DNA of 64,000 bases from Paramacrobiotus metropolitanus (Eukaryota; Tardigrada; Eutardigrada; Parachela; Macrobiotidae), in the NCBI RefSeq assembly GCF_019649055.1, contig NW_026570223.1:620001-684000 (forward strand), read 5' to 3'. The position numbers were made by a program, and so were the translations under genes. Positions 1-64,000 of the stretch are shown here, in pieces. Every line of letters begins with the position of its first letter. Within the stretch, counting starts at the first letter, position 1. Under the pieces are notes generated by a model. That model was not told the DNA's origin and did not search any database. It worked only from the letters and a program-made list of their open reading frames with translations.

Positions 1-3000
1 GTAACAGTGCGTGGTTCGAAAAAATTCGGGTCACGCTCTGACATCTCACCGTCCGTACGCTGTTTCGAAAGGTCATCCTTATCTTCGGTAGCAGTGCGTG
101 GTTCGAAAAAGGATTGTTGCAGGTCCTTTTTGGAGGTACGCTCTGGTACTTTGGAGGTCGGTTCGTTGTCTTGTTCCAGTGACCTTTCTGCCAAATTACC
201 AGCCTCTGCGTTCAACTTGATTGTGACTGCTGTTTCGAAATCCTTATCCTCTTTCCGCTTTCTTCCTCTTTTCTTTGTAGGTTTGTCTTCCTTTTCCATT
301 TCAGGTAGCAGAGGTGGTTCGAAAAATTGATTGGTACAATTTTTTGAAGCATGCTCGGTTTCTACCATTTCTTTTTCGTTCGACATTCGTTGCGAATCTT
401 TCTCTTCGGGTAATGGTGGGTGCCACGGCTTGAACCGATCAATCGAAACCACTTTTAGATCCGCTTCCTTCTTCGGATTCTGTTCGATGACCTCCGCTTC
501 ATTTGTTCGCGGGAAGCTAAGAATTTTCCACACTTTATCGTATTTCGACTTGAAATCTGACTGGTTTTCTTTCTTCCCCTGTTTCGTATCTTTTGGAAGT
601 CGTATAAGTACCAAATCGCCCACTTTGAAGTTCGGCTCCGATTTCTTCTTATTATAAATTTCCGCATTTTTCTCGTATGCATCTTTAATATTGCATTTGG
701 CTACTTCTTCTGCAAAGGTCAAGTTCTTCTTCATGGTCTCCACCCATTCGTCTGGAGTCCCATAATCATCGGGTATATTCGTTTTTGTGACTACATCTTC
801 CGGCATTGTCATCTCTCTGCCGTGTAGCATATAATATGCTGAATATCCCGTTGTGGCGTGCACGACTCTGTTCATCGCCGAAATAACATATGGGAGATAC
901 TTGTTAAACTTTCGTTCATTTCCCGCTTTTAGGTATTGCGCCAAACCATCAGCAATCGTCTGCATCTGTCTCTCCACTTGGCCTTGACCTTCTGGATGAT
1001 ACGCCGTTCCAAATGTGTGTTTAATCTTAAACACATTTGTGACCTTTGTCAGTACTTCAGCCGTAAAGTGCCGTCCCCGATCCGTGTGTAGGATGTGCGG
1101 TGCTCCGTGTACCAATATCACGTGCTTCACGAACACTTTAGCGAATTCTTTGGCCGTTGCCGTCTTCATTGGTACCGCAATCACATATTTCGTCAGTTGA
1201 TCAATAAACACCGCTATGTATTTATATCCACGTTTCTTGGTCGGTAACAAAGGTCCTTTCAGGTCAGCGTACACTCGAAAGAACGGATGTCCCACTTTAA
1301 TCTCTTGCAGTTTTCCCGGTGGGCATTTTCTTGGTGTCTTGCGGAACTGGCAACCTTGGCAGGCGAGTATGTAATTCTTCACATCTGTACTCATCCTGTC
1401 CCAGTAGTATCGGAGTCTTATCGCTGACAATGTCTTTTCGAATCCCAAGTGACCTGCTGCTTTCTCGTCGTGCAATGCGTGGATTATAGCTCTTCGCATT
1501 GACAACGGTACCACATATGACCTTTCAAGTCTCCCATTCTTATCTTTTACCCGGTACAATATGCCGTTCCACAACTGGTAATGTACTTCGAATTTCGATC
1601 TTGTTTCCGCATCTGGTAGATGTTCCAATTCGTCTATAATCATCGCCAGATGAGGATCTTTTAACTGTTTATTCCGCAGCTGCAGATTCGAGTCATCCTC
1701 TTCTTCTTCGTCGCCTTGCAGGTTAACAATGCGGACTGTCGCTGTACTGAGTTCGTTCCAATCTCTGATGACCTTGCAGCGTGGTAACGGTTTGTACCTC
1801 TTTTTCATCTGTTTTGGAAATCTCAGCAACTTAATGGGACATTCGTTCAACGCTTGTGTAACTTTGTCCGTTTCCCAAAGGTCATCTCTCTTCTCCGCTG
1901 CTTCATCGAGTCCAGTGACCTTTCCATTTTGAACTTCGGCGTCTATTTCAAGTCCGGTGACCTTTAAGTCACTAACGGTGGGCAACCAACTTTTTACACG
2001 GTTCACATTAGCTTCTATTTCAGCCGACTCATTCGCCGTAGCTGAAGTGACCTTTAATCGTTTTTCTCGTTGTTCCACCATTTGTAGGAACAGCTGACCG
2101 ATTTCGATTTCTGGTTCTTTCGTGTCAAATTCATCCTCCTGACACGTCGGACCTTCAATTGGTGCTCTTGATAACGCATCTGCGTTGTCACAATATTTTC
2201 CTGGTTTATATTCGATTTTAAATTGATGACCTTGTAATGCCATTGCCCATCTTGTTAAGCGTGGGTTCATTCCAACTTTATTCGTTTCTGACCTTAGCAG
2301 GTTAGTAAGCGCCTGATGATCCGTCCTTACGGTGAATTCTGCGTAATCAATGTACGGCTTGAATTTCCTGACAGCGAACACTACTGCCAGACATTCCCAT
2401 TCTGTTACACCGTAATTCTTCTCCGCTCCATGTAGGACGCGACTCGCATACGCGATTGGATGTCCCTCTTGTGACAACACAGCTCCAATTCCTTCTTTAC
2501 TGGCGTCGCATTCGATTACGGTCGGTTTTGCAGGGTCAAACTTTGCCAATACCGGACCTTCACATAACAGTTGTTTTAGACTGTTGAACTCTTCTTCATG
2601 TACTGCTGTCCAGTCTTTTTTGACATGTTTATCTTGTCTCAACAGTTCATACAAATGGCTCGTCTTCTGGGCATATCCCATTATGAATTTGCGATAGTAG
2701 TTTGCCAATCCGAGGAATGATCTTAATTGCCTTTCAGTTTGAGGCCGTTTGAATTCCGAGACCGCGGTGACCTTTTCCGGATCCATTCGAATTCCATCTT
2801 CGCTGAGTATATGACCCAGAAACCCCATTTGTCTCATTCCGAATTCGCACTTGGTTGGTTTAATCGTGAATCCCGCTTCAACCAGACTCATTAAGACATT
2901 CCTCAAATTCTGCATGAAAATTTCCCAAGTTTTTCCGGCGAAGATTACGTCATCGATGTACCCGAAAACGCAACCCTTTCTTTTCGCTTTCGAAAGTACT

Positions 3001-3917
3001 TTATCCATACACAATTGAAATGTTGCTGGTCCGTTGCATACGCCAAATGGCATCCTTTTAAACCGGTACATTCCATCTTGCGTAACAAAGGTCGTCTTAT
3101 TGATTGACGCTGGATCCATTGGGATCTGCCAGAATCCACTTTGTAAATCCATTTTTCCGTAATATTTGTTGCCTGCACACGCGTCGAGCAGTTCATCTGG
3201 GTTTGGTAGCGGGTACTTATTCTTTCTTGTCAGCTTGTTGAGCATGATGTAATTGACGCAAAATCGCGTTCCCATTGTTCCGTCGCCATTTTTCTTTATT
3301 GCCAGTACGACTGCGAAACTCCATTCGGCATCTGACGGTTCAATTACATCTTGTGCTAACATTTCTTCGATATGCTTCGTTATAAACTCACGGCCTGTCC
3401 AACTCGTTCTGGCCGGGTTGCATTTGACTGGTTTCGCGTCTCCCGTATCGATTACATGGGTGACCCCTTTCACATCTCCATATGGTTTCTTTGATGTGGG
3501 TAAAACCTTCCAGAATTCCCAGAATGCGTTATACACGTCGTTCTTCTGCTCTTGGGTAAGGTCAGGTCCCAATTTCAAGTTTTCGATTATCTTTTTCAGT
3601 TCAGTTTTCGTTATATCGTCCACCTCCGGATCATCGAGCACGTTCTTCACTGTGCCGGCGTTGACCTTTACGTTCTCCATATGTTCATACGGCTCGACAT
3701 AGCCAAGAAGCTGATTTTTCTTCACGATCCGGTATTTGCTACTATGATTCGCAATGACGATTTCAAAGTACTTTCCCCTGTGGTCCGTCACTCCTGCCAA
3801 CGGTTGCACCTCAGTTTCCACTTGTGGGACCGGTGTAAACATCAACTTGTTTTGAGCCGGTGCATATTTTCCCATCTTGACCTTTACACGTGTGCAGTTT
3901 GACGGTTTCAACTTGAT
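1..3917 (-). CDS. pol: pol: reverse transcriptase, RNase H, integrase (partial)
   Basis: The frame runs from just after the UGA at 3918-3920 to the window edge without a stop that I could find. The first in-frame ATG is at 3875. RT is recognised by the catalytic stretch FGYIDDV (codons near 2945-2966) and the upstream FAVVLAIKK and MPFGV blocks. RNase H follows with CDASKEG near 2500. The integrase zinc-binding domain (HDEKAAGH ... CQGC) is near 1340-1470. The DDE core has VYADLKGP near 1265, HTDRGRHF near 1075 and PEGQGQVER near 985. A charged C-terminal tail reaches the edge. It would copy element RNA to DNA and insert it. Codons in the same frame as the upstream protease ORF argue for readthrough or reinitiation at the UGA. 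The C-terminus and 3' LTR are missing from the window. Confidence 0.88.
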   Translation of the reverse strand, partial: MKLKPSNCTRVKVKMGKYAPAQNKLMFTPVPQVETEVQPLAGVTDHRGKYFEIVIANHSSKYRIVKKNQLLGYVEPYEHMENVKVNAGTVKNVLDDPEVDDITKTELKKIIENLKLGPDLTQEQKNDVYNAFWEFWKVLPTSKKPYGDVKGVTHVIDTGDAKPVKCNPARTSWTGREFITKHIEEMLAQDVIEPSDAEWSFAVVLAIKKNGDGTMGTRFCVNYIMLNKLTRKNKYPLPNPDELLDACAGNKYYGKMDLQSGFWQIPMDPASINKTTFVTQDGMYRFKRMPFGVCNGPATFQLCMDKVLSKAKRKGCVFGYIDDVIFAGKTWEIFMQNLRNVLMSLVEAGFTIKPTKCEFGMRQMGFLGHILSEDGIRMDPEKVTAVSEFKRPQTERQLRSFLGLANYYRKFIMGYAQKTSHLYELLRQDKHVKKDWTAVHEEEFNSLKQLLCEGPVLAKFDPAKPTVIECDASKEGIGAVLSQEGHPIAYASRVLHGAEKNYGVTEWECLAVVFAVRKFKPYIDYAEFTVRTDHQALTNLLRSETNKVGMNPRLTRWAMALQGHQFKIEYKPGKYCDNADALSRAPIEGPTCQEDEFDTKEPEIEIGQLFLQMVEQREKRLKVTSATANESAEIEANVNRVKSWLPTVSDLKVTGLEIDAEVQNGKVTGLDEAAEKRDDLWETDKVTQALNECPIKLLRFPKQMKKRYKPLPRCKVIRDWNELSTATVRIVNLQGDEEEEDDSNLQLRNKQLKDPHLAMIIDELEHLPDAETRSKFEVHYQLWNGILYRVKDKNGRLERSYVVPLSMRRAIIHALHDEKAAGHLGFEKTLSAIRLRYYWDRMSTDVKNYILACQGCQFRKTPRKCPPGKLQEIKVGHPFFRVYADLKGPLLPTKKRGYKYIAVFIDQLTKYVIAVPMKTATAKEFAKVFVKHVILVHGAPHILHTDRGRHFTAEVLTKVTNVFKIKHTFGTAYHPEGQGQVERQMQTIADGLAQYLKAGNERKFNKYLPYVISAMNRVVHATTGYSAYYMLHGREMTMPEDVVTKTNIPDDYGTPDEWVETMKKNLTFAEEVAKCNIKDAYEKNAEIYNKKKSEPNFKVGDLVLIRLPKDTKQGKKENQSDFKSKYDKVWKILSFPRTNEAEVIEQNPKKEADLKVVSIDRFKPWHPPLPEEKDSQRMSNEKEMVETEHASKNCTNQFFEPPLLPEMEKEDKPTKKRGRKRKEDKDFETAVTIKLNAEAGNLAERSLEQDNEPTSKVPERTSKKDLQQSFFEPRTATEDKDDLSKQRTDGEMSERDPNFFEPRTV

Positions 3918-3920
3918 TCA
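3918..3920 (-). other. Single in-frame UGA between protease and RT frames
   Basis: The protease frame and the RT/integrase frame are the same frame, interrupted only by this UGA (context CAA UGA AUC). Gammaretroviruses express pol by readthrough of one such stop. A simple nonsense mutation is the alternative. An ATG overlaps the stop as ATGA, but in another frame that leads nowhere. Confidence 0.6.
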
Positions 3921-6900
3921 TTGGTCACTGTAGACTTTGATCACGTCTTTGGACATTCTGGCTTTTTCCACTTTCAATCTTCTGACTTTAATATCCTTTT
4001 CTTTTTCTTCATCCACTTCGTCATCCTCATCCAAGTCCATTAAATCCTCTTGCTCCGAAAGGTCACTTACACCTGAATCTTCCGAAGTTGTTGAATTGTC
4101 ACTTGAACTCGTCCACTCTGAATCCGAATTACTGCTCTCATATTCCTGTGCAGTGGTTTGACCTTTGTCAGCCTTTTCAAGTGGGCGTTCATCAACTCCT
4201 TCGTCTTCCGATGAAAGGTCACTTTCGTTTTCTCGCGAATCGCTAAGTTTTTTCGCTTTCGAATTTTTGAGCAGGGGTTTGTCCCCTTCTTTTGCCTTTC
4301 GCCCATTTCGTGCGGCTACTCTCGGGTGACTCCTTGCTACTCGAATTCTCGTTGGTGACCTTTCTGGTTGATCTGAGTTTGACCTTTCTTCGTCCGATTT
4401 TGACTTTTCCAATTCATTTATTTCTTCGGAGCTCGTTAATGGCTTTTCGGTCAACTCGACCGGCGGACATTCCTCACCGTTATCGAGTGACCTATCCCCG
4501 TTTTTTGCCTCAGTTGCTGGGTTTTGCTGTTCATTCGATATTCGTTCAACTTCTTCTTTAAACTTCTTCCACATTTCGCCTCTGTCCGTTAACATCTGTG
4601 CAATGTCGAAAGCCGCCTTTGAACTTTCTTCTGTTTCATTCGATTGTCCTTCGGCTATCTCTTGAACTGGTTCCTCTTTCTCTGCTTCTTTGACAGTCCC
4701 TTTATTGGCTTCATCCTGTTGAACTGTTTCATAACCTTTAGGTCGTTTAGGACCAACGAAAATGCAGTTTGCCATCAGTTCTTCGGTGACCCATTCATCA
4801 TTCGGAATCGTTTCATACATGCACCATGTATCACCGCCTCGTTCGGGGTAGTCCACTCCATCTGGATCTGGTGCAAAGGTCACCTTTTTCTTTTGCATTA
4901 ATCCCGGTAACCTTCTTTTCCGGGTTACCTGTAGTTCTCGCATTTCTTTTACGTCAAATTTGGGGATTTCTTCCTCGAATTTCTTCCAGTATTTCTCGAA
5001 TGCTTTTTCGTTTCCCTCTTTTAACGCGTTGTAGTACACTTCAAGTGATTCGTAGACAGGTGTACCAAGTCCTGCCGGGAAGATGATCGTTCTCCCTTCG
5101 CCTTTATACATGTGGTTCACACGGAAGTCCCAGAAAAGGTCAACTCTCGCTTCTTCCCACATTTCTCCTTCTTCGGTCATCTCTTCTATCTCTCGTTCAA
5201 ATCTCCTTTCTGTTGCTACCGGATCGAGAGGATCTTGGATTCCTTTCTCCACACGTTGCACCCATTGGTTTAGCCATCTGCCTCTTCCGATTATAAAACT
5301 TTCCACGCATGACAACCACGTTCGATATCTATTCCAATGATACCGTTCGATGTGTGGTTTCCACATTTCGTTTGTCCGCATGATGCTTTTCACTTCCTTT
5401 TGGGCATGACCTTTAAGGTCTGCTAATGCGGCATTACATCTTGGCCATTCTGAAAGGTCATCTTGGGAGGCATTCTCGCAACATTCTGCACATTCCCATT
5501 GTGGTTGTATTCTGCACGGGTCCTCAAAGTAGCCGTGGTGACAACTCCTGGCTCGTTCGTCTAGAGTTAATGTCCGTTGGCTCGCTTGCGGTTTAATCTT
5601 TTCCTGTGCTGTGGTATCTTCCTCACATTCGATTGGAGTCACACTTTTGTCCTCAGAGGATATTTCGATGACCTCTGGTTCTTTTTGTGTTCGGTGACCT
5701 TTCAACTGTTCGAGTGCCCTGTCGCGGATTTCACTTGTAAACATCTGTTCCTCTTCAGTTATTCGCTTCAAAACCCGTAACCTTTCACTCTTTTTATCCT
5801 TCCCCACTTTAGCCGTCTTTATTTCCAGTGCCTCTGGTACTGGGATAGCTTTTTCAACACCTTTTTCTGTGTCTCCTTGCTTACAGTCATCTGCGATCAT
5901 ACTTCTCCCGTCCGGGAGAAATATGATCGCCTCATCCGTGTCTGGCGCGAGTGGTTCCTTTTTCCTTTCGTTGACTTTTTTGACATTTACGCTTTCGCTA
6001 ATCTTCTCCGGTGCCTCTGGTACCGGGATTATCCGTTGGCTAATCTCGTTCTGCTGCACTCTCGTCATTCCCGGTGCCTCTGGTACTGGGATGACCTTTT
6101 CTCTTCCCTTTTGTGTCAGCATTGTCCGGTTTAACGTGTTTTTGATCTCCTGCTGAATCGTTTGCAACTGCTCAAATGGTGACAATTCTTTTCGCGTCAT
6201 CTTTTTATTTTCGTTTCCCGGTGCCTCTGGTACTGGGATTATCGTTTTATTAACCATTTTAGCATTTCCTGTCTGTTTTACAAGTTCGGTGACCTTTCCG
6301 ACTTGAACTCTGGCGACTGGTTTTGGGTCATCTTCTTTCTCTTCTTCACCTTCGTTATCCATTAGTACAAATTTCTTTTCCAAGAAGTCAAATCCCAGTA
6401 AGACTTGTACGTCGTCACACTTCGGTCGGACGTAGAAAGAATGTTCGCTTGTCTTCTTTCGTAAGGTCACTGGTGCTACACAGTAATGCGTCACCAGGAA
6501 TCCTGACGTTCCGCTAATTCCGTTAATCTTCACCAATCTATCTGGTGGCAATGGGAGCATATGAAGTCCATTCTTCTCGCAAAACGGTTTGCTGATCAGC
6601 GACGTCTCAGCGCCGGTGTCCAGCATTGCGTTGACCTTTATGTCTCCCACTTTCACTTCGTGTGTATATGCTTCAATTCTGTTTGGTAACTTTCCATTTT
6701 GAATCTTCAAGGTGTGAATCTTACATTTCACAGGGATAAGCGATACTGGTCCCGGATCCATATCGGGAAGCACTTGTCCTTTTGCTGGGGTGCTATGACC
6801 TTTCAGTATCTCGCTCAGCTTATCAATCCTATGTGGAACGTTAGTCCGAACATCGTAATATTTTCGCGGCTTTTCTTTATTTGTTCGCTTCTCTGTAGCA

Positions 6901-8570
6901 ATTTTATCACCGGTGACCTTTTCCACGTTCTGCACTTGATCATTTGCTTTTGTGCTATCCGTGTGACCTTTAGTCACTTCATTTATCGTTTGATGGATCA
7001 GTTCCTCTTTGCGATTTTCATTTCGTTTATCTCTCAACTTCTCAATGACTTCACTTGTTATTTGGTCCGCTCGCTTCAGTTCGTCTTCTTCGCTATCTTT
7101 CATCTCATCTGGTGACCTTTCATATGTAACCATGTCATATCCCTTTTCGGTCATCCATTCGATCACCTTCGCGGACACTTCATTGTTCGTTTTCGTCTGA
7201 TCAATTTGTGAAGACATTCCGTCTGTTCGGGCTGGTGACTCGTCATTGGCATCCTTTTGCAGTGCCTCCGATAAGACCCGTGACCTTTCAACTGTGCCAC
7301 TCTGTTGCATTTGCGCCATTTCATCTGACCTTCCTTTCTGTTCATTTTGCGCTAAGTCCTGTGACCTTTCGTTGCGCTTCATGACAAATCCGCCGTTTGT
7401 CAGCTTTTGTAAGGGGACTTTTTCTCCGTAATTCGGCGGTTTATCCTGTGGCGGAGCATTACGTGAATAATTCCAGTCAGCGCATGTCTTCTTATATTCC
7501 TCTGCGTTGAATGCTGGGACTGGGTTCGGTGACCCTTGCGCTGGTTTCCCGGTAACCAACTCTTCTAGTCGCTTTCTTTCACATTGCGTTCGCAACTGTT
7601 GCATGTCCCAGTAGTCCTCTTGTGACATTTTTGCTTTCTGCTTTGCCTTCGGCGTTACGGGTATCCACATCCCGTGATTCCCATTCGGTCTGTAGGCCAC
7701 TTTTTGCCAGATTTCCTTCCGTTGCAGCGTTATTGCATCTACAAGTGAGTCTTCGGAGTTCTGTTGTGCCGTTTCGCTATTCTTTTGCTGCGCTGTTCGC
7801 AGTGTCAAGTCTGTTTCTTGACCTTTTAACACGGCACTTTCACCGTGACCTTTAGCGTTCGCACTTACTCCGCGACCTTTCACTTGAACTTTTCCAACGG
7901 AAGGTGACCTTTCATCTTTACTACTGACGGTGATATTCTGCTTAATCCATTCTTGCCTTGCCAGCTTCTCTTCTTCGTCTTCTGAACAATTCCAAAACTT
8001 TGGCTTTGGCTCCCCGTAACAATCGCAACTTGGCTCATTCGCCTTATCGTTTTCTGCCAAAAATTTTCGGAATTTCGCATGCTGCTCGTTATCTTCTTGC
8101 GCAGTATCGTTCTGCGGTTTCTTCTGATTCAGCAGCGCCTGTTTAATCTTTGCGTTCCGTTGTGCGCGTCGTTGCGCTAACACTTCTTCGCTGCAATACG
8201 GTGACCTTTCGTTCTGCTGCACTTTTTGCAGTGTCGCGCTACCGTCACGACAATTTCCACTCGCAGTTCCATTCTGCGGTGACCTTTGGTCCCGTTGCGC
8301 GTTTCCGCTCGCAGTACCATTCTGCGGTGACCTTTTGTCCACTTGAACATTTCCACTCGCAGTACCATTCTGCGGTGACCTTTCGCTTTGTGACGGTATC
8401 CCTATAACCGTTCCATTTCCTCTTTGCGATGACAGCATCCATATAGCCGTTTCTCTTTGCTGTGGCGGCATCCATCTAGCCGTTTCTTGTGGTTGCGGCA
8501 TCCATATAGCCGGTCCATTTTGCTTTTTCGCTGACGGCATCCATATAGCCGTTGCAGAGGTCACATTCAC
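3918..8570 (-). CDS. Pro frame: retropepsin-like aspartic protease with long low-complexity arms
   Basis: This 1550-codon frame from its first ATG stays open upstream of that ATG to the slippery site at 8666-8672, so it is probably entered by -1 frameshifting from gag rather than by its own start. The N-terminal ~600 residues are hydrophilic with repeated QNGTASGN blocks. The protease is near residues 640-730, with the catalytic LDTGAETS (about 6620-6640) and a C-terminal LLGFDFL segment matching the retropepsin I/L-L-G motif. Repeats of PVPEAP follow, then an acidic Ser/Glu/Asp-rich tail. The tripeptides KGH, KVT and (E)RSP recur because the DNA heptamer AAGGTCA falls in all three frames. 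The protease should process the polyprotein. The function of the arms is unknown. Confidence 0.82.
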   Translation of the reverse strand: MNVTSATAIWMPSAKKQNGPAIWMPQPQETARWMPPQQRETAIWMLSSQRGNGTVIGIPSQSERSPQNGTASGNVQVDKRSPQNGTASGNAQRDQRSPQNGTASGNCRDGSATLQKVQQNERSPYCSEEVLAQRRAQRNAKIKQALLNQKKPQNDTAQEDNEQHAKFRKFLAENDKANEPSCDCYGEPKPKFWNCSEDEEEKLARQEWIKQNITVSSKDERSPSVGKVQVKGRGVSANAKGHGESAVLKGQETDLTLRTAQQKNSETAQQNSEDSLVDAITLQRKEIWQKVAYRPNGNHGMWIPVTPKAKQKAKMSQEDYWDMQQLRTQCERKRLEELVTGKPAQGSPNPVPAFNAEEYKKTCADWNYSRNAPPQDKPPNYGEKVPLQKLTNGGFVMKRNERSQDLAQNEQKGRSDEMAQMQQSGTVERSRVLSEALQKDANDESPARTDGMSSQIDQTKTNNEVSAKVIEWMTEKGYDMVTYERSPDEMKDSEEDELKRADQITSEVIEKLRDKRNENRKEELIHQTINEVTKGHTDSTKANDQVQNVEKVTGDKIATEKRTNKEKPRKYYDVRTNVPHRIDKLSEILKGHSTPAKGQVLPDMDPGPVSLIPVKCKIHTLKIQNGKLPNRIEAYTHEVKVGDIKVNAMLDTGAETSLISKPFCEKNGLHMLPLPPDRLVKINGISGTSGFLVTHYCVAPVTLRKKTSEHSFYVRPKCDDVQVLLGFDFLEKKFVLMDNEGEEEKEDDPKPVARVQVGKVTELVKQTGNAKMVNKTIIPVPEAPGNENKKMTRKELSPFEQLQTIQQEIKNTLNRTMLTQKGREKVIPVPEAPGMTRVQQNEISQRIIPVPEAPEKISESVNVKKVNERKKEPLAPDTDEAIIFLPDGRSMIADDCKQGDTEKGVEKAIPVPEALEIKTAKVGKDKKSERLRVLKRITEEEQMFTSEIRDRALEQLKGHRTQKEPEVIEISSEDKSVTPIECEEDTTAQEKIKPQASQRTLTLDERARSCHHGYFEDPCRIQPQWECAECCENASQDDLSEWPRCNAALADLKGHAQKEVKSIMRTNEMWKPHIERYHWNRYRTWLSCVESFIIGRGRWLNQWVQRVEKGIQDPLDPVATERRFEREIEEMTEEGEMWEEARVDLFWDFRVNHMYKGEGRTIIFPAGLGTPVYESLEVYYNALKEGNEKAFEKYWKKFEEEIPKFDVKEMRELQVTRKRRLPGLMQKKKVTFAPDPDGVDYPERGGDTWCMYETIPNDEWVTEELMANCIFVGPKRPKGYETVQQDEANKGTVKEAEKEEPVQEIAEGQSNETEESSKAAFDIAQMLTDRGEMWKKFKEEVERISNEQQNPATEAKNGDRSLDNGEECPPVELTEKPLTSSEEINELEKSKSDEERSNSDQPERSPTRIRVARSHPRVAARNGRKAKEGDKPLLKNSKAKKLSDSRENESDLSSEDEGVDERPLEKADKGQTTAQEYESSNSDSEWTSSSDNSTTSEDSGVSDLSEQEDLMDLDEDDEVDEEKEKDIKVRRLKVEKARMSKDVIKVYSDQ

Positions 8571-8650
8571 TGCAGTACTATTCTGCAGTGGTGACCTTTC
8601 CCTTTTATCCGGTGGTTTAGGGTCGGGACGATCAGTAGGCTCACCGGTGC

Positions 8651-11600
8651 CTACTGATCTTGCCCGTTTCCCTGAACCGGCGCCCCACCTTGTTGCACGC
8701 CTTGCACATTTCCTTGTTGTTGTTCATTCACCGGGCCGCCTCCGTTTGGCTGGCCACCACCCTGTTGGTAGTTTCCGCCTCCATTTCCACCGCCTCTGTA
8801 ATTTCCGCGGCCATAGCCTCTGTTCCTTCCTCTGAAGCCGCCGCGGCCGAAGCCACCGCGGCCGTAGCCACCATTCTGGCCACCACCATTTCCGTTTCCA
8901 TAGTTACCGTTTCCGTTCCCTTGTTGGTTTTGGAAGTTTGCTTTGTGTTGGTACCATTGGGTGATGAGGTCATATCCGTTTGCGACCGCTGGGCGCCAGC
9001 CACCTATAGCTCGGAGGCGTTGCCACTCGTTAAAGGCAAACAGATTCGGGTTCTGTTCTGGTGGTGTATTGGCGAACTTGCACCCCTGTGTCTGATGATT
9101 GCCATACATGCAGTACTGGCACATCTGAACGTTGTTCGCCACCCATCCATCAATCATCTGGAACTTGAACTCTGTTCGTGACCCTTGATTCTGCTGTTGA
9201 TTCCCTCTGAAGTTTCCTTGACCTTGACCTTGTCCCTGATTCTGGAAGTTCCCCTGACCTCCATTCCAGTTTCCATTGCCGTATCCATTTCCGCCGAAGT
9301 TTCCGTTACCCCCTCCTTGTTGTGGTAACACGACATTCATAGGGGCCATATTCTGTGGTGCAGGTGGGACTACATTCTGGGGAGCCATATTCTGGGCTAC
9401 TGGTCTCACTTGAGCTGGTGCCTGTATCGCCGCCACCATCGCATATGTTATCGGTTGTCCCGTCTGACTGTCGATAAAGGTCACTTCCTTTGTGACCTCT
9501 TGGACCGGCGCCTCTCTGCGGTACTCGACTGGCTGTTGGACTGGTGCAGCCGCCATCCTCTGTTGCGGTACATTTTCAACTTGGCCTTGGCGGATGGTCA
9601 CGTATTCCTGATTACGTTGACCTTTAGGCGCCTTATATTTGTCTTCTCCCGCTGACCAGTGACGGAAGAAATCTTTGATTTCGGTTGGAGTCCTGCACTG
9701 TTGCGTGCGTAGTGCCTTATAAAGGTCACCATCCACTCTACATCCTTCGATCAGGAATCCGACTGCCTGTTTTTCAGTTATGATCCTCTTCGCCTTGTAT
9801 TTCATAATCGCTTGATAAAACTGATCAAGCGATTCTTTTCCAAGGTCAAATTTCCTTGCCATAGCTTCTCGTAAGCCAAGAACTTCCTCGTCACGGTCTC
9901 CATATTCATCTTTAAACTTGGCCATCCATTCTGTAATGGTGTATTCCGTTTCTTCTTGGAGTGCGATTTCTCTCTCTCCTTCGAACCAGGTCTTCGCCGG
10001 TCCTTTGACTGCGCTGGCTATTTCAATCAAAATCTGATCGTCAGTGAGATGATATGTCCGTTGGGTGTCTCTGACCAATTGTGTCCAACCATTCACTGCG
10101 TCGCGACTTCCGTCAAAGGTCACCAATGTCGTTTTCCGTGCCATCGAATTGAGTGCGTTTACCAATTTCTGTGTCGGATCTTGATCTTCTACTGCACTAG
10201 AATCACTGTCGTCATCTTCCTGGTTTCGCTTCGCCTTTGCGTAGCGGGACTTCCTTGGGCGTTCTTGACGGCTAGACGGTCTATCCTGTTTCCCTTCATC
10301 AATGAGGATTTTCGTTTCAATATGTGGATGAAATTGGGTGGGATCACCGCGATTCGAATGGGAATAAGTTTCCGATGGTGGCTCCTTGTCATCTTTGACC
10401 TTTTCCCCGTCCTTTTCGTTTTTGACACTTCCTCTGCCAGTACCGGTTCGTAGCGGCATATCAAAGTGGAAGCTTTTGCCCGTGCCCGTTTCGTGCGCCT
10501 TGCTGTAACTGGGCGGGGGCGACTCCACTGTTGAGGTCCTGACTCCATATTGCAGAAGCTGTTCATCTTTGTGCTTATTAGACATAACAAGCGCCTTATT
10601 CTCATCTTCGAGGCGCCTGATTTTTAAGTCAGATTGCTCTTTCTCGTTCTTCAGATTCTGGTTTTCTTGGTTGACCTTTAACATGTTCTGGTGGAGTTGA
10701 ATTGTTTTCTCCTGGATCACCTTCTCCGTATCATTTTCCACCCTCCTGATGTGTTCCGCCAACTGGGTAACATCTCTTTCCAATTTCGTATATTCTTCAG
10801 CTGCCGCTTTCAGCTGGTTCTTTGTGTGGGTGACCTCATCTTCCCTCGTCATTACCGTTTGGGTCATATCGATCAGCTCCGTGTTGAGTCTGATGATCTC
10901 TTGTGACTTCTGATGGACCGTTTGTTGCCATTCTTTATCTTTCAGTTCGAGCACCGTGACCTTTTCATCCAAGAGGTGTGCCTCATGTTTCCACCTCCTG
11001 CCCTGTTCGGCAGATGTCTTAGTGGCTCCTTTCAGCTCGGTATTCTCCTCGGTGACCTTTCTGTTATCCTCCTTCAACGCTTGGTTCTCTTCCATGACCT
11101 GTCTGATTTCGTTGCTCAACCGTGCGCCTTCGGTGGCTGTGAGTTCACGCAGGTCCTTAGCCACTTTGACGGCGTCGTCGGCTCTTCTCTGATGATCCTG
11201 TGATTCCTTCTGGAGGGTTCCGATACTCTCGTCGCGCAGCTTCAATTCGTTTCTGAGCTTAAGCACCTCGTTGGTATCTGTCAACAACCGTTGAGTCGCG
11301 TCAATGAGTTTGGCCGCGTATTCGTCTCTCTTAGCTTCCGCTTCAGTGACCTTTAGTTTCAGTGAGTCACATTCGTATTTCAGTTCGGCTAAGTGTCGTG
11401 ACCTTTCCGCTGTTTCTTCGGACATACTCTCGTTAAGGTCACTGACTGCAAGATGACCTTCCATTTCTCTGTCATCTGCCATTTTCAAATATTCATCGGC
11501 CAGTTCTTTCTGTCTTTCATATTTCACTTTCCAACCATCTGCGGCACTTTGAAGGTCACCCTGTTGTTGTTGCAGATCAAACAGGCGGGTTTCAAGTGTG

Positions 11601-12445
11601 GTCAGTCTTTCTCGGTATTCCTGTTTCCGCTTGTCCGCCTGTCGTTCGTTAACTTCCAGTTCGTTTTCCAATTCGCTGACGCGTCTCCTCAAAGTTGACG
11701 TGGGGCTGTTCGGTGACGGCGGTCGTACATTGATGACCTTTCCAGTTTGTGTCCGTTCAATGAGGTGCTCTGGTATGTCCTTGAATCGTGTCATACCTTC
11801 AGCGCGGTCAGCTTCCTTCATCGCAGTTTGGAAGGACATGTTCATCGTCGCTTCGTCATCCGTGAAGTAGGACTCGTTCGATTCATCTGAGACCATTGGA
11901 GTTGCCCAAAGGTCATCGCCTGCGGTCTTATCGTTCAATGAAAGGTCATCGAGGCCCAGTTCAACGAGTTCCTCTTCGGTGACCTTTGTCTTATCTACTT
12001 CCATTTGAGTCAGGTTCACGTTTTTATCCTGCTCATTCCTTCCGCTAGTGGTAGCATCCGACTGTGATGCCCCAACTAGTTCCGCTCCCCTTTCTGTGGG
12101 TTTGTCCTCCCCGGTGACCTTTGTCTGGTTCATCGGATTGCCTCCCGCCGTAGACGCGGGAGTGTGCTTCTGGTCGTCGCTGGAGCTTTCCTGATTAGCG
12201 ACTGACTCGAGCGCCTTCTGATAAGTACTATCAGAGCCTCGTGAATCCTTCTTCTCGAATGCCTTGGGCGCTCGAGTGTTCCGCTCATGTCCAACTGGAC
12301 GTGAGTACGGGTACAAATCTTTTTGTACGGATTTGGTGCACCTTGCTGTGAGCTTCGGGAGCTTTTGCTTCCCTGACTGCTGTTGGATGTCGGTTCCTCT
12401 TGGTCTTTGTCCATGTTGATCGGATAACTTGGACGCTCCTGCCAA
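8651..12445 (-). CDS. gag: gag with N-terminal coiled coil and CCHC zinc knuckle
   Basis: The protein has 1264 residues. Residues ~1-230 are charged and disordered. Residues ~240-640 form a long coiled coil (ELENELEVNERQADKRKQ and many further heptads). A retrotransposon-gag capsid-like segment follows near 770-920 (VTFDGSRDAVNGW, AKTWFEGE, EWMAKFKDEYGD). A zinc knuckle of form CX2CX4HX4C (CQYCMYGNHQTQGC) is near 1090. The C-terminus is an Asn/Gly/Gln- and RGG-rich tail. It should form the virus-like particle and bind RNA. The coiled-coil N-terminal half is unusual for Ty3 gag. The start is the first ATG of the frame. The end overlaps the protease frame at the slippery site. Confidence 0.85.
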   Translation of the reverse strand: MAGASKLSDQHGQRPRGTDIQQQSGKQKLPKLTARCTKSVQKDLYPYSRPVGHERNTRAPKAFEKKDSRGSDSTYQKALESVANQESSSDDQKHTPASTAGGNPMNQTKVTGEDKPTERGAELVGASQSDATTSGRNEQDKNVNLTQMEVDKTKVTEEELVELGLDDLSLNDKTAGDDLWATPMVSDESNESYFTDDEATMNMSFQTAMKEADRAEGMTRFKDIPEHLIERTQTGKVINVRPPSPNSPTSTLRRRVSELENELEVNERQADKRKQEYRERLTTLETRLFDLQQQQGDLQSAADGWKVKYERQKELADEYLKMADDREMEGHLAVSDLNESMSEETAERSRHLAELKYECDSLKLKVTEAEAKRDEYAAKLIDATQRLLTDTNEVLKLRNELKLRDESIGTLQKESQDHQRRADDAVKVAKDLRELTATEGARLSNEIRQVMEENQALKEDNRKVTEENTELKGATKTSAEQGRRWKHEAHLLDEKVTVLELKDKEWQQTVHQKSQEIIRLNTELIDMTQTVMTREDEVTHTKNQLKAAAEEYTKLERDVTQLAEHIRRVENDTEKVIQEKTIQLHQNMLKVNQENQNLKNEKEQSDLKIRRLEDENKALVMSNKHKDEQLLQYGVRTSTVESPPPSYSKAHETGTGKSFHFDMPLRTGTGRGSVKNEKDGEKVKDDKEPPSETYSHSNRGDPTQFHPHIETKILIDEGKQDRPSSRQERPRKSRYAKAKRNQEDDDSDSSAVEDQDPTQKLVNALNSMARKTTLVTFDGSRDAVNGWTQLVRDTQRTYHLTDDQILIEIASAVKGPAKTWFEGEREIALQEETEYTITEWMAKFKDEYGDRDEEVLGLREAMARKFDLGKESLDQFYQAIMKYKAKRIITEKQAVGFLIEGCRVDGDLYKALRTQQCRTPTEIKDFFRHWSAGEDKYKAPKGQRNQEYVTIRQGQVENVPQQRMAAAPVQQPVEYRREAPVQEVTKEVTFIDSQTGQPITYAMVAAIQAPAQVRPVAQNMAPQNVVPPAPQNMAPMNVVLPQQGGGNGNFGGNGYGNGNWNGGQGNFQNQGQGQGQGNFRGNQQQNQGSRTEFKFQMIDGWVANNVQMCQYCMYGNHQTQGCKFANTPPEQNPNLFAFNEWQRLRAIGGWRPAVANGYDLITQWYQHKANFQNQQGNGNGNYGNGNGGGQNGGYGRGGFGRGGFRGRNRGYGRGNYRGGGNGGGNYQQGGGQPNGGGPVNEQQQGNVQGVQQGGAPVQGNGQDQ
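8666..8672 (-). promoter_or_regulatory. Candidate -1 ribosomal frameshift site G GGA AAC at end of gag
   Basis: Read on the minus strand, the last gag codons are CAG GGA AAC GGG CAA GAT CAG TAG, so the heptamer G_GGA_AAC sits exactly in the X_XXY_YYZ register used by retroviral gag-pro slippery sites, 12 nt before the gag stop. After a -1 slip the frame is continuous with the protease ORF. I did not identify a downstream pseudoknot. Confidence 0.75.
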
Positions 12446-14356
12446 TTGTTCTCACACACACGTTATTGTATGGTTTATTCAAGTATCCTAAAGGTCACTT
12501 TGTACTTTGAAATTTTTCAAAGTCTTTGTTAAAGGTCACTTTTCGGTTGAAAAATTTTGACTAAGTCCCGTTTAAAGGTCACTTTTTTGGTAAAAAGTTC
12601 GAGAGATTTGCCCTAAAAGGTCACTTTCGGACAAAACTTCGAAACCGCTTTTACAGCTCAGAATATGTTAACGAATGAAATCCTACAGCTACTGATATCG
12701 CTGTACTATTAATCGACTCAATTCCAACTTCGTTAAAGGTCACCGTTGGTCACTTCCCGATCTTAAAGGTCACTTAGATAGATCGATTAGGTCAATTCCA
12801 ACTTTTCAGTAAAAGTCACTTTTCAGGTCAAAAGTCCTGTTCTGGTCTCAAAGGTCACTTTCCGACTCAATTCAACTCAAAAGGTTACTTTTCCAACTCA
12901 ATTTCTGTTAAAAGGTCACTTTCCCGCTCAACACTATCAAAGGTCACTTTCCGTCTCACTTATCTCATCTCAAATCAAATTTCCCATTATCGCTCAAGTT
13001 CAACGGAAAATCCCCATTCGGGTTGTTTACCTCGTTCTGATTGGTCTGCTAGCTCAAAATGTTCAGTTCAAATTTCAGCCAATTACAGCTCAGATAACTG
13101 ACCAATCACATTAGTCCATTTAAATTTTATATCTGCCTGACGTCACGGTCAACGGCCAGACATGCGTGCCGCGTGCAAAACTCCGCCTACGTCTACACTC
13201 AGCTCAGTACGGACCAATAGAAATTGCCAAATTTACCAACTAGCCAATCCCGTAATTAATAACGGTTTTTCTACCTGTTACCCGTCCGTCCGTTCCGCGT
13301 TCCACGGGGAAATGATCCAGTTGATCCAGATTCTTCTTCCAACACTCCGATTCCCGCGTCGCCGCTGTTCCGTAGCGTGCCTCGCGCTATCAGTAGGTTA
13401 CTGTGCCGGTTGTGCCGTAGCAGCAGTAGTTTTACGCTCTACACCAGTTTGGTGGAGTCTGATCTGTCTTTTCCCGTGCGCCCCTTTCGGCGTTTCGGCT
13501 CTTGTGCCCCACGGCTTAGGATTCGCTGAATCCTTGCCGAGTTTCAGCGACACCAGTGTAGGTCTTCGCTGAAGACTCTACACCGAGGAACGCTGACGAC
13601 TGAACTCTTGTACTCTTTCACAGCTAAGGAAACAGCACGGTTCTTCGCTGAAGATACCGTACCGAAAACCAAAGCTGGTAATCCACGTCAGATGAGGAAT
13701 TCGCACCGCTTGTGGTGTTGCGCTTTGCTGTGGAATCGACCTGTGCCTTACTGGTCACGGTAAACACGTCAGATAACAGGCCAGATATGCCTGACAAAAT
13801 TGAATCAGATCAGTCAACTCAAATCAGAGAACCGCTGTCGGCTCTGCTACCATCTAATGGTAGATCCAGAATAGATCCACAGACGGAGACAGAAACGGAA
13901 TCTATCCCGTAGAAGTGAGCGATACGACCTGGATCGCGAGCTATGCGGAAACACAAACGTCGCACCGTAAATCGCTGACTTTTAATAATATTGAAAGTCT
14001 GGAGAACAGAAATCAACAAGTGATCGGCGCAGCTCGATCGTAAAACGTAGAGCCAATTCAACAGCGTGCAACGCTGTGCAGCACGTGCTATGCCGCGCCC
14101 ACTAATAAAGCGCAAGCCAATCAGAAGCGAGACACAACACAGACCGTAATCCAAAGGCGTAGCGCCTAGCGCCACGGGCGTGAACGCTAGTGAGGCCTCG
14201 TCTCACAGCTCATAAAACAGCAATTGGGAATGCAGTTAAAAGAAAAGGAAGCCCAGGTGTAAAACACGGTAAGAAACTGACGCATTTTAAATAGACCAAA
14301 GGCCGGCTGTCGATAAGTCACATGCCCAAGAAAAAGTAGCGAAAATATCAAATTTA
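12446..14356 (-). other. Leader and probable 5' LTR of the retrotransposon; no gene
   Basis: No convincing gene is visible. The part next to gag (12480-12960) is a dense run of about nine AAAGGTCACTT copies, all in the same orientation, spaced 40-100 bp. Further right are CCAAT motifs (13040, 13101, 13211) and a TATA/CRE pair near 13.13 kb. A tRNA primer site and LTR ends could not be fixed because the second LTR is not in the window. Confidence 0.5.
13125..13145 (-). promoter_or_regulatory. Candidate LTR promoter: palindromic CRE plus TATA box
   Basis: On the minus strand TGACGTCA (13138-13145) is followed after 6 bp by TATAAAA (13125-13131), correctly placed to drive leftward transcription into the AAGGTCA-rich leader and gag. 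Confidence 0.45.
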
Positions 14357-15035
14357 TTACGTGTCTGCGAGACAACACTGGTAAACCAACGATGCAATGG
14401 TCTCACATAGCGTTACTAGCATTGCTATCACCAGGAACGCCTTGTTAACGGCCAGCAGTGTCGCACTTAGTTGTAAATAATTCAGGCACTCTAGTGATTT
14501 TGACCGGTCCTCCGTCGCGGGTGTCGTTTTGGCACACCACGACCAATCTCCACACGACTTGACAGCGCACGGATTATCGTACGGTTTCGCGTGATCGGCA
14601 CCCAGCGCTAAGATAAGCAACGCTAACAGGAAGCAGATTCCGCAGAGCATCGTGCATTTCCACAGGAACATGCACCCGCACGATCGGTCACCCTTAACCA
14701 TTTGGATGCATTTCGTCGCAACATAGACAACCGGTCCAATAAAAGCGTTTATCACGCCCACATAGAATCCCATACCGATGACGTCCGAAATTCCATAACC
14801 GTATGCTGCAAGGAAATTATGCACGGCATGTTCTTGTGATGAATAAAATGAGGAGACATTTCGAGGCAGTGTAGAACTTACTGAGACTATAGGAGACTAT
14901 GAGGGCAACACCAATTAAAAACTGACAGATGCCAAGGATCCGCAGAGCAGATGGATTTCTCGGAACTGTATCTGGATCTTGAACTGGTGCAAGGGAATAA
15001 ACCGTTATATTTGTTGCTCCTGTACTCGTATCCAT
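14357..15035 (-). CDS. Tetraspan membrane protein, MS4A/CD20-like, copy 1
   Basis: There are two exons: 15035-14882 and 14805-14357, with a GTAAGT donor and TTGCAG acceptor. They join in frame to 200 residues. Exon 1 holds a short polar N-terminus and the first membrane segment (ALRILGICQFLIGVALIVSY). Exon 2 holds three more hydrophobic segments. Between TM3 and TM4 is an outside loop with paired cysteines (NPCAVKSCGDWSWC). It shares exon layout and loop pattern with copies 2 and 3. Four short helices with a compact loop fit the MS4A/CD20-like or a related tetraspan family. Substrate or partner is unknown. It belongs to a nine-copy head-to-tail array on this strand. Confidence 0.7.
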
Positions 15036-16345
15036 TGTCGGTTGATGTTGGATGTGCAACAGTGAGAAACTATGACTGTTAAAAGCAGCCTCCAGAAAAT
15101 CCAGCCTGATAACCAGGTGAATGAAAAATGCCTTTGTCAAACTTCAGCAAGAACGAAAAAGCGGAACTATTTCACTTGTAACTGGTTTACAAAAACACTT
15201 GTACTTACTATTAGCACTGTTGTAAATTCAGTCTGGGATCCAGGCAGACTTTGCTTCACTCGACGCACGTGGACGGAAAAAGCCGGATTTTCAATGTACA
15301 GGCACTCCGTGAAAAATCAATATTTATCACCATCATCCAGTCTGTTTTGATCTCGTATCCATTTATTTGTGCCAGAATAGAATGGTACCCGGAATGGTAT
15401 ACTGTACGTACTGAAGTATACTGAAATTGTGTTAAAGTACATAATGTATGGATCTTGTTGGAAACGAGTGTGGCACTGCCGTCCGCCGTATGCGTACTAT
15501 CATAATGATCTTACTGAATCTGTAATCATAATACCAATATTATTAATGTGTAGACCACACAGTGTAGTCATAGTTTGTTAGTGAACTGGTTGTCGCTAAT
15601 AAATGATGAAACTGTATAGTACAAGTGATCGGTTACAAACGTAAGTAGAAGTACACCAGTAGTATACGTAGTAGTACCGCAAACGAGAAGAGGTACAAGT
15701 ACAGTTTATGGACTGATGTACAAATCTAGCTTGAAGTAGCTTCCTATTTAAATATTAGCGTGGTATTGTATTTTCAAGTCAACTTGACTGTGTCGATCAC
15801 TTGAACAGGTTATTGACAGGAACTCAGGATATATTCGCAAAGCGTGCCTTCGGCATTTCAGGTACGCCCTTCTTTAGCCTATCCCGCTTAACCCGTAATG
15901 GAAGACATCTCTAATATCGTCCTATTACAGATACGCGAACTCGCAATCCGGTGAAAACTATCCGTAGTTTCAAAAAAATTAAAAAACACGCTATCATGTC
16001 GATTTTCAGTTCACGGTACCCGCGTACCATTATTAATCCAGTTTCCAAAAACTGCAGTGCCCACTGCCCAGTGAGCTGTGCTCGTTATCACAAAAGCTGA
16101 ATAAAGCAGTTCACAAAAAAACTTGTGATACCGATAACATCCTTACTGTTTTATAGGATACAGTACCTCCATACGACAACATGAACACAAATATTACAAA
16201 GCAAAAATAATTAACAAACGCACCGACGTGCAACAGACTGCAATGAAAGTCCAGTTAGAGCTGTGAAAAACTTGGAATCGACAATCGGTATGTTGTGCTT
16301 GAGAGGGGTAAGCCGTTCGATAAAGGATGTATTAGAATAATTTTG
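15036..16345. other. Intergenic, nothing recognised
   Basis: AT-rich spacer between copies 1 and 2. Short open frames here have no family resemblance and no sustained codon pattern. Confidence 0.5.
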
Positions 16346-17015
16346 TCAAGCCTTCTTTATGCGGCATTGATAAACCACCGATGCTATCGTCGCACCCAGT
16401 GTCACTATTAAGCCAAGAACAAGGAATGTCGTGTTCATGCCAAGCCATGCCGCGCGCAGCTGTGAATATCTCACGCACTCTGGTGTTGTCGACCGGTCTT
16501 CCGGCGCCGCTGTCGTTCCACCCGAGTAGCACCAAGACCAGCTCCCACAAGTCTTCGCAGCACATGGATTACCATATGGATGCTCCTGATCGGATTTCAT
16601 CACCAGAATCAGCAGCGCTCCTAAGAAGCAGATTCCGCAGAGAATCGTGCATTTGATAAGGAGGAAGGACACCAGCGTTGGATCTCCCTTGACCATGTAT
16701 TTCGCTACAAAATAGACAATCGGTCCGATAAAGAGGTTCATCCAGCCCAAATAGAAACCCAAACCGATGGTTGGCGTGAGATCGTTGCCATATGCTGCAA
16801 TAAAAATGGTTCGCTGCAGTCGAAGAAGCCGTGCTTACAGATCTGTCTATTTTAATATTTATAGACTGCTTACCAATGCTGTAGGAGATGACAAGGCTAA
16901 CGCCGGTTACAAACTGAAGGATACCCAATATCCTCACTGCGCGCGGATCGCCGGAAATTGTTACTGGAACTGGAACAGGCAGAAGGGAGTGAACAGTGGT
17001 TACTTCTGTAGTCAT
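16346..17015 (-). CDS. Tetraspan membrane protein, MS4A/CD20-like, copy 2
   Basis: Exons are 17015-16874 and 16794-16346. The donor is GTAAGC and the acceptor TTGCAG, and the joined product has 196 residues. TM1 lies in exon 1 (AVRILGILQFVTGVSLVISY). TM2 carries GFYLGWMNLFIGPIVYF and a VKGDP turn, TM3 CTILCGICFLGALLILV, and TM4 LGMNTTFLVLGLIVTLGATI. The loop has NPCAAKTCGSWSWC. Exon 2 has exactly the same length (449 nt) as in copy 1, showing recent common origin. Function is inferred only from topology. Confidence 0.72.
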
Positions 17016-19007
17016 TGCCGATAGAGTTTTGTTGTTTATTTCAGCCCTGTTATAACCCGAGATACATGTACAGTAATTACTGAGACGTTTAATCTGAGCG
17101 TCACAGACTCACAGGGAACCGGAGTAAACTTATGCGAATAACACTATCACAGCCCAAGAAATTGACGGATGCTGTTAACTGTAAGCGCTGATGTACAGTA
17201 TGAGTAATTTCACTCCCTGATTTTCAAAGAACCGCATTACACTGCCGTGCGAGCGCATCGACGGAACACGCCGGTTTGCAGCACGATTGACGGTTTGCAA
17301 CATACCGCAGTCTTATTGCAAATCGATAAAATGTTTATGTTATCGTGATCAAGTGCCGGTCTCGTGCCGATGACTCAATAGTACTGCACTTACTTCACAT
17401 TACTCATATAAAAATAAGAACGTGCCATACCGTGTACGAGCAGAGCACTAACAAACAGCATTACAACATGAAAATGCCACAGTTTGCTAAACTGAATCGC
17501 TCAGTCGATTAAAACAGCTGTCCAGCCCGAATTCCAGCATCTGGGGAAACCGTAGAGCAGAAAGCTTCTTGGTGGCGCTACGAATCAGGCAGTTAAGCAT
17601 ATGAAGTTCAAAGATTAACGTCTGTTTCCAACTCTCCGTACTGGACGGGATTATAATCCCGTCCAGTAATGCTAATTAGCAAACATTACATCGCAATTCC
17701 TCCATCAGACATGTCAATGCGTAGCGCCTTGACTGATGATTACTATTTTGATTAGGATTACTATGATTATGATTACTATTTTGATTAGGGACGTGGTCCA
17801 CTGTTGCACTTTTAACCAGGGCCCGGTCACCGCCTCCCCCCTCAGAAAGATTTCATATTTTGCTTGAAGACAGAGTAGGTATTGGAAATACTTAATAAGT
17901 GTTTTCATCGGCAATGGTCCCGTGGGCGTGGCTAAAAACAAATTTAACTGCCGTATGTATTGCTAGTGCACTGGCAAAACATACGGCACTATATAGATTT
18001 ATATAATAATTATATGGCCAGTGTACGTATGTACGTATTCTCAATAAACCGTGTTCAACGTACTGGTGAAAACTTCTGTTTTGAGTTTTTCTTCGCTAAA
18101 TTTTTCTTTTTTTACTGACGGGCTTGACAATGTCAAAGTTTTGTGAACTTCTTTGTACTTGCCAGCATCGCGCGCGTGGTGCAGCACAGAGAAGAATTTA
18201 GAGGTAAGCAGTGCGATCAAATCAAATCAAATCGACTACCGGTTAGATTTTTAAAAATTGAATGTTGTAAAAACCAAAATTAAGAATTAATAGTCAAGAA
18301 GCAAGTCTGCAAATGCAGTGATAACAAGTAACATTGCTCGGGGTGCCGTATGTATTTCCAATGCAATGTACTTACACTGACAATACATACGGCACTTATA
18401 TTTGTTTTGGCCACGCCCACTGGACCATTGCCGACAGAAGTATTTTTTTAAGTGTTCCCCATACATGTTCTGTCTTCAAACAAAACATGAAATTTTTATG
18501 AGGGGGGCGGTGACCGGCCCCTGGTTAGTTGTAGCGCCGAGTTGCAGTTGGAAGTGGAACTGCACTACAGCGTTATGCACAGCAGCTATGTACCTAGGAA
18601 TATTTGCACGGTTGCAGTATACAGTTCAAATCTGTTCAATTATGTCGATTTTTAATGATGATGCACCAGCTCACAAGGAACGCTCAACTCAAATTCCTAA
18701 TAAGATTTTAATAGTATTATACTCAGTGTGCACTGTGCTGTATTTATTATCACAAAAGCTGAAAAAATATTTATTAAAGAATGGCAATAACGGCAACAAA
18801 TTGCAGCAACGGAACGTAGAAAAAATTACATTCCTATTAAAACGTGTCAACAAACGCTCCGAATTTCTGCGTAGTACGAGGTGTGGAAGACAGTGGGAAA
18901 CCATTACCGGTAGCATAGTCGGTATTATAGTAGTTGAAAACCTCATGGTAAGCAGCAAGAACAAAGCCGTTCGGTAAAAGAATAGTGCTATCCTGGGATT
19001 AATCTTG
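17016..19007. other. Intergenic region with an inverted-repeat element, no gene
   Basis: Apart from the inverted repeat annotated at 17808-18530, I see no gene. An open frame at 18402-18977 on the plus strand is largely the repeat arm and spacer and is not supported as a gene. Confidence 0.5.
17808..18530. repeat. Long inverted repeat, probable non-autonomous DNA element
   Basis: The segment 17808-17993 matches the reverse complement of about 18340-18530 with moderate divergence (shared blocks include GGCCACGCCCAC, GGACCATTGCCGA, GGCGGTGACCGG). Each arm ends in a smaller palindrome bounded by TGCCGTATGT and ACATACGGCA. About 350 bp separate the arms. This fits two head-to-head copies of one small element, or a foldback element. 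Confidence 0.65.
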
Positions 19008-19657
19008 TTATTCCTTTTTTAGGCACTGGTAAACCACCGACGCTATGGCCCCACCCAGTGTCACGATTACGCCAAGGACAAGGAATGTCGTATTCATGCC
19101 GTGCACTGTCGCGCTTAGCTTTGCATAATGCACGCACTCTGGTGTATTCGGTCGGGCTGCCGGCTCCGGCAACTTTCTGCACCATGACCATGACCCGCAA
19201 GACCTTAGAGCACACGGATTATCGGACGGCTGTTCCTGATCGGAGCTCACCACCAGGACAAGCAGAGCTCCTAAGATGCAGATGCCACAGAGAACTGTGC
19301 ATTTGATGAGAAGGATAAGAACCAGTGTTGGGTCACCCTTGACCATGTATTTCGCTACAGCGTATACAATCGGTCCGATAAATACATTCATCACACCTAA
19401 GTAGAATGCCAAACCGAGCGAAATTGTAACGTTGTTGTCATATGCCGAAAAAAATGTGCATTGCTAAGTATTTTTTAACCAGGTTTAAGCACGGTATGAT
19501 TGTAGCGCTCACCAATACTTTGGGAGGTAATGAGACCAATTCCTACGACAAACTGAAGGATACCCAATATCTCCAGTGCTCGTGGATTGCCGGATATTGT
19601 TACCGGATCAGCGGCAACAGGCACGAGGGAGTGAACAGTTGTGACTTCTGCAGCCGT
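19008..19657 (-). pseudogene. Tetraspan copy 3, start codon and splice acceptor lost
   Basis: Exon 2 (from about 19437 to 19008) has an intact frame with three membrane segments and the loop NPCALRSCGSWSWC, close to copy 2. Exon 1 homology runs 19657-19513 with a good GTGAGC donor. The codon aligned to the start of copy 2 is ACG, with no in-frame ATG just upstream, and the acceptor aligned to CAG in copies 1 and 2 reads CGG. Both key signals are therefore gone although the coding sequence is open, which suggests recent loss. A different first exon or a non-AUG start cannot be excluded. Confidence 0.6.
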
Positions 19658-20692
19658 TATCGATAGATTTCCGTTGTCTGTCGGAACTTTGTTAAGAACC
19701 GCGGTAGCTGGAGAGAGCTTTTACCCAGAAGTGCTTGGCTGACGCTTGGGTGTTGAAGAGAACTAGAACAACTTACGCTGCAGCGATCTTGTCACATTCC
19801 AAGAAATTTTGGATCATGATCTGTCTGTCTGGGTAAACTTACAGATAGAAATGAACGCTGTTTGTCTAAGTAATTTCCCACGGCGATTCCAAGGAACTGC
19901 ATTACGCTGCTACAGAAGCGCACTGGCAAAAAAAGCCGGCTTGCAGAGTACAATGTGCATGTTGCAAATCAATAAAATGTTTGTGTTATCGTGATCAAGC
20001 ATCATCGATCTCGTGTGGGTGACTCGGAAAGTACTTTCTTTAGATAATGATATACGCCCCGTGCCATGCAAGTGCAAAGTAGCAGCAGTACAGCGTACAA
20101 GCGTCTTACCAAAAAGACCATTGCGGTGTAAAAAGGAAGAATGGAAAACAGGCCTTCAGCCACTGGGAGAACCTATGGCATTAATGGCAGGCCGTGTCAC
20201 GTGCACTATGTTTACTACGCCGCTAGGGTAATATTTTATGTTAATAACGGTGCCGGAGATGCGGCAACTTGTGCTTACCATTTGATTATACTATCACTAA
20301 TATGGACTCTGCAACGCTTCTACAGCGAACCAGCATCAACAGCACCGCCAAAAGAGAATTGAATATTCGAAAACAATTGCGTTTGCTAACCACCTGCACG
20401 GCGATTCGGAGCCCAAAATATGAAAAGAAAAACGGGCACAGTCGATGAGATGTTTTTGTTGGGTGTTCCTTCAGGTGAGTTGACCTTTGACTAGATAGGG
20501 ATTAGGGATGTAAAATATGGTAATAAAAAATCAGACACCTACTCTCGCTACTCTGTAATGCAGTAATTGTCAGCACGATTCAAATAATCAGTGGTTCAAA
20601 GCATTGGTTTGGCTTCTTTTAAGAGATTTTGCCTGCTTTTTTGCTGTACGTAAGAGAATTCGTGTAAGTAATTGTCAGATTGCCAGATGATG

Positions 20693-21794
20693 TTACTCGG
20701 GTGAAAAACAGCAACAGTAAATTACGGATGCGACAAATGCACCCAAACCAGCTAACAAATCAAGGGCCAGAAAGACGTAAATCCCGGCTTTTAAACTCGA
20801 ATTTTGCCGCAAAAAATCTTGGCATTCCACAGAATTTAATGGGTTTGCGGTAGTGGTTGTCGTAGTAATTGTAGACGTAGTCGTCCTGAACCAGGGTGTG
20901 GGTTTCCATTCGGAATCAGACGAGTCCCAGTGTAAGTGTTTCTTTGGCACACATGGACTGCGGCTAGGGTAAGCGAAATCATCTGATGTCTTAGATAGCG
21001 CGAGGATAAACAGAGCGGCTAAGAAGCCGCATGCACTGAGAATCGCGCATATGCAAAGGAATATGGGTAAACCGCTCTTGTCGTCCTTTCCTGTGCTTTT
21101 TCCGGCAATGTACACACATGGCCCGAGGAAAAAAAAGAACGCACCCACGTAAAACCCCGAACCGACCCCCGAGGTGTGGCCTGAGCCATACGCTACAAAA
21201 CGCTGAAAACGGTTACAATATGTTTAAAAATTATGTCCCCGACTCGTCGGCGATACTTCACGCGCTAAAGGACAAAGAATATGCGCCTTACTATTTAAAT
21301 ATGAAATCTACTTAAAACTCGGACGGATTGATTTTTTGTTCAGTCGACATTTTTAAAAGAAATATACTTCGGCTGGTAAATAAATTAACAACGATCCCGA
21401 TTAAAACAGCTTGTAGGAAAAACGTTAGTTTAACATGTAAGTACCGCTAGGTAAACGGATGTCTGTCATTTTTAGCCGTTTCCTAACGTTAAGCTAACGT
21501 TTTTTTTGCAAGTTGTTTTACTCGGGGATACGTACTGACAAAATGCGGAATGCGTTTTGGTATTGTTGAAAACTTGGGAGGTAGCATTGTTATCACCCAA
21601 ATACTTTTAGCAAAACCAAAGCACTTACACACGATTTTCGCTAATGCAACGACAGACTTACCGAGGCACTGCATGCCGAATAGTCCAAAGCCAGCAACGG
21701 ACTGAAGTATGCCAAGTGCTGGCAGAACACGGGGATACATCGGAACGGGCTTTGGAGCGGGAACGGGGATCATAGGAGACACCTTGGTAGCCAT
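20693..21794 (-). CDS. Tetraspan membrane protein, MS4A/CD20-like, copy 4 (divergent)
   Basis: Exons are 21794-21662 and 21192-20693, joined in frame to 210 residues with a GTAAGT donor and a TTGTAG acceptor. The intron (469 bp) is the longest of the array. TM1 is VLPALGILQSVAGFGLFGMQ. Exon 2 has three further helices, ending with a cysteine cluster (YCCCFSPE). The extracellular loop differs from copies 1-3: it contains a threonine-rich stretch (TTTSTITTTTTT) likely to be O-glycosylated. The neighbours and two-exon plan place it in the same family. Its function is unknown. Confidence 0.65.
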
Positions 21795-23383
21795 CGAAAA
21801 CGGTAGATATTCGCCTGGTGGGTGGTTTTATTATCGCACGATCTTTCTGGTTTACATAAAATGACTGCAAAGGCGATTGCAGTACTGTGCCACGATGCTA
21901 CCTGTCTTGATACTTCTTCCGAGTGTGAAAACTGGGATAAAATCACGTGCAAGTAGCGTCGTATACTGCCATAAGGGTCTCGTGACATGCTTGTAAGTAT
22001 TATCACGGATTTCTCGGTGTCAGTGTAGCGTTAGCAAGAAATCGCACCGTCGTTACAGGATCGATTTCCCATCAGAAAAGCGAGGTGCATATAGGTATTG
22101 ATTTGCAAGATATTACTGGAGCGCGAGTTCACCTTTCAGCAAGTAGTGACTTGAAATTTCTAGATACAAATGTTGCTCCATCTCGAGAAAGGAAGGTAGG
22201 GCTGAAGTATGATTCAAGATCTTTGTCGCGGTAGGAAAACGTCCTATTGACTTCCGGCTGCCAGGTGGGATGCAATGCCAGAAAACAAGCTTTTCATTGT
22301 GACCGCGTAATTATTTAGTCATACTAAAAACGAGTGCCATATTGCGGAAGAGGTATGTAGCTACTGTATGCTTGGCTATGCTCTACATTTCTGCTGGCAA
22401 GGACAACCTGCGCGAGTTACGCGCACTCAGCCCCACTAACGCGAAGAGCGATAAGTCACCGTACAAGCGGTAAGTCACCGTAAGTGCATTGAATTACTGT
22501 GTTTATCCTATGGGATTTGTTACACTTCAGCTTCCTGTCATGAATTTTTCAAACTCACTGTAACATTTAATAGAATAGGTGAAATAAACAGGATTGAGTT
22601 CCATTTGCTGGAGTAAGACCTTGGCTGAAGCCTGACTGTACACTTTGTGTCTTGCATTAGACTGCGAAATATATGCTCGTATCTCGTAGCCCAATGCAGG
22701 ATACAAACTGTCAGTAATTAAGACGACTGTCACTAAATTTGAGAAACTACTGTGTTTCACACTATCGAAAATAAGCTTTGATCTTTTTTTTCAAAAATGG
22801 TCGGGTGATTCTGATTAATTAACTGAATCGACTGAGATAGATAGAATACACTTCAATGCGGTTCACTTTCTTCTGTGCCCTTTTCACCAAGCAGCCGATT
22901 AGGATACGAGTACAGTAACGGGCGAGCTTCATTTTGGTGACCCTGGTCCTTGCTTCACACTATCGATGGCACCCTCTTCCAAACGTCGTGATTAAAGCAT
23001 TTATGTTTTCACTTGAACGATTGTCAGGTAAGGACTGTATCCATTATCTTCTCCTGTATACGGCTATATGCGCGTGCTTTGTGCGCAAGTTTATCATCAA
23101 TCATGTCCTCAACTGAGTCAAATGCAATCAACGTTGTTGAGATGACAATAAATGATATGTTCTTGCAGGAGTCTTAGTTGCTACAATGTTAGTTTATTCT
23201 GTTAGATTATTAGCATATACAAACATCGCAAATAGCACAGGTTGCGCAGGCATCACCACCGCAAAAACTCCTGCCCTTATTGGGAAAAAAAGTAACGGTC
23301 AAATATAATCCATATTCCATATTCATAAAATTTTGCATGTCGCTTTCACCGTTTATAGCACATTAGGGATTTGGCTTCGCTTT
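21795..23383. other. Intergenic, nothing recognised
   Basis: No supported gene. A short duplicated phrase, GATAAGTCACCGTA / GGTAAGTCACCGTAAG, occurs near 22450-22483. Confidence 0.5.
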
Positions 23384-24164
23384 TCACGACTTCAGCGGTT
23401 GAGCTGTATTTCCCACTAGAACAGGCGGGCCACCCATTCCCGCTGGTTGCCCCGTCACAAAGTGGATCGGCTGGCCAGGAGCACCTTGAGGATAACCGTA
23501 CCCAGGCTGCACATATACGACTTGCATGGCAGTTGCCTTCTTGGGCATTTTACATATATTGATCCCGGCGGCAATTGACTGACCCAAACAGAAAATCCAC
23601 ATAAGACCCTGGAACGCCAGATGGGGGCCCATAATAGCCGGAATGTGGAGCAGGTAGAAATTGCACATGTACGTATTAGGGCTGTTGTATCCATACCCGC
23701 AATAGCGATAACGGGTAAAGTCAAGGTGGCTGGCGAGGAGAACGGCAAGGGCAGTTATCAGACCGGTGGCCAAGAGTGTGGATAGAATGCTCAGCACCAT
23801 GGAGGTGATAAGAAAACATAGACGCGAGCGTGGTGAAGCTCCCATCGTTAGACGTCGTCCGCCTGCAATACCAAATGATCCTGTTATGATGAAAAATGCT
23901 CCGGTATAGAACCCGGAACCAGCAGCACTGAAGGATAAGGCGTCATTGATCCAGTTGATGCTAAAATCTGTAATGGATTTTTCGGTAATCTTTGCTGGTT
24001 AAATCTTGGTAGACCATGGTGTCACTGTACTTACTGACGATATCGGTAATGATTAATGCGATTCCGAAACAAACTTGCAGAATACCAAAAATCAGGACCG
24101 ATCTGGGACTGTGCAGACCGACTGATGTCGGCTGAGGAGGAAAAACACCGGTATGAGTGGCCAT
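23384..24164 (-). CDS. Tetraspan membrane protein, MS4A/CD20-like, copy 5 (subfamily B)
   Basis: Exons are 24164-24035 (130 nt) and 23967-23384. The product has 237 residues. TM1 is SVLIFGILQVCFGIALIITD in exon 1. Exon 2 contains a glycine-rich TM2 (GFYTGAFFIITGSFGIAGGR), the basic turn SPRSRLC, TM3, an outside loop with two cysteines, and TM4 (LMWIFCLGQSIAAGI). The cytosolic C-terminus is rich in Pro, Gly, Gln and Tyr (QPGYGYPQGAPGQ), a potential adaptor-binding tail. TM2 and its following turn are the part most like MS4A/CD20. Copies 5-9 share this plan and a 130-nt first exon. Confidence 0.75.
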
Positions 24165-26868
24165 TTTTTCTATTCTGCGTCAGATTATTCTTTATGTGAG
24201 GTACACAATAAAATTCAGAACGTGGACGTTCTACTGAGTAATTAGTTCTAGCTACGTTAACCGGTTAACGTAGTTTCAGTTACTGTAATTAGGTCTTCAT
24301 ATGTGCAGCAGTACAAAATGGAGCTTTCACGTGCGTAAAAACGCGACTGCAGGACAATTGCATGGATAAGCACTCAGATTACATTGTACGTGTTTTGTTT
24401 TGATGTTCTCTTATTAAAATTTGCGGGATTATCAGAGTGTGTAATCGTTATACTTAGTACTTACATTTGCTCATCGCATCTGCTCATATACAGTATGTCC
24501 ACTTTGTTATGTTGTGTTCTTGCCGGTAGGACTTTTATTGCTGATACTTATTATTAGAACAATAAACGACGCGCAATTTTACTACCATCATTAAATAATC
24601 GCAGGTCTTATGAAAGCCACTCACGCGGCCGTTGCCCTTGAGTTTCATGATGTCAGCAATCACAATCTAATGAGCGAACGCAAACGGCAGCATACAAGTT
24701 TTGCAGCTAAGTACGGCGCTTCCAAAATGAAGGAACTGGGAAACCATTGAAGTTCTTCTAAAAAGTGACGAAAATACGTATATAGGGAGCAAAACTAAGC
24801 GTGTTCCACGGTTCCCCTGTATTGCTGCCGTCACCCGCCTGGAGTGTGACGTTACGGCAGTACATATGGTTAAATCTGGCGCTGTACATAAGCGCCATGT
24901 TCAGCCACAACGTACAACTCCAGCCGGGTGACGGTAGCAGTAGCCGGAAACGGTGGAACACGTTTAGTTTTGCCCCCTATATAAATAAGCATGCCGCTGC
25001 ATGTGTACCGTTATTTAAGGAAGCGCAGACTGGTGCGCTGCATGAGCGCCCAAATTATTTGAACCAGATTTGGGGTTTCTGGCGTGCAAAGTTGAAGTGT
25101 GTTTTGACAGTTTCATTCCGCTGTGTACTCTTGAATTACTCCATTCGTTTGTTCAGAATATTAGCAACTGGAATCAGCGGTCCTGTTACGTAGTTACACA
25201 ATGCAGAGCTGTTAAGGGTTCTTAGTTGGATCATCTATTCTATTTTATTTCCTCGTACTGTGCGAACAGGAGTACAATATAGTATACAATAAAACGTTGG
25301 CGGCATTATGTTAACTGGTAGTCTGGTTGTACAACCTGTAGTTTCTTTCCACAAAACATTTCCTAACATTGCTTTACGTTCTGTCTGGTAGAAAGCAGCT
25401 GTGACTGTAACACTGTTATGTGTGCTAGACTCTTAATGTTGGATAAATTTATAATTACAATATACAGAAATGTCATCGATTTGTTTATTCCCTTGCCTAG
25501 ATAACTGCTTGCTTTTTCTGCTTAGTGACTCACAATGACAATTCTTAATAATGTCGTGATTACCGCAGACATAGCTCACATCCGCGACTTCGTGACAACG
25601 AAGGCATAATTGAGCATTATTGTTACAGTAGTGAATTGTACATGTTATAAGGGTGATGCTACAACTGGACAGGAATCCCTTAAACCGCCGTTTACTATAG
25701 GCACCCTTTTCGGTTATTTATTGCTTGCACCCCGTTTTCTCCGCGAAGTACAGACGCGCCTTTGCGGCGCAATGTTCTTCGATGTAATATAATGTTTGAT
25801 GATATCATGTTTCGGCAGACTTCTTGAGATTGTTTTTCAGCTCGGTTGATGTGGCCGCTTAAATGCCGTAGAAAGTAGTAAACATGGGTGAAAGTTGTCT
25901 TATAGTCACTTCCTACTCCACTTAAACGACCATACGGGTAGATATACTTAAATACCGACGATATTACATGATCAGTTTTGTCGAGGGAAGCTCGCCTTAT
26001 ACATATTGAGAAATAAAATTTAATTTAATATTACAGATAGTGTTGAATATTTACTTTAACTAGTGTTCTCCTCAAATTCACTCTGGCTCCAGAGCGATGC
26101 ACTTATTCGCTTTGTTTTAATCATAATACAAATATTTCAGTCTGGGATGGAAATGCGCGATACAAAAAGTGGATTAAATTGAATAATCTTAGAGTGCAGA
26201 CAGTAACTTGCAGGCTGGCTGCCTGATCAACAATATCGAGAAATTGCCGCAAAAAATTGAATATCGTACTGTATCTTACGATTTCACGTTTCGCAGCAAA
26301 GATTATGTAATTTTCTTTATTTTACTTTTGCGATCAGATTTAGCCCGGTACATATTTCCACTAGTTAGCTATATTATGTGGTATCAAATTTGTGCTTGCC
26401 ACCATTCACCAAAACGTATTGATTAAATACGTAATTTAAATTGCCAATGTTTTCACTGTATTATGTACTCTGTAAAGTAAGCAACGTGTCTGTTATCTCT
26501 TATACTCGTACATACGCAGTTTTACATGTGCCTTGTGCGCAAGCGCATACAAAACCATGCATTTCAATCACTTTATTCGGTCAAATTGTGCTGATACGAC
26601 AGCAATAAATACTCTTTACGCTAGTCCTATAATACTCCCAGATGTCAGGTTGTTTTATAAAATAATAGTATATGTATTATGTACAATAACACAAAACCCG
26701 GTGGTAGCGCAGGATTGATCAACACAGCAAAAAGTCGACTCCGAGACTCGCCCTCATTATAAAAAAGTAACGGCCAAGCAAACCTCGTATTTATGATATC
26801 AGCTGTTCGTCCAGCAATAACAGCAAATCGTGGCAAAACAAGCAACTTTCTCAACAGAGCGTCGCTTT
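24165..26868. other. Intergenic; foldback element plus flank shared with copy 6
   Basis: Holds the foldback element at 24778-24984. The stretch near 25500-25620 and the one near 26100-26260 resemble 28620-28740 and 28890-28980, showing that duplication of the array included flanking DNA. No gene seen. Confidence 0.5.
24778..24984. repeat. Foldback (hairpin) element, family member 1
   Basis: The outer arms (GTATATAGGGAGCAAAACTA and its imperfect complement ending at 24984) pair along about 70 bp. The loop contains GGCGCTGTACATAA and CCACAACGTA. The same signature occurs in the foldback at 31171-31523, so the two belong to one MITE-like family. Confidence 0.65.
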
Positions 26869-27664
26869 TTACGACTTGACGGGAGACGGCATTTGAGCTG
26901 GATTTCCCGACAGAACAGGAGCGCCGCCCATTCCCGTTGGTTGAGCCGTCACAAAGTGGATTGGCTGGCCAGGGGCCCCCTGGGGGTAACCATACCCAGG
27001 CTGCACATACACGACTTGTGTGTTGGTGGTCTTCTTAGGCATTTTACATATATTGATCCCCGCGGAAATCGACTGACCCAAACAGAAAATCCACATCAGA
27101 CCTTGGAATGCCAGATGGGTACCCATCATGGCTGGAATGCGGTTGAGGTAGAAAGCACACTGGTACACATTATAATAGCTGCTACCATACCAGCAGTAAA
27201 CAGAACTGATAAAGCCCAGATGGTCGACGAGAAGAGAAGCGAGAGCAATTATCAAACCGCCAGCCATGAGCGTCGATAGTATGCTTAACACCATTGAGGT
27301 GATAAGTAAACACAGACGGGAACGTGGTGAAGTTCCCGGCGGTAGACGCCGTGCGCCGGCAATGCCGAATGATCCCGTTATGATGAAAAACGCTCCGGTA
27401 TAGAATCCCGAACCAGCGGCGCTGAAGGATAGCGCGTCGCTGCCCCAGTGGATGCTGAAATCTGTCATACATTTTCCGGTAATGTTTGCTGGTTAACTTT
27501 TATATCTGTATCATGGTGGTACAGTGGTACTTACTGACGATATCGGTAATAATTAATGCGATTCCAAAACCAACTTGGAGAATACCGAAAGTCAGCACGG
27601 ATTTGGGACTGTACAGACCGACAGATGCAGACTGAGGAGGGAAAACACCGGTATGAGCGGCCAT
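26869..27664 (-). CDS. Tetraspan membrane protein, MS4A/CD20-like, copy 6 (subfamily B)
   Basis: Exons are 27664-27535 and 27461-26869, giving 240 residues. Donor GTAAGT and acceptor GACAG. It is the closest relative of copy 5, with nearly the same TM1 and the TM2 block GFYTGAFFIITGSFGIAG. The C-terminal tail has QPGYGYPQGAPGQ and ends with a lysine-serine pair. Upstream and downstream DNA also resembles that of copy 5, so this is a recent segmental duplicate. The outer loop between TM3 and TM4 differs most, as expected if it meets a partner or ligand. Confidence 0.75.
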
Positions 27665-29055
27665 TTTGCTGTGTTGTGCGTTGTGATAAATCGTCTTGTA
27701 CACCAGACAGTGAATCAAAGAGACAATGTTTTCCGCATACTTAATTACTCTGTAGTTTTTATATGTAGGGTAAGCAGAAATTGTGCATTCACGTGCGTAA
27801 AACCGCGACAGCAGGACAATGGCACGGATAAGCATCCAGATTACATTGTTTGCGTTTTGTTTTGGTGTTCTCTTAATAAAATTTGTCACATTATCTTCAG
27901 TGCATATTGATAATACGTTTGCTCATCGCATGCATACATTTCTCGTGTTGCATTCTTGCCGGTAAAACTCTTATTACGCATGTTACTTAGGGCTATACCG
28001 ACAAAAGACGTGCAATTCTCTTACTCTCACTATAAATATCACACGACCTATCACTGACGGCCGTTGCCCTTTGATTATAACTATGTAAAGACCACAATCG
28101 AAACAGTAAATACAGACGTCAGCATACAGTTTTTTGCAGTTACAGTACTTTCAACGTTGACTGCATTTGAACTGTATTTGTCAGTCTTATTCTGCTGTGG
28201 ACCCGTGAAACTGGTCTGCCCATTCGGTCACATTATGAGCAACGTTGATCGGCGGTTCTGCCGCAATTGTACAATACGATTATAAAAGGTTTTCTGCTTT
28301 ACCTTTTATTTTGCTTACTACGAGTCGACGGTGCTAATGGTAAGTGTAATAGAAGTATGCCAAGAACATCAGCGGCATTGCGTTACCCAGCTGTGCAACA
28401 GAGCGAAAAAGGAATAGCATCCGGTTGTCACCGGAGGATGGTTTCGTTTACCAACATTGTTTTAAGCTGTCTGGAGGGACTGCATTGTACTGAGACATTG
28501 ACTGCTGTGTTTGCTGGACTTTTATTATTCGATAAACTTGTAACTGCTATAGAACATTCACACCAGCTTTAATTGTATTACATTTAGATGCTATTGTCAT
28601 CGATTTACTATTCTCTGCCTGGATGTCTGCTTGCTCTTTCTGCTTAGTCACAATGATAATTAATAACAATACCGTGATTATCCTTGATTACTGCAAAGGG
28701 AGCTCAGATCACCGACTTTGTGGCAACGATGGACATGGTTGTTACTGCAGTGAATTGTTATACAGTGAATACCGATAATATATTCAGACGTTGTTGCATA
28801 TCTACATTATTTATCATTTCTCTCGAATATCTGTACAGAGCTTTGTAAATAAACGCAATGCACTTGTTTTGCCACGATCCCACTGCACAGATTTTAGTCG
28901 GGAAGGGAAATGTGCGATATAGCAAGCGGCAAAAAATAAAACTACGCGAACATTTGCAGACTTTTGGCTGCCTGATCAACACTAGTGGGAACTATAAAGG
29001 CGCAAAAGTTGAATACCTTCCAGTACGACTTAAACTTTTGCAGCAAGTTTAATAA
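27665..29055. other. Intergenic, flank duplicated with copy 5 region
   Basis: No gene supported. It shares scattered blocks with 24165-26300. Confidence 0.45.
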
Positions 29056-29875
29056 TTAAGTCGATGTGGTACGGTACTCGTCCAGCTTTACGGCTTCAAC
29101 GCAGGCGGCATCTGAAGATTTCCCTATTGGAACAGGCGAGCCACCCATTTCTGCAGCTGGCTGAGGATTTGCCACAAAGTGGATAGACTGTCCAGGAGCG
29201 CCCTGTAAATGACTGGAGCCCGGCTGCACGTACACTACTTGCGTTGCAGGAATGCTCTTGGGCATTTTGCAAATATTGACCCCGGCGGCAATCGACTGAC
29301 CCAGACAGAAGATCCACATAAGACCCTGGAACGCTAAATAGGGGCCCATCACTGCGGGAATGCGAATATCGTAGAAGTTACAAGCAAATTCGTTGTAATT
29401 CCCAGGGGCGCAGAAATTTCTGTAGGCAGAGCCACGTAGAAGGCTGAAAAAAATGCCAAGGGCAATTATCAGAGCGGATGCCAGGATTGTAGATAAAATG
29501 CTCAGCACCATCGAGGTGATAAGCAGACATTGGCGCGAGCGCTGTGAAGTTCCCACTGCAAGACGTCCCCCGGCTGCAGTACCGAACGATCCCGTTATGA
29601 TGAAAAATATTCCAGCGTAGAATCCCGAACCACCGACGCTAAAGGCTAGCGCGTCACCAGGCCAGTTGGTGCTGAAAGCTGTAACGGATTTTGCAGGTGT
29701 ACGTTAATTGGTGAATTCTTTGTAGAGCTGCATGTTGTTACGTACTGAAGATGTCGGTAACAATTAGCGCGGCTCCGAAAATCACTTGCAGAATACCGAA
29801 TGCCTGGACCGATTTAGGACTGTGCAGACCGACAGATGTCGGCTGAGGGGGAAGCATGCCGGTGTTGGCGGTCAT
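29056..29875 (-). CDS. Tetraspan membrane protein, MS4A/CD20-like, copy 7 (subfamily B)
   Basis: Exons are 29875-29746 and 29678-29056, giving 250 residues. The donor is GTACGT rather than GTAAGT. The four helices and SQRSRQC turn match copies 5 and 6. The tail keeps VVYVQPG and a PQ-rich region but is longer than in the other copies and ends in a Thr/Ser-rich stretch, because the ancestral stop has been passed. Role inferred from family only. Confidence 0.72.
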
Positions 29876-30173
29876 TATTGCTCTTGAACGATTTCCGAGA
29901 CGTAGTGCAATAGAATAGACAATGAATAGAAAAACAACCCTACTGTTTATTCTAGATACTCTACGAATACGGTAATATACAAGTCTGTAGAAAAAGCTGG
30001 AGTATCAGTACCGGGATATCTAAACAGCTGCGGAGACAATCATCCAGATTCCAGATTACATTGTTACTGCTTTGTTATCTTGTTCGCTTATTAGTATCTG
30101 TAATCTTATCCTCTGTTTTGTTCTCACATGCGTTTCTGTTGTTACAGCACCGTACCGTGCCTTGTTCTTATTA

Positions 30174-30450
30174 CATGGGCTACTTGTAATCCGATTAGGT
30201 ATCACTCCTCTTGTGTTTGCAACACGCACGCCGCCATTGGTATTGTCAGTAAACTACATAATATTTCGATTGAATCTGTAAACACAGACGTACAACCCAA
30301 CTTCTACAGTGGGCATGGGCTACTTGTAATCCGATTAGGTATCACTCCTCTTGTGTTTGCAACACGCACGCCGCCATTGGTATTGTCAGTAAACTACATA
30401 ATATTTCGATTGAATCTGTAAACACAGACGTACAACCCAACTTCTACAGT
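30174..30450. repeat. Tandem duplication, two copies, 140-bp period
   Basis: The segment beginning CATGGGCTACTTGTAATCCG at 30174 is repeated at 30314 with no difference that I could see, ending CTTCTACAGT both times. The identity indicates a very recent event or an assembly duplication. Confidence 0.9.
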
Positions 30451-31170
30451 AATACTATACTCTGTACATGCGTTTGCGAAACGGACGCAACATATTGTCC
30501 ATACAAAATTGTTTAAAGCACGAGTATGTTTGTGTCTTCGTGTTTAGGTAATTAAGTACTGCGTATTGTACACTGCACTCTGCAACTAGAGTAAAGTAAG
30601 CTGGCTTACAGCACAAGCAAAGGCATTCGTTTTTAATTTTTTCTTACCTTATAATTGGCTGGTTCATAGTCATCGTGCCACTTTTAGTACGACAAGTACG
30701 TAGGTACTAAAAGTACAGTACTTGTACAGCCGCGAAATTTTGAATGACCGTTCTTAATACTGTTTTAATACTATTTCTCCGGCGTACCAAACTTGGCCAT
30801 TTTCTTTCATCAAAAGATTTCGGGTCAATTAAAAAAGACGTTTACCTGAGCACGTTCTTCTGCTTAGCCACAGTGACTGTTTACAATACAGGTGTTTTCA
30901 CACTGTTGAATCAAGCGGCAGTAGTAATGTGATACTGTAGCGCTGACTATCAGCAGATAATGTCCGATAACTCCAAATCAACAGCGCTTTGACAACGATA
31001 ACAATAAATATCATCGTTACAATGCTGACATAATCACACTGGTTTGATTAACATAATTGTAAATTGTCTTACCATTACAGACAATGTTGTGTATTTATGC
31101 TAACAATGTTATTGTTTCAAAATCCCCAACTGTTATAAAACAATATGCTGAATTCGGTACATGAAAACAG

Positions 31171-31523
31171 TATATAGGGGGAAAAATGTGTCTAGCCGAA
31201 CCAATCCCTTGTACTTCTGATGTAAGCCAGCTGGTGGTTTACGTTGTGGCTTGACCGTGTTTTATGTAAAGCGCTGCCATTAAGATTGCAGGTACTGATA
31301 ACAGGTAAGCAGCACTCGTACAACTGCAGGTAAACAGGCTAAAACTGTGTTATAGCCCGGACCTGCCTGGTGCAGCTAATACCACATGTACCGTCAATGC
31401 CGCACAGCCTTAATAGCGGCGCTGTACATAAAACGCTGTGCAGCCACAACGTAAACCACCAGCTGGCTTACATCAGAAGTACAAGGGATTGGTTCGGCTA
31501 GACACATTTTTCCCCTTATACAT
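31171..31523. repeat. Foldback (hairpin) element, family member 2
   Basis: The left arm from TATAGGGGGAAAAATGTGTC pairs with the right arm ending GACACATTTTTCCCCTTATA. The arms cover roughly 80-100 bp and the interior has further partial symmetry. The GGCGCTGTACATAA and GCCACAACGTA blocks are shared with the foldback at 24778-24984. Confidence 0.7.
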
Positions 31524-31563
31524 CGTTTGGTCAGGATCAAAGTACAAGTGTAACCATTTCTTT

Positions 31564-31616
31564 TCCACCCTGTAAAAGCCCAAAATGGCAAACTCCACCC
31601 TGTAAAAGCCCAAAAT
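31564..31616. repeat. Short tandem duplication, 30-bp period
   Basis: TCCACCCTGTAAAAGCCCAA occurs at 31564 and again at 31594, separated by a short variable spacer. Confidence 0.85.
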
Positions 31617-31763
31617 CAAGAGTGTAATAATAAACTAAGTAGGTTGGAGTGGTCAACTTAAAAGTTAAAACGAAGCCAAGGATGATAATGCGTTGCAGCT
31701 TCTCTTAAACTTTCGAAGTATGTCCCAACTTATTGGGCGATATACTAAAAAACCCGCCGTTCG

Positions 31764-32568
31764 TTAGGACTTTGGCACAGGTGGCATCGAAGCGGGGTTT
31801 TCCATGGGAACAGGCGGGCTTGCTATTCCGGCCGGCTGACCCGTGACGAAGTGGATCTGTTGTCCAGGTACACCCTGGGGATAACTGTAGCCAGGCTGCA
31901 GGTACACAACTTGCGTGGTGGTGGTATTCTTCGGCAGCTTGCATACATTGATCCCTGCGGCAATCGACTGACTCAGATTAAAGACCCAAATGATACTTTG
32001 GAATCCCAGGAACGACCCCATAAAAGCGTATCCCCGGTATAAAAAAAGGTTGCAGCGATAGGCATCGGAAAACGACACCCCAGGTTGACAATAATAAGGA
32101 CCACGAGGATTGGCCACATTGACAGCGAAAACAACTGCGAGGACAATTAGAACCGAAGTGGTCAAGAGCGTGGATAAAATGCTCATTACCATGGAAGTGA
32201 TGAGAAGGCAGCGGCGTGAGCGCGGTGACGTTCCCATGGACAGAGGCCGGCCGGCTGCGATCCCGAAGGATCCCGTAATGATGTAAAATACTCCGGTATA
32301 GATTCCCGAACCAAAGACGCTGAATATCATAGCGTCACCGATAAAAGTAATGCTGAAATCTGTAATGTACCTGCAATATTATACAGCTCTCCAAATCTCC
32401 CAAAACTTCTTTAATATTTTAACCCTGGATTAACTTTCTTATGATATCGGTGATTATCAGTGCGATGCCGAAGATCACTTGCAGAATACCGAACGCCAGA
32501 ACCGGTATTCGGTTGTGTAGTCCAGCTGCTGCTCCATTCTGCGAAGGAGGTGCACCATATGGAGCCAT
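31764..32568 (-). pseudogene. Tetraspan copy 8 (subfamily B), splice donor lost
   Basis: Exon 1 (32568-32439) begins with ATG and has the expected 130 nt, TM1 included. Exon 2 (32359-31764) has a good acceptor and an open frame with TM2-TM4 and the QPGYSYPQGVPGQ tail. The two would join in frame to 241 residues. However, the donor aligned to GTAAGT in copy 9 reads GAAAGT, so the intron lacks a canonical 5' splice site. I see no obvious replacement within a few bases. The coding sequence is otherwise intact, so this is either a very recent pseudogene, a base error, or a gene using a cryptic donor. Confidence 0.55.
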
Positions 32569-33621
32569 CTTTGCTAATAAAACTTCTTTATTTGGAACTT
32601 GTACAAGCAGATGCCATTTACACTTAAACTCAAGTAACGTATAGCTAGAACAAATAAAACAACTCTTCTAGCTCTTTCGAACAACAAACAGTTCCCAGAA
32701 CAGAAGCGGCATTTCCGCGCTGAATTTCTTTGCTAATTGCTCTTATGATCAAAACTACAACTTTGCGCCATGCAGCGAATTTTAAGACGGATTTGTTCCT
32801 GAATATGGTTATATATGTTCGCACGTTAGATTGCCATATTATTATGTTAAGTCCACAGACAAGATAACTTACGTTTGAATGAAAACGAGATACGAGAAAA
32901 ATAGCTTTGATACCGGTGAAATTGCATTGTCATTTGTCATTACTTTGATTCTGTTTTTATCTGGTACGCGAGTATAGCCGCTGCATTGTCAGCCGTGCAG
33001 CAATACAAGTACTGTACATCAATCTCGCATTAAATTTTGTAATCTGACGTACAGACGTTTTTATAGTATTAGACATTTTTCAGTTGCGAAAAATAACCCG
33101 AAAATTAACCCACTGTCGTACGTTGGGTCCCTTCACGAAAAAAATATTAATTTGAGAACCGAAAGGCGGTTACAGCGGTATGCCAAGAAATGTACGCTCG
33201 CTGTTACGATACAATTTACACTCGTACAAAATCAGCGTCAATCGGTGACTTTGTGCCTAACCATGAACTGTCATACGTTATAGAAGATATCTCGGACAGA
33301 TATGTTGGATATACATTAATAGTTTTACAATGTCCTTTTCAAACGGCCAGTTGTTACATATAAAGCAATAATTTACTGGATTCGGCATGCATACTTTAAA
33401 ATTATTGATAAGGAAAATGTCCAACGACCGTTGACCGTTTAAAGATGACTGGTTGCTAATGTTGATAAGTACGAAGTAAAGAGCGAAGAAAAAACGAAAT
33501 ATGAGACTAGCCAGCTCAACACCTGGCCTAAAGTAGGTAGAAAAAATCTTGCAGCATCCACTGAACTTTCAAAGCAGCAATTTATTGAAAAATACTCGTA
33601 GGCTATGAAACTCGCCATTTT
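32569..33621. other. Intergenic, nothing recognised
   Basis: AT-rich spacer without a supported gene or repeat. Confidence 0.5.
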
Positions 33622-34434
33622 TTACGATTTCAACACAGGCGGATTTCCCATGGGAACAGGTGGACCACCCAATCCGGAAGGCTGACCCGTGACAAAATGG
33701 ATCGCTTGTCCAGGAGCGCCCTGTGGATAACTGTATCCAGGCTGCACGTACACGACCTGCGTGGTGGTGGTGCTTCTCGGCAATTTGCACATGTTGACCC
33801 CAGCGGCAATTGACTGACCCAGACAGAAGATCCACATAACACCTTGGAATGCCAGGAAGGAGCCCATGAAAACATGTCCACGAAATACATAGAGCTCGCA
33901 GAGGTACATATCGGCGATTGTAAATGCAGGATAGCAAACTTCGTAACGAACGTTTACAGCCAAGAGAACTGCTAGGAGAATTAGCAGCGCTGTGGCCAAG
34001 AGCGTGGATAAAATGCTCATCACCATGGAAGTGACGAGTAGACAGCGACGTGAGCGTGGTGTCGTTCCTACTGACAGAGGCCGGCCGGCTGCGATACCAA
34101 ACGATCCGGTGATGATGAAAAACACTCCGGTATAAATCCCCGAACCAGCAACGCTGAAGAGAAAGGCGTTACCGGGAAGATTTATACCGAAATCTGGAAT
34201 GATATTGACAGTTTTACAGAGCTTTCCACACAGTTTTTTTCTGATTTCAGAACTCAGATTTATCCCTGTATTTATCTAAAACAGTGGATATACAGTGCAC
34301 TTACTTATAATATCGGTGATTATCAGTGCTACTCCGAAAAGCACTTGAAGAATGCCGAATGCCAGAACTGGTATTCGGTAATGCAGGCTGATTGTTGGTG
34401 CATTATGTGGAGGATATGCACCGTGTGGGGCCAT
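33622..34434 (-). CDS. Tetraspan membrane protein, MS4A/CD20-like, copy 9 (subfamily B)
   Basis: Exons are 34434-34305 (130 nt) and 34193-33622, giving 233 residues, with a GTAAGT donor. The N-terminus is Pro/Ala/His-rich. TM2 is FFIITGSFGIAAGRPLSVG, TM3 follows the basic PRSRRC turn, and TM4 is VMWIFCLGQSIAAGVN. The tail contains the same PGYSYPQGAPGQ motif. It is most like copy 8. As the rightmost member it marks the end of the array. Confidence 0.75.
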
Positions 34435-35184
34435 TCATGTTTTTATTAAATGGTACTTTGTAACTGTAAATTTCCAGAGTATATATGGAATATTATTTAA
34501 TCCGGAAAGTGTTTATATTTGTATGGACAAGATCGTTTATATGTGAGGGAAACCAGATACCCGAACAATACCTCGTATAGCCGGCAAGATTACGATTACA
34601 TTGTCGTTGTAGATATAGTCGTCAGTTAACGTAAACTTTGTTCTCTCAGTGCAATACTACCTGTACAACATTTTAACCTGTACAGTTATTGCAAATAATA
34701 ATGTCTGTTGCGAAACCCATTGTTGAATTCTGTGGGTTTAGGTAGGTTGCTTTGTAAACGCAGGTACTTTCGGGCCGAACTCGATTCATTCCAACAGACC
34801 AAATTATTAAGCGCCTCGAAAAACGTCGCATAGAATTTGACTATGCGCCCCGATGTCTGGGAGATTATACCGGTAATTTAATTTGGCTTTGCGCCCCGAA
34901 TTTCAGGACACAGAAATATTGGCTTTTTTATATTTTTCGACACTTTTTTACATTTTATTTGATTTTTTGTCGACTTAATTGACCACTTACGTCCAGAAGA
35001 TTAAAAAATTTACATGAGCACGAGTATCAAGTTTCAGAGCTGGTTATGGTGATCAAGCGGTCCAAACCTACGCTTTCCCAAAAAGCTAGAATCTGGAGAA
35101 GCATTGGGAAGTTGCTACAATACTGTCTCAGTCCTTCATTAAAAAAAAGGTATCACATAAAAATTAAAATCAACCGCCATAGAG
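34435..35184. other. Intergenic, nothing recognised
   Basis: AT-rich. GCGCCCCGAnnTC phrases repeat near 34848 and 34892, but no gene is visible. Confidence 0.45.
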
Positions 35185-35526
35185 TTAGCCACTGACGTCC
35201 ACATAACGTCCCGGCCACATAGCGAAACGTTTATCTCCACCATGCCAATGGTCTCGGAAGACTAGCACATCCCCTTCCCTGAAGTTTTCCCACTTTTCCG
35301 CCTGGATGGTCCAGCGACCCTTCCCGAAAACAATTTGGTCTACCCAAATCTGCTTGGCGTCGATACGATCTACCGACATGGATCTTCCCGCCCTGGTAAC
35401 GTCCACGGTTTCCACTGGCGCACTGACAGCTGATCTTAACAGAACCACGCTAAACAGCAAGAAGATTAGCCATATTCGGCAGAAGGACCCCATCGGACTG
35501 AACCACAAATGTCCCAATTTATTCAC
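35185..35526 (-). CDS. Small secreted protein, weakly cupredoxin-like
   Basis: A single frame of 113 residues. The N-terminus has a strong signal sequence (IWLIFLLFSVVLLRSAVSA; a second ATG, 12 codons in, is also a plausible start). The mature part contains GRWTI...W..FREGDVLVFR, reminiscent of the GWT...W....F.VGD.LVF core of phytocyanin-type cupredoxins, and two nearby histidines (HWHGGD). A full copper site is not visible and the domain looks short, so it could be only an N-terminal exon. A TATA-like sequence on the same strand lies about 100 bp upstream. Function unknown. Confidence 0.45.
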   Translation of the reverse strand: MNKLGHLWFSPMGSFCRIWLIFLLFSVVLLRSAVSAPVETVDVTRAGRSMSVDRIDAKQIWVDQIVFGKGRWTIQAEKWENFREGDVLVFRDHWHGGDKRFAMWPGRYVDVSG

Positions 35527-35625
35527 TTGATGCTATGTACCTTCTCGTATTGAGTTTCTAACACTGTAATACAGCAATACGTCTAAACGCATCTACGCAG
35601 CGTAGAGAAAACTTGCGTACACGCT

Positions 35626-35636
35626 TAGCTTTTATA
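35626..35636 (-). promoter_or_regulatory. TATA-like box upstream of the small secreted gene
   Basis: The minus strand reads ATATAAAAGC about 100 bp before the start codon at 35526, a suitable spacing for a short 5' UTR. Confidence 0.4.
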
Positions 35637-36654
35637 TGATGGTGAATGGTGATTAAGGTCACCGAACGCACAGTTGCAAAGTTCATGAAGAACGAAAGTT
35701 ACAAAAGCTGGAAAATTACGAAAATAGCCAGATATCGTTTACAACGCACAGGGGCAATGAGTTGCAAACTTGCTGATAATGTGATGGTCGTAAATTCCAT
35801 ATTCAGTTGCTTTACACATTAACTTATTATGTCGAACGATGTCTGGGATTGCTGAAAATGCGTATACGGTATACCGGTGAGTTGATTGGGAAATTATAAA
35901 TCGTATTTTGCATCGCACGATAGCGAAGAGAGATGCACTGCAGCTTTCACCTCAGTATTAAATCTATCCGAACAGCCTTGCTTATCGTTGGCTGTTGATT
36001 AACTTTTTTCGTAACTTACGCGCCAGTGCGCTACAAGTTACTCATTTAATTGCCAGGAAACCGATGAACCACAAACAGCGCGGTGAATTTAGACCACTAC
36101 TGTTTGAATTGAAAGGTAATGCTAGCTGTAACTGCAGTTCGTCAGAATCAAGAGGTACTCCTATGACATTCCAACGGTAGACTTTACGCATTGGTGTTGA
36201 CTTGTTCTGAGCTTTCCTGCGTTTTGAGAGGAGTATATTTTATTACTATAATTACAGAGGCGCACATTTTATTTGTAAAAATGAACGAACGATGATAATT
36301 CTAAACTTTTTCTGGGCTTCATGACGTGGTTCTGTGACTTTTACTAAACTGTCTTTACGTTCTTAGTGCTTTCGGTTGTTCCAGTATTATTAAAAAGCAC
36401 ACATGCAACAGTCATGCAATTAATGGACGTGACCTTGATTAAATGGACCCAACCATGAAATTTTCACAACGTTCGATAAACCCATTTTATATTGCAATTT
36501 CAAGTTTTATATTGCAAGTTTATGGTGCAAGCATTTCATTTTGGCATAGAAACCTGCATTGCTTTAATCCGTCCGCGGTACACCGCTGTTTACATTCGCG
36601 CGCCACACTGATAAACGTTAGCAAACGGCCATAATTCTGGCATATGCATTTACT
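35637..36654. other. Intergenic, nothing recognised
   Basis: No gene or repeat identified up to the Polinton target duplication. Confidence 0.45.
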
Positions 36655-36660
36655 GTTCCC
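36655..36660. repeat. Target-site duplication GTTCCC, left
   Basis: Identical to 58098-58103. Six bp is the duplication length known for Polinton integration. Confidence 0.93.
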
Positions 36661-36783
36661 AGCAGCAGGAGGGTCGGGTCCCTCATAGAGTTTGCCCAAT
36701 ACAGGTGGGGCAGCCGCAATACAAGTGGCGGCTGTCTCTACCACAACCTCCCCAAGTATTAGCCGAGGAGGCAGTTACGTTAA
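36661..36783 (+). repeat. Left terminal inverted repeat
   Basis: Bases 36661-36743 are a perfect reverse complement of 58015-58097 (83 bp). After a diverged stretch, a second matched block (GGCAGTTACGTTAA, 36770-36783) pairs with 57964-57977. Confidence 0.95.
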
Positions 36784-37391
36784 CTGTAGCTACCTAATTA
36801 AGTGGTGCTGCATATGTATATTTGTGCACCTGTTGAATTTAAGTTTTAAAAAAAAATCATTCTGGATTTTTTTTTATTATCCCGACAATCTTCCTTTCTG
36901 CCATCGCCAGAAATCAGTGACGACGTCTGGTTGTCGTCTAATTATAGTGCGACGTCCCTTTCATTCCCGCCACCGTTTCGGTAACCTTTTTTAGGCCGCA
37001 CGTGACTGATTTGTCGTTTTTAGCCGTACCGGCGATAGCGACCTTCCCCAATTTTTCACGGAGGCCTCGGAGTTCTCCGTCCCATTTCTCCTCCCCCACC
37101 GACGCTCTCCTCTTCCTCTTTGAAGGGAATTTCGCTGCAACACACCAGCAACGCCCGCTGAGAAATGGAAAGCGGTACGTGTTGGGTATACTGTTACACG
37201 GCCGATTTATGTTTTGCGTAATTCAACAAGTTGTGTACCATGCAGCGGTCTGCCCTTTGCGTAATAAATTCATTATTGTCACCCAAAACGCAGTCAGCTG
37301 CACGGTGCACAACGTGTTGAATTGTGCATATCGGCCGTCGGAAACTTTTGTTTCTTTAAAAATTTCAGAAAACAACGCCGAGCGGCCGCAA
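36784..37391. promoter_or_regulatory. Left subterminal region, likely promoter of first gene
   Basis: No gene is supported before the ATG at 37392. The frame is open upstream to about 37002, but the composition looks non-coding. Confidence 0.35.
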
Positions 37392-39739
37392 ATGAGCGCG
37401 CCCCAGCAAGGGCAGCCTCAGGGGCAACTGCCCCAGGGCACCGTTTCTGTTGCTGATGGCAGCGCAGCACTGTCTCCAACTCGCCCGAATACAGCCCGCG
37501 GTGCTGTGGCAGACACGGACCAAGGATCCGGGAGCCAGAAAGGCGACGGAACTGGAGCGGATGAGTCCGCAGATAGCAGCCCCCCTCGCCTCCGTATTGA
37601 TGCGCGCCGCTCACGCGCCCTTCCGAATGCAGACTCCGCCGGCAAAACTGATGCGTGCGTACTGCAGTACTTAAATATTATATTTTTATAGTTATAGTTA
37701 CTAACATATATTTATATATATATATTATTGTTATTGATGTTAAACAGTTATTATTATTGTAATTAACAAGATCTTTTTAATTTTAAAGTTCTCAGGGCAA
37801 TACGGCTCCGGCGAAGAAAAAGAAGCGCGGTGCCGCTCGTCCGAAGGCTGCTCCCACACGCTCTTCTTCCCGTAAGAAGGCTACAAACCCAGCGACGAAG
37901 AAGAAAGCCGCCACAGCTGCAAAGGTGCCCTCGACTGGGAAAGCGGCACCGACATCCTCTGTGCCGAATACTGCTGAGCCATCCGCGACGCCAGCTGCCA
38001 AGAAGGGCGGCGGTAAACAAAGCTCCCGTGTTCAGGGCAACGCGAAGAAGAAGGCGGCCGGAGCTAAGCAAGACTCCGAAGCAAAAAAGGCTGCTTCCGC
38101 TGCCAAAAAAGCGGAGGCCGCTTCCAAGAAAGCCGCTGCAAAGAAGCCAGCATCGGCAAAGGCGTCCGCTGGTAGAAAGTCCAAGTCGACTTCCACCGGC
38201 CTGTGGACCTTGGCTCCGCCGGCTACCAATTCTCCGGCCACCAGTCTTCCGGCCACCGGTCCTCCGGCCACCGGTTTTCCGGCCACCGGTTTTCCGGCCA
38301 CCGGCCCTCCGGCCACCAATTCTCCGGCCACCAGTCTTCCGGCCACCGGTCCTCCGGCCAACGGCCCTTCGGCCACCGGTTTTCCGGCCACCGGCTTTCT
38401 GGCCACCAGTCTTCCGGCCACCGGTCCTCCGGCCAACGGCCCTTCGGCCACCGGTTTTCCGGCCACCGGTTTTCCGGCCACCGGCTTTCCGGCCACCGGC
38501 TTTCCGGCCACCAGTTCTCCGGCCACCGGTCCTCCGGCCAACGGCCCTCCGGCCAACGGCGCTCCGGCCACCGGTACTCCGGCAGCCGGTCTTCCGGCCA
38601 CCGGCCCTCCGTTCACCGGCCTGCCGACCCTGACCCCAACTACCCGGCCTCCACCGTCCAGGCCTCCGCCGACCCGGGCCCAGCCGACCCGAGCTCCGCG
38701 GACATCCGGTCCGTTGACCAGGCAACCCGCTAAGCGAACCTTGAGCCCGGCACGTTTCGACCAAGAGCCCAGCACCAGCAGTGGGCCGAACGGTTCTGTC
38801 CGCAAGCAACAGCTTGGGCCTGCGCAGAAGAAACAGCGCTCAGCTGCCGCTCCGGACGGGATGCATCTGTGCAACCGCATCACGAAGTTGAAGGTCGGCA
38901 GGAAGACCCATCCGGTCGCCCACTGGAAGTCGACCGTACTCGAATTTCGCCATATTGATGTACCGTCTGACGCCGAGCTTTCCGAAGAAGAAGGAGAGCT
39001 GGAAGATTTCGTGGATGCCCGTGACGGGCAAAGTGGATATGTAGAGGTAGGTCACTTTCATACACCCACGGCAACACCCACGGTACACCCACGGCAACAC
39101 AAACGTCAGTTTATTTTATGTTTAATTGCAGGCTCGTGAACGCCTGGAGAAGCTGCGTGAAGACATCCAGCTGCGCGGCGGCAAAGGTTCCGTTGTCCAT
39201 TTTGCGGCTTTCTTGCCGGCAGTACTGGTCGTAAGGAGACCGTCGCGCGTCACGTGGGCGGGATTCCAGGACACGGAGGTCAGCGGTCGTGCTGGGCTTG
39301 GGCCACGTCGGATGATCCAGTCTCCCGTCACGAATACCTGCTGCGGCGCTTCCCCACCCGCAAGGTGCAATGGGTGATGCTGAACGAGAACGGGGACGAG
39401 ACGGGAGAATCGGGCGAGGAAAACTGGCCTCCGGCGTGGGTTGGGCGCACTACTTACCTGTACCCAGAGCACGAACTAGACGCTCATGTGGTCCAGCAAC
39501 ACGCGCAGGCCGATGGGCAGCAGCCTGCACTGGAGGTCCTGGCCGGTGGCGACGCAGAAGAAGTGCCGCAACAGCCGGCAGCGGCTGCGGGGCACGCCGC
39601 GCTGGACAGCTGGACGGAGGAGGACGAAAACCTGGTGGAGACCGGGGCAGGTTGGGACGCTCTGATGGCTGGTGGGGAAGCGGTTCCCGAAAACCCATTG
39701 CTGTCGGAGGATGAGGATGGAACTGGCGGGGCAGCCTAA
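37392..39739 (+). CDS. Basic Pro/Ala-rich repeat protein with C-terminal zinc finger
   Basis: Proposed exons are 37392-37658, 37796-39046 and 39132-39739, with GTACTG/CTCAG and GTAGGT/TGCAG introns, both phase 0. The first ~90 residues are Gln/Gly/Ser-rich. Then comes a Lys/Ala/Pro-rich stretch (PAKKKKRG, KKAAAKKPASAK) like a histone H1 tail or nuclear-localisation region, then about 27 pentapeptides of the type PATGF/PATGP encoded by a 15-bp DNA repeat. An acidic patch (SEEEGELEDF) and, in exon 3, a CX2C...H...H finger (RCPFCGFLAG) follow. The reading frame steps by -1 near 39183-39187 before the finger. Nuclear DNA binding is inferred; the family is not recognised. Confidence 0.6.
38214..38625 (+). 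repeat. 15-bp coding minisatellite (PATG-x repeats)
   Basis: About 27 units of CCGGCCACCGGTTTT-type sequence lie in frame in exon 2 of the preceding gene. Variation is mostly in the fifth codon (F, P, L, S). Confidence 0.9.
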
Positions 39740-40389
39740 TGTTTTGTTTGTTTTTTGTAGTTCGTTGCGTATATTTTTTGTATACTTTCCAAGGAACCGT
39801 AGGTGTTCAGAATACACGCTGTTACTGCACTTGGTTTTACTGGTAAAGATGATTACTGTTATTATGGTATTATTGATTTTACTGTGTTATTACGTTTTTT
39901 TTTTGTATTTGCTAATACGATTCTTGAGTTTGCAGTTGTTGGTATTTTGCTTGTACGTAAACGCTAAATAAGCTGCGTTATATCAAAGTACAGTAACACT
40001 GTATTAAAATTTACCGCAGTAATTACAACTTGGATTAAAAACAGCAGGTAAGTTATAAGAATCCTAAAATTTTCGAGATTCGACGGCTACCCGTGGCATT
40101 ATCAGATTCAGATGCAGCGTAGAACTGCAGCGGACTCGAACTGCCATTCACCGGCAATTTAAATTCGAATCTTGCACACGGTACGCTGGTGACGTAATTG
40201 AACTCGAAGAGAAGAATGGGAGGCGGGGCTTCCGATTCTTCGTTCTCAGTATAGCGAATCGTGGGAAAGCCAAGTCCAGCTGGTTTTGCCTTGCAATTTT
40301 AGCCAGTTCTTCTACAGTCTCCATTCTCACTGAGTCAAAGTTCTCTTCTTCCACATTTCTGGCCAATAATTGTTTTCCTATGGTTTATA
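39740..40389. other. Gap between first and second Polinton genes
   Basis: 3' flank of the first gene and presumed promoter of the second. Nothing else recognised. Confidence 0.4.
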
Positions 40390-41997
40390 ATGGACTTCAG
40401 CTGGTTAGATTTTGATGACTATGGTGCCGATTTTAATCTTGATAATCCGCCCGCATTATCTACAAATAGCGGGCCAGTGGACGCCGACGCGCAATGGATC
40501 GCTGATATGGCTGTGGTTCTAGCTGAGATGGGCATGCCGAATGGTGACCCTACAGAGCAGATGGAGACCGGAGACCCATTGGTTACGGAGGTCGACGCCC
40601 GTGTTTCTTTTGAGCAATGCGGTATGCAAACGGTGGAACCGGGTACGCAGAGCAGCTTTCCAGAGAACCACGCCAATTTTGTAGCTGAGGTTAGTGCTTG
40701 GACTGACGTTGATTCTGCCGGACCAACCAGCTTGCCCCCTATTGCTACGCTTATCGGTCAGCCAACTTTTGTGGATGGAGTTCTCACGGGCGGAGCTGGG
40801 AACATTTTCAACGGCGGTGTTGGTTCTCCCTTACAGCCGATTACCGTAGAAGTCTTGCAAAGTGGATTCAGCGGTTTGGAATCGCCTCCGGACAGTGGCA
40901 ACGAAGTTATTCAGGGGCAAACGGTGAACGAATGGGTGGACCTATGGAAAATTTTATCGTCGCCGTTACCGCAATCAGCAGAACCGTCACCAAGGGATCA
41001 GTTTCTGCGAGGTACTTAATGTTTTTGTGTGGATATACTGTATTACACTGCTCAGGTTGTCAGAATTTGATTAGTTTCGTCGCTAAAAATTGCATAACTC
41101 TATCAGAAGTACGAAAACTTCGTAAGTTGTATTTGCAGTCGTAATAACCAACACCCACGTTCACACCCACGGGTGTATATTTTAGTTCTTGTTTTAAGTA
41201 AAGCGTTAATCCAGAATGACTGTATTAATTTTTGGATTGTTATGTGCAGAAAGCGAACCCGTAGAACGGATGAACTTTGGAAACGCATCGCTTGCACTCA
41301 CGAGGGACAACCGCGGCGAGGTCTACACCGTTCAGTTAATGTCTCCCATGGGAGTACTTACTACAGGAAAAGCTGAATTCGTAGCATTCCTCCAGTATAT
41401 GCTTTCGTATAAAAGCCATTTGGACTGGAAGCGACCAGCCAACATCAAAGTGAAGCGACGCCACGCCATGATTGAATGCCCTCTGCACGATTTTGGCCCT
41501 CGTCTACGGGGAACGTTTGTCAGCATGGGTCGCGGTGAAGCGCACTTCAGATTCGAGGCTTTAGGAAGGAAGATATTGTATCGAAGTGCGCGATACCGAG
41601 TCTTCAGAGATTTCCGGGATGCCGACGAGGTACAGCAACTACAGCTGCTGAATGAGTTTGTGCCGCGAAAAGACCGTGGATATGCAGGTAAAAGTACATG
41701 GAATGAAACAGCAAATTCCGGTCAGTCAAATGTATGTGTTTTGAAGAGCTGCCAAACGCATTTTGGAGCATCTATCTCGACAACATCAACGACGAAATTC
41801 AGCGTTTTAAGCCGGACTTCATGGGCAGAGACCTGAAGCGAAACGTGGAGAAACGTCTTTTACAAGAGCTGCCGACGGGATGTTTCTACTCGTGCTTGTA
41901 TGATCATTTGGATTTGTTAGCATTGTATGACTTGCGACAGCTGTCTGATTTGAAACAGAAAGTGACGAATCAGTTTTTTGATGAACTTAAGTTTTAG
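40390..41997 (+). CDS. Unknown Polinton protein with acidic-aromatic N-terminus
   Basis: Three exons, 40390-41011, 41250-41687 and 41726-41997, join exactly in frame (443 residues). The last intron is only 38 bp. The N-terminus (MDFSWLDFDDYGADFNLD) mixes acidic and aromatic residues like a transcription activation domain. The first 205 residues are acidic and probably disordered. Residues ~215-350 look folded, with basic patches (KVKRRHAMIEC) and alternating beta-like hydrophobics. The C-terminus is helical (LKRNVEKRLLQELPTGC). I do not recognise the family. Its position at the start of the rightward gene block suggests an early or regulatory role, which is inference. The first intron contains a copy pair of the ACACCCACGG motif. 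Confidence 0.7.
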
Positions 41998-42640
41998 TTG
42001 TTCAATCGTAATTCGGCGCAATTGCAAGTTTTCCTTTTTTATTTCTGTACACCCACGGGGACACCCACGGTAACAATGAACATTCTATGCGTGCAGTATA
42101 TCTCGGCTACTAGAACAGGCACATTGGAAACGTCTTCGTAAGAAGGTTATACATTTATTCTCATGGTATGAGACTGTGCTGTTGGCGGTTGATCCACGGG
42201 CATATTTTTCTAAAAGAACAGCGAGTCGATCAGTAGCCACCACTCAACCTTACATACAAAGCGCTTTGTCAACTAACCTTTTGCTTAGCTCGTCACGACG
42301 TGAGATTCCGAACAGTACTGTTCCAGTGATCGGTTTGCAGGACCTTTCCAAACGCGTCTAGTAGAACAAAGAACGTAAATAGTGCGAATAACAGAAAATA
42401 AAAACTGCCACCGTGACCTTTTCCCATCGCCGCTCGCGACGGTTAAGGTCGGGTAGCATGGCTTGGAGATTAGACATTTCGACTTTCACTGCATTTGCAA
42501 AAATCTGTAACTGTCGTGATTACAGGCGTGGCCTTAAATGATTGCAAAAACAGAAAAAAGCAAAATGCAACTGAAAGCTGACTTAAAGCCTGAGTGCTCA
42601 GCGCTAAAATTTGCAGTATTGTTTCTTGATACTTTTTGCA
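41998..42640. other. Gap with one ACACCCACGG pair
   Basis: 3' flank of the preceding gene with the motif at about 42048-42072, about 50 bp after the stop. The remainder shows nothing I can name. Confidence 0.45.
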
Positions 42641-42952
42641 ATGGAATCATTTGGCACATCTGCTTATAGTTCCGTGGAAAGTCGCGTACAAACGTTCCCT
42701 GCTGAAAAGTTTACTTTACGTATTCGAACTCCACGTCGTTTAGCCGAATGTGGATACATTTTTGTTCCTTCGGAAGGTTACTTTCTCGCTGAGTGTTTTT
42801 GTTGTGGTCATCAACTGACACACTGTGATAGTGATACCGACTTTTGGGCGGCTCACGCTACGTATAACCCTGACTGTCGCTACTTGCAAGCACTGCGACC
42901 GGCTTTTGCGCAGAAATTTCGAGACGTAAATAAGTACTGGCAGGATTACTGA
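42641..42952 (+). CDS. Single-BIR protein A
   Basis: 103 residues forming essentially one BIR domain: the N-terminal arginine and RLAECGYIFVP segment, then CFCCG, a Trp-x2-His spacing (FWAAH) and a final Cys, giving the CX2C...H...C zinc ligand set. BIR domains bind caspases or IAP-binding motifs, and viral and transposon copies can block apoptosis of the infected cell. No RING finger follows. It lies about 100 bp upstream of a second BIR gene, and the two could be exons of one gene, but the stop codon precedes the only good donor. Confidence 0.75.
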   Translation: MESFGTSAYSSVESRVQTFPAEKFTLRIRTPRRLAECGYIFVPSEGYFLAECFCCGHQLTHCDSDTDFWAAHATYNPDCRYLQALRPAFAQKFRDVNKYWQDY

Positions 42953-43050
42953 GGTAAATTCGTTGTTTTTTTTTTAACAGTACACGTATCGCCTGCCCAT
43001 AAGACATAAGCTCTAACAAAATTGATGTTTTCGTGTGTTTCGTAGATTAA

Positions 43051-43673
43051 ATGGCTCCGTACAACAAACGGATGGCGCATTATCTAGCCCGCCTTAACAG
43101 CTTCAACCATGTCAAGCAATGGCAGTTCACCACTCAAACGAAAGAAGAGATGGCTGCATCTGGATTCTCCTATACGTGGTCGAACCTTATACACTGCTAT
43201 CAGTGCGGACTTGGATTGAGGGATTTACTGCCGTACGAAAACGTAGATGTGCACCATGCTCGCTACCGCCCTCGGTGTCCAGTCATTGTGAGTCGAATCG
43301 GTTTGGATGCTATCGACCAGATCCGCCAGCTCCAGGAAAGCGCTTACGCATCAAGCTACCGCGTTCGGGATCTGTGGGACCGGGAAGGACCCAGCAATGG
43401 TAATATATGTTTCTGTTGCGACGACGACGCTTTACGACCCCCTAAAGTTATGAAGACACCGGAAGAGCGCTTGTCTTCATATCCAACAGAGTGGAAATCC
43501 CATATTGTCCACCCAGTGCGACTGGCTGCAGCAGGATTTCAATGGAACGGAGGGGACACGGCTGGGTGTGTTTACTGCGGACTGATAGTAAGCAGCTGGA
43601 AAAAGGCGACGATCCCGAAGAAGTTCACCGTACTCTAAAGCCTGAGTGTAAAAGCTTGTGCTGTTTGTATTAA
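43051..43673 (+). CDS. Double-BIR protein B, frame step in second BIR
   Basis: The first BIR (residues ~15-80) has MAASGFSYTW, CYQCG and HHARYRPRC, fitting the zinc ligand order. A linker with an extra CFCC follows. The second BIR starts near residue 150 (RLAAAGFQWNG, CVYCG, SSW). The frame then steps by -1 in an A run at 43600-43604: the original frame ends at 43638, while the continuing BIR signature (GDDPEEVH, PEC) is in the neighbouring frame, ending at 43673. No RING is seen. The likely role is interference with host cell death. Confidence 0.72.
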
Positions 43674-43711
43674 AGCGGGTTTGTAGCTTTTGACATAAGT
43701 TTTCCACCACC

Positions 43712-44413
43712 ATGTATTGTGTGTTAAAAGAACTTCCGCGCTTCCAAGCGCCGTTTGGTATGTGTGTATGTGGGCCAACCATGTCGGGCAAAACGCAGTT
43801 CGTGTTATCTTTAATTAAAGACCGAGAGCTGTTGATTAGTCCACCTCCGCATCGAATAGTTTACTGCTATGGTGAATGGCAAAATGTTTTTGATGATCTA
43901 CAAGCGTCTGTTGAATTCATTAAGGGCATTGAAACAGTTCTGGAGTCTCCTAATTTTTTCGACACTAATCAACAAACACTTTTAATAATCGATGACTTGG
44001 CTAGCGACATATGCAAAGACGTGCGCTGCTCAAATTTATTTACGCGCGGCATCCATCATAAGAAGGTTTCCGTTGTGTTATTGCTTCAAAACCTGTACAA
44101 ACAGGGAAAGTCAATGAGGGATATTACGTTGAACTCTCAGTACCTTGTTTTGTTTAAGAGCGTGCGTGACGTTAATCAGATCAACCTACTTGCTCGGCAA
44201 ACCGGACTCAGTCAGCTGCCAGACGCGTACCGCAAAGTCACTTCTGTGCCTTTTGAACCGCTCATTATTGATATGAGATCAACGTGCCCGGACTATTTAA
44301 GGGTGAGATCACACGCACTTCCCGAACAATCGGCGCGAATTTATGTTAAAGCTAATTGCAACGATATCCCCCAACCATGTCGGAACGAGTCAAAGCCCTC
44401 GCCCCTTTTGTGA
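43712..44413 (+). CDS. DNA-packaging ATPase (FtsK/HerA superfamily)
   Basis: 233 residues. The Walker A motif is GPTMSGKT at residues ~22-29 and Walker B LLIIDDLA near 90. A sensor-like Gln (VVLLLQNLY) and a C-terminal arginine-containing segment follow. The length and motif order fit the A32-like packaging ATPases of Polintons, which translocate genomic DNA into capsids. The frame is intact. The gene starts just after the BIR block and its end overlaps the next gene by 37 bp, as in compact virus-like gene blocks. Confidence 0.88.
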   Translation: MYCVLKELPRFQAPFGMCVCGPTMSGKTQFVLSLIKDRELLISPPPHRIVYCYGEWQNVFDDLQASVEFIKGIETVLESPNFFDTNQQTLLIIDDLASDICKDVRCSNLFTRGIHHKKVSVVLLLQNLYKQGKSMRDITLNSQYLVLFKSVRDVNQINLLARQTGLSQLPDAYRKVTSVPFEPLIIDMRSTCPDYLRVRSHALPEQSARIYVKANCNDIPQPCRNESKPSPLL

Positions 44414-44703
44414 TTACTTTGAAAGGCCTCAAACCAAAACAACGCCGCGTCTTGATGGGATTTGCCAACAAACCGCAACTAAAGGCCATAGAAGAAATCG
44501 CTGTGAACATAATCAAAAACACCGTCAGCCTATCGCCGACTGAATTGGACAAGTGCAAACGTCATCGCAAAGCATTAAAGCTGCTTGCATTGCGACGGTA
44601 TCCCATGAAAGCTAAGAAGCGCATTCTTCAGCAAGGAGGATTCTTGGGTGCAATTTTACCTGTTATTGCTGGCGTCTTGACATCATTGATTGGTAATGGA
44701 TGA
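44377..44703 (+). CDS. Small basic virion-type protein with amphipathic C-terminus
   Basis: 108 residues. The basic middle (KHRKALKLLALRRYPMKAKK) is followed by ILQQGG and a membrane-active-looking hydrophobic end (FLGAILPVIAGVLTSLIG). Small proteins with this plan occur between ATPase and integrase or capsid genes in Polintons and adintoviruses and have been compared to melittin-like or adenovirus pVI/pX peptides. The GG could be a protease processing site. It overlaps the ATPase end and its own stop overlaps the next start. Confidence 0.6.
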   Translation: MSERVKALAPFVITLKGLKPKQRRVLMGFANKPQLKAIEEIAVNIIKNTVSLSPTELDKCKRHRKALKLLALRRYPMKAKKRILQQGGFLGAILPVIAGVLTSLIGNG

Positions 44704-45103
44704 ATACTTTATTGTTCCTCGCCGCGTCATGGAAGAAAAACTTCACGAAAAGATCCAAGTCAACAGGGAGCCTCCCGAAGCAAAAGCCGTTGTTTCGTTG
44801 GACAATTTAATTGCGCAAACTTTGCAGCGAAAGGATATAAGTGAATACGAGAAAGCGAGCCAGCTTTCCAGTATTCTGGAACGTTTTCTTGCTTTAAAAC
44901 CAAAAGCTATGCCGGATGAAAACCCCGTAGAGCCGCCCAAATACGTGCCTCCAGTACCACCATCGCCACCAAAGAAGCCGCGCCCTAGTCGTCCCAAAGA
45001 AAAATCTGAGGAAATACCTATTCCAGTTGAACGGTTGCGGTCTGGCAGAAAGCAAACAGGGAACGGGATGAAACGCAAAATTAACTGGATTACTTTATCA
45101 TAA
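44696..45103 (+). CDS. Small Polinton protein with helical domain and Pro-rich tail
   Basis: 135 residues. The N-terminus is MDEYFIVPRRVMEEKLHEK. A helical segment (NLIAQTLQRKDISEYEKASQLSSILERFL) resembles a short conserved domain that follows the ATPase in many Polintons. A proline/lysine-rich tail (PPVPPSPPKKPRP) ends the protein. The start overlaps the previous stop by a few bases, suggesting translational coupling or one transcript. Function unknown, probably a minor virion protein. Confidence 0.55.
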   Translation: MDEYFIVPRRVMEEKLHEKIQVNREPPEAKAVVSLDNLIAQTLQRKDISEYEKASQLSSILERFLALKPKAMPDENPVEPPKYVPPVPPSPPKKPRPSRPKEKSEEIPIPVERLRSGRKQTGNGMKRKINWITLS

Positions 45104-45178
45104 TGTCTGGATTTTTGCCGTCGGTTATTAGGTTGTGCCGCTTCTTCAAAATTAACTGTGTTTCTAATTGCTGCAACG

Positions 45179-46230
45179 ATGGATCGTCTAATGAGAAAAT
45201 ACCTCGACCCTCGTCATCCCGGAAGTTTTGGAGGCGTCGAGCGATTCCGAAGAACACTAAAACCAGGACCAACAAACGGAGAGCCCAGGAGATACTGGAA
45301 GAGATCGATGCATACACTGTCACCAAAGAAAGTCGGAAACGGTTTCCACGAAATCCAGTGATAGTTACCAATCTGCGGCAGCAGTACCAAGCTGATTTGG
45401 CAGACTTGTCGAAATATTCCAAAGAGAACGATGGGATAAAATACTTGCTCTTTGTCATTGATTGCTTTTCCAAAATGCTGAGCATCCAAGCCTTGAAGGC
45501 CAAAACCGGAAAAGAAACACGTGATGCCCTTCAGAAAGCCTTCGAACAACTAGGATTTCCTGAAAAGCTGCAGTACGACAAGGGCACGGAAATGCTGAAC
45601 ACAACTGTTCGCGCATTTCTGAAAGACCACGACGTACAGTTCTTTACCTCCCAGAACGAAGACGTAAAGTGTGCCATGGCGGAAAGAGTAATACGTACAA
45701 TTAAATCCCGCATGTTCCGATTGTTTCGCTACCGCGTCAGCACCCGCTACATTGACAAGTTATCTGATATGGTGCACTCATATAATCACTCACCACACAG
45801 CGCTCATGGAATGCGACCCATCGACGTCAAGCAAGAGAATTCTCTGCTTGTCTATAACAAGTTATATCCAGCGCTAACAGTGAAAAGACCTCGGTACAAG
45901 GTGAACGATGCCGTGCGAATTTCGATTCGAAAAGGAAAAGTGGAAAAAGGATACACCTACCGATTTAAGGAGGAGATCTTCTTCATTCAACAAGTCATTC
46001 CTCATCCTGTACCGGTCTACGTTTTGAAAGACTATCAGGACAATACCATTGACGGAAAATTTTACGAACCAGAATTATCTCTCGTGCGCAACGTGCCTGA
46101 CAAAGAGCACACTGTGGACTTTATTGTAAAGCGTCGCGGAAAGAAGGTGTTAGTCCGTTGGTTAGGTTACGGACCCGAACACGATCAGTGGATCGATGAA
46201 AAATGTATGAAGGTGCGCCGTTCTACCTAA
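45179..46230 (+). CDS. Retroviral-like integrase with chromodomain, frame step near N-terminus
   Basis: The catalytic core has the first Asp in YQADLADL, the second in YDKGTEM and the Glu in MAERVIRTIK, the D,D-35,E pattern of Polinton and retrovirus integrases. The C-terminus has a chromodomain-like segment (TVDFIVKRRGKKVLVRWLGY) that could target chromatin. The conserved N-terminal block (YLDPRHPGSFGGVERF) is in the frame beginning at ATG 45179, while the core is in the -1 frame, open from 45103. The switch lies in an A run near 45259-45262. The overlap with the minor capsid gene is 28 bp. Confidence 0.85.
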
Positions 46231-47145
46231 CTCTACCCAGCGATGTGGCTACCGATCCCGCCAACACCCCGTCCAATTGGACTACCAAGCTAAAGCATCC
46301 TATTACATTGAAAGGCAAATGGGAGATGGCATTGGTGGAGTTACAGTACCTGAACTCTTTTACACTCTGCCAGTTGAGCAGAAAATCCAAGTGGATGTTG
46401 TGCGAGAATTTTATTTGAGAAAAGACGGGAGTTTATCCAAACTCCAAGATATGTCAGTGCCCAGAAAAGCATTGTTGTACCTCCGGGTAATTACAAGAAC
46501 GCTGAGTTGCTTCTTCAAACCATAAACTCTCTGGCTCCCGTCATTAAGACCTATCTGTTGGATGGAAAAGTGATTGACGACAAGAGTGCACTGCCAAACA
46601 ATAAAATGTTTGAAGTGCAGTTTTTTACGCCAACCAACCATAAAGTCAAGCTGAGTATTGGGAATGACCGAGTATCCGTATGCTTTCCGCCCGAATCTTC
46701 AACGTTGCAAAAGATTCTGGGTTTCGATCAAAGCCAGTTTGAACCTAATGTTCCTGTTGAAACAACTGATACCGCACAAGGTCAGGCAAGAGCAAAATAC
46801 TTAGCATTCTGGGACAAGGCGCCAGCACCAAAAGTAACTACGTTCATTTCCGACCGGCCTGTAAACACATTGCTAGGCAATCAGAGTCTATTTGTGTACA
46901 GCGACGTGGCCGACTACAGTTTGATCGGTGACACAGCGGCGCAGTTTTTGCGTGCCGTACCTATTAGAGGCGAAGTTAATCAGACCGTGGAAGCACGTTT
47001 TGACATTCCTCATTATGTTCCTGTTCTTCGTCAACATTTTGAAACCATAAATCTGATTATTGCCAACGACCTCGGAGCCGAAGCCAAGTTCCAAACGGGA
47101 AAGTCTCTGGTGAAACTACACTTTCGACCACAACGCCTGTACTGA
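46203..47145 (+). CDS. Minor capsid (penton-like) protein, two frame steps
   Basis: The N-terminus (FYLTLPSDVATD...NWTTKL...WEMALVELQY) is the hallmark opening of Polinton minor capsid proteins, which have a single jelly roll. The remainder is spread over three frames: a step in a T run at 46358-46361, another in an A run at 46465-46468, then an intact stretch to 47145. Both steps are -1. The family predicts a pentameric vertex protein. Confidence 0.8.
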
Positions 47146-47147
47146 AA

Positions 47148-47545
47148 ATGCCTTTCGTTCAGTACGTTCCTGATCCGCGACGCTACGAAGAAGTGTTTGT
47201 CAGCCAAACCGGAGGAAGTGCGCTCATTCGTTACCGCGGCACGCTGCAGAATGGTTCCGGGTTCCCGCAGATTCTAAAGAATTTGTTTGCAAAGATTTCC
47301 GCATTTGCCAAACCAATTATTCGTCGAGCAGCACCCCATGCTAAAGCGGCTTTGAAGCGGCAGCGCCGCACCTGCAAGAAGCGGCTAGCGGGGCCATTAA
47401 AGACGTCACGGCTCAAGCCAAAGAAGCTATTACTAAGCGTTTAGCACCTCAAGAAGGAAGTGGTATTCGTAAGAAACGTCGCACAGTTCGTAGTCGCCAT
47501 CGCATTAAACGTATTCCACCAGCCAACATTCCTGACTACTTTTGA
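47148..47545 (+). CDS. Basic pX/pVI-like virion protein, one frame step
   Basis: The N-terminus is MPFVQYVPDPRRYEE, then a helical Ala/Lys-rich middle. The original frame ends at 47444. In the neighbouring frame the sequence continues with an arginine/lysine-rich end (GIRKKRRTVRSRHRIKRIPP) to 47545, three bases before the major capsid ATG. The step is at a T run, 47351-47353. Position between minor and major capsid genes and basic composition suggest a core or membrane-lytic virion component. Confidence 0.55.
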
Positions 47546-47547
47546 AC

Positions 47548-48885
47548 ATGGCTCTGCTGATGATGGAAAATTCCGAACCAGCGATGCAGTTGGACAACCA
47601 GCTGTTTGCTTTACCGGCGACCTTGACTGATCGATGGCGTACCGAGCATGAGAAACTTAATCCAACAACGATCCTGACAGACAACGGTTCGGCTGGTGAC
47701 ATAAACTTCTACATTCCTCCCAGTACCGCTGGTCTGCTCAGCCTGGGTGATATGATGCTGGAACTCGAGGTCGGTATAAAGGTTAAGAAGGGAGCAGCCG
47801 ATTGGGATCTAATTACCAACACCGACGGAGTGGCTCCAGTTAACAACTTTCTGCATTCATTGTTCTCTTCGTGCCATGTCACCGTGGCGAATCGGCTCAT
47901 CTCGGATGCGGCAACGTTTTATCCTTATCGAGCATACCTGGAATCATTGCTATCCTATGGCGTGGATGCCCAGAGATCACAGTTGACATCAGCAGGATAT
48001 TACGCCGACACCTCAACTAAAATGAACGACGAAAAGAAAACAACGGTGAAAAAAGCCGCAAAGCCTTGTTCAGCGGAAGCAACTACGTACAACTATCAGG
48101 CAAATTGTTCGCTGATCTGTTCGATCAAAGTAAACCGCTCTGTACCGGCGTACCAATCAACATCCGACTGGTGATGAGCCGACCTGAATTCTGTTTGCGA
48201 GTGTGGGATGCTGACGCAACAAAGCAGTTCAAACCGTTTATCCGGAACGCACGACTATCTGTCCGTCGATACATTCCAGCACCAGATTTCATGACAGCTG
48301 TAGCGTCAGAAATGCTGAAGAAGACCGTGAAATACCACATTGAACGCGTAGTGATGCGTGTTTCTGATATTCCCCAGAAAACTCAAAGCACTGTAGTAAG
48401 CAACTTGCAAATCGGACAGATTCCCAAAGTTATTTTCATTGGGTTTTTGGAAAGCGATGATTTCCACGGCAGTTTCAAGAGTAATCCTTTCAACTTTCAA
48501 CATTTTAATATCAATCAGATCAGCGTGGAGGTGGACGGTCAAAGCTATCCAACAAAACCCTATACTGCCGATTTTGGACGTTCGCTGTCATTGGAATGTT
48601 ATGATGGGTTGCTGGACACATTGGGATATCGCACTCATGCGCACAACAGCTCTCCATATTAATCGAACCGCTTACAACGGCGGATACACGCTGTTCGGGT
48701 TCGATTTAACGCCTGGACATACTGGAAGAGGACCGCTGACTTTGGTGAAGCAGGGCAATTTAAGCGTTTCGGTTAATTTTGACAAACCGCTGGAAAAGAC
48801 CGTAATGATGGTGGCTATGTTAGTCTACGACAGCATCATTGAGATCAATCAGCATCGGCAACTGATTGCGGACTTTTCGACATGA
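47548..48885 (+). CDS. Major capsid protein (double jelly roll), two frame steps
   Basis: The recognisable order of Polinton major capsid segments is present: GDINFYIPPS, VNNFLHSLFSSCHVTVAN and SYGVDAQRSQL in frame 1, SGKLFADLFDQ and NIRLVMSRPEFCL in frame 3, and GYTLFGFDLTPG near the C-terminus back in frame 1. The first step is in an A6 run at 48049-48054. The second, near 48655-48661, is in the opposite sense and ends at TAA 48660. The stop at 48883-48885 overlaps the protease start as ATGA. Confidence 0.86.
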
Positions 48886-49400
48886 ACACCGACCAAATCC
48901 TCAGCGCTCTCCAATCAAACCCGGCTACAAATGCTGCACTACGCGGAGTGTTTGCCAGCGATAAAGTGCCCCCTGCGCTACTGCCATATCCTGGAGCGGC
49001 AGTGATTAAGATTGACCCAGCGGACCAAGATGGATCGCACTGGATTGCTGTTTACCAAGAAAAAGATGGAGTTTTGGAAGTGTTTGATTCGTTTGGGAGG
49101 AAACTGGGTTCATATACTAAGAATTTTGCTGATTTATGTTCATCTAATCGGATCGTAGAGCAAGCCGAACAACTGCAATCAGAATACACTACAGTCTGTG
49201 GCCAATACTGCTTGTTTTTTATACTTCGTCGTGTTAGTGGCGAAACTTATACTAATATTGTGCACTTGTTTACTGAGAATCGAGCAAGCAACGACAAGAT
49301 GGTCTGCCAGTATGTGAATTCTTATTTTGACATCAATACAAAGATAATTGACGGTTCATTCATCCGTCAAATATGTAAACGAATATCGGAATTAAAATGA
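48882..49400 (+). CDS. Adenovirus-like cysteine protease (adenain family)
   Basis: 172 residues with an intact frame. The catalytic histidine is in GSHWIAVY (~residue 53), the acidic residue in VFDSFGR (~70), and the Gln/Cys in TVCGQYCLFF (~110). This His-Asp/Glu-Cys order is that of the adenovirus maturation protease and ULP1-like peptidases. It should cleave capsid precursors during maturation. The start overlaps the major capsid stop (ATGA), consistent with translational coupling. It is the last rightward gene of the morphogenesis block. Confidence 0.9.
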   Translation: MNTDQILSALQSNPATNAALRGVFASDKVPPALLPYPGAAVIKIDPADQDGSHWIAVYQEKDGVLEVFDSFGRKLGSYTKNFADLCSSNRIVEQAEQLQSEYTTVCGQYCLFFILRRVSGETYTNIVHLFTENRASNDKMVCQYVNSYFDINTKIIDGSFIRQICKRISELK

Positions 49401-49490
49401 AAAAAACCATTCTACTGCTGCCTGTAATGTGCAGTTCGTAAATGAAACACGGAATAATCCAAAACAAATACAGCTCGTTATTGACGCTAC

Positions 49491-50547
49491 TTAAATAAGC
49501 TTAGCGAACATAGCACGAAACTCCAGAGCATTAAGTTCCAAATACCCCTTAACGTCCAGTCCAACAACTTGCCCAAGATCCACTTGGTCAGCTTCCAACA
49601 GAACAGCCTCCACATAGCGCGACTCCACAATAGCCTTTTCAGCCGCTGCCCACTCGTCATCGCTGGCACTCCCACAGCTGACTTTTCCATTGCGACCGCG
49701 CATTTGGTGGATGAGTTCAGTGAACTCTTCAGCCACTTCCTATAATCAAAACAAACTGATTACCGCACAAGTCTTTCAGAAACAGAGATCAGCATAAAAT
49801 TACACAAATAAACGGAATGCTCACCTCTTTGAGCTTGTCATAAGCCAGAGCGGATTTCAAGGTCTTTGGAACATTGTTGGCTTCATCCACTCCCAGGAGT
49901 TCTTTCAGCAGCGTCATATCCATAACCAGTTCTTTGAGACCGTCGTACGTCTTCAGTCCAAAGGTCACGCCAGCTTTCGTGGGAATCAGGTCTCCGTTCT
50001 GACCGAAGGTGTAACGTCTTACGGTGGCCGTGTTGACACGGTTGTAACGTCCCCAGCCAAAATACAGTCCACTCTCCAGCGCATACAGAGGCGTCAGCTT
50101 ACCGTCGGTGCCACAGTTCTGAGAATTCTTGTCCAGGTCCGCTTTACCACTCATCATCAAGGCACACAGGCGCAAGAAACCAGGCTTCTTTACGGTGATG
50201 GACTTCTCCAAGGTGCGGCGGTAGGTGTCGTCGCTTTGCTTTTTCCACTCCCCGATGACGATGGCAGAAACCCCATCTTGGAAGCGGGCGTAGACGTACT
50301 TCTCGAACCCAATCTTGTACACGTTGGATCCTTCATGAGAAAAGGCATGCCGCGGATGCTTGGTGTCATCTTGCTCCTTGAACTTCTTGGCAAGGTTCAG
50401 CTTGATATCGTCCATCTCCGGTGCGCGTCGCTTGGCAAAGGTGCGGGTTTTGAGAGGCGTGGCTGGAATCTCGCGGGCAATGTTGCTGGTGGAAGGCTTA
50501 GGCGACGCGGCGCGCTGCGAGGAAATGAAATCAGGGATAAATTCCAT
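49491..50547 (-). CDS. Unknown Polinton protein, possible PC4-like ssDNA-binding domain
   Basis: Two exons, 50547-49825 and 49739-49491, join in frame (323 residues), with a GTGAGC donor and a TATAG acceptor. The N-terminus is Ser/Pro-rich with a basic patch (RTFAKRRAPEM). Residues ~80-140 (KYVYARFQDGVSAIVIGEWK...LEKSITVKKPGFLRL) vaguely resemble the beta-sheet core of the transcription coactivator PC4. The rest (TPLYALESGLYFGWGRYNRV) is unfamiliar. PC4 assignment is tentative and needs a profile search. It is divergently arranged with the 50895 gene, with which it may share a 347-bp promoter region. Confidence 0.6.
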
Positions 50548-50894
50548 GGCAAATGGAGTAAGAAGTACTACAGCGTTCGAATAAAGTAAAGGTCAAACAA
50601 AAAACTGTTGCAAACTAAAATTGTCTGATATCTGGAACTGATCGAGGGTTTTTATGCGTTGCCTGACATCTGCCTTCATATACAAAATTTGAAAAAAGCA
50701 TAATGCAAGACAAAACAGTAGCACTTTTGCCTTGCAAGTTGAAGGTAAACTTGAGGCGTACGAGCAAAGACGTACGTTTTTGTGTACTTGGGCCAAGCTT
50801 TCCCTTGCAAAAATATTATTTTTGAACCGTTTCAGTACAAAAGGGAGGCGGCGCTATAGAGTACGGTTCAGTTGGTTCAGCCAAAAATAGTAAA
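50548..50894. promoter_or_regulatory. Divergent intergenic region
   Basis: Lies between two divergently transcribed Polinton genes, so both promoters should be here. No clear TATA box seen. Confidence 0.4.
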
Positions 50895-51398
50895 ATGGCT
50901 GTAAGGTGTGTTGTAGACGCTGATTGGTTTGTAATTGACAAACAAAAATACCTCAAGCAGTTGTCTTTTTTCTGTTTGGAAAAAGCCGAGGTCGGCCAGT
51001 ACACATTTACATTACCACGCACTGCTGCCAAATGCGCGGGTGATTTGGAAAGGCAAGCTCGTCACTCCCACGGTCTGGTTTGGCATACCTACGGGGATTA
51101 TCGCCACAATCAAACAGCACTGGCCTTTGAAGATATTTTTACTAAAGTCGGGCGACCAGCTGACGTCACATTTTATGCGAAAGGGCTTGAAAAGTGCCGC
51201 CTGCTAGAACAGTTTCTGCCAGAAGTGATCAACTTGGAAGAATACCATTGCCCGCCATTTCGTAAATTAACTGCATCAGATCAGACAACGCAACGCAAGG
51301 CGGTTGTTTTCGGATTATGGTTGTATAAGAATGGTGCGGACTACCAATGTTGTCGCCACAGCAAAGTTGAACTGTCACCTAAACCTCAGCGAGATTGA
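50895..51398 (+). CDS. Unknown Polinton protein, possibly nuclease-like
   Basis: 167 residues beginning MAVRCVVDADWFVID. Asp residues at the first strand, then alternating strands and helices (FFCLEKAEVGQYTFTLP; TFYAKGLEKCRLLEQFLP) and a conserved-looking CPPFRKL, give the impression of an RNase H-fold exonuclease-like domain. I cannot confirm it. The stop lies 68 bp into the TBP-like gene, so the two overlap and may be co-expressed. Confidence 0.6.
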   Translation: MAVRCVVDADWFVIDKQKYLKQLSFFCLEKAEVGQYTFTLPRTAAKCAGDLERQARHSHGLVWHTYGDYRHNQTALAFEDIFTKVGRPADVTFYAKGLEKCRLLEQFLPEVINLEEYHCPPFRKLTASDQTTQRKAVVFGLWLYKNGADYQCCRHSKVELSPKPQRD

Positions 51399-51846
51399 AA
51401 AACGGTTGCCCTTGGCACAATATACACCACGCTCCTTTTCCGGTTTGCTACTGCGGCGGATCACGCTGCCGAAGGGCCACTGTCAGCTGTACGTTAACGG
51501 TAAAGTGACGGTCAATGGAGGGAAAAACTTGGAAGAAGCGCGTTCTCTTTTGGAGTATTTCATACGACTACTACGTAATATTGGCTACGAATGTTATGCG
51601 ACTGAATATCGAATCGTGAACATTGTAGGCACTCATGATTTCGGCCAGCGGTTTGATTTAGACAGTGTCAGTAAACTTTTAAATGTTCCATACTGTGCCG
51701 ACAGATTTCTTGGTTTGCGCATAAAGTTACCAGAATGTACTGCGGTTTTGTTTGCTAGTGGTCGCTGTAATTTTTTGGGAGCTAAAACAGAAGCCGATAT
51801 GACATGGGCCATGATTGATTTAGTATTAAGTCTGCCAATAAACTGA
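51331..51846 (+). CDS. TATA-binding-protein (TBP)-like protein
   Basis: 171 residues with two imperfect repeats of the TBP saddle. Repeat 1 has NVVATAKLNCHLNL, YTPRSFSGLLLRRITLPK and LYVNGKVTVNGGKN. A linking helix (FIRLLRNIGYECYATEY) and IVNIVGTHD follow. Repeat 2 has DRFLGLRIKLPE and VLFASGRCNFLGAKT. These match in order and spacing the landmarks of eukaryotic TBP: Y-x-P-x-x-F, R-x-x-x-P-K/E, the F/Y-x-S/N-G-K/R strand, NIVG and GAK. The protein is as short as the TBP core, with no N-terminal extension. The family binds TATA DNA and nucleates RNA polymerase II pre-initiation. Here it would direct element transcription. Start ATG 51331 is chosen because homology begins at once. Confidence 0.87.
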   Translation: MVRTTNVVATAKLNCHLNLSEIEKRLPLAQYTPRSFSGLLLRRITLPKGHCQLYVNGKVTVNGGKNLEEARSLLEYFIRLLRNIGYECYATEYRIVNIVGTHDFGQRFDLDSVSKLLNVPYCADRFLGLRIKLPECTAVLFASGRCNFLGAKTEADMTWAMIDLVLSLPIN

Positions 51847-51889
51847 AGAGCACGCGTCTGTTTGCCGTATGCTTTAATGTTATAAGGTA

Positions 51890-54800
51890 TCACTGCAACA
51901 CGTAACCATACGGTAGAGTATTGTAACAATTACCAACAATTCGTCTTTTATCGTATGTTAGACTTAAACGTTTAGACAAATCAACTTGGCGCAACACCAT
52001 TGATTTTTTGACACGCTGAATCGATTCAGGATATTCAGCTACAAGAAAATCAGTTTTCTTATGCAAAACATCAACCATTGACTCGAACGTGATGCTCTCG
52101 CTGGTGTGTCCGTTCAGCGTAAAACCTTTGACTTTGGCGACACTTTTCCCATCATTAGTCTTGTAGGAATACGTCTTGGGACCGAGACTGACAAACTGAG
52201 TGATATACTGATCGGGCTGCAATTCGTCCGTTAGGTCCCCCAAAAACTTGCCGGTTGGAGGAACAAATACTCCCGGCTTCTCCACAAAAATGATGGAATC
52301 TGTAAAGTAAGGTTCTTAGTCCACCATACTAGGTACAAGTTTTGAAACAGTTAATTACCGGTATCGAAGTAAAGCAGTGTATCTTGGACTTGTTCCATGT
52401 AGCCGTATAAATGGAGCCGGGCCCAGCATGTCGTAAACCTATCAAAAAAGCACTATCAGCAAAAACACTGATCCTTCAAGAAGCAACTACTTACGCAGCC
52501 AAGACAACGTTCGTATGAGGGTTCTGGTCAATAAATAACTTTTCCCTGGTGTACGCAACTTGCAGAACATCCTCGCTGAACATATCCCACGAGTGGATGT
52601 GGAATTCACCAGAAAGAAGCATTTTGTAAAACTCCTGCGGGCAAGTTAGGTACTTGGTGTTCGGCTTGTTGTCCTGCATACCCAGGCGACCCCAGAAGCT
52701 GCAAGTACAAATCCAGTTAGCCTCAGTTTACAAAACGCGCAACAGCAGATATTACCTATTCAAACACAACTTGGCAAGCGCCCTCATGCCAGGGTTGTTC
52801 TCAATCTTTTCGCGGTCCAACTGAATGCCTTCATGATCTTTAAAATCTCGTAGAAATTGATCTTTCTGGTCGTCGGTTGTCATATCCGCTGGCCAGCCAC
52901 TTGCTTCCGTTTTTATCTTGAGGAACCGATCAATGTAGTCCGCAAACAACCTTTCTTCCGACTGCTCAAAGTGCCACACTTCCAACATCTTTGTGATGAC
53001 ATAACCGCGCTCGATTGCAGCGTGCAGCTCTGGCGTGCCTGTAAAGGTTACCGTGGGTGTTGTCGTGGGTGTTCAGAATTTCAACGGTACATACTTACAC
53101 CATGTTCCAGTAAGCGTTCTTTCTTCGTCGGAATGTGCACAAGGGGCGTTAAGTTGTTTCGCAGCGCATGTGTGGCACAGAGGAAATACCAGCTTACCGT
53201 TGGAGCGGTATGGCAGAATCGGCAGGTAAAGATCCGGAGGCGGTAAGATTTTGCAGTGCACGATGCCAAAGTAGTGCGCGATTTCCCAAAGTCTTTAACG
53301 ATAATGATGGGGTGTCCGATCGGATATTTCTTGTTCTTGTTGACAAACGGATACTCGCTGCAGACATCAAAATACCGGATCTTCTCTTCATTGCTAACGC
53401 TGTGATACAACTTTGTGGCATTTGTTCGTCCGCCGAAGAATGCATCACGAGGGTTTATCGGTTGGGTGACGGTGATTTCGTCAACAAAATCCGCGAAATC
53501 TGGTACCTGCTTTACCTGGTCGTCGAACTCGTGCTCCCAGATGACAAACAGTTCGTGTCCCATGTCCCGGATGTACGTGTCGCGTTGCAGGGTTTCTTCG
53601 TAAATTTTGCTCATTGGTAAGTTTCTGAACGGGTGGACGGTATCCGGCGTTGTGCATTCAGGACATCCGTGGTACCAGCAGCCGTGGAACTCAAAAACCT
53701 TGCCTGTTGCTGCAGAGTACCCATCCACAAAATAAGGTCCAACTTTAAACTCGTTCCCACTTGCTCGCGTCTGAATTGTGCAGTTCTCTTCCAGTTCCAT
53801 CCACTGCATCCACTTTAGCGCTTTAACCGACTGGTTGCGGTTCACGTTGTATCCTTGCGGTGGAATCAGTCCAATCTGGTTCGCCTTCAAAATGTTGGAC
53901 CTCCAATACAAACCACACAATCCAGCGATAGTCATCGAGGACGAGAATGGGCAAATGCCGTTACTGATGCCCAAAAACAAATTTCGAAATTGGAGACAGC
54001 ACTTGCGGAGTACGGTGACATCGTTCCGACAATAATCCACAAATTCTTTACGAAAGTCGAACGTGTTGTTCTTGGTGGCGACCTCCATATTGTACCATTG
54101 CTCAAACGTTTCACGGTCTTTCTTGTTCATAAACTTGGACCCGTACTGCTCCTTGGTAGGGAATTCGGTAACCTGGTCCCAGTTTTCCGGTCGATTAAAT
54201 CGGTGCGGAAAGGTGCCCTTTGACGTGTCCTTGATACCAAAGGTAGCCGGCCATTTGGACAAACTTTGAGGATTGTAATTGATGCTGTCGCGGAATCGAA
54301 TGTTGAGTTGGAGAACATCCAGCTGCATGATCTTACCGCCGTTTAAAATAACTTTAGGAGTAATACCGTTGCTGAGAAGCCAGTTCAGTATAAAATAACC
54401 GTCAAAGGCCTATAAAACGGCAAAATAAAGGACCATAAGAAAAAGACTGTACAATTTTACCTTGAAATTGTGGGCGATTATAATGTGATCGCGATGGTCT
54501 TCACTAAAGAGGAATCGACAAAGAGGATCTGTAATGTCGCAAAGCGGTTCGCCGTCATTCGGAAATATCCACTCTTCGCCTTCATCATTCTGAACAACCT
54601 GTATAACATACCGTGGGTGTTACCGTGGGTGTGTCGCAGAACTTCTTGTTACACAACTAGTGTACGGCATAATGCCGTGGGTGTTACCGCGGGTGTCGTA
54701 TAAAATTATGATTGCAAACTAGGAACTATGCTTACCGCGAGGTTTGGATACAGCCGCCCATCCTCAGCAACGTAAGTTTCAAAGTCGAAAAACAAAAATT

Positions 54801-56181
54801 GGGCATCCGAATACTGCATCTTCTGGAAAGGAGTAAGTTTCTGCGGCTTCATAAAACAGCGGTGATCTCCGATGACATGCTCCTGGCACGTTTTGCAAAA
54901 CATTTCTCCACAACGGTGTGCGGATCCCAACTTTCTCTTCATTAAGGAGTACACACAACCACATTGAGTACACATTTTGACGGTACTGCAGATACTCCTT
55001 CGACTGCGAAACAGCACATCATTTCCCGGGCCCAGCTTGTGATGGTCGAAGCAAGATTGGCCATGAAACTTGCGATTGCAATCAGCGCAAAGCATAATGT
55101 TGACAATATCCATGGGACAATCCGCTCGCAGACACTGATTACACTGACCGCTACATCTGTGACTTCTACGGTTGTTGTATCCTTTATTGCAGTTAAAACA
55201 CCAGTAACAGCGACTGAAAAATGCCGGCATGGAAGTCAAGACATCAAAGTGCCGGTTATGTAATAAAAGGCAGATATGTTTGTCCTCCAGGTTCCCGCTG
55301 TACACAATGCTGCTGGCTTGCATCGTACTCACTACCACTATCTGGTAACCTGGCAATACTTTTTCAAAAGCCGAAATGTCTGCAAGGGTGTACTCACGGA
55401 TTGGAAGGCCGGCTTCTTCAATCAATTCCCGGGACAAACGCAGAATTTCTTGTTTTCCTTTCGCTATATGTCGGGCGTAATCTTTTCGGCCATCGGCAAA
55501 CGCTTTTCCGATAACGAGGGCACGGGCCATACAGATATCGTCCACGTTGTTCACCAAAATCACTGACGTCATCCTCTTCAGTCTGTCGTACAATAACTTG
55601 GGTACGTCGCGGGCACACCGACCGGAAGGAATCTCCGTATGTTCTACAGAAACCCCAAATGAATCATCAATGGCAAATTCTTGGTGGGAATTCAGCACTT
55701 TTGAGATTTCTGCCATCCAGCGGCGCACTGTCAGCTGTGATCGTAAAGTTGGTGGAGTCCAAATAGGGAACGACAAATACGATGATTCCACAGACACTCG
55801 GACGTACTGATGAGCGGCCACACCCGCTAGCACAGCATCCAAAACGTGGTCCAAGATACCCACTATTACTGCCGGTGCGTCACAAAATTTCACAGCATCC
55901 AAATCAAATACATGCACGTCAAAGCGTTTGAAATGCATATTGTACGTCTTCGAAAACCGGTACCCATTCCGTTCCACCGTAACATGATCGACAACATTAA
56001 AATCTTCAGGGACGCCACCCCCAGCTTGGGGATCTTCATGAACCCAGTCCTCCAATTCTGCCAACTCGGCAGCATCTTGGAGGTCTTGCTGCGATAAGGC
56101 TTCGTGCTGATCTACCCAATCTTCAAGTGCCGCGAGAGCAGCCGCATCAACAAGATCTTCCTCCGTTAATTCGTAATCCAT
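51890..56181 (-). CDS. Protein-primed DNA polymerase B (pPolB), seven exons
   Basis: Exons: 56181-54736, about 54599-54461, 54409-53099, 53038-52756, 52698-52495, 52438-52359 and 52299-51890; about 1290 residues. The N-terminus has an acidic repeat and a cysteine/histidine-rich zinc-binding region (residues ~320-460). Exonuclease motifs follow: ExoI FFDFET at the end of exon 1, ExoII AHNFK across exons 2/3, ExoIII YCRNDV. Polymerase motif A is YFDVCSEYP, motif B includes KLCLN/SFWG across exons 4/5, and motif C DTDSI is split by the last intron. A -1 frame step lies at 53282-53284 in exon 3. It replicates the element from its terminal protein. Introns 1 and 3 contain ACACCCACGG pairs. Confidence 0.92.
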
Positions 56182-56577
56182 TTACGAAAGAGCACCGTAT
56201 CGCAAATAAGTCGAAATTCGACGATCGAAATTTGATTGTGGTCAGTTTTTGTACCACCATAAATCACTTTGGTGAAATCGAGACAACTAAAATTTAACTC
56301 CAGTGTAATATTTCCTCGGCACAAAATGCAACCGAACTTTTCAACGCATTTTCTTTTTTTCAGGTTTATACGTACGTACAACAATTAAAGTACCAGTACA
56401 AATAACAGAAAAAGCACAAAATTAGTTTAGTTATCAAGAAGAAACCCAGTTAGTACAATCATGACTGAAACAGTAAATAGAATAGCCATTACAACAAGAA
56501 AACTGAACCGTGGGTGTACCCGCGGGTGTAGCATTGCGCAAAATATAATCAGCGCATTCCGAAATAAGAAAAACAAT
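56182..56577. other. Polymerase promoter and ANP32-like 3' flank
   Basis: Contains one ACACCCACGG pair at about 56508-56533, some 45-70 bp after the ANP32-like stop codon on its sense strand. No gene. Confidence 0.45.
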
Positions 56578-57625
56578 TTACTCAACCAAAACAACGTCGT
56601 CGTCCTTGCCATTGTCGCTGTCCTTCTTGTCGCCGTCGTCCTGGCCGCCGCCTTCGTGGTCACTGCCGTCCTCTTCATCCACTTCGTCCTCCGCCTCCGA
56701 GCACGAGTCCGGAATTACGTCGTCGCCTCCACTGCTGTCTGCTTCGTCTTCAGCCTCCGAGCACGAGTCCGGAATTACGTCGTCGCCTCCACTGCCGTCT
56801 GCTTCGTCTTCAGCCTCCGAGCCCGAGTCCGGCATTTCTTCATCGCTGCTGTGCATCCAGTCTGGAGTTTCGGCACCAGGCAAAATCCAAGTGTGATCTA
56901 CGAAGACACAAAATTAGGCTTTTTTGAAGGCGTAACTCGAAAACTTCCTGAAAGTTGGTTACCTGATTCGGCCATGGATTCGTCGTCGTCATTGTCTTCT
57001 TCTTCGCTGTCCGTTGCCGGTTCTATAAACATGAAGCGCTCTGAAAAATTACATAATTTAACTAACCGTGGGTGTTACCGTGGGTGTTACATGGGCCTAT
57101 CATTATAAAACTGCATTGACCAACCTTTCATTTCTTCGTCGCTGTCACTCTCAAAGTCCCCGCCGTCACCATCCCAACGCACGACCTGCGGTACCGCCAA
57201 AACCAGTTGCCGATGATGGGCTCTGGTGACGGTATTGGAGTAGAGGTCCACGGTCCGCAGGGCTGGCAGGTTCTTCAGTGGTTCCAGCTGTTGGACAGTG
57301 ATGATGCCGTTATTGGCCAACGTCAGGCGCTTCAGATTAGGCGTGGTCCGGGCCAGGGCCGCCAGCTGGGGGTTGTTCTCCGCGAACCCGAGACGGTTGT
57401 CATTCAGCTGGAGGAACGTCAGGTTCGGCATCAGTGGCAATCCGACAACGGAGGTCAATCCGCACGCGTTAGCCGACAAACAGCGCAGGTTGTAAAACGC
57501 TGCAGCGGCAGACCCGTAAAGCTGGTAATGGGGAACTCGTCCAGGATGATGGTCTTGGCATCGTCCGGTTTGCCCTCCAAATAACCAACAATGTCGTACT
57601 GGGAATACACACCGCTATGAAACAT
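56578..57625 (-). CDS. ANP32-like acidic leucine-rich nuclear protein
   Basis: Exons 57625-57125, 57040-56963 and 56897-56578. The first exon has leucine-rich repeats in the ANP32 order: DAKTIILDEF, LSANACGLTSVVGLPLMPNL, LQLNDNRL, NLKRLTLANNGI, LEPLKNLPALRTVDLYSNTVT, and a cap with VPQVVRWDGDGGDFESDSDEE. Exons 2 and 3 encode a low-complexity acidic tail, with a 60-bp (20-residue) internal repeat. ANP32 proteins are histone chaperones and cofactors of viral polymerases in animal cells. There is one frame step near 57508-57512. Captured from a host gene or long co-evolved with the element; intron structure was kept or regained. Confidence 0.84.
56694..56843 (-). repeat. 60-bp tandem repeat in the ANP32-like acidic tail
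   Basis: CCTCCGAGCACGAGTCCGG starts at 56694, 56754 and (one base changed) 56814. Each unit encodes 20 acidic/Ser/Gly residues. Confidence 0.9.
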
Positions 57626-57963
57626 TGTAACGTATAGGAAAAACCAGAGTAGTGAAAAGGATACTACAGTAAAGTATCGAAATAAAATGCAAACAAATTA
57701 CAGGTATTACAAGTGCAGGCAATTACCGGACTGCAGTGTGCAGTACGCTTTATAGCTGCAAATTTGCCATGCAAAATTGTCTGAGCGTGAACACAATAGA
57801 AATCCCGTAGTATTGCATGGGAAAAGTTTGCCTTGCAATTTGCCGGACAGAATGATTGACAGGCAGTTCGATTATTGGTAACCGCGCTATCGCAGGTGGT
57901 GAGTACTGCGACACACAATCTCTATTAGTGACTGCCCTACCTATAGCAATACACAGTACACAA
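57626..57963 (-). promoter_or_regulatory. Right subterminal region, probable ANP32-like promoter
   Basis: 338 bp between the ANP32-like ATG and the inner TIR block. Nothing coding is supported. Confidence 0.35.
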
Positions 57964-58097
57964 TTAACGTAACTGCCGCTTCGCATTTTAGTGCCAACAT
58001 ACGGTGGGGGGTTCTGGTAGAGACAGCCGCCACTTGTATTGCGGCTGCCCCACCTGTATTGGGCAAACTCTATGAGGGACCCGACCCTCCTGCTGCT
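57964..58097 (-). repeat. Right terminal inverted repeat
   Basis: 58015-58097 mirrors the left terminus perfectly over 83 bp. The inner block TTAACGTAACTGCC (57964-57977) matches the left inner block at a slightly different distance (11 bp offset). Confidence 0.95.
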
Positions 58098-58103
58098 GTT
58101 CCC
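58098..58103. repeat. Target-site duplication GTTCCC, right
   Basis: Same six bases as 36655-36660, directly adjoining the terminal AGCAGC inverted repeat. Confidence 0.93.
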
Positions 58104-58344
58104 TGGCTTCTCGATTTCTCAATTCTGCTAATAATCGGCCGACAAAATACCCATAAAACTATAATGACTTAGAAATCGGTTGCTCTTTATCGGTTTCTCG
58201 CTTAAAATCGGGACATCAAAACGTAACCAGGCGCATGCAAACAAACTGAAACCAGCACCGATTTCCCATATCACTGTTATCAGGAATCGTTTTCTCAGCA
58301 TAATGCCATTTCACCGTTGCATAAGCGCAATGATTACAATGTAG

Positions 58345-58499
58345 GACGAAATGGTCGCATAGCCCCATACCCAGCATTCTGTACGCATGCGGTGCAGTGC
58401 ACTTGTACGAACCGGATATTTTGAACTCAGTCGTGCAGTGCACTGCACTGCATTCGTACTGAATGTGGAGATGTTGGGTATGCGACCATTTCGTCCTAA
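58345..58499. repeat. Palindromic (foldback) sequence upstream of the RidA-like gene
   Basis: AGGACGAAATGGTCGCAT at 58345 and ATGCGACCATTTCGTCCT ending at 58499 are exact complements. Further pairing is interrupted, with GTGCAGTGCAC units in the centre. Confidence 0.8.
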
Positions 58500-58616
58500 G
58501 CTGTATTATGGTCTGGCACACGTTTATTATCGTATTTTAATTGCTGGCGTAAATTTTTATCCCTGTCTATGTTCCAGACTAGAAATCGGCGCCTGTACTG
58601 CCATGTTGCCTAGAAA

Positions 58617-58630
58617 ATGCATATATAAAC
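58617..58630 (+). promoter_or_regulatory. TATA box of the secreted RidA-like gene
   Basis: GCATATATAAACGG lies about 105 bp before the ATG at 58735. Confidence 0.55.
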
Positions 58631-58734
58631 GGTCTGAAATATCCGTAGCTTCCACCATTCCATCGTGCCTTGAGTTCCACTTTGGCCTTTATTTAGTTCC
58701 TTGCCGCAATTCCTAGCCTTCCTCGCCTTCCACC

Positions 58735-59672
58735 ATGAAGTTCGCGATCTTCGTTGTTCTGCTGGCTGTCGCAGCTACCAGCGGTAAGTGACCTTTACTA
58801 TTCTGGCGGTTTATTGAGGTTATTGCGTGCCATTCGCTTTCGTGACTATGGTTACTCATCATGCTCTTGATTGCAGTGGTTGAGGGGCATCGTCGGCGCT
58901 CCGAGTGCTGCAGCAAATGGAAGCGCTATATTGTCCCGATTTCCTCCTCGGTGGCACCAACCAAACCCACCACCAAGCCGTGGCAGTGAGTTGTTTTTAC
59001 TCACATTTTAATTGAATGTTAATCCTTTAGCCGTCGATGTACCAAATACCGTACTCGCATGTGCTTCGCTTTGCACTGTTGAAGACACCCATGTCTAAAT
59101 AAAAGCGATAATAATTGTTTTCGCTGAATAGTTTGTTTACAAATGCTTTTAATGACTACTGCTTATCGCCAGTGTTGCAAAGGGTCGCATTGCTAACAGT
59201 AATGAGTTTTCTTAATCAGGTACGCCGTCCGCGTGGGTCAGAGCCTGTTCATGACCTCGGTGCGCGCCTTCACTTCCTTCGCCAACCGCACCATCATCAG
59301 TCCGGGCGGCACCTACAACGAAGCCATCCAGGTGATGAGCTTGACGGAGCAGATCCTCAACGAAGCCGGCTGCACCTGGAACGACGTGCACGATGTAGTG
59401 GCGCTCATCACCGCCGGCCCCACCGACTACCCCGTCATCGACACCGCCATGAACGACTTCTGCGCCACCCACGGCTGCTCCGGCGTAAGTACAAGACAAT
59501 TGTCCTCCATTGCCTTCTTTTATTAAGCGACCCTTCTTTGTAACCGTAGTTCCCTTGGACTGGCCATCTGCGCACTTCTCCATCCTTCAGCGGTGGCGCC
59601 ACCGTCGAATTCACCGTCCAGGCTAGCAACTGCGACTGGACCGGAGAGGACAACGAGTGCTCTTGCGAATAA
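58735..59672 (+). CDS. Secreted RidA/YjgF-like protein
   Basis: Four exons, 58735-58783, 58877-58985, 59220-59484 and 59550-59672, join exactly (181 residues). Exon 1 encodes a signal peptide (MKFAIFVVLLAVAATSG). Exon 2 encodes a basic Cys-containing linker (RRRSECCSKWKR) and a Thr/Pro/Lys stretch. Exons 3-4 have the RidA pattern: GQSLFMTSVRAF, GGTYNEAIQVMSLTEQILNEAG, WNDVHDVVALITAG, and GGATVEFTVQA near the end. RidA enzymes hydrolyse reactive enamine/imine intermediates in the cytosol or organelles, so a secreted member with a disulphide-rich tail (CDWTG...CSC) probably has another role. An arginine is retained before the last strand. If intron 2 is not spliced, a TGA follows at once and AATAAA occurs near 59096. 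Confidence 0.78.
59096..59101 (+). terminator. Possible intronic polyadenylation signal
   Basis: AATAAA inside intron 2 of the RidA-like gene, about 110 bp after the in-frame TGA reached when the intron is retained. It could end a short transcript for a small secreted basic peptide. Confidence 0.35.
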
Positions 59673-60239
59673 TTGCGAATGCGAAGGGTGTGCCGTGTGT
59701 CAGCATCATCATCAACTACATACCGAATAACTGTTGTTCATGTGAGGGACAACACTTGATTGCCATTCAGCAAGTAGCAGTGTAGAAAGTGAATTGTCTT
59801 TTAAAACCTGTGAATCATGTGTATTAACGCGCTATGCGTAGTTTGCGCGTATTACGTACGTGTTATGACGTACGTGTTGTCTGTTCCGTTACGTACGATT
59901 TGCTGTTTTATCTAACGCATTTGATCGCTAATGCGATCCACGATTCTGGTTTGACTAATCAGTCTGAAGTTTCTAACTTCAACTAAATCTGTGAGCTTGT
60001 TTCTAGCTGAAAGGTCGTGTGACTCTAGGTTAGAAGGAAGTTCATACCTCGTTCTGTTATGTTCTGTTTGTTCGTTCGTTCGGTTTGGTGATTAAACATT
60101 TGGGAAGTTCCTGAGTGTTTTGGTTTCGGTAACTTTCGTTAGGCACAGCAATCCGCTCGTACCTAGCGGAAGTAGGCAGTAGTACCACTTACGGAGTCCA
60201 GAGCATATTCCCACTCTACCGATTGAGTAGGTTTGGTCA
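59673..60239. other. 3' flank of RidA-like gene and probable LTR of the second retroelement
   Basis: No gene. The LTR's left boundary cannot be fixed. TGTTCTGTTTG-type T-rich sequence precedes the candidate LTR end at 60281. Confidence 0.4.
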
Positions 60240-60281
60240 TCTAGTGCGGTTGTCGCGGTGCGACTTTCGCATAGCATGTCA

Positions 60282-60302
60282 TGGCGCCCACCGGATTTTA
60301 AC
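60282..60302 (+). other. Candidate primer-binding site after LTR end
   Basis: CA (60280-60281) is followed at once by TGGCGCCCACCGG, which has the TGG start expected of a sequence complementary to a tRNA 3' end. The tRNA is not identified. Confidence 0.45.
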
Positions 60303-60651
60303 AACCCCTGGGAATCTGGATCGTCTGGTAAGTGGTATTAGTTTTTGGCGTTTTGTGTGGTTATGTTGGTTGACCACGTGGATTCTCAGAGAATTCCGTG
60401 AGGCAAGGTTCCTAAGTGAGAACCAGGTGCTTGCCCGCAGTGTGTACCGCAGTGACCTTAGAGGGTTGCGCGAGGCACGGTTCCTAAGTGCGAGCCAGGT
60501 GCTGGACGGGAGTCCATACTCTGTACTCGTACTGGTAATTGGTACGGTGTGTACTGAGAAGTGGTGGCGTTAGCCCTGTTATTTGTGTAGCAGACTTACA
60601 TCCGGGTTCGGTGACCTGGATTACTTGTCTGTTGTTTGTCAAGCAGGTGCA

Positions 60652-62946
60652 ATGGATGGTACAGTGATTGAACCATCAGCATTAATCGCTGGACCGGAGG
60701 ACGGTGTAGAAGAGCCGTCAACTGGCAAAAGTAAACCGTCCCGTCGAAAAGGGATGATAAATGTTGATGAGTTTGAAGCCATGTTAAAGAAGGCGGATTA
60801 TTTATCCCCGCCTACGGTGCAGTGGTTTCTACCTGAAGACGAAAAGGTTGGCGATTCTTGCAAAAAGTGGGAAATTGTTCTCCCACGTACTGGAGAATTA
60901 AGTCAGGAGTGGGTTGAATATGATCTTAATGGTGGTAAAAAACCAGGAGGTTATGATCAGTGGATCCAGGCAGGAAGGAAGATTCCCGCCCGTAGAACGA
61001 TTCATCTGACCCTGCATGATTACGATCAGTAGTATGGCACTGAACTGCATGAAAAATGGATGCAGTATCTTGCCAACAAAAAGCCTGTTCAGTCAGCAGC
61101 AGATAGCAGTAAAGCTCGTCCAGGGTCGGATGTGCAGCAAAGCGGTGGGCAAGCTGCCGTCACTGAGGGCAATGCACTGCCAGCTAGTGGTTTGAGTGGT
61201 ACTGCGAAGGATACCGCGGAAACTCAACACTTGGACTTGACGGAAATGAATAAGGTTTTGGAGCAAATTAATTATGCTCCAGATTATTCAGCTGTTGTTA
61301 CTCGTGATGATGATGTTAGTGATATGGAACTGGCTGCTGTAGATAATCAGCGTATTGAAGACGCTGATGTTCACTACAGTCAGAAAGTTGGAAAAGAAAG
61401 CGATGAGTCATCAACCGCTGCCGTGGTTGAACAGTTACGTAAAGAGCTGGACGCGGAAAAGTTGCGATATCATGCGCTGGTTTTACAGCATGATGGTTTA
61501 GTTGAGAAGCATAATGATCTGGTCGATAAATACGACGGTTTGGTTGATCGTCATAATGAGTTGGCTGATCAGGTGAAGTTGCTTGGCATAATGCGTACTC
61601 GAGACGCAAAGCTAATGCAGGATGCGTTCGAGCATGTGAATAAAGAAAGCGAGAAGTTGCAACTGGAAAAGCAGAAGTTCCAGTTAGAGAAGGAGAAGGC
61701 GCAGAAAAGTTTTCAACAAGGCACAGCTGCCTTGAATAAAAAGTATGCGAGTTTTCTGGCTGAACAAACAGCATTTAATGTTGCTGTTGATAAGTGGAAA
61801 GTTGATCAGAATAATGGACTTCATGCAGTGAATGATGACGTTATCTTTGTTTAGCATGTTGAAGCAGGTCGACGCAGCGTAGTAGTACAGGATATGCCTG
61901 AACCTGTACGAAAGCTGTATAGCGCAGTTCAGAAGCCCGTCTTTGTGGCCAAAGATACCCAGAAGCTGGAAAATTTTCTGGATTTACGTGAGCGTGCGCA
62001 TAATATGCAGGAATGTTTGGGTGAGTCGCGTAGTCCCTCACCAACGATTTCAGAAGTTAGCACAATTGCTTTGGCCAAGATGGAAGCCAAGGTTGCTGAA
62101 CTTGATCGTCGTTTAAAGGAACAGGAAGCCAAGGGCGGTAGTACTGCTTCCGCTCCATTTGATATGGATAAGTTTACGAATGCTATGAAAGGTGCATTCA
62201 GGACGGATACAATGTATCCTGAGAAGTTTGATGGGAAAACAGATACGAATAAGGTGGAACAGTTTATCCAGAGTGTAGATAACTGTAAAAACCACAACAG
62301 TTGGTCGGACAGTGACGTCATCAGTAAGTGCTTGTCGCGCTGCCTTACTGGCACGGCACTTACCTGGTACTTGGATAAGTACGATTATAATAAAAAGTTG
62401 AAGTGGTCTGAATGGAAGAAGATGATCCGAGAACATTTCTCGGATGAGAAGGATTTGATGGCTGTTCGTGATAAAATTGCTGATCGTCATTTTGGTAGTG
62501 ACGATACACCGAACTCGTATGTGGATTGGTTCACTACGTCGTTCAGGAAGTTAGATCTGAACGAATTTGAACGTGTGTATTATCTGAAGCAAGGATTAAA
62601 GAAGAACCGTTTCTTTTGGTTCAAATACATGGAAGAGAAAAGAGTGGCAGATGTTGAAGAATTTCTGTCAGAACTGAAACTGCAGTATAAGCTGCGTAAC
62701 AGTAATCCCGGTTCTGGTTACTCTGAATCAAAACAGTTCAGTGGCAGGAAGCCAGTTGATGCAGATAGCAGCGCAGTTAAGGCTGCTAGTAATGAGGCGA
62801 AGACGTCCGAAGGAAGTGCAGTTGATAATGGTAAGCAGATCACCATTAATTACACTAAATGGTATTTTCCAGACGGACAACCGATATGTTTTAAATGCCA
62901 TGGCGCGCATGTGGGAAAAAAGTGCACCAGTTCGGAACCGCGGTAG
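60652..62946 (+). pseudogene. gag: gag-like frame with in-frame UAG codons
   Basis: One continuous reading frame is cut by UAG at 61030-61032 and 61852-61854 and ends with UAG at 62944-62946. Segment 1 (~126 codons) is a small domain with a WFLPEDEK block. Segment 2 has a coiled coil with repeated HNDLV/YDGLV/HNELA heptads. Segment 3 has the Ty3 capsid-like region (MYPEKFDGKTDTNKVEQF, LTGTALTWYLDKY, WKKMIREHF) and a zinc knuckle CFKCHGAHVGKKC. No frameshift occurs in 2.3 kb, so either readthrough at UAG or few nonsense changes in a young copy. Confidence 0.7.
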
Positions 62947-63139
62947 ACACCGCGTAGTCGTACCGGAAGCTAGCCGTCAGGACTTGTTACGAGACTGCCA
63001 TGAAAGTTTTCATGCTGGTAATTTGCATGATTACTGGTCAGTCCGTAAGTATGTTTTGCGGAATTATTACTGGCCTGGGATGAATGCCGAATTGTGGAAA
63101 ATGGGAGCTGAATGTGAGCATTGTAACGCTCACGTTTAA
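62940..63139 (+). pseudogene. Integrase zinc-binding (H2C2) domain remnant
   Basis: In a frame different from gag, about 65 codons contain CHESFHAGNLHDYW, YYWPGMNAELW and CEHCNAH, the HHCC domain that precedes the DDE core in Ty3 integrases. The catalytic core is missing. The junction with gag has ACCGCG repeated on both sides, consistent with a microhomology-type deletion. Confidence 0.72.
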
Positions 63140-64000
63140 GTTCTGACTGCTACGTTGTGAGTCCGCTGTTCCGTTGTCTGTGGTGTACTGACAGTGTAAC
63201 TTGCTTTTGCTCATAACCGCAGGATTTATCAGCAAAAAGGGATGCTGATTGCTGAATTGTCAGAAAGTTATAAAAACTTGTTGACTGGCGAAAAGAAGTA
63301 CTTATTAATCGAGAACTGTGTTGTGTGCCGTAGCCGCCGGTGTGGTAGCTACGTGCATGGAAACGCTGTGCTGCGGTGCAGTGTTTGATTTCTGTAAAAA
63401 TGATTTTAAAAGCAATTTGATTTCGCAGTAGGAGCAGTAATTACGATTGCTGTTTGGTTTTGATAACTGGATGTGTATAATCCAGTTGGGATTTGAATCA
63501 ATCGTTCAAAAATAATTTGGATGATTGTGGTTGCGTTTTGTTTTATCATTGCGAAGAACCATGCTATCGTATTGGTTCTTGTGAACTGTTTATGATTGAC
63601 TGTGTTTTATCGTTTAACTAAAAATGCAGGCTTGCAGTGGGGGTAATTGCCAGTTATAAGTGGAAATTGAATATCCACTTTTTGGTGCACTGAAGATGCT
63701 GATAATGATCGGTATTTGCCGTTCTGATCTGTGTTTTTTGATTTGCTGTGGCCAGTGTTTTTAGAATGGTTGACATTTCTGGTGTGCTTGGCCTGTTCGA
63801 TTCTGGATCCTGGAGCTCTTCGGAGGGAGAGGATAGATGAAAGTCTCACCTGGATACGAAAAGATTGGATGGATGACTATAAAACTGGACGCGTGTGGAA
63901 CGAAAAACTTCGGAGAACTTGGATGGAACACCAACTTCATCAACTTGGACCTCCATTCGAACCCCCGTCACACCCCGGATTCCACACGCGAATGATAAAA
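63140..64000. other. No gene recognised; possible 3' part of the deleted retroelement
   Basis: No supported coding frame. No clear match to 59.7-60.28 kb was seen that would define a 3' LTR. An inverted pair, ACGCGTGTGGAAC at 63889 and TTCCACACGCG near 63981, is present at the edge. Confidence 0.4.

Follow-up and report, generated by a model that had tools for sequence, protein, structure and literature searches.

A TATA-binding-protein paralogue encoded by Polintons of the tardigrade Paramacrobiotus metropolitanus

A Polinton in the genome of Paramacrobiotus metropolitanus encodes its own paralogue of the TATA-binding protein (TBP), as both the fold of the protein and the location of its gene within the element show. 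Few proteins of eukaryotes and archaea are as conserved as TBP. The paralogue is old and under selection, with the standing of a near-standard gene in the Polintons of this species, and, across the family, the residues that read the minor groove of DNA have been rewritten while the wedges and N69, N159 and R105 are kept.

Results

The TBP gene lies inside a Polinton

The window, which is the whole 64,000-nucleotide stretch of DNA that we analysed, contains an element of 21,437 bp (36661-58097). Like known Polintons/Mavericks, it combines terminal inverted repeats (TIRs) and a 6-bp target duplication with genes for DNA polymerase B (PolB), an RVE integrase and an A32-type packaging ATPase. Left and right repeats are identical at 94 of their first 99 bases and the duplication, GTTCCC, is perfect on both sides; 6 bp is the usual length of Polinton target duplications. 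The features are as follows.

36655-36660: target duplication GTTCCC, left side
36661..36759, + strand: left terminal inverted repeat, starting AGCAGCAGG, 94/99 bases as in the right repeat
42641-42952 and 43051-43638, + strand: two BIR (inhibitor-of-apoptosis) ORFs (PF00653, E 2.2e-9 and 1.4e-17)
43712..44413, + strand: A32-type packaging ATPase (PF04665, E 1.4e-7)
45103..46230, + strand: RVE-type integrase (PF00665, E 2e-12)
47548..48662, + strand: probable major capsid region in overlapping frames (47548-48174, 48066-48662), by position only
48882..49400, + strand: probable adenain-like protease, by position (PF00770, E 0.0085, below cut-off)
49789..50547, - strand: PC4-like protein (transcription coactivator p15 fold), divergent from ORF-X/TBP, predicted as two tandem units
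50765..50894, + strand: upstream region of ORF-X/TBP, with the box AGTACAAAAG, which is kept in diverged copies, and, about 30 nt on, TTCAGTT
50895..51398, + strand: ORF-X (our name), a conserved gene upstream of TBP that overlaps its frame by 68 nt
51331..51846, + strand: TBP-like protein, 171 aa, two saddle repeats (ORF, Pfam, PDB search, AlphaFold2, Foldseek)
51890..56181, - strand: DNA polymerase B in several frames (54706-56181, 53081-54328, 51890-52285)
57999..58097, - strand: right terminal inverted repeat, matched to the left one
58098-58103: target duplication GTTCCC, right side

The polymerase is recognised in its middle frame (53081-54328; PF03175, PolB_2, E 4.4e-25) and weakly in 51890-52285 (a DNA polymerase match at E 0.015); the frame 54706-56181 matches no Pfam or PHROG family and is assigned by position. 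The integrase shows a chromodomain match below cut-off (PF00385, E 0.0037), and the capsid region has no Pfam family and no PHROG match better than E 0.06. Because PolB is spread over several frames (by introns or breaks) and the capsid frames overlap, this copy of the element may be decayed; the TBP frame is nonetheless intact. The sequence-only reading of this DNA had placed TBP between the TIRs and convergent on PolB, and both placements hold, TBP being read on the + strand and PolB on the - strand.

Several other features of the element can be mentioned here. The two BIR ORFs (42641-43638) are adjacent, and BIR genes occur in some insect DNA viruses. A leucine-rich-repeat ORF (57087-57479, - strand) lies just inside the right end. 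Counting both strands, the Polinton has 13 occurrences of the 10-mer CCGTGGGTGT, often in close pairs (39062, 39074, 39085, 41163, 42049, 42061, 53051, 54611, 54623, 54675, 56508, 57066 and 57078), and the other 42.6 kb of the window has none.

The protein has the fold of TBP

The open frame runs from an ATG at 51331 to a stop ending at 51846 and its 171 codons amount to a bare TBP core, as had been proposed from the sequence. All the landmarks named at that stage (YTPRSF, NGKVTVNGGK, IVNIVG and FASGRCNFLGAK) are found in the protein. PF00352 matches it in two stretches with an E of 5.1e-31 and 106.8 bits, against a curated cut-off of 22.9 that the two repeats exceed, and the phmmer matches in the PDB are TBPs (best E 2.3e-19). 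The AlphaFold2 model has a mean pLDDT of 95.9 and the saddle fold of the TBP superfamily: every one of the 44 Foldseek matches in the PDB at E <= 0.001 is a TBP chain or a TBP fusion, with TM scores (query length) of 0.85-0.93 against solved TBPs. Profile and structure prediction thus bear out the earlier assignment of a TBP homologue with both saddle repeats. The protein differs from cellular TBPs (PF00352; PDB 1cdw, 1ytb, 3eik) in that it is carried by a mobile element and is 24-30% identical to them.

TBP is linked to Polinton genes throughout the genome

The window TBP protein has at least 150 matches in the genome (150 of 288 candidates scored) and a diverged copy, L052, has at least 151 (150 of 297 candidates scored). 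Combining 150 rows of the window query, 17 further rows out of another 150 and 80 rows of the L052 query, with same-strand neighbours merged and the other L052 rows left out as repeats of loci already counted (judged by eye), gives at least 216 TBP-like loci, fragments included, at least 166 of which are 430 nt or longer. A TBP lies within 15 kb of 130 of the 150 Polinton ATPase copies scored (among 425 candidates), where density predicts 5.7, and of 62 of the 79 PolB loci (one row per locus, 79 of 507 candidates scored). Conversely, an ATPase or PolB lies within 15 kb of 151 of the 216 TBP loci, and of 126 of the 166 longer ones; in a first set of 155 TBP loci, 100 had an ATPase within that distance, against about 4 expected. 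Among the remaining 65 loci are those of host TBP and of a TRF-like gene of the host, as well as copies close to contig ends, and some of the 65 probably have an ATPase beyond the 150 scored. The sequence-only reading was not aware of TBP as a standard Polinton gene; for this host, the proximity to 130 of 150 scored ATPase copies calls for a revision of that view.

Apart from a handful of outliers, ATPase-TBP spacings fall into a few classes. In window-type elements TBP is 7.2-8.2 kb downstream of the ATPase on the same strand; in two divergent classes the genes are about 1.1 kb or 0.5-0.7 kb apart; in a further class TBP is 0.7 or 1.4-1.6 kb upstream of the ATPase on the same strand.

Some loci stand apart. 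Three TBP copies of the diverged group occur within about 20 kb at C140:233254-253432, with no scored ATPase or PolB within 15 kb. A very diverged paralogue that looks like a host TRF (C66:349292-349534, L049) likewise has no scored Polinton gene within 15 kb. In three TBPs of the diverged D group (L042, L045, L046), C-terminal extensions are rich in basic residues and Ser/Thr.

The family is old, selected and separate from host TBP

Purifying selection acts between diverged TBP copies, where dN/dS is near 0.1. Among eight copies of the window clade, dN/dS is 0.035-0.176 in 23 pairs (2 of 28 pairs are saturated) and 0.43-0.48 in three very similar pairs (L006-L008). The median is 0.144 in a second clade (17 of 21 pairs), and six near-identical copies that form a third clade range from 0.115 to 0.884 (14 of 15 pairs). 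Constraint is weak or absent in both sets of very similar copies; all six pairs of four distant lineages are saturated. Low values between diverged copies and higher ones among near-identical copies fit a gene that is selected during the element cycle and relaxed after insertion.

In a tree of 40 rows, rooted on three Bathyarchaeota TBPs (28-30% identity; 3 of 147 pattern stretches confirmed in species genomes), all 27 Polinton-type TBPs form one clade (99/95), while the host TBP groups with eukaryotic TBPs (95/92), beside an insect TBP (81/45). The outside row nearest to the Polinton clade is P0074, on a long branch (97/90). The tree carries a long-branch attraction warning (L043), and since long branches may meet, the most diverged rows cannot be positioned with certainty; a quick tree of 71 rows agrees, with 45 Polinton-type rows in one clade. 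Forcing the window clade and the host TBP together is rejected (p-AU 0.0004). Of the comparison with host and giant-virus TBPs proposed earlier, the separation from host TBP is established, in trees of cellular, database and Polinton-type TBPs.

Giant viruses carry TBPs, and a capture is possible in principle. The p-AU test rejects a recent capture of the host TBP, and we give very little credence to the broader proposal that a host TBP was recently captured or domesticated, or that a Polinton inserted around a host paralogue: the host TBP sits among eukaryotic TBPs and its locus (C4:406165-406662) has no scored ATPase or PolB within 15 kb, whereas element TBPs accompany 130 of the 150 scored ATPase copies. 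An ancient capture by an ancestral Polinton is likely and forms part of our main reading.

By score, 57 database proteins besides the host's own belong to the family (E <= 7.6e-37), which is therefore probably not confined to one tardigrade; two of them, P0059 and P0060, lie on contigs of equal length and may be one gene. With the metagenome proteins, the family forms one old clade apart from host TBP. One database entry, P0061, named 'TATA-box-binding protein-like [Paramacrobiotus metropolitanus]', matches locus L026 (C112) from the same start, and the L026 TBP has a later part that is absent from the database model. Apart from this automatically assigned name, we found no earlier notice of these TBPs. 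In IMG/VR, in a search from which close relatives of the window's genome may be missing, no pattern stretch was confirmed for the single-sequence TBP (3 stretches), the TBP alignment (119), the window ATPase (2) or the P0074 TBP (5), and phage records gave no match.

The DNA-reading face is rewritten

We compared 65 Polinton-type rows (15 tardigrade, 50 database or metagenome) with 11 cellular TBPs, the host's and ten from the database, leaving out four diverged D rows. The comparison covers 163 sites: at 17 the same residue is fixed (>= 90%) in both sets, and at 11 each set has fixed a residue of its own. Seven of these 11 switched sites are among 14 DNA-contact positions of TBP listed before the test (hypergeometric 1.8e-6). 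Where cellular TBPs keep their groove contacts, the element family has instead fixed L114Q, F116Y, V122T, T124N, L205V, V213N and T215L; the other fixed switches are T112H, S118N, A135L and Q158V. L205V itself is present in 11/15 tardigrade and 49/50 database rows, and V203T is also frequent (12/15 and 41/50). In the window TBP L114, V122, T124, L205, V213 and T215 are all replaced, as each is in at least 64 of the 65 rows, and the protein does not carry the canonical minor-groove contact set of a TATA-specific TBP.

The rest of the DNA face is conserved. F99, F190, F207, N69, N159 and R105 are kept, the last three at a conservation of 1.00; at the wedge sites, 65/65 rows have Phe at 99, 190 and 207 and 63/65 have Tyr at 116, the window TBP having F, Y, F and F at 99, 116, 190 and 207. 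All four wedge sites are aromatic in 15/15 tardigrade, 4/4 D and 50/50 metagenome rows. The D group holds the rewrite in part (L114Q and T215L in 4/4, T124N in 3/4, F116Y in 1/4, V122T and V213N in 0/4, with N69 replaced by H in 2/4), and this partial pattern counts against a strict rewrite rule.

We take E186, E188 and L189 to be the TFIIB-contact residues of TBP. In the window TBP they are C, D and R, so that the canonical residues are lost: the stretch reads YCADRF (YFADRF or YFADPF in relatives) in place of YEPELF. Elsewhere the three residues are kept to varying degrees, in 4, 9 and 5 of the 15 tardigrade rows, in 25, 49 and 36 of the 50 metagenome rows and in 4/4, 4/4 and 4/4 D rows. Nothing speaks more strongly against a single mechanism for the whole family than these changed residues of the window clade.

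All 14 contact positions figure in a published table of yeast TBP mutants null for DNA binding, which names F116Y, T124N, V203T and L205V, as well as I194R, the residue found in the window TBP; the passages of the table available to us are silent on which changes were made singly (PMC2265533). Fixation of changes listed as abolishing DNA binding, like the bare core length, would suit a decoy, that is, a mimic that no longer reads TATA but would still bind initiation factors of the host (TFIIA, TFIIB, TAFs, NC2 or Mot1) and so lower host transcription or evade silencing. We consider such a decoy unlikely: a pure decoy would not need so conserved a DNA face as the invariant wedge phenylalanines, the near-invariant Tyr116 and the fully conserved N69, N159 and R105 make up, and the loss of TFIIB-contact residues in the window clade is the opposite of what a TFIIB decoy needs.

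Neighbouring genes and candidate promoter boxes

ORF-X has at least 150 matches in the genome (150 of 163 candidates scored) and six relatives in the protein database, and belongs to no Pfam, PHROG or PDB family (best PDB E 0.68). ORF-X relatives and two TBPs are on contigs of equal size (20,036 and 3,376), which suggests that the gene order also exists elsewhere. In L025, one open frame of 403 aa spans both ORF-X and TBP, and the two proteins may therefore be made together in some elements.

Upstream of ORF-X/TBP, the box is AGTACAAAAG in 6 of 7 usable rows and AGTATAAAAG in L002; these rows fall into three groups (the window; L004-L005; L002 with L006-L008) separated by TBP synonymous distances of about 0.9-3.1. 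Upstream of PolB, TATAAAAT is found in five of six located relatives and CATAAAAT in one (seven were fetched; L063 had no PolB match, and L061 was kept though its match began at residue 27); in the window, the sequence upstream of PolB cannot be aligned at the box. Upstream of the PC4-like gene, CATAAAA is present in 7/7 usable rows. For ORF-X and PC4, L003 was disregarded, its match beginning at residue 112 or 124. On their retention, we regard these YAYAAAA boxes as candidate TBP boxes. Neither GTACAAAA (2 occurrences in the element against 3 outside in twice the length) nor TATAAAA (7 against 19) is enriched in the element: enrichment does not point to a private box, and what speaks for the boxes is retention between diverged copies only. 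An ATPase box, TATTAAAG, is kept in 7/7 rows and was not used, as it overlaps the stop codon of the preceding gene.

The boxes TATAAAA, TACAAAA and CATAAAA are near-canonical and could serve host TBP. Their retention, together with the TBP fold, is what one would expect of a canonical mimic that raises the dose of TBP and works on ordinary TATA boxes; this we find improbable, given that half of the groove contacts (7 of 14) have switched to other, fixed residues, some of them by substitutions listed as null (PMC2265533).

A separate observation, made by eye, is an inverted-repeat box of the type TTTGCATAGGAG..CTATGCAAA, common to the upstream regions of PolB, PC4-like and ORF-X genes (L004, L005, L059, L062). 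A variant, TTGCCTTGCAA, occurs three times in the window element (near 40287, 50725 and 57820) and not outside it. The inverted repeat is a possible upstream control element.

The divergent PC4-like gene is itself recurrent. The window copy matches PF02229 below cut-off (E 0.043), and all 11 aligned copies match it at E <= 1 (best 1.1e-8). In a profile search of the PDB, PC4 is matched with an E of 0.0035. The model (mean pLDDT 70) finds human PC4 (1pcf) as its best Foldseek match (E 1.9e-3 over 60 columns), with none at <= 0.001. Of 29 PC4 matches in the genome, among which the window clade's copies are too diverged to count, 27 have a TBP within 15 kb, in 25 cases at 1.0-1.6 kb and on the opposite strand. 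The PC4-like protein may work together with TBP or, equally possibly, as a single-stranded-DNA-binding protein in replication, because PC4-type proteins bind single-stranded DNA in replication (the phage T5 homologue). TBP itself might bend DNA at the element ends or origin, in replication or packaging and not at promoters; the replication genes around it (PolB and the PC4-like gene, whose fold also occurs in the replication-tied T5 protein) and its position beside the ATPase in several layouts would agree with such a role. We know of no TBP that acts in replication or packaging, and see little chance that this one does. A control search for TFIIB gave six matches at three loci, the only ones in the genome, and none was found in the elements.

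Discussion

The sequence-only reading proposed that this TBP would let the element recruit polymerase to its own promoters. This stays the best mechanism, though not as a plain TATA reader, since the TATA-reading residues are replaced family-wide. We think it rather probable that an element-specific TBP brings host polymerase to boxes other than canonical TATA. The kept wedges, asparagines and R105 suggest that the protein still binds and bends DNA; it would read a box different from canonical TATA, for which the kept YAYAAAA-type boxes are candidates, and nucleate pre-initiation complexes there with RNA polymerase II and TFIIB of the host, no TFIIB having been found in the elements. Its PC4-like neighbour may assist it or serve replication, and element genes would be transcribed in competition with host TFIID or independently of it. 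Against this reading speak the near-canonical form of the boxes and their lack of enrichment, the poorly kept TFIIB-contact residues, the partial rewrite in the D group and the weak or absent constraint among very similar copies. More tentatively, and with slightly less than even confidence, we propose that animal Polintons carry an orthogonal TBP, with a private core-promoter code whose box host TBP would read poorly. Together with TFIIB and polymerase II of the host, and helped by the PC4-like protein, it would drive element genes.

TBP-like genes were said to be known in some giant viruses, and literature examples as well as our structural match agree. The TBPs of giant viruses and mirusviruses (Heterosigma akashiwo virus, the ASFV pB263R type, mirusviruses) likewise have a virus-encoded TBP fold expected to serve viral transcription, that of Heterosigma akashiwo virus being our best BFVD match (TM 0.78, 16% identity). 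Two of the examples also encode TFIIB and one of these two RNA polymerase subunits, whereas the 21-kb Polinton has TBP and no TFIIB that we found. In mirusviruses, TBP is reported for 59% of genomes (PMC10132985).

Altered specificity has been engineered in a plant TBP: TBPm3 (I152F, V161T, L163V) drives TGTA promoters (PMC4466886). These positions correspond in our alignment to yeast 194, 203 and 205. Two of the three changes, V203T and L205V, are present in most element rows; the third, I194F, is absent, and the element TBPs have further changes in both repeats. TRFs are diverged TBP paralogues, in principle able to redirect initiation. The element TBP is likewise a diverged paralogue; unlike metazoan TRFs, it is linked to Polinton ATPase and PolB in spacing classes, and what we label the host TRF-like gene is separate (C66:349292).

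TBP is thus known in giant viruses and mirusviruses, and for Polintons we found no earlier paper. A published Polinton gene list comprises pPolB, integrase, ATPase, protease, capsid proteins and several uncharacterized proteins in the part seen (PMC4028283); 'TATA' and 'TBP' are absent from the main text of that paper. In open-licence PMC literature, no report of a Polinton TBP appeared among the matches listed, nor in the accessible parts of PMC10675990, PMC11464507, PMC12085832, PMC7221094, PMC7786948 and PMC5825884, and a term search of PMC11071308 gave no match.

With a near-standard TBP whose scaffold and wedges are intact and whose reading positions have taken on other residues, this virus-like element offers an experiment of nature on changes in core-promoter specificity. 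Through it one can test the range over which TBP specificity is able to shift, whether Polintons control their own transcription and how they are expressed beside host genes. The rewritten DNA-reading surface hints at a private promoter code; if this is true, a 21-kb virus-like transposon would have, among its core genes in several lineages, one for a promoter-recognition factor of its own.
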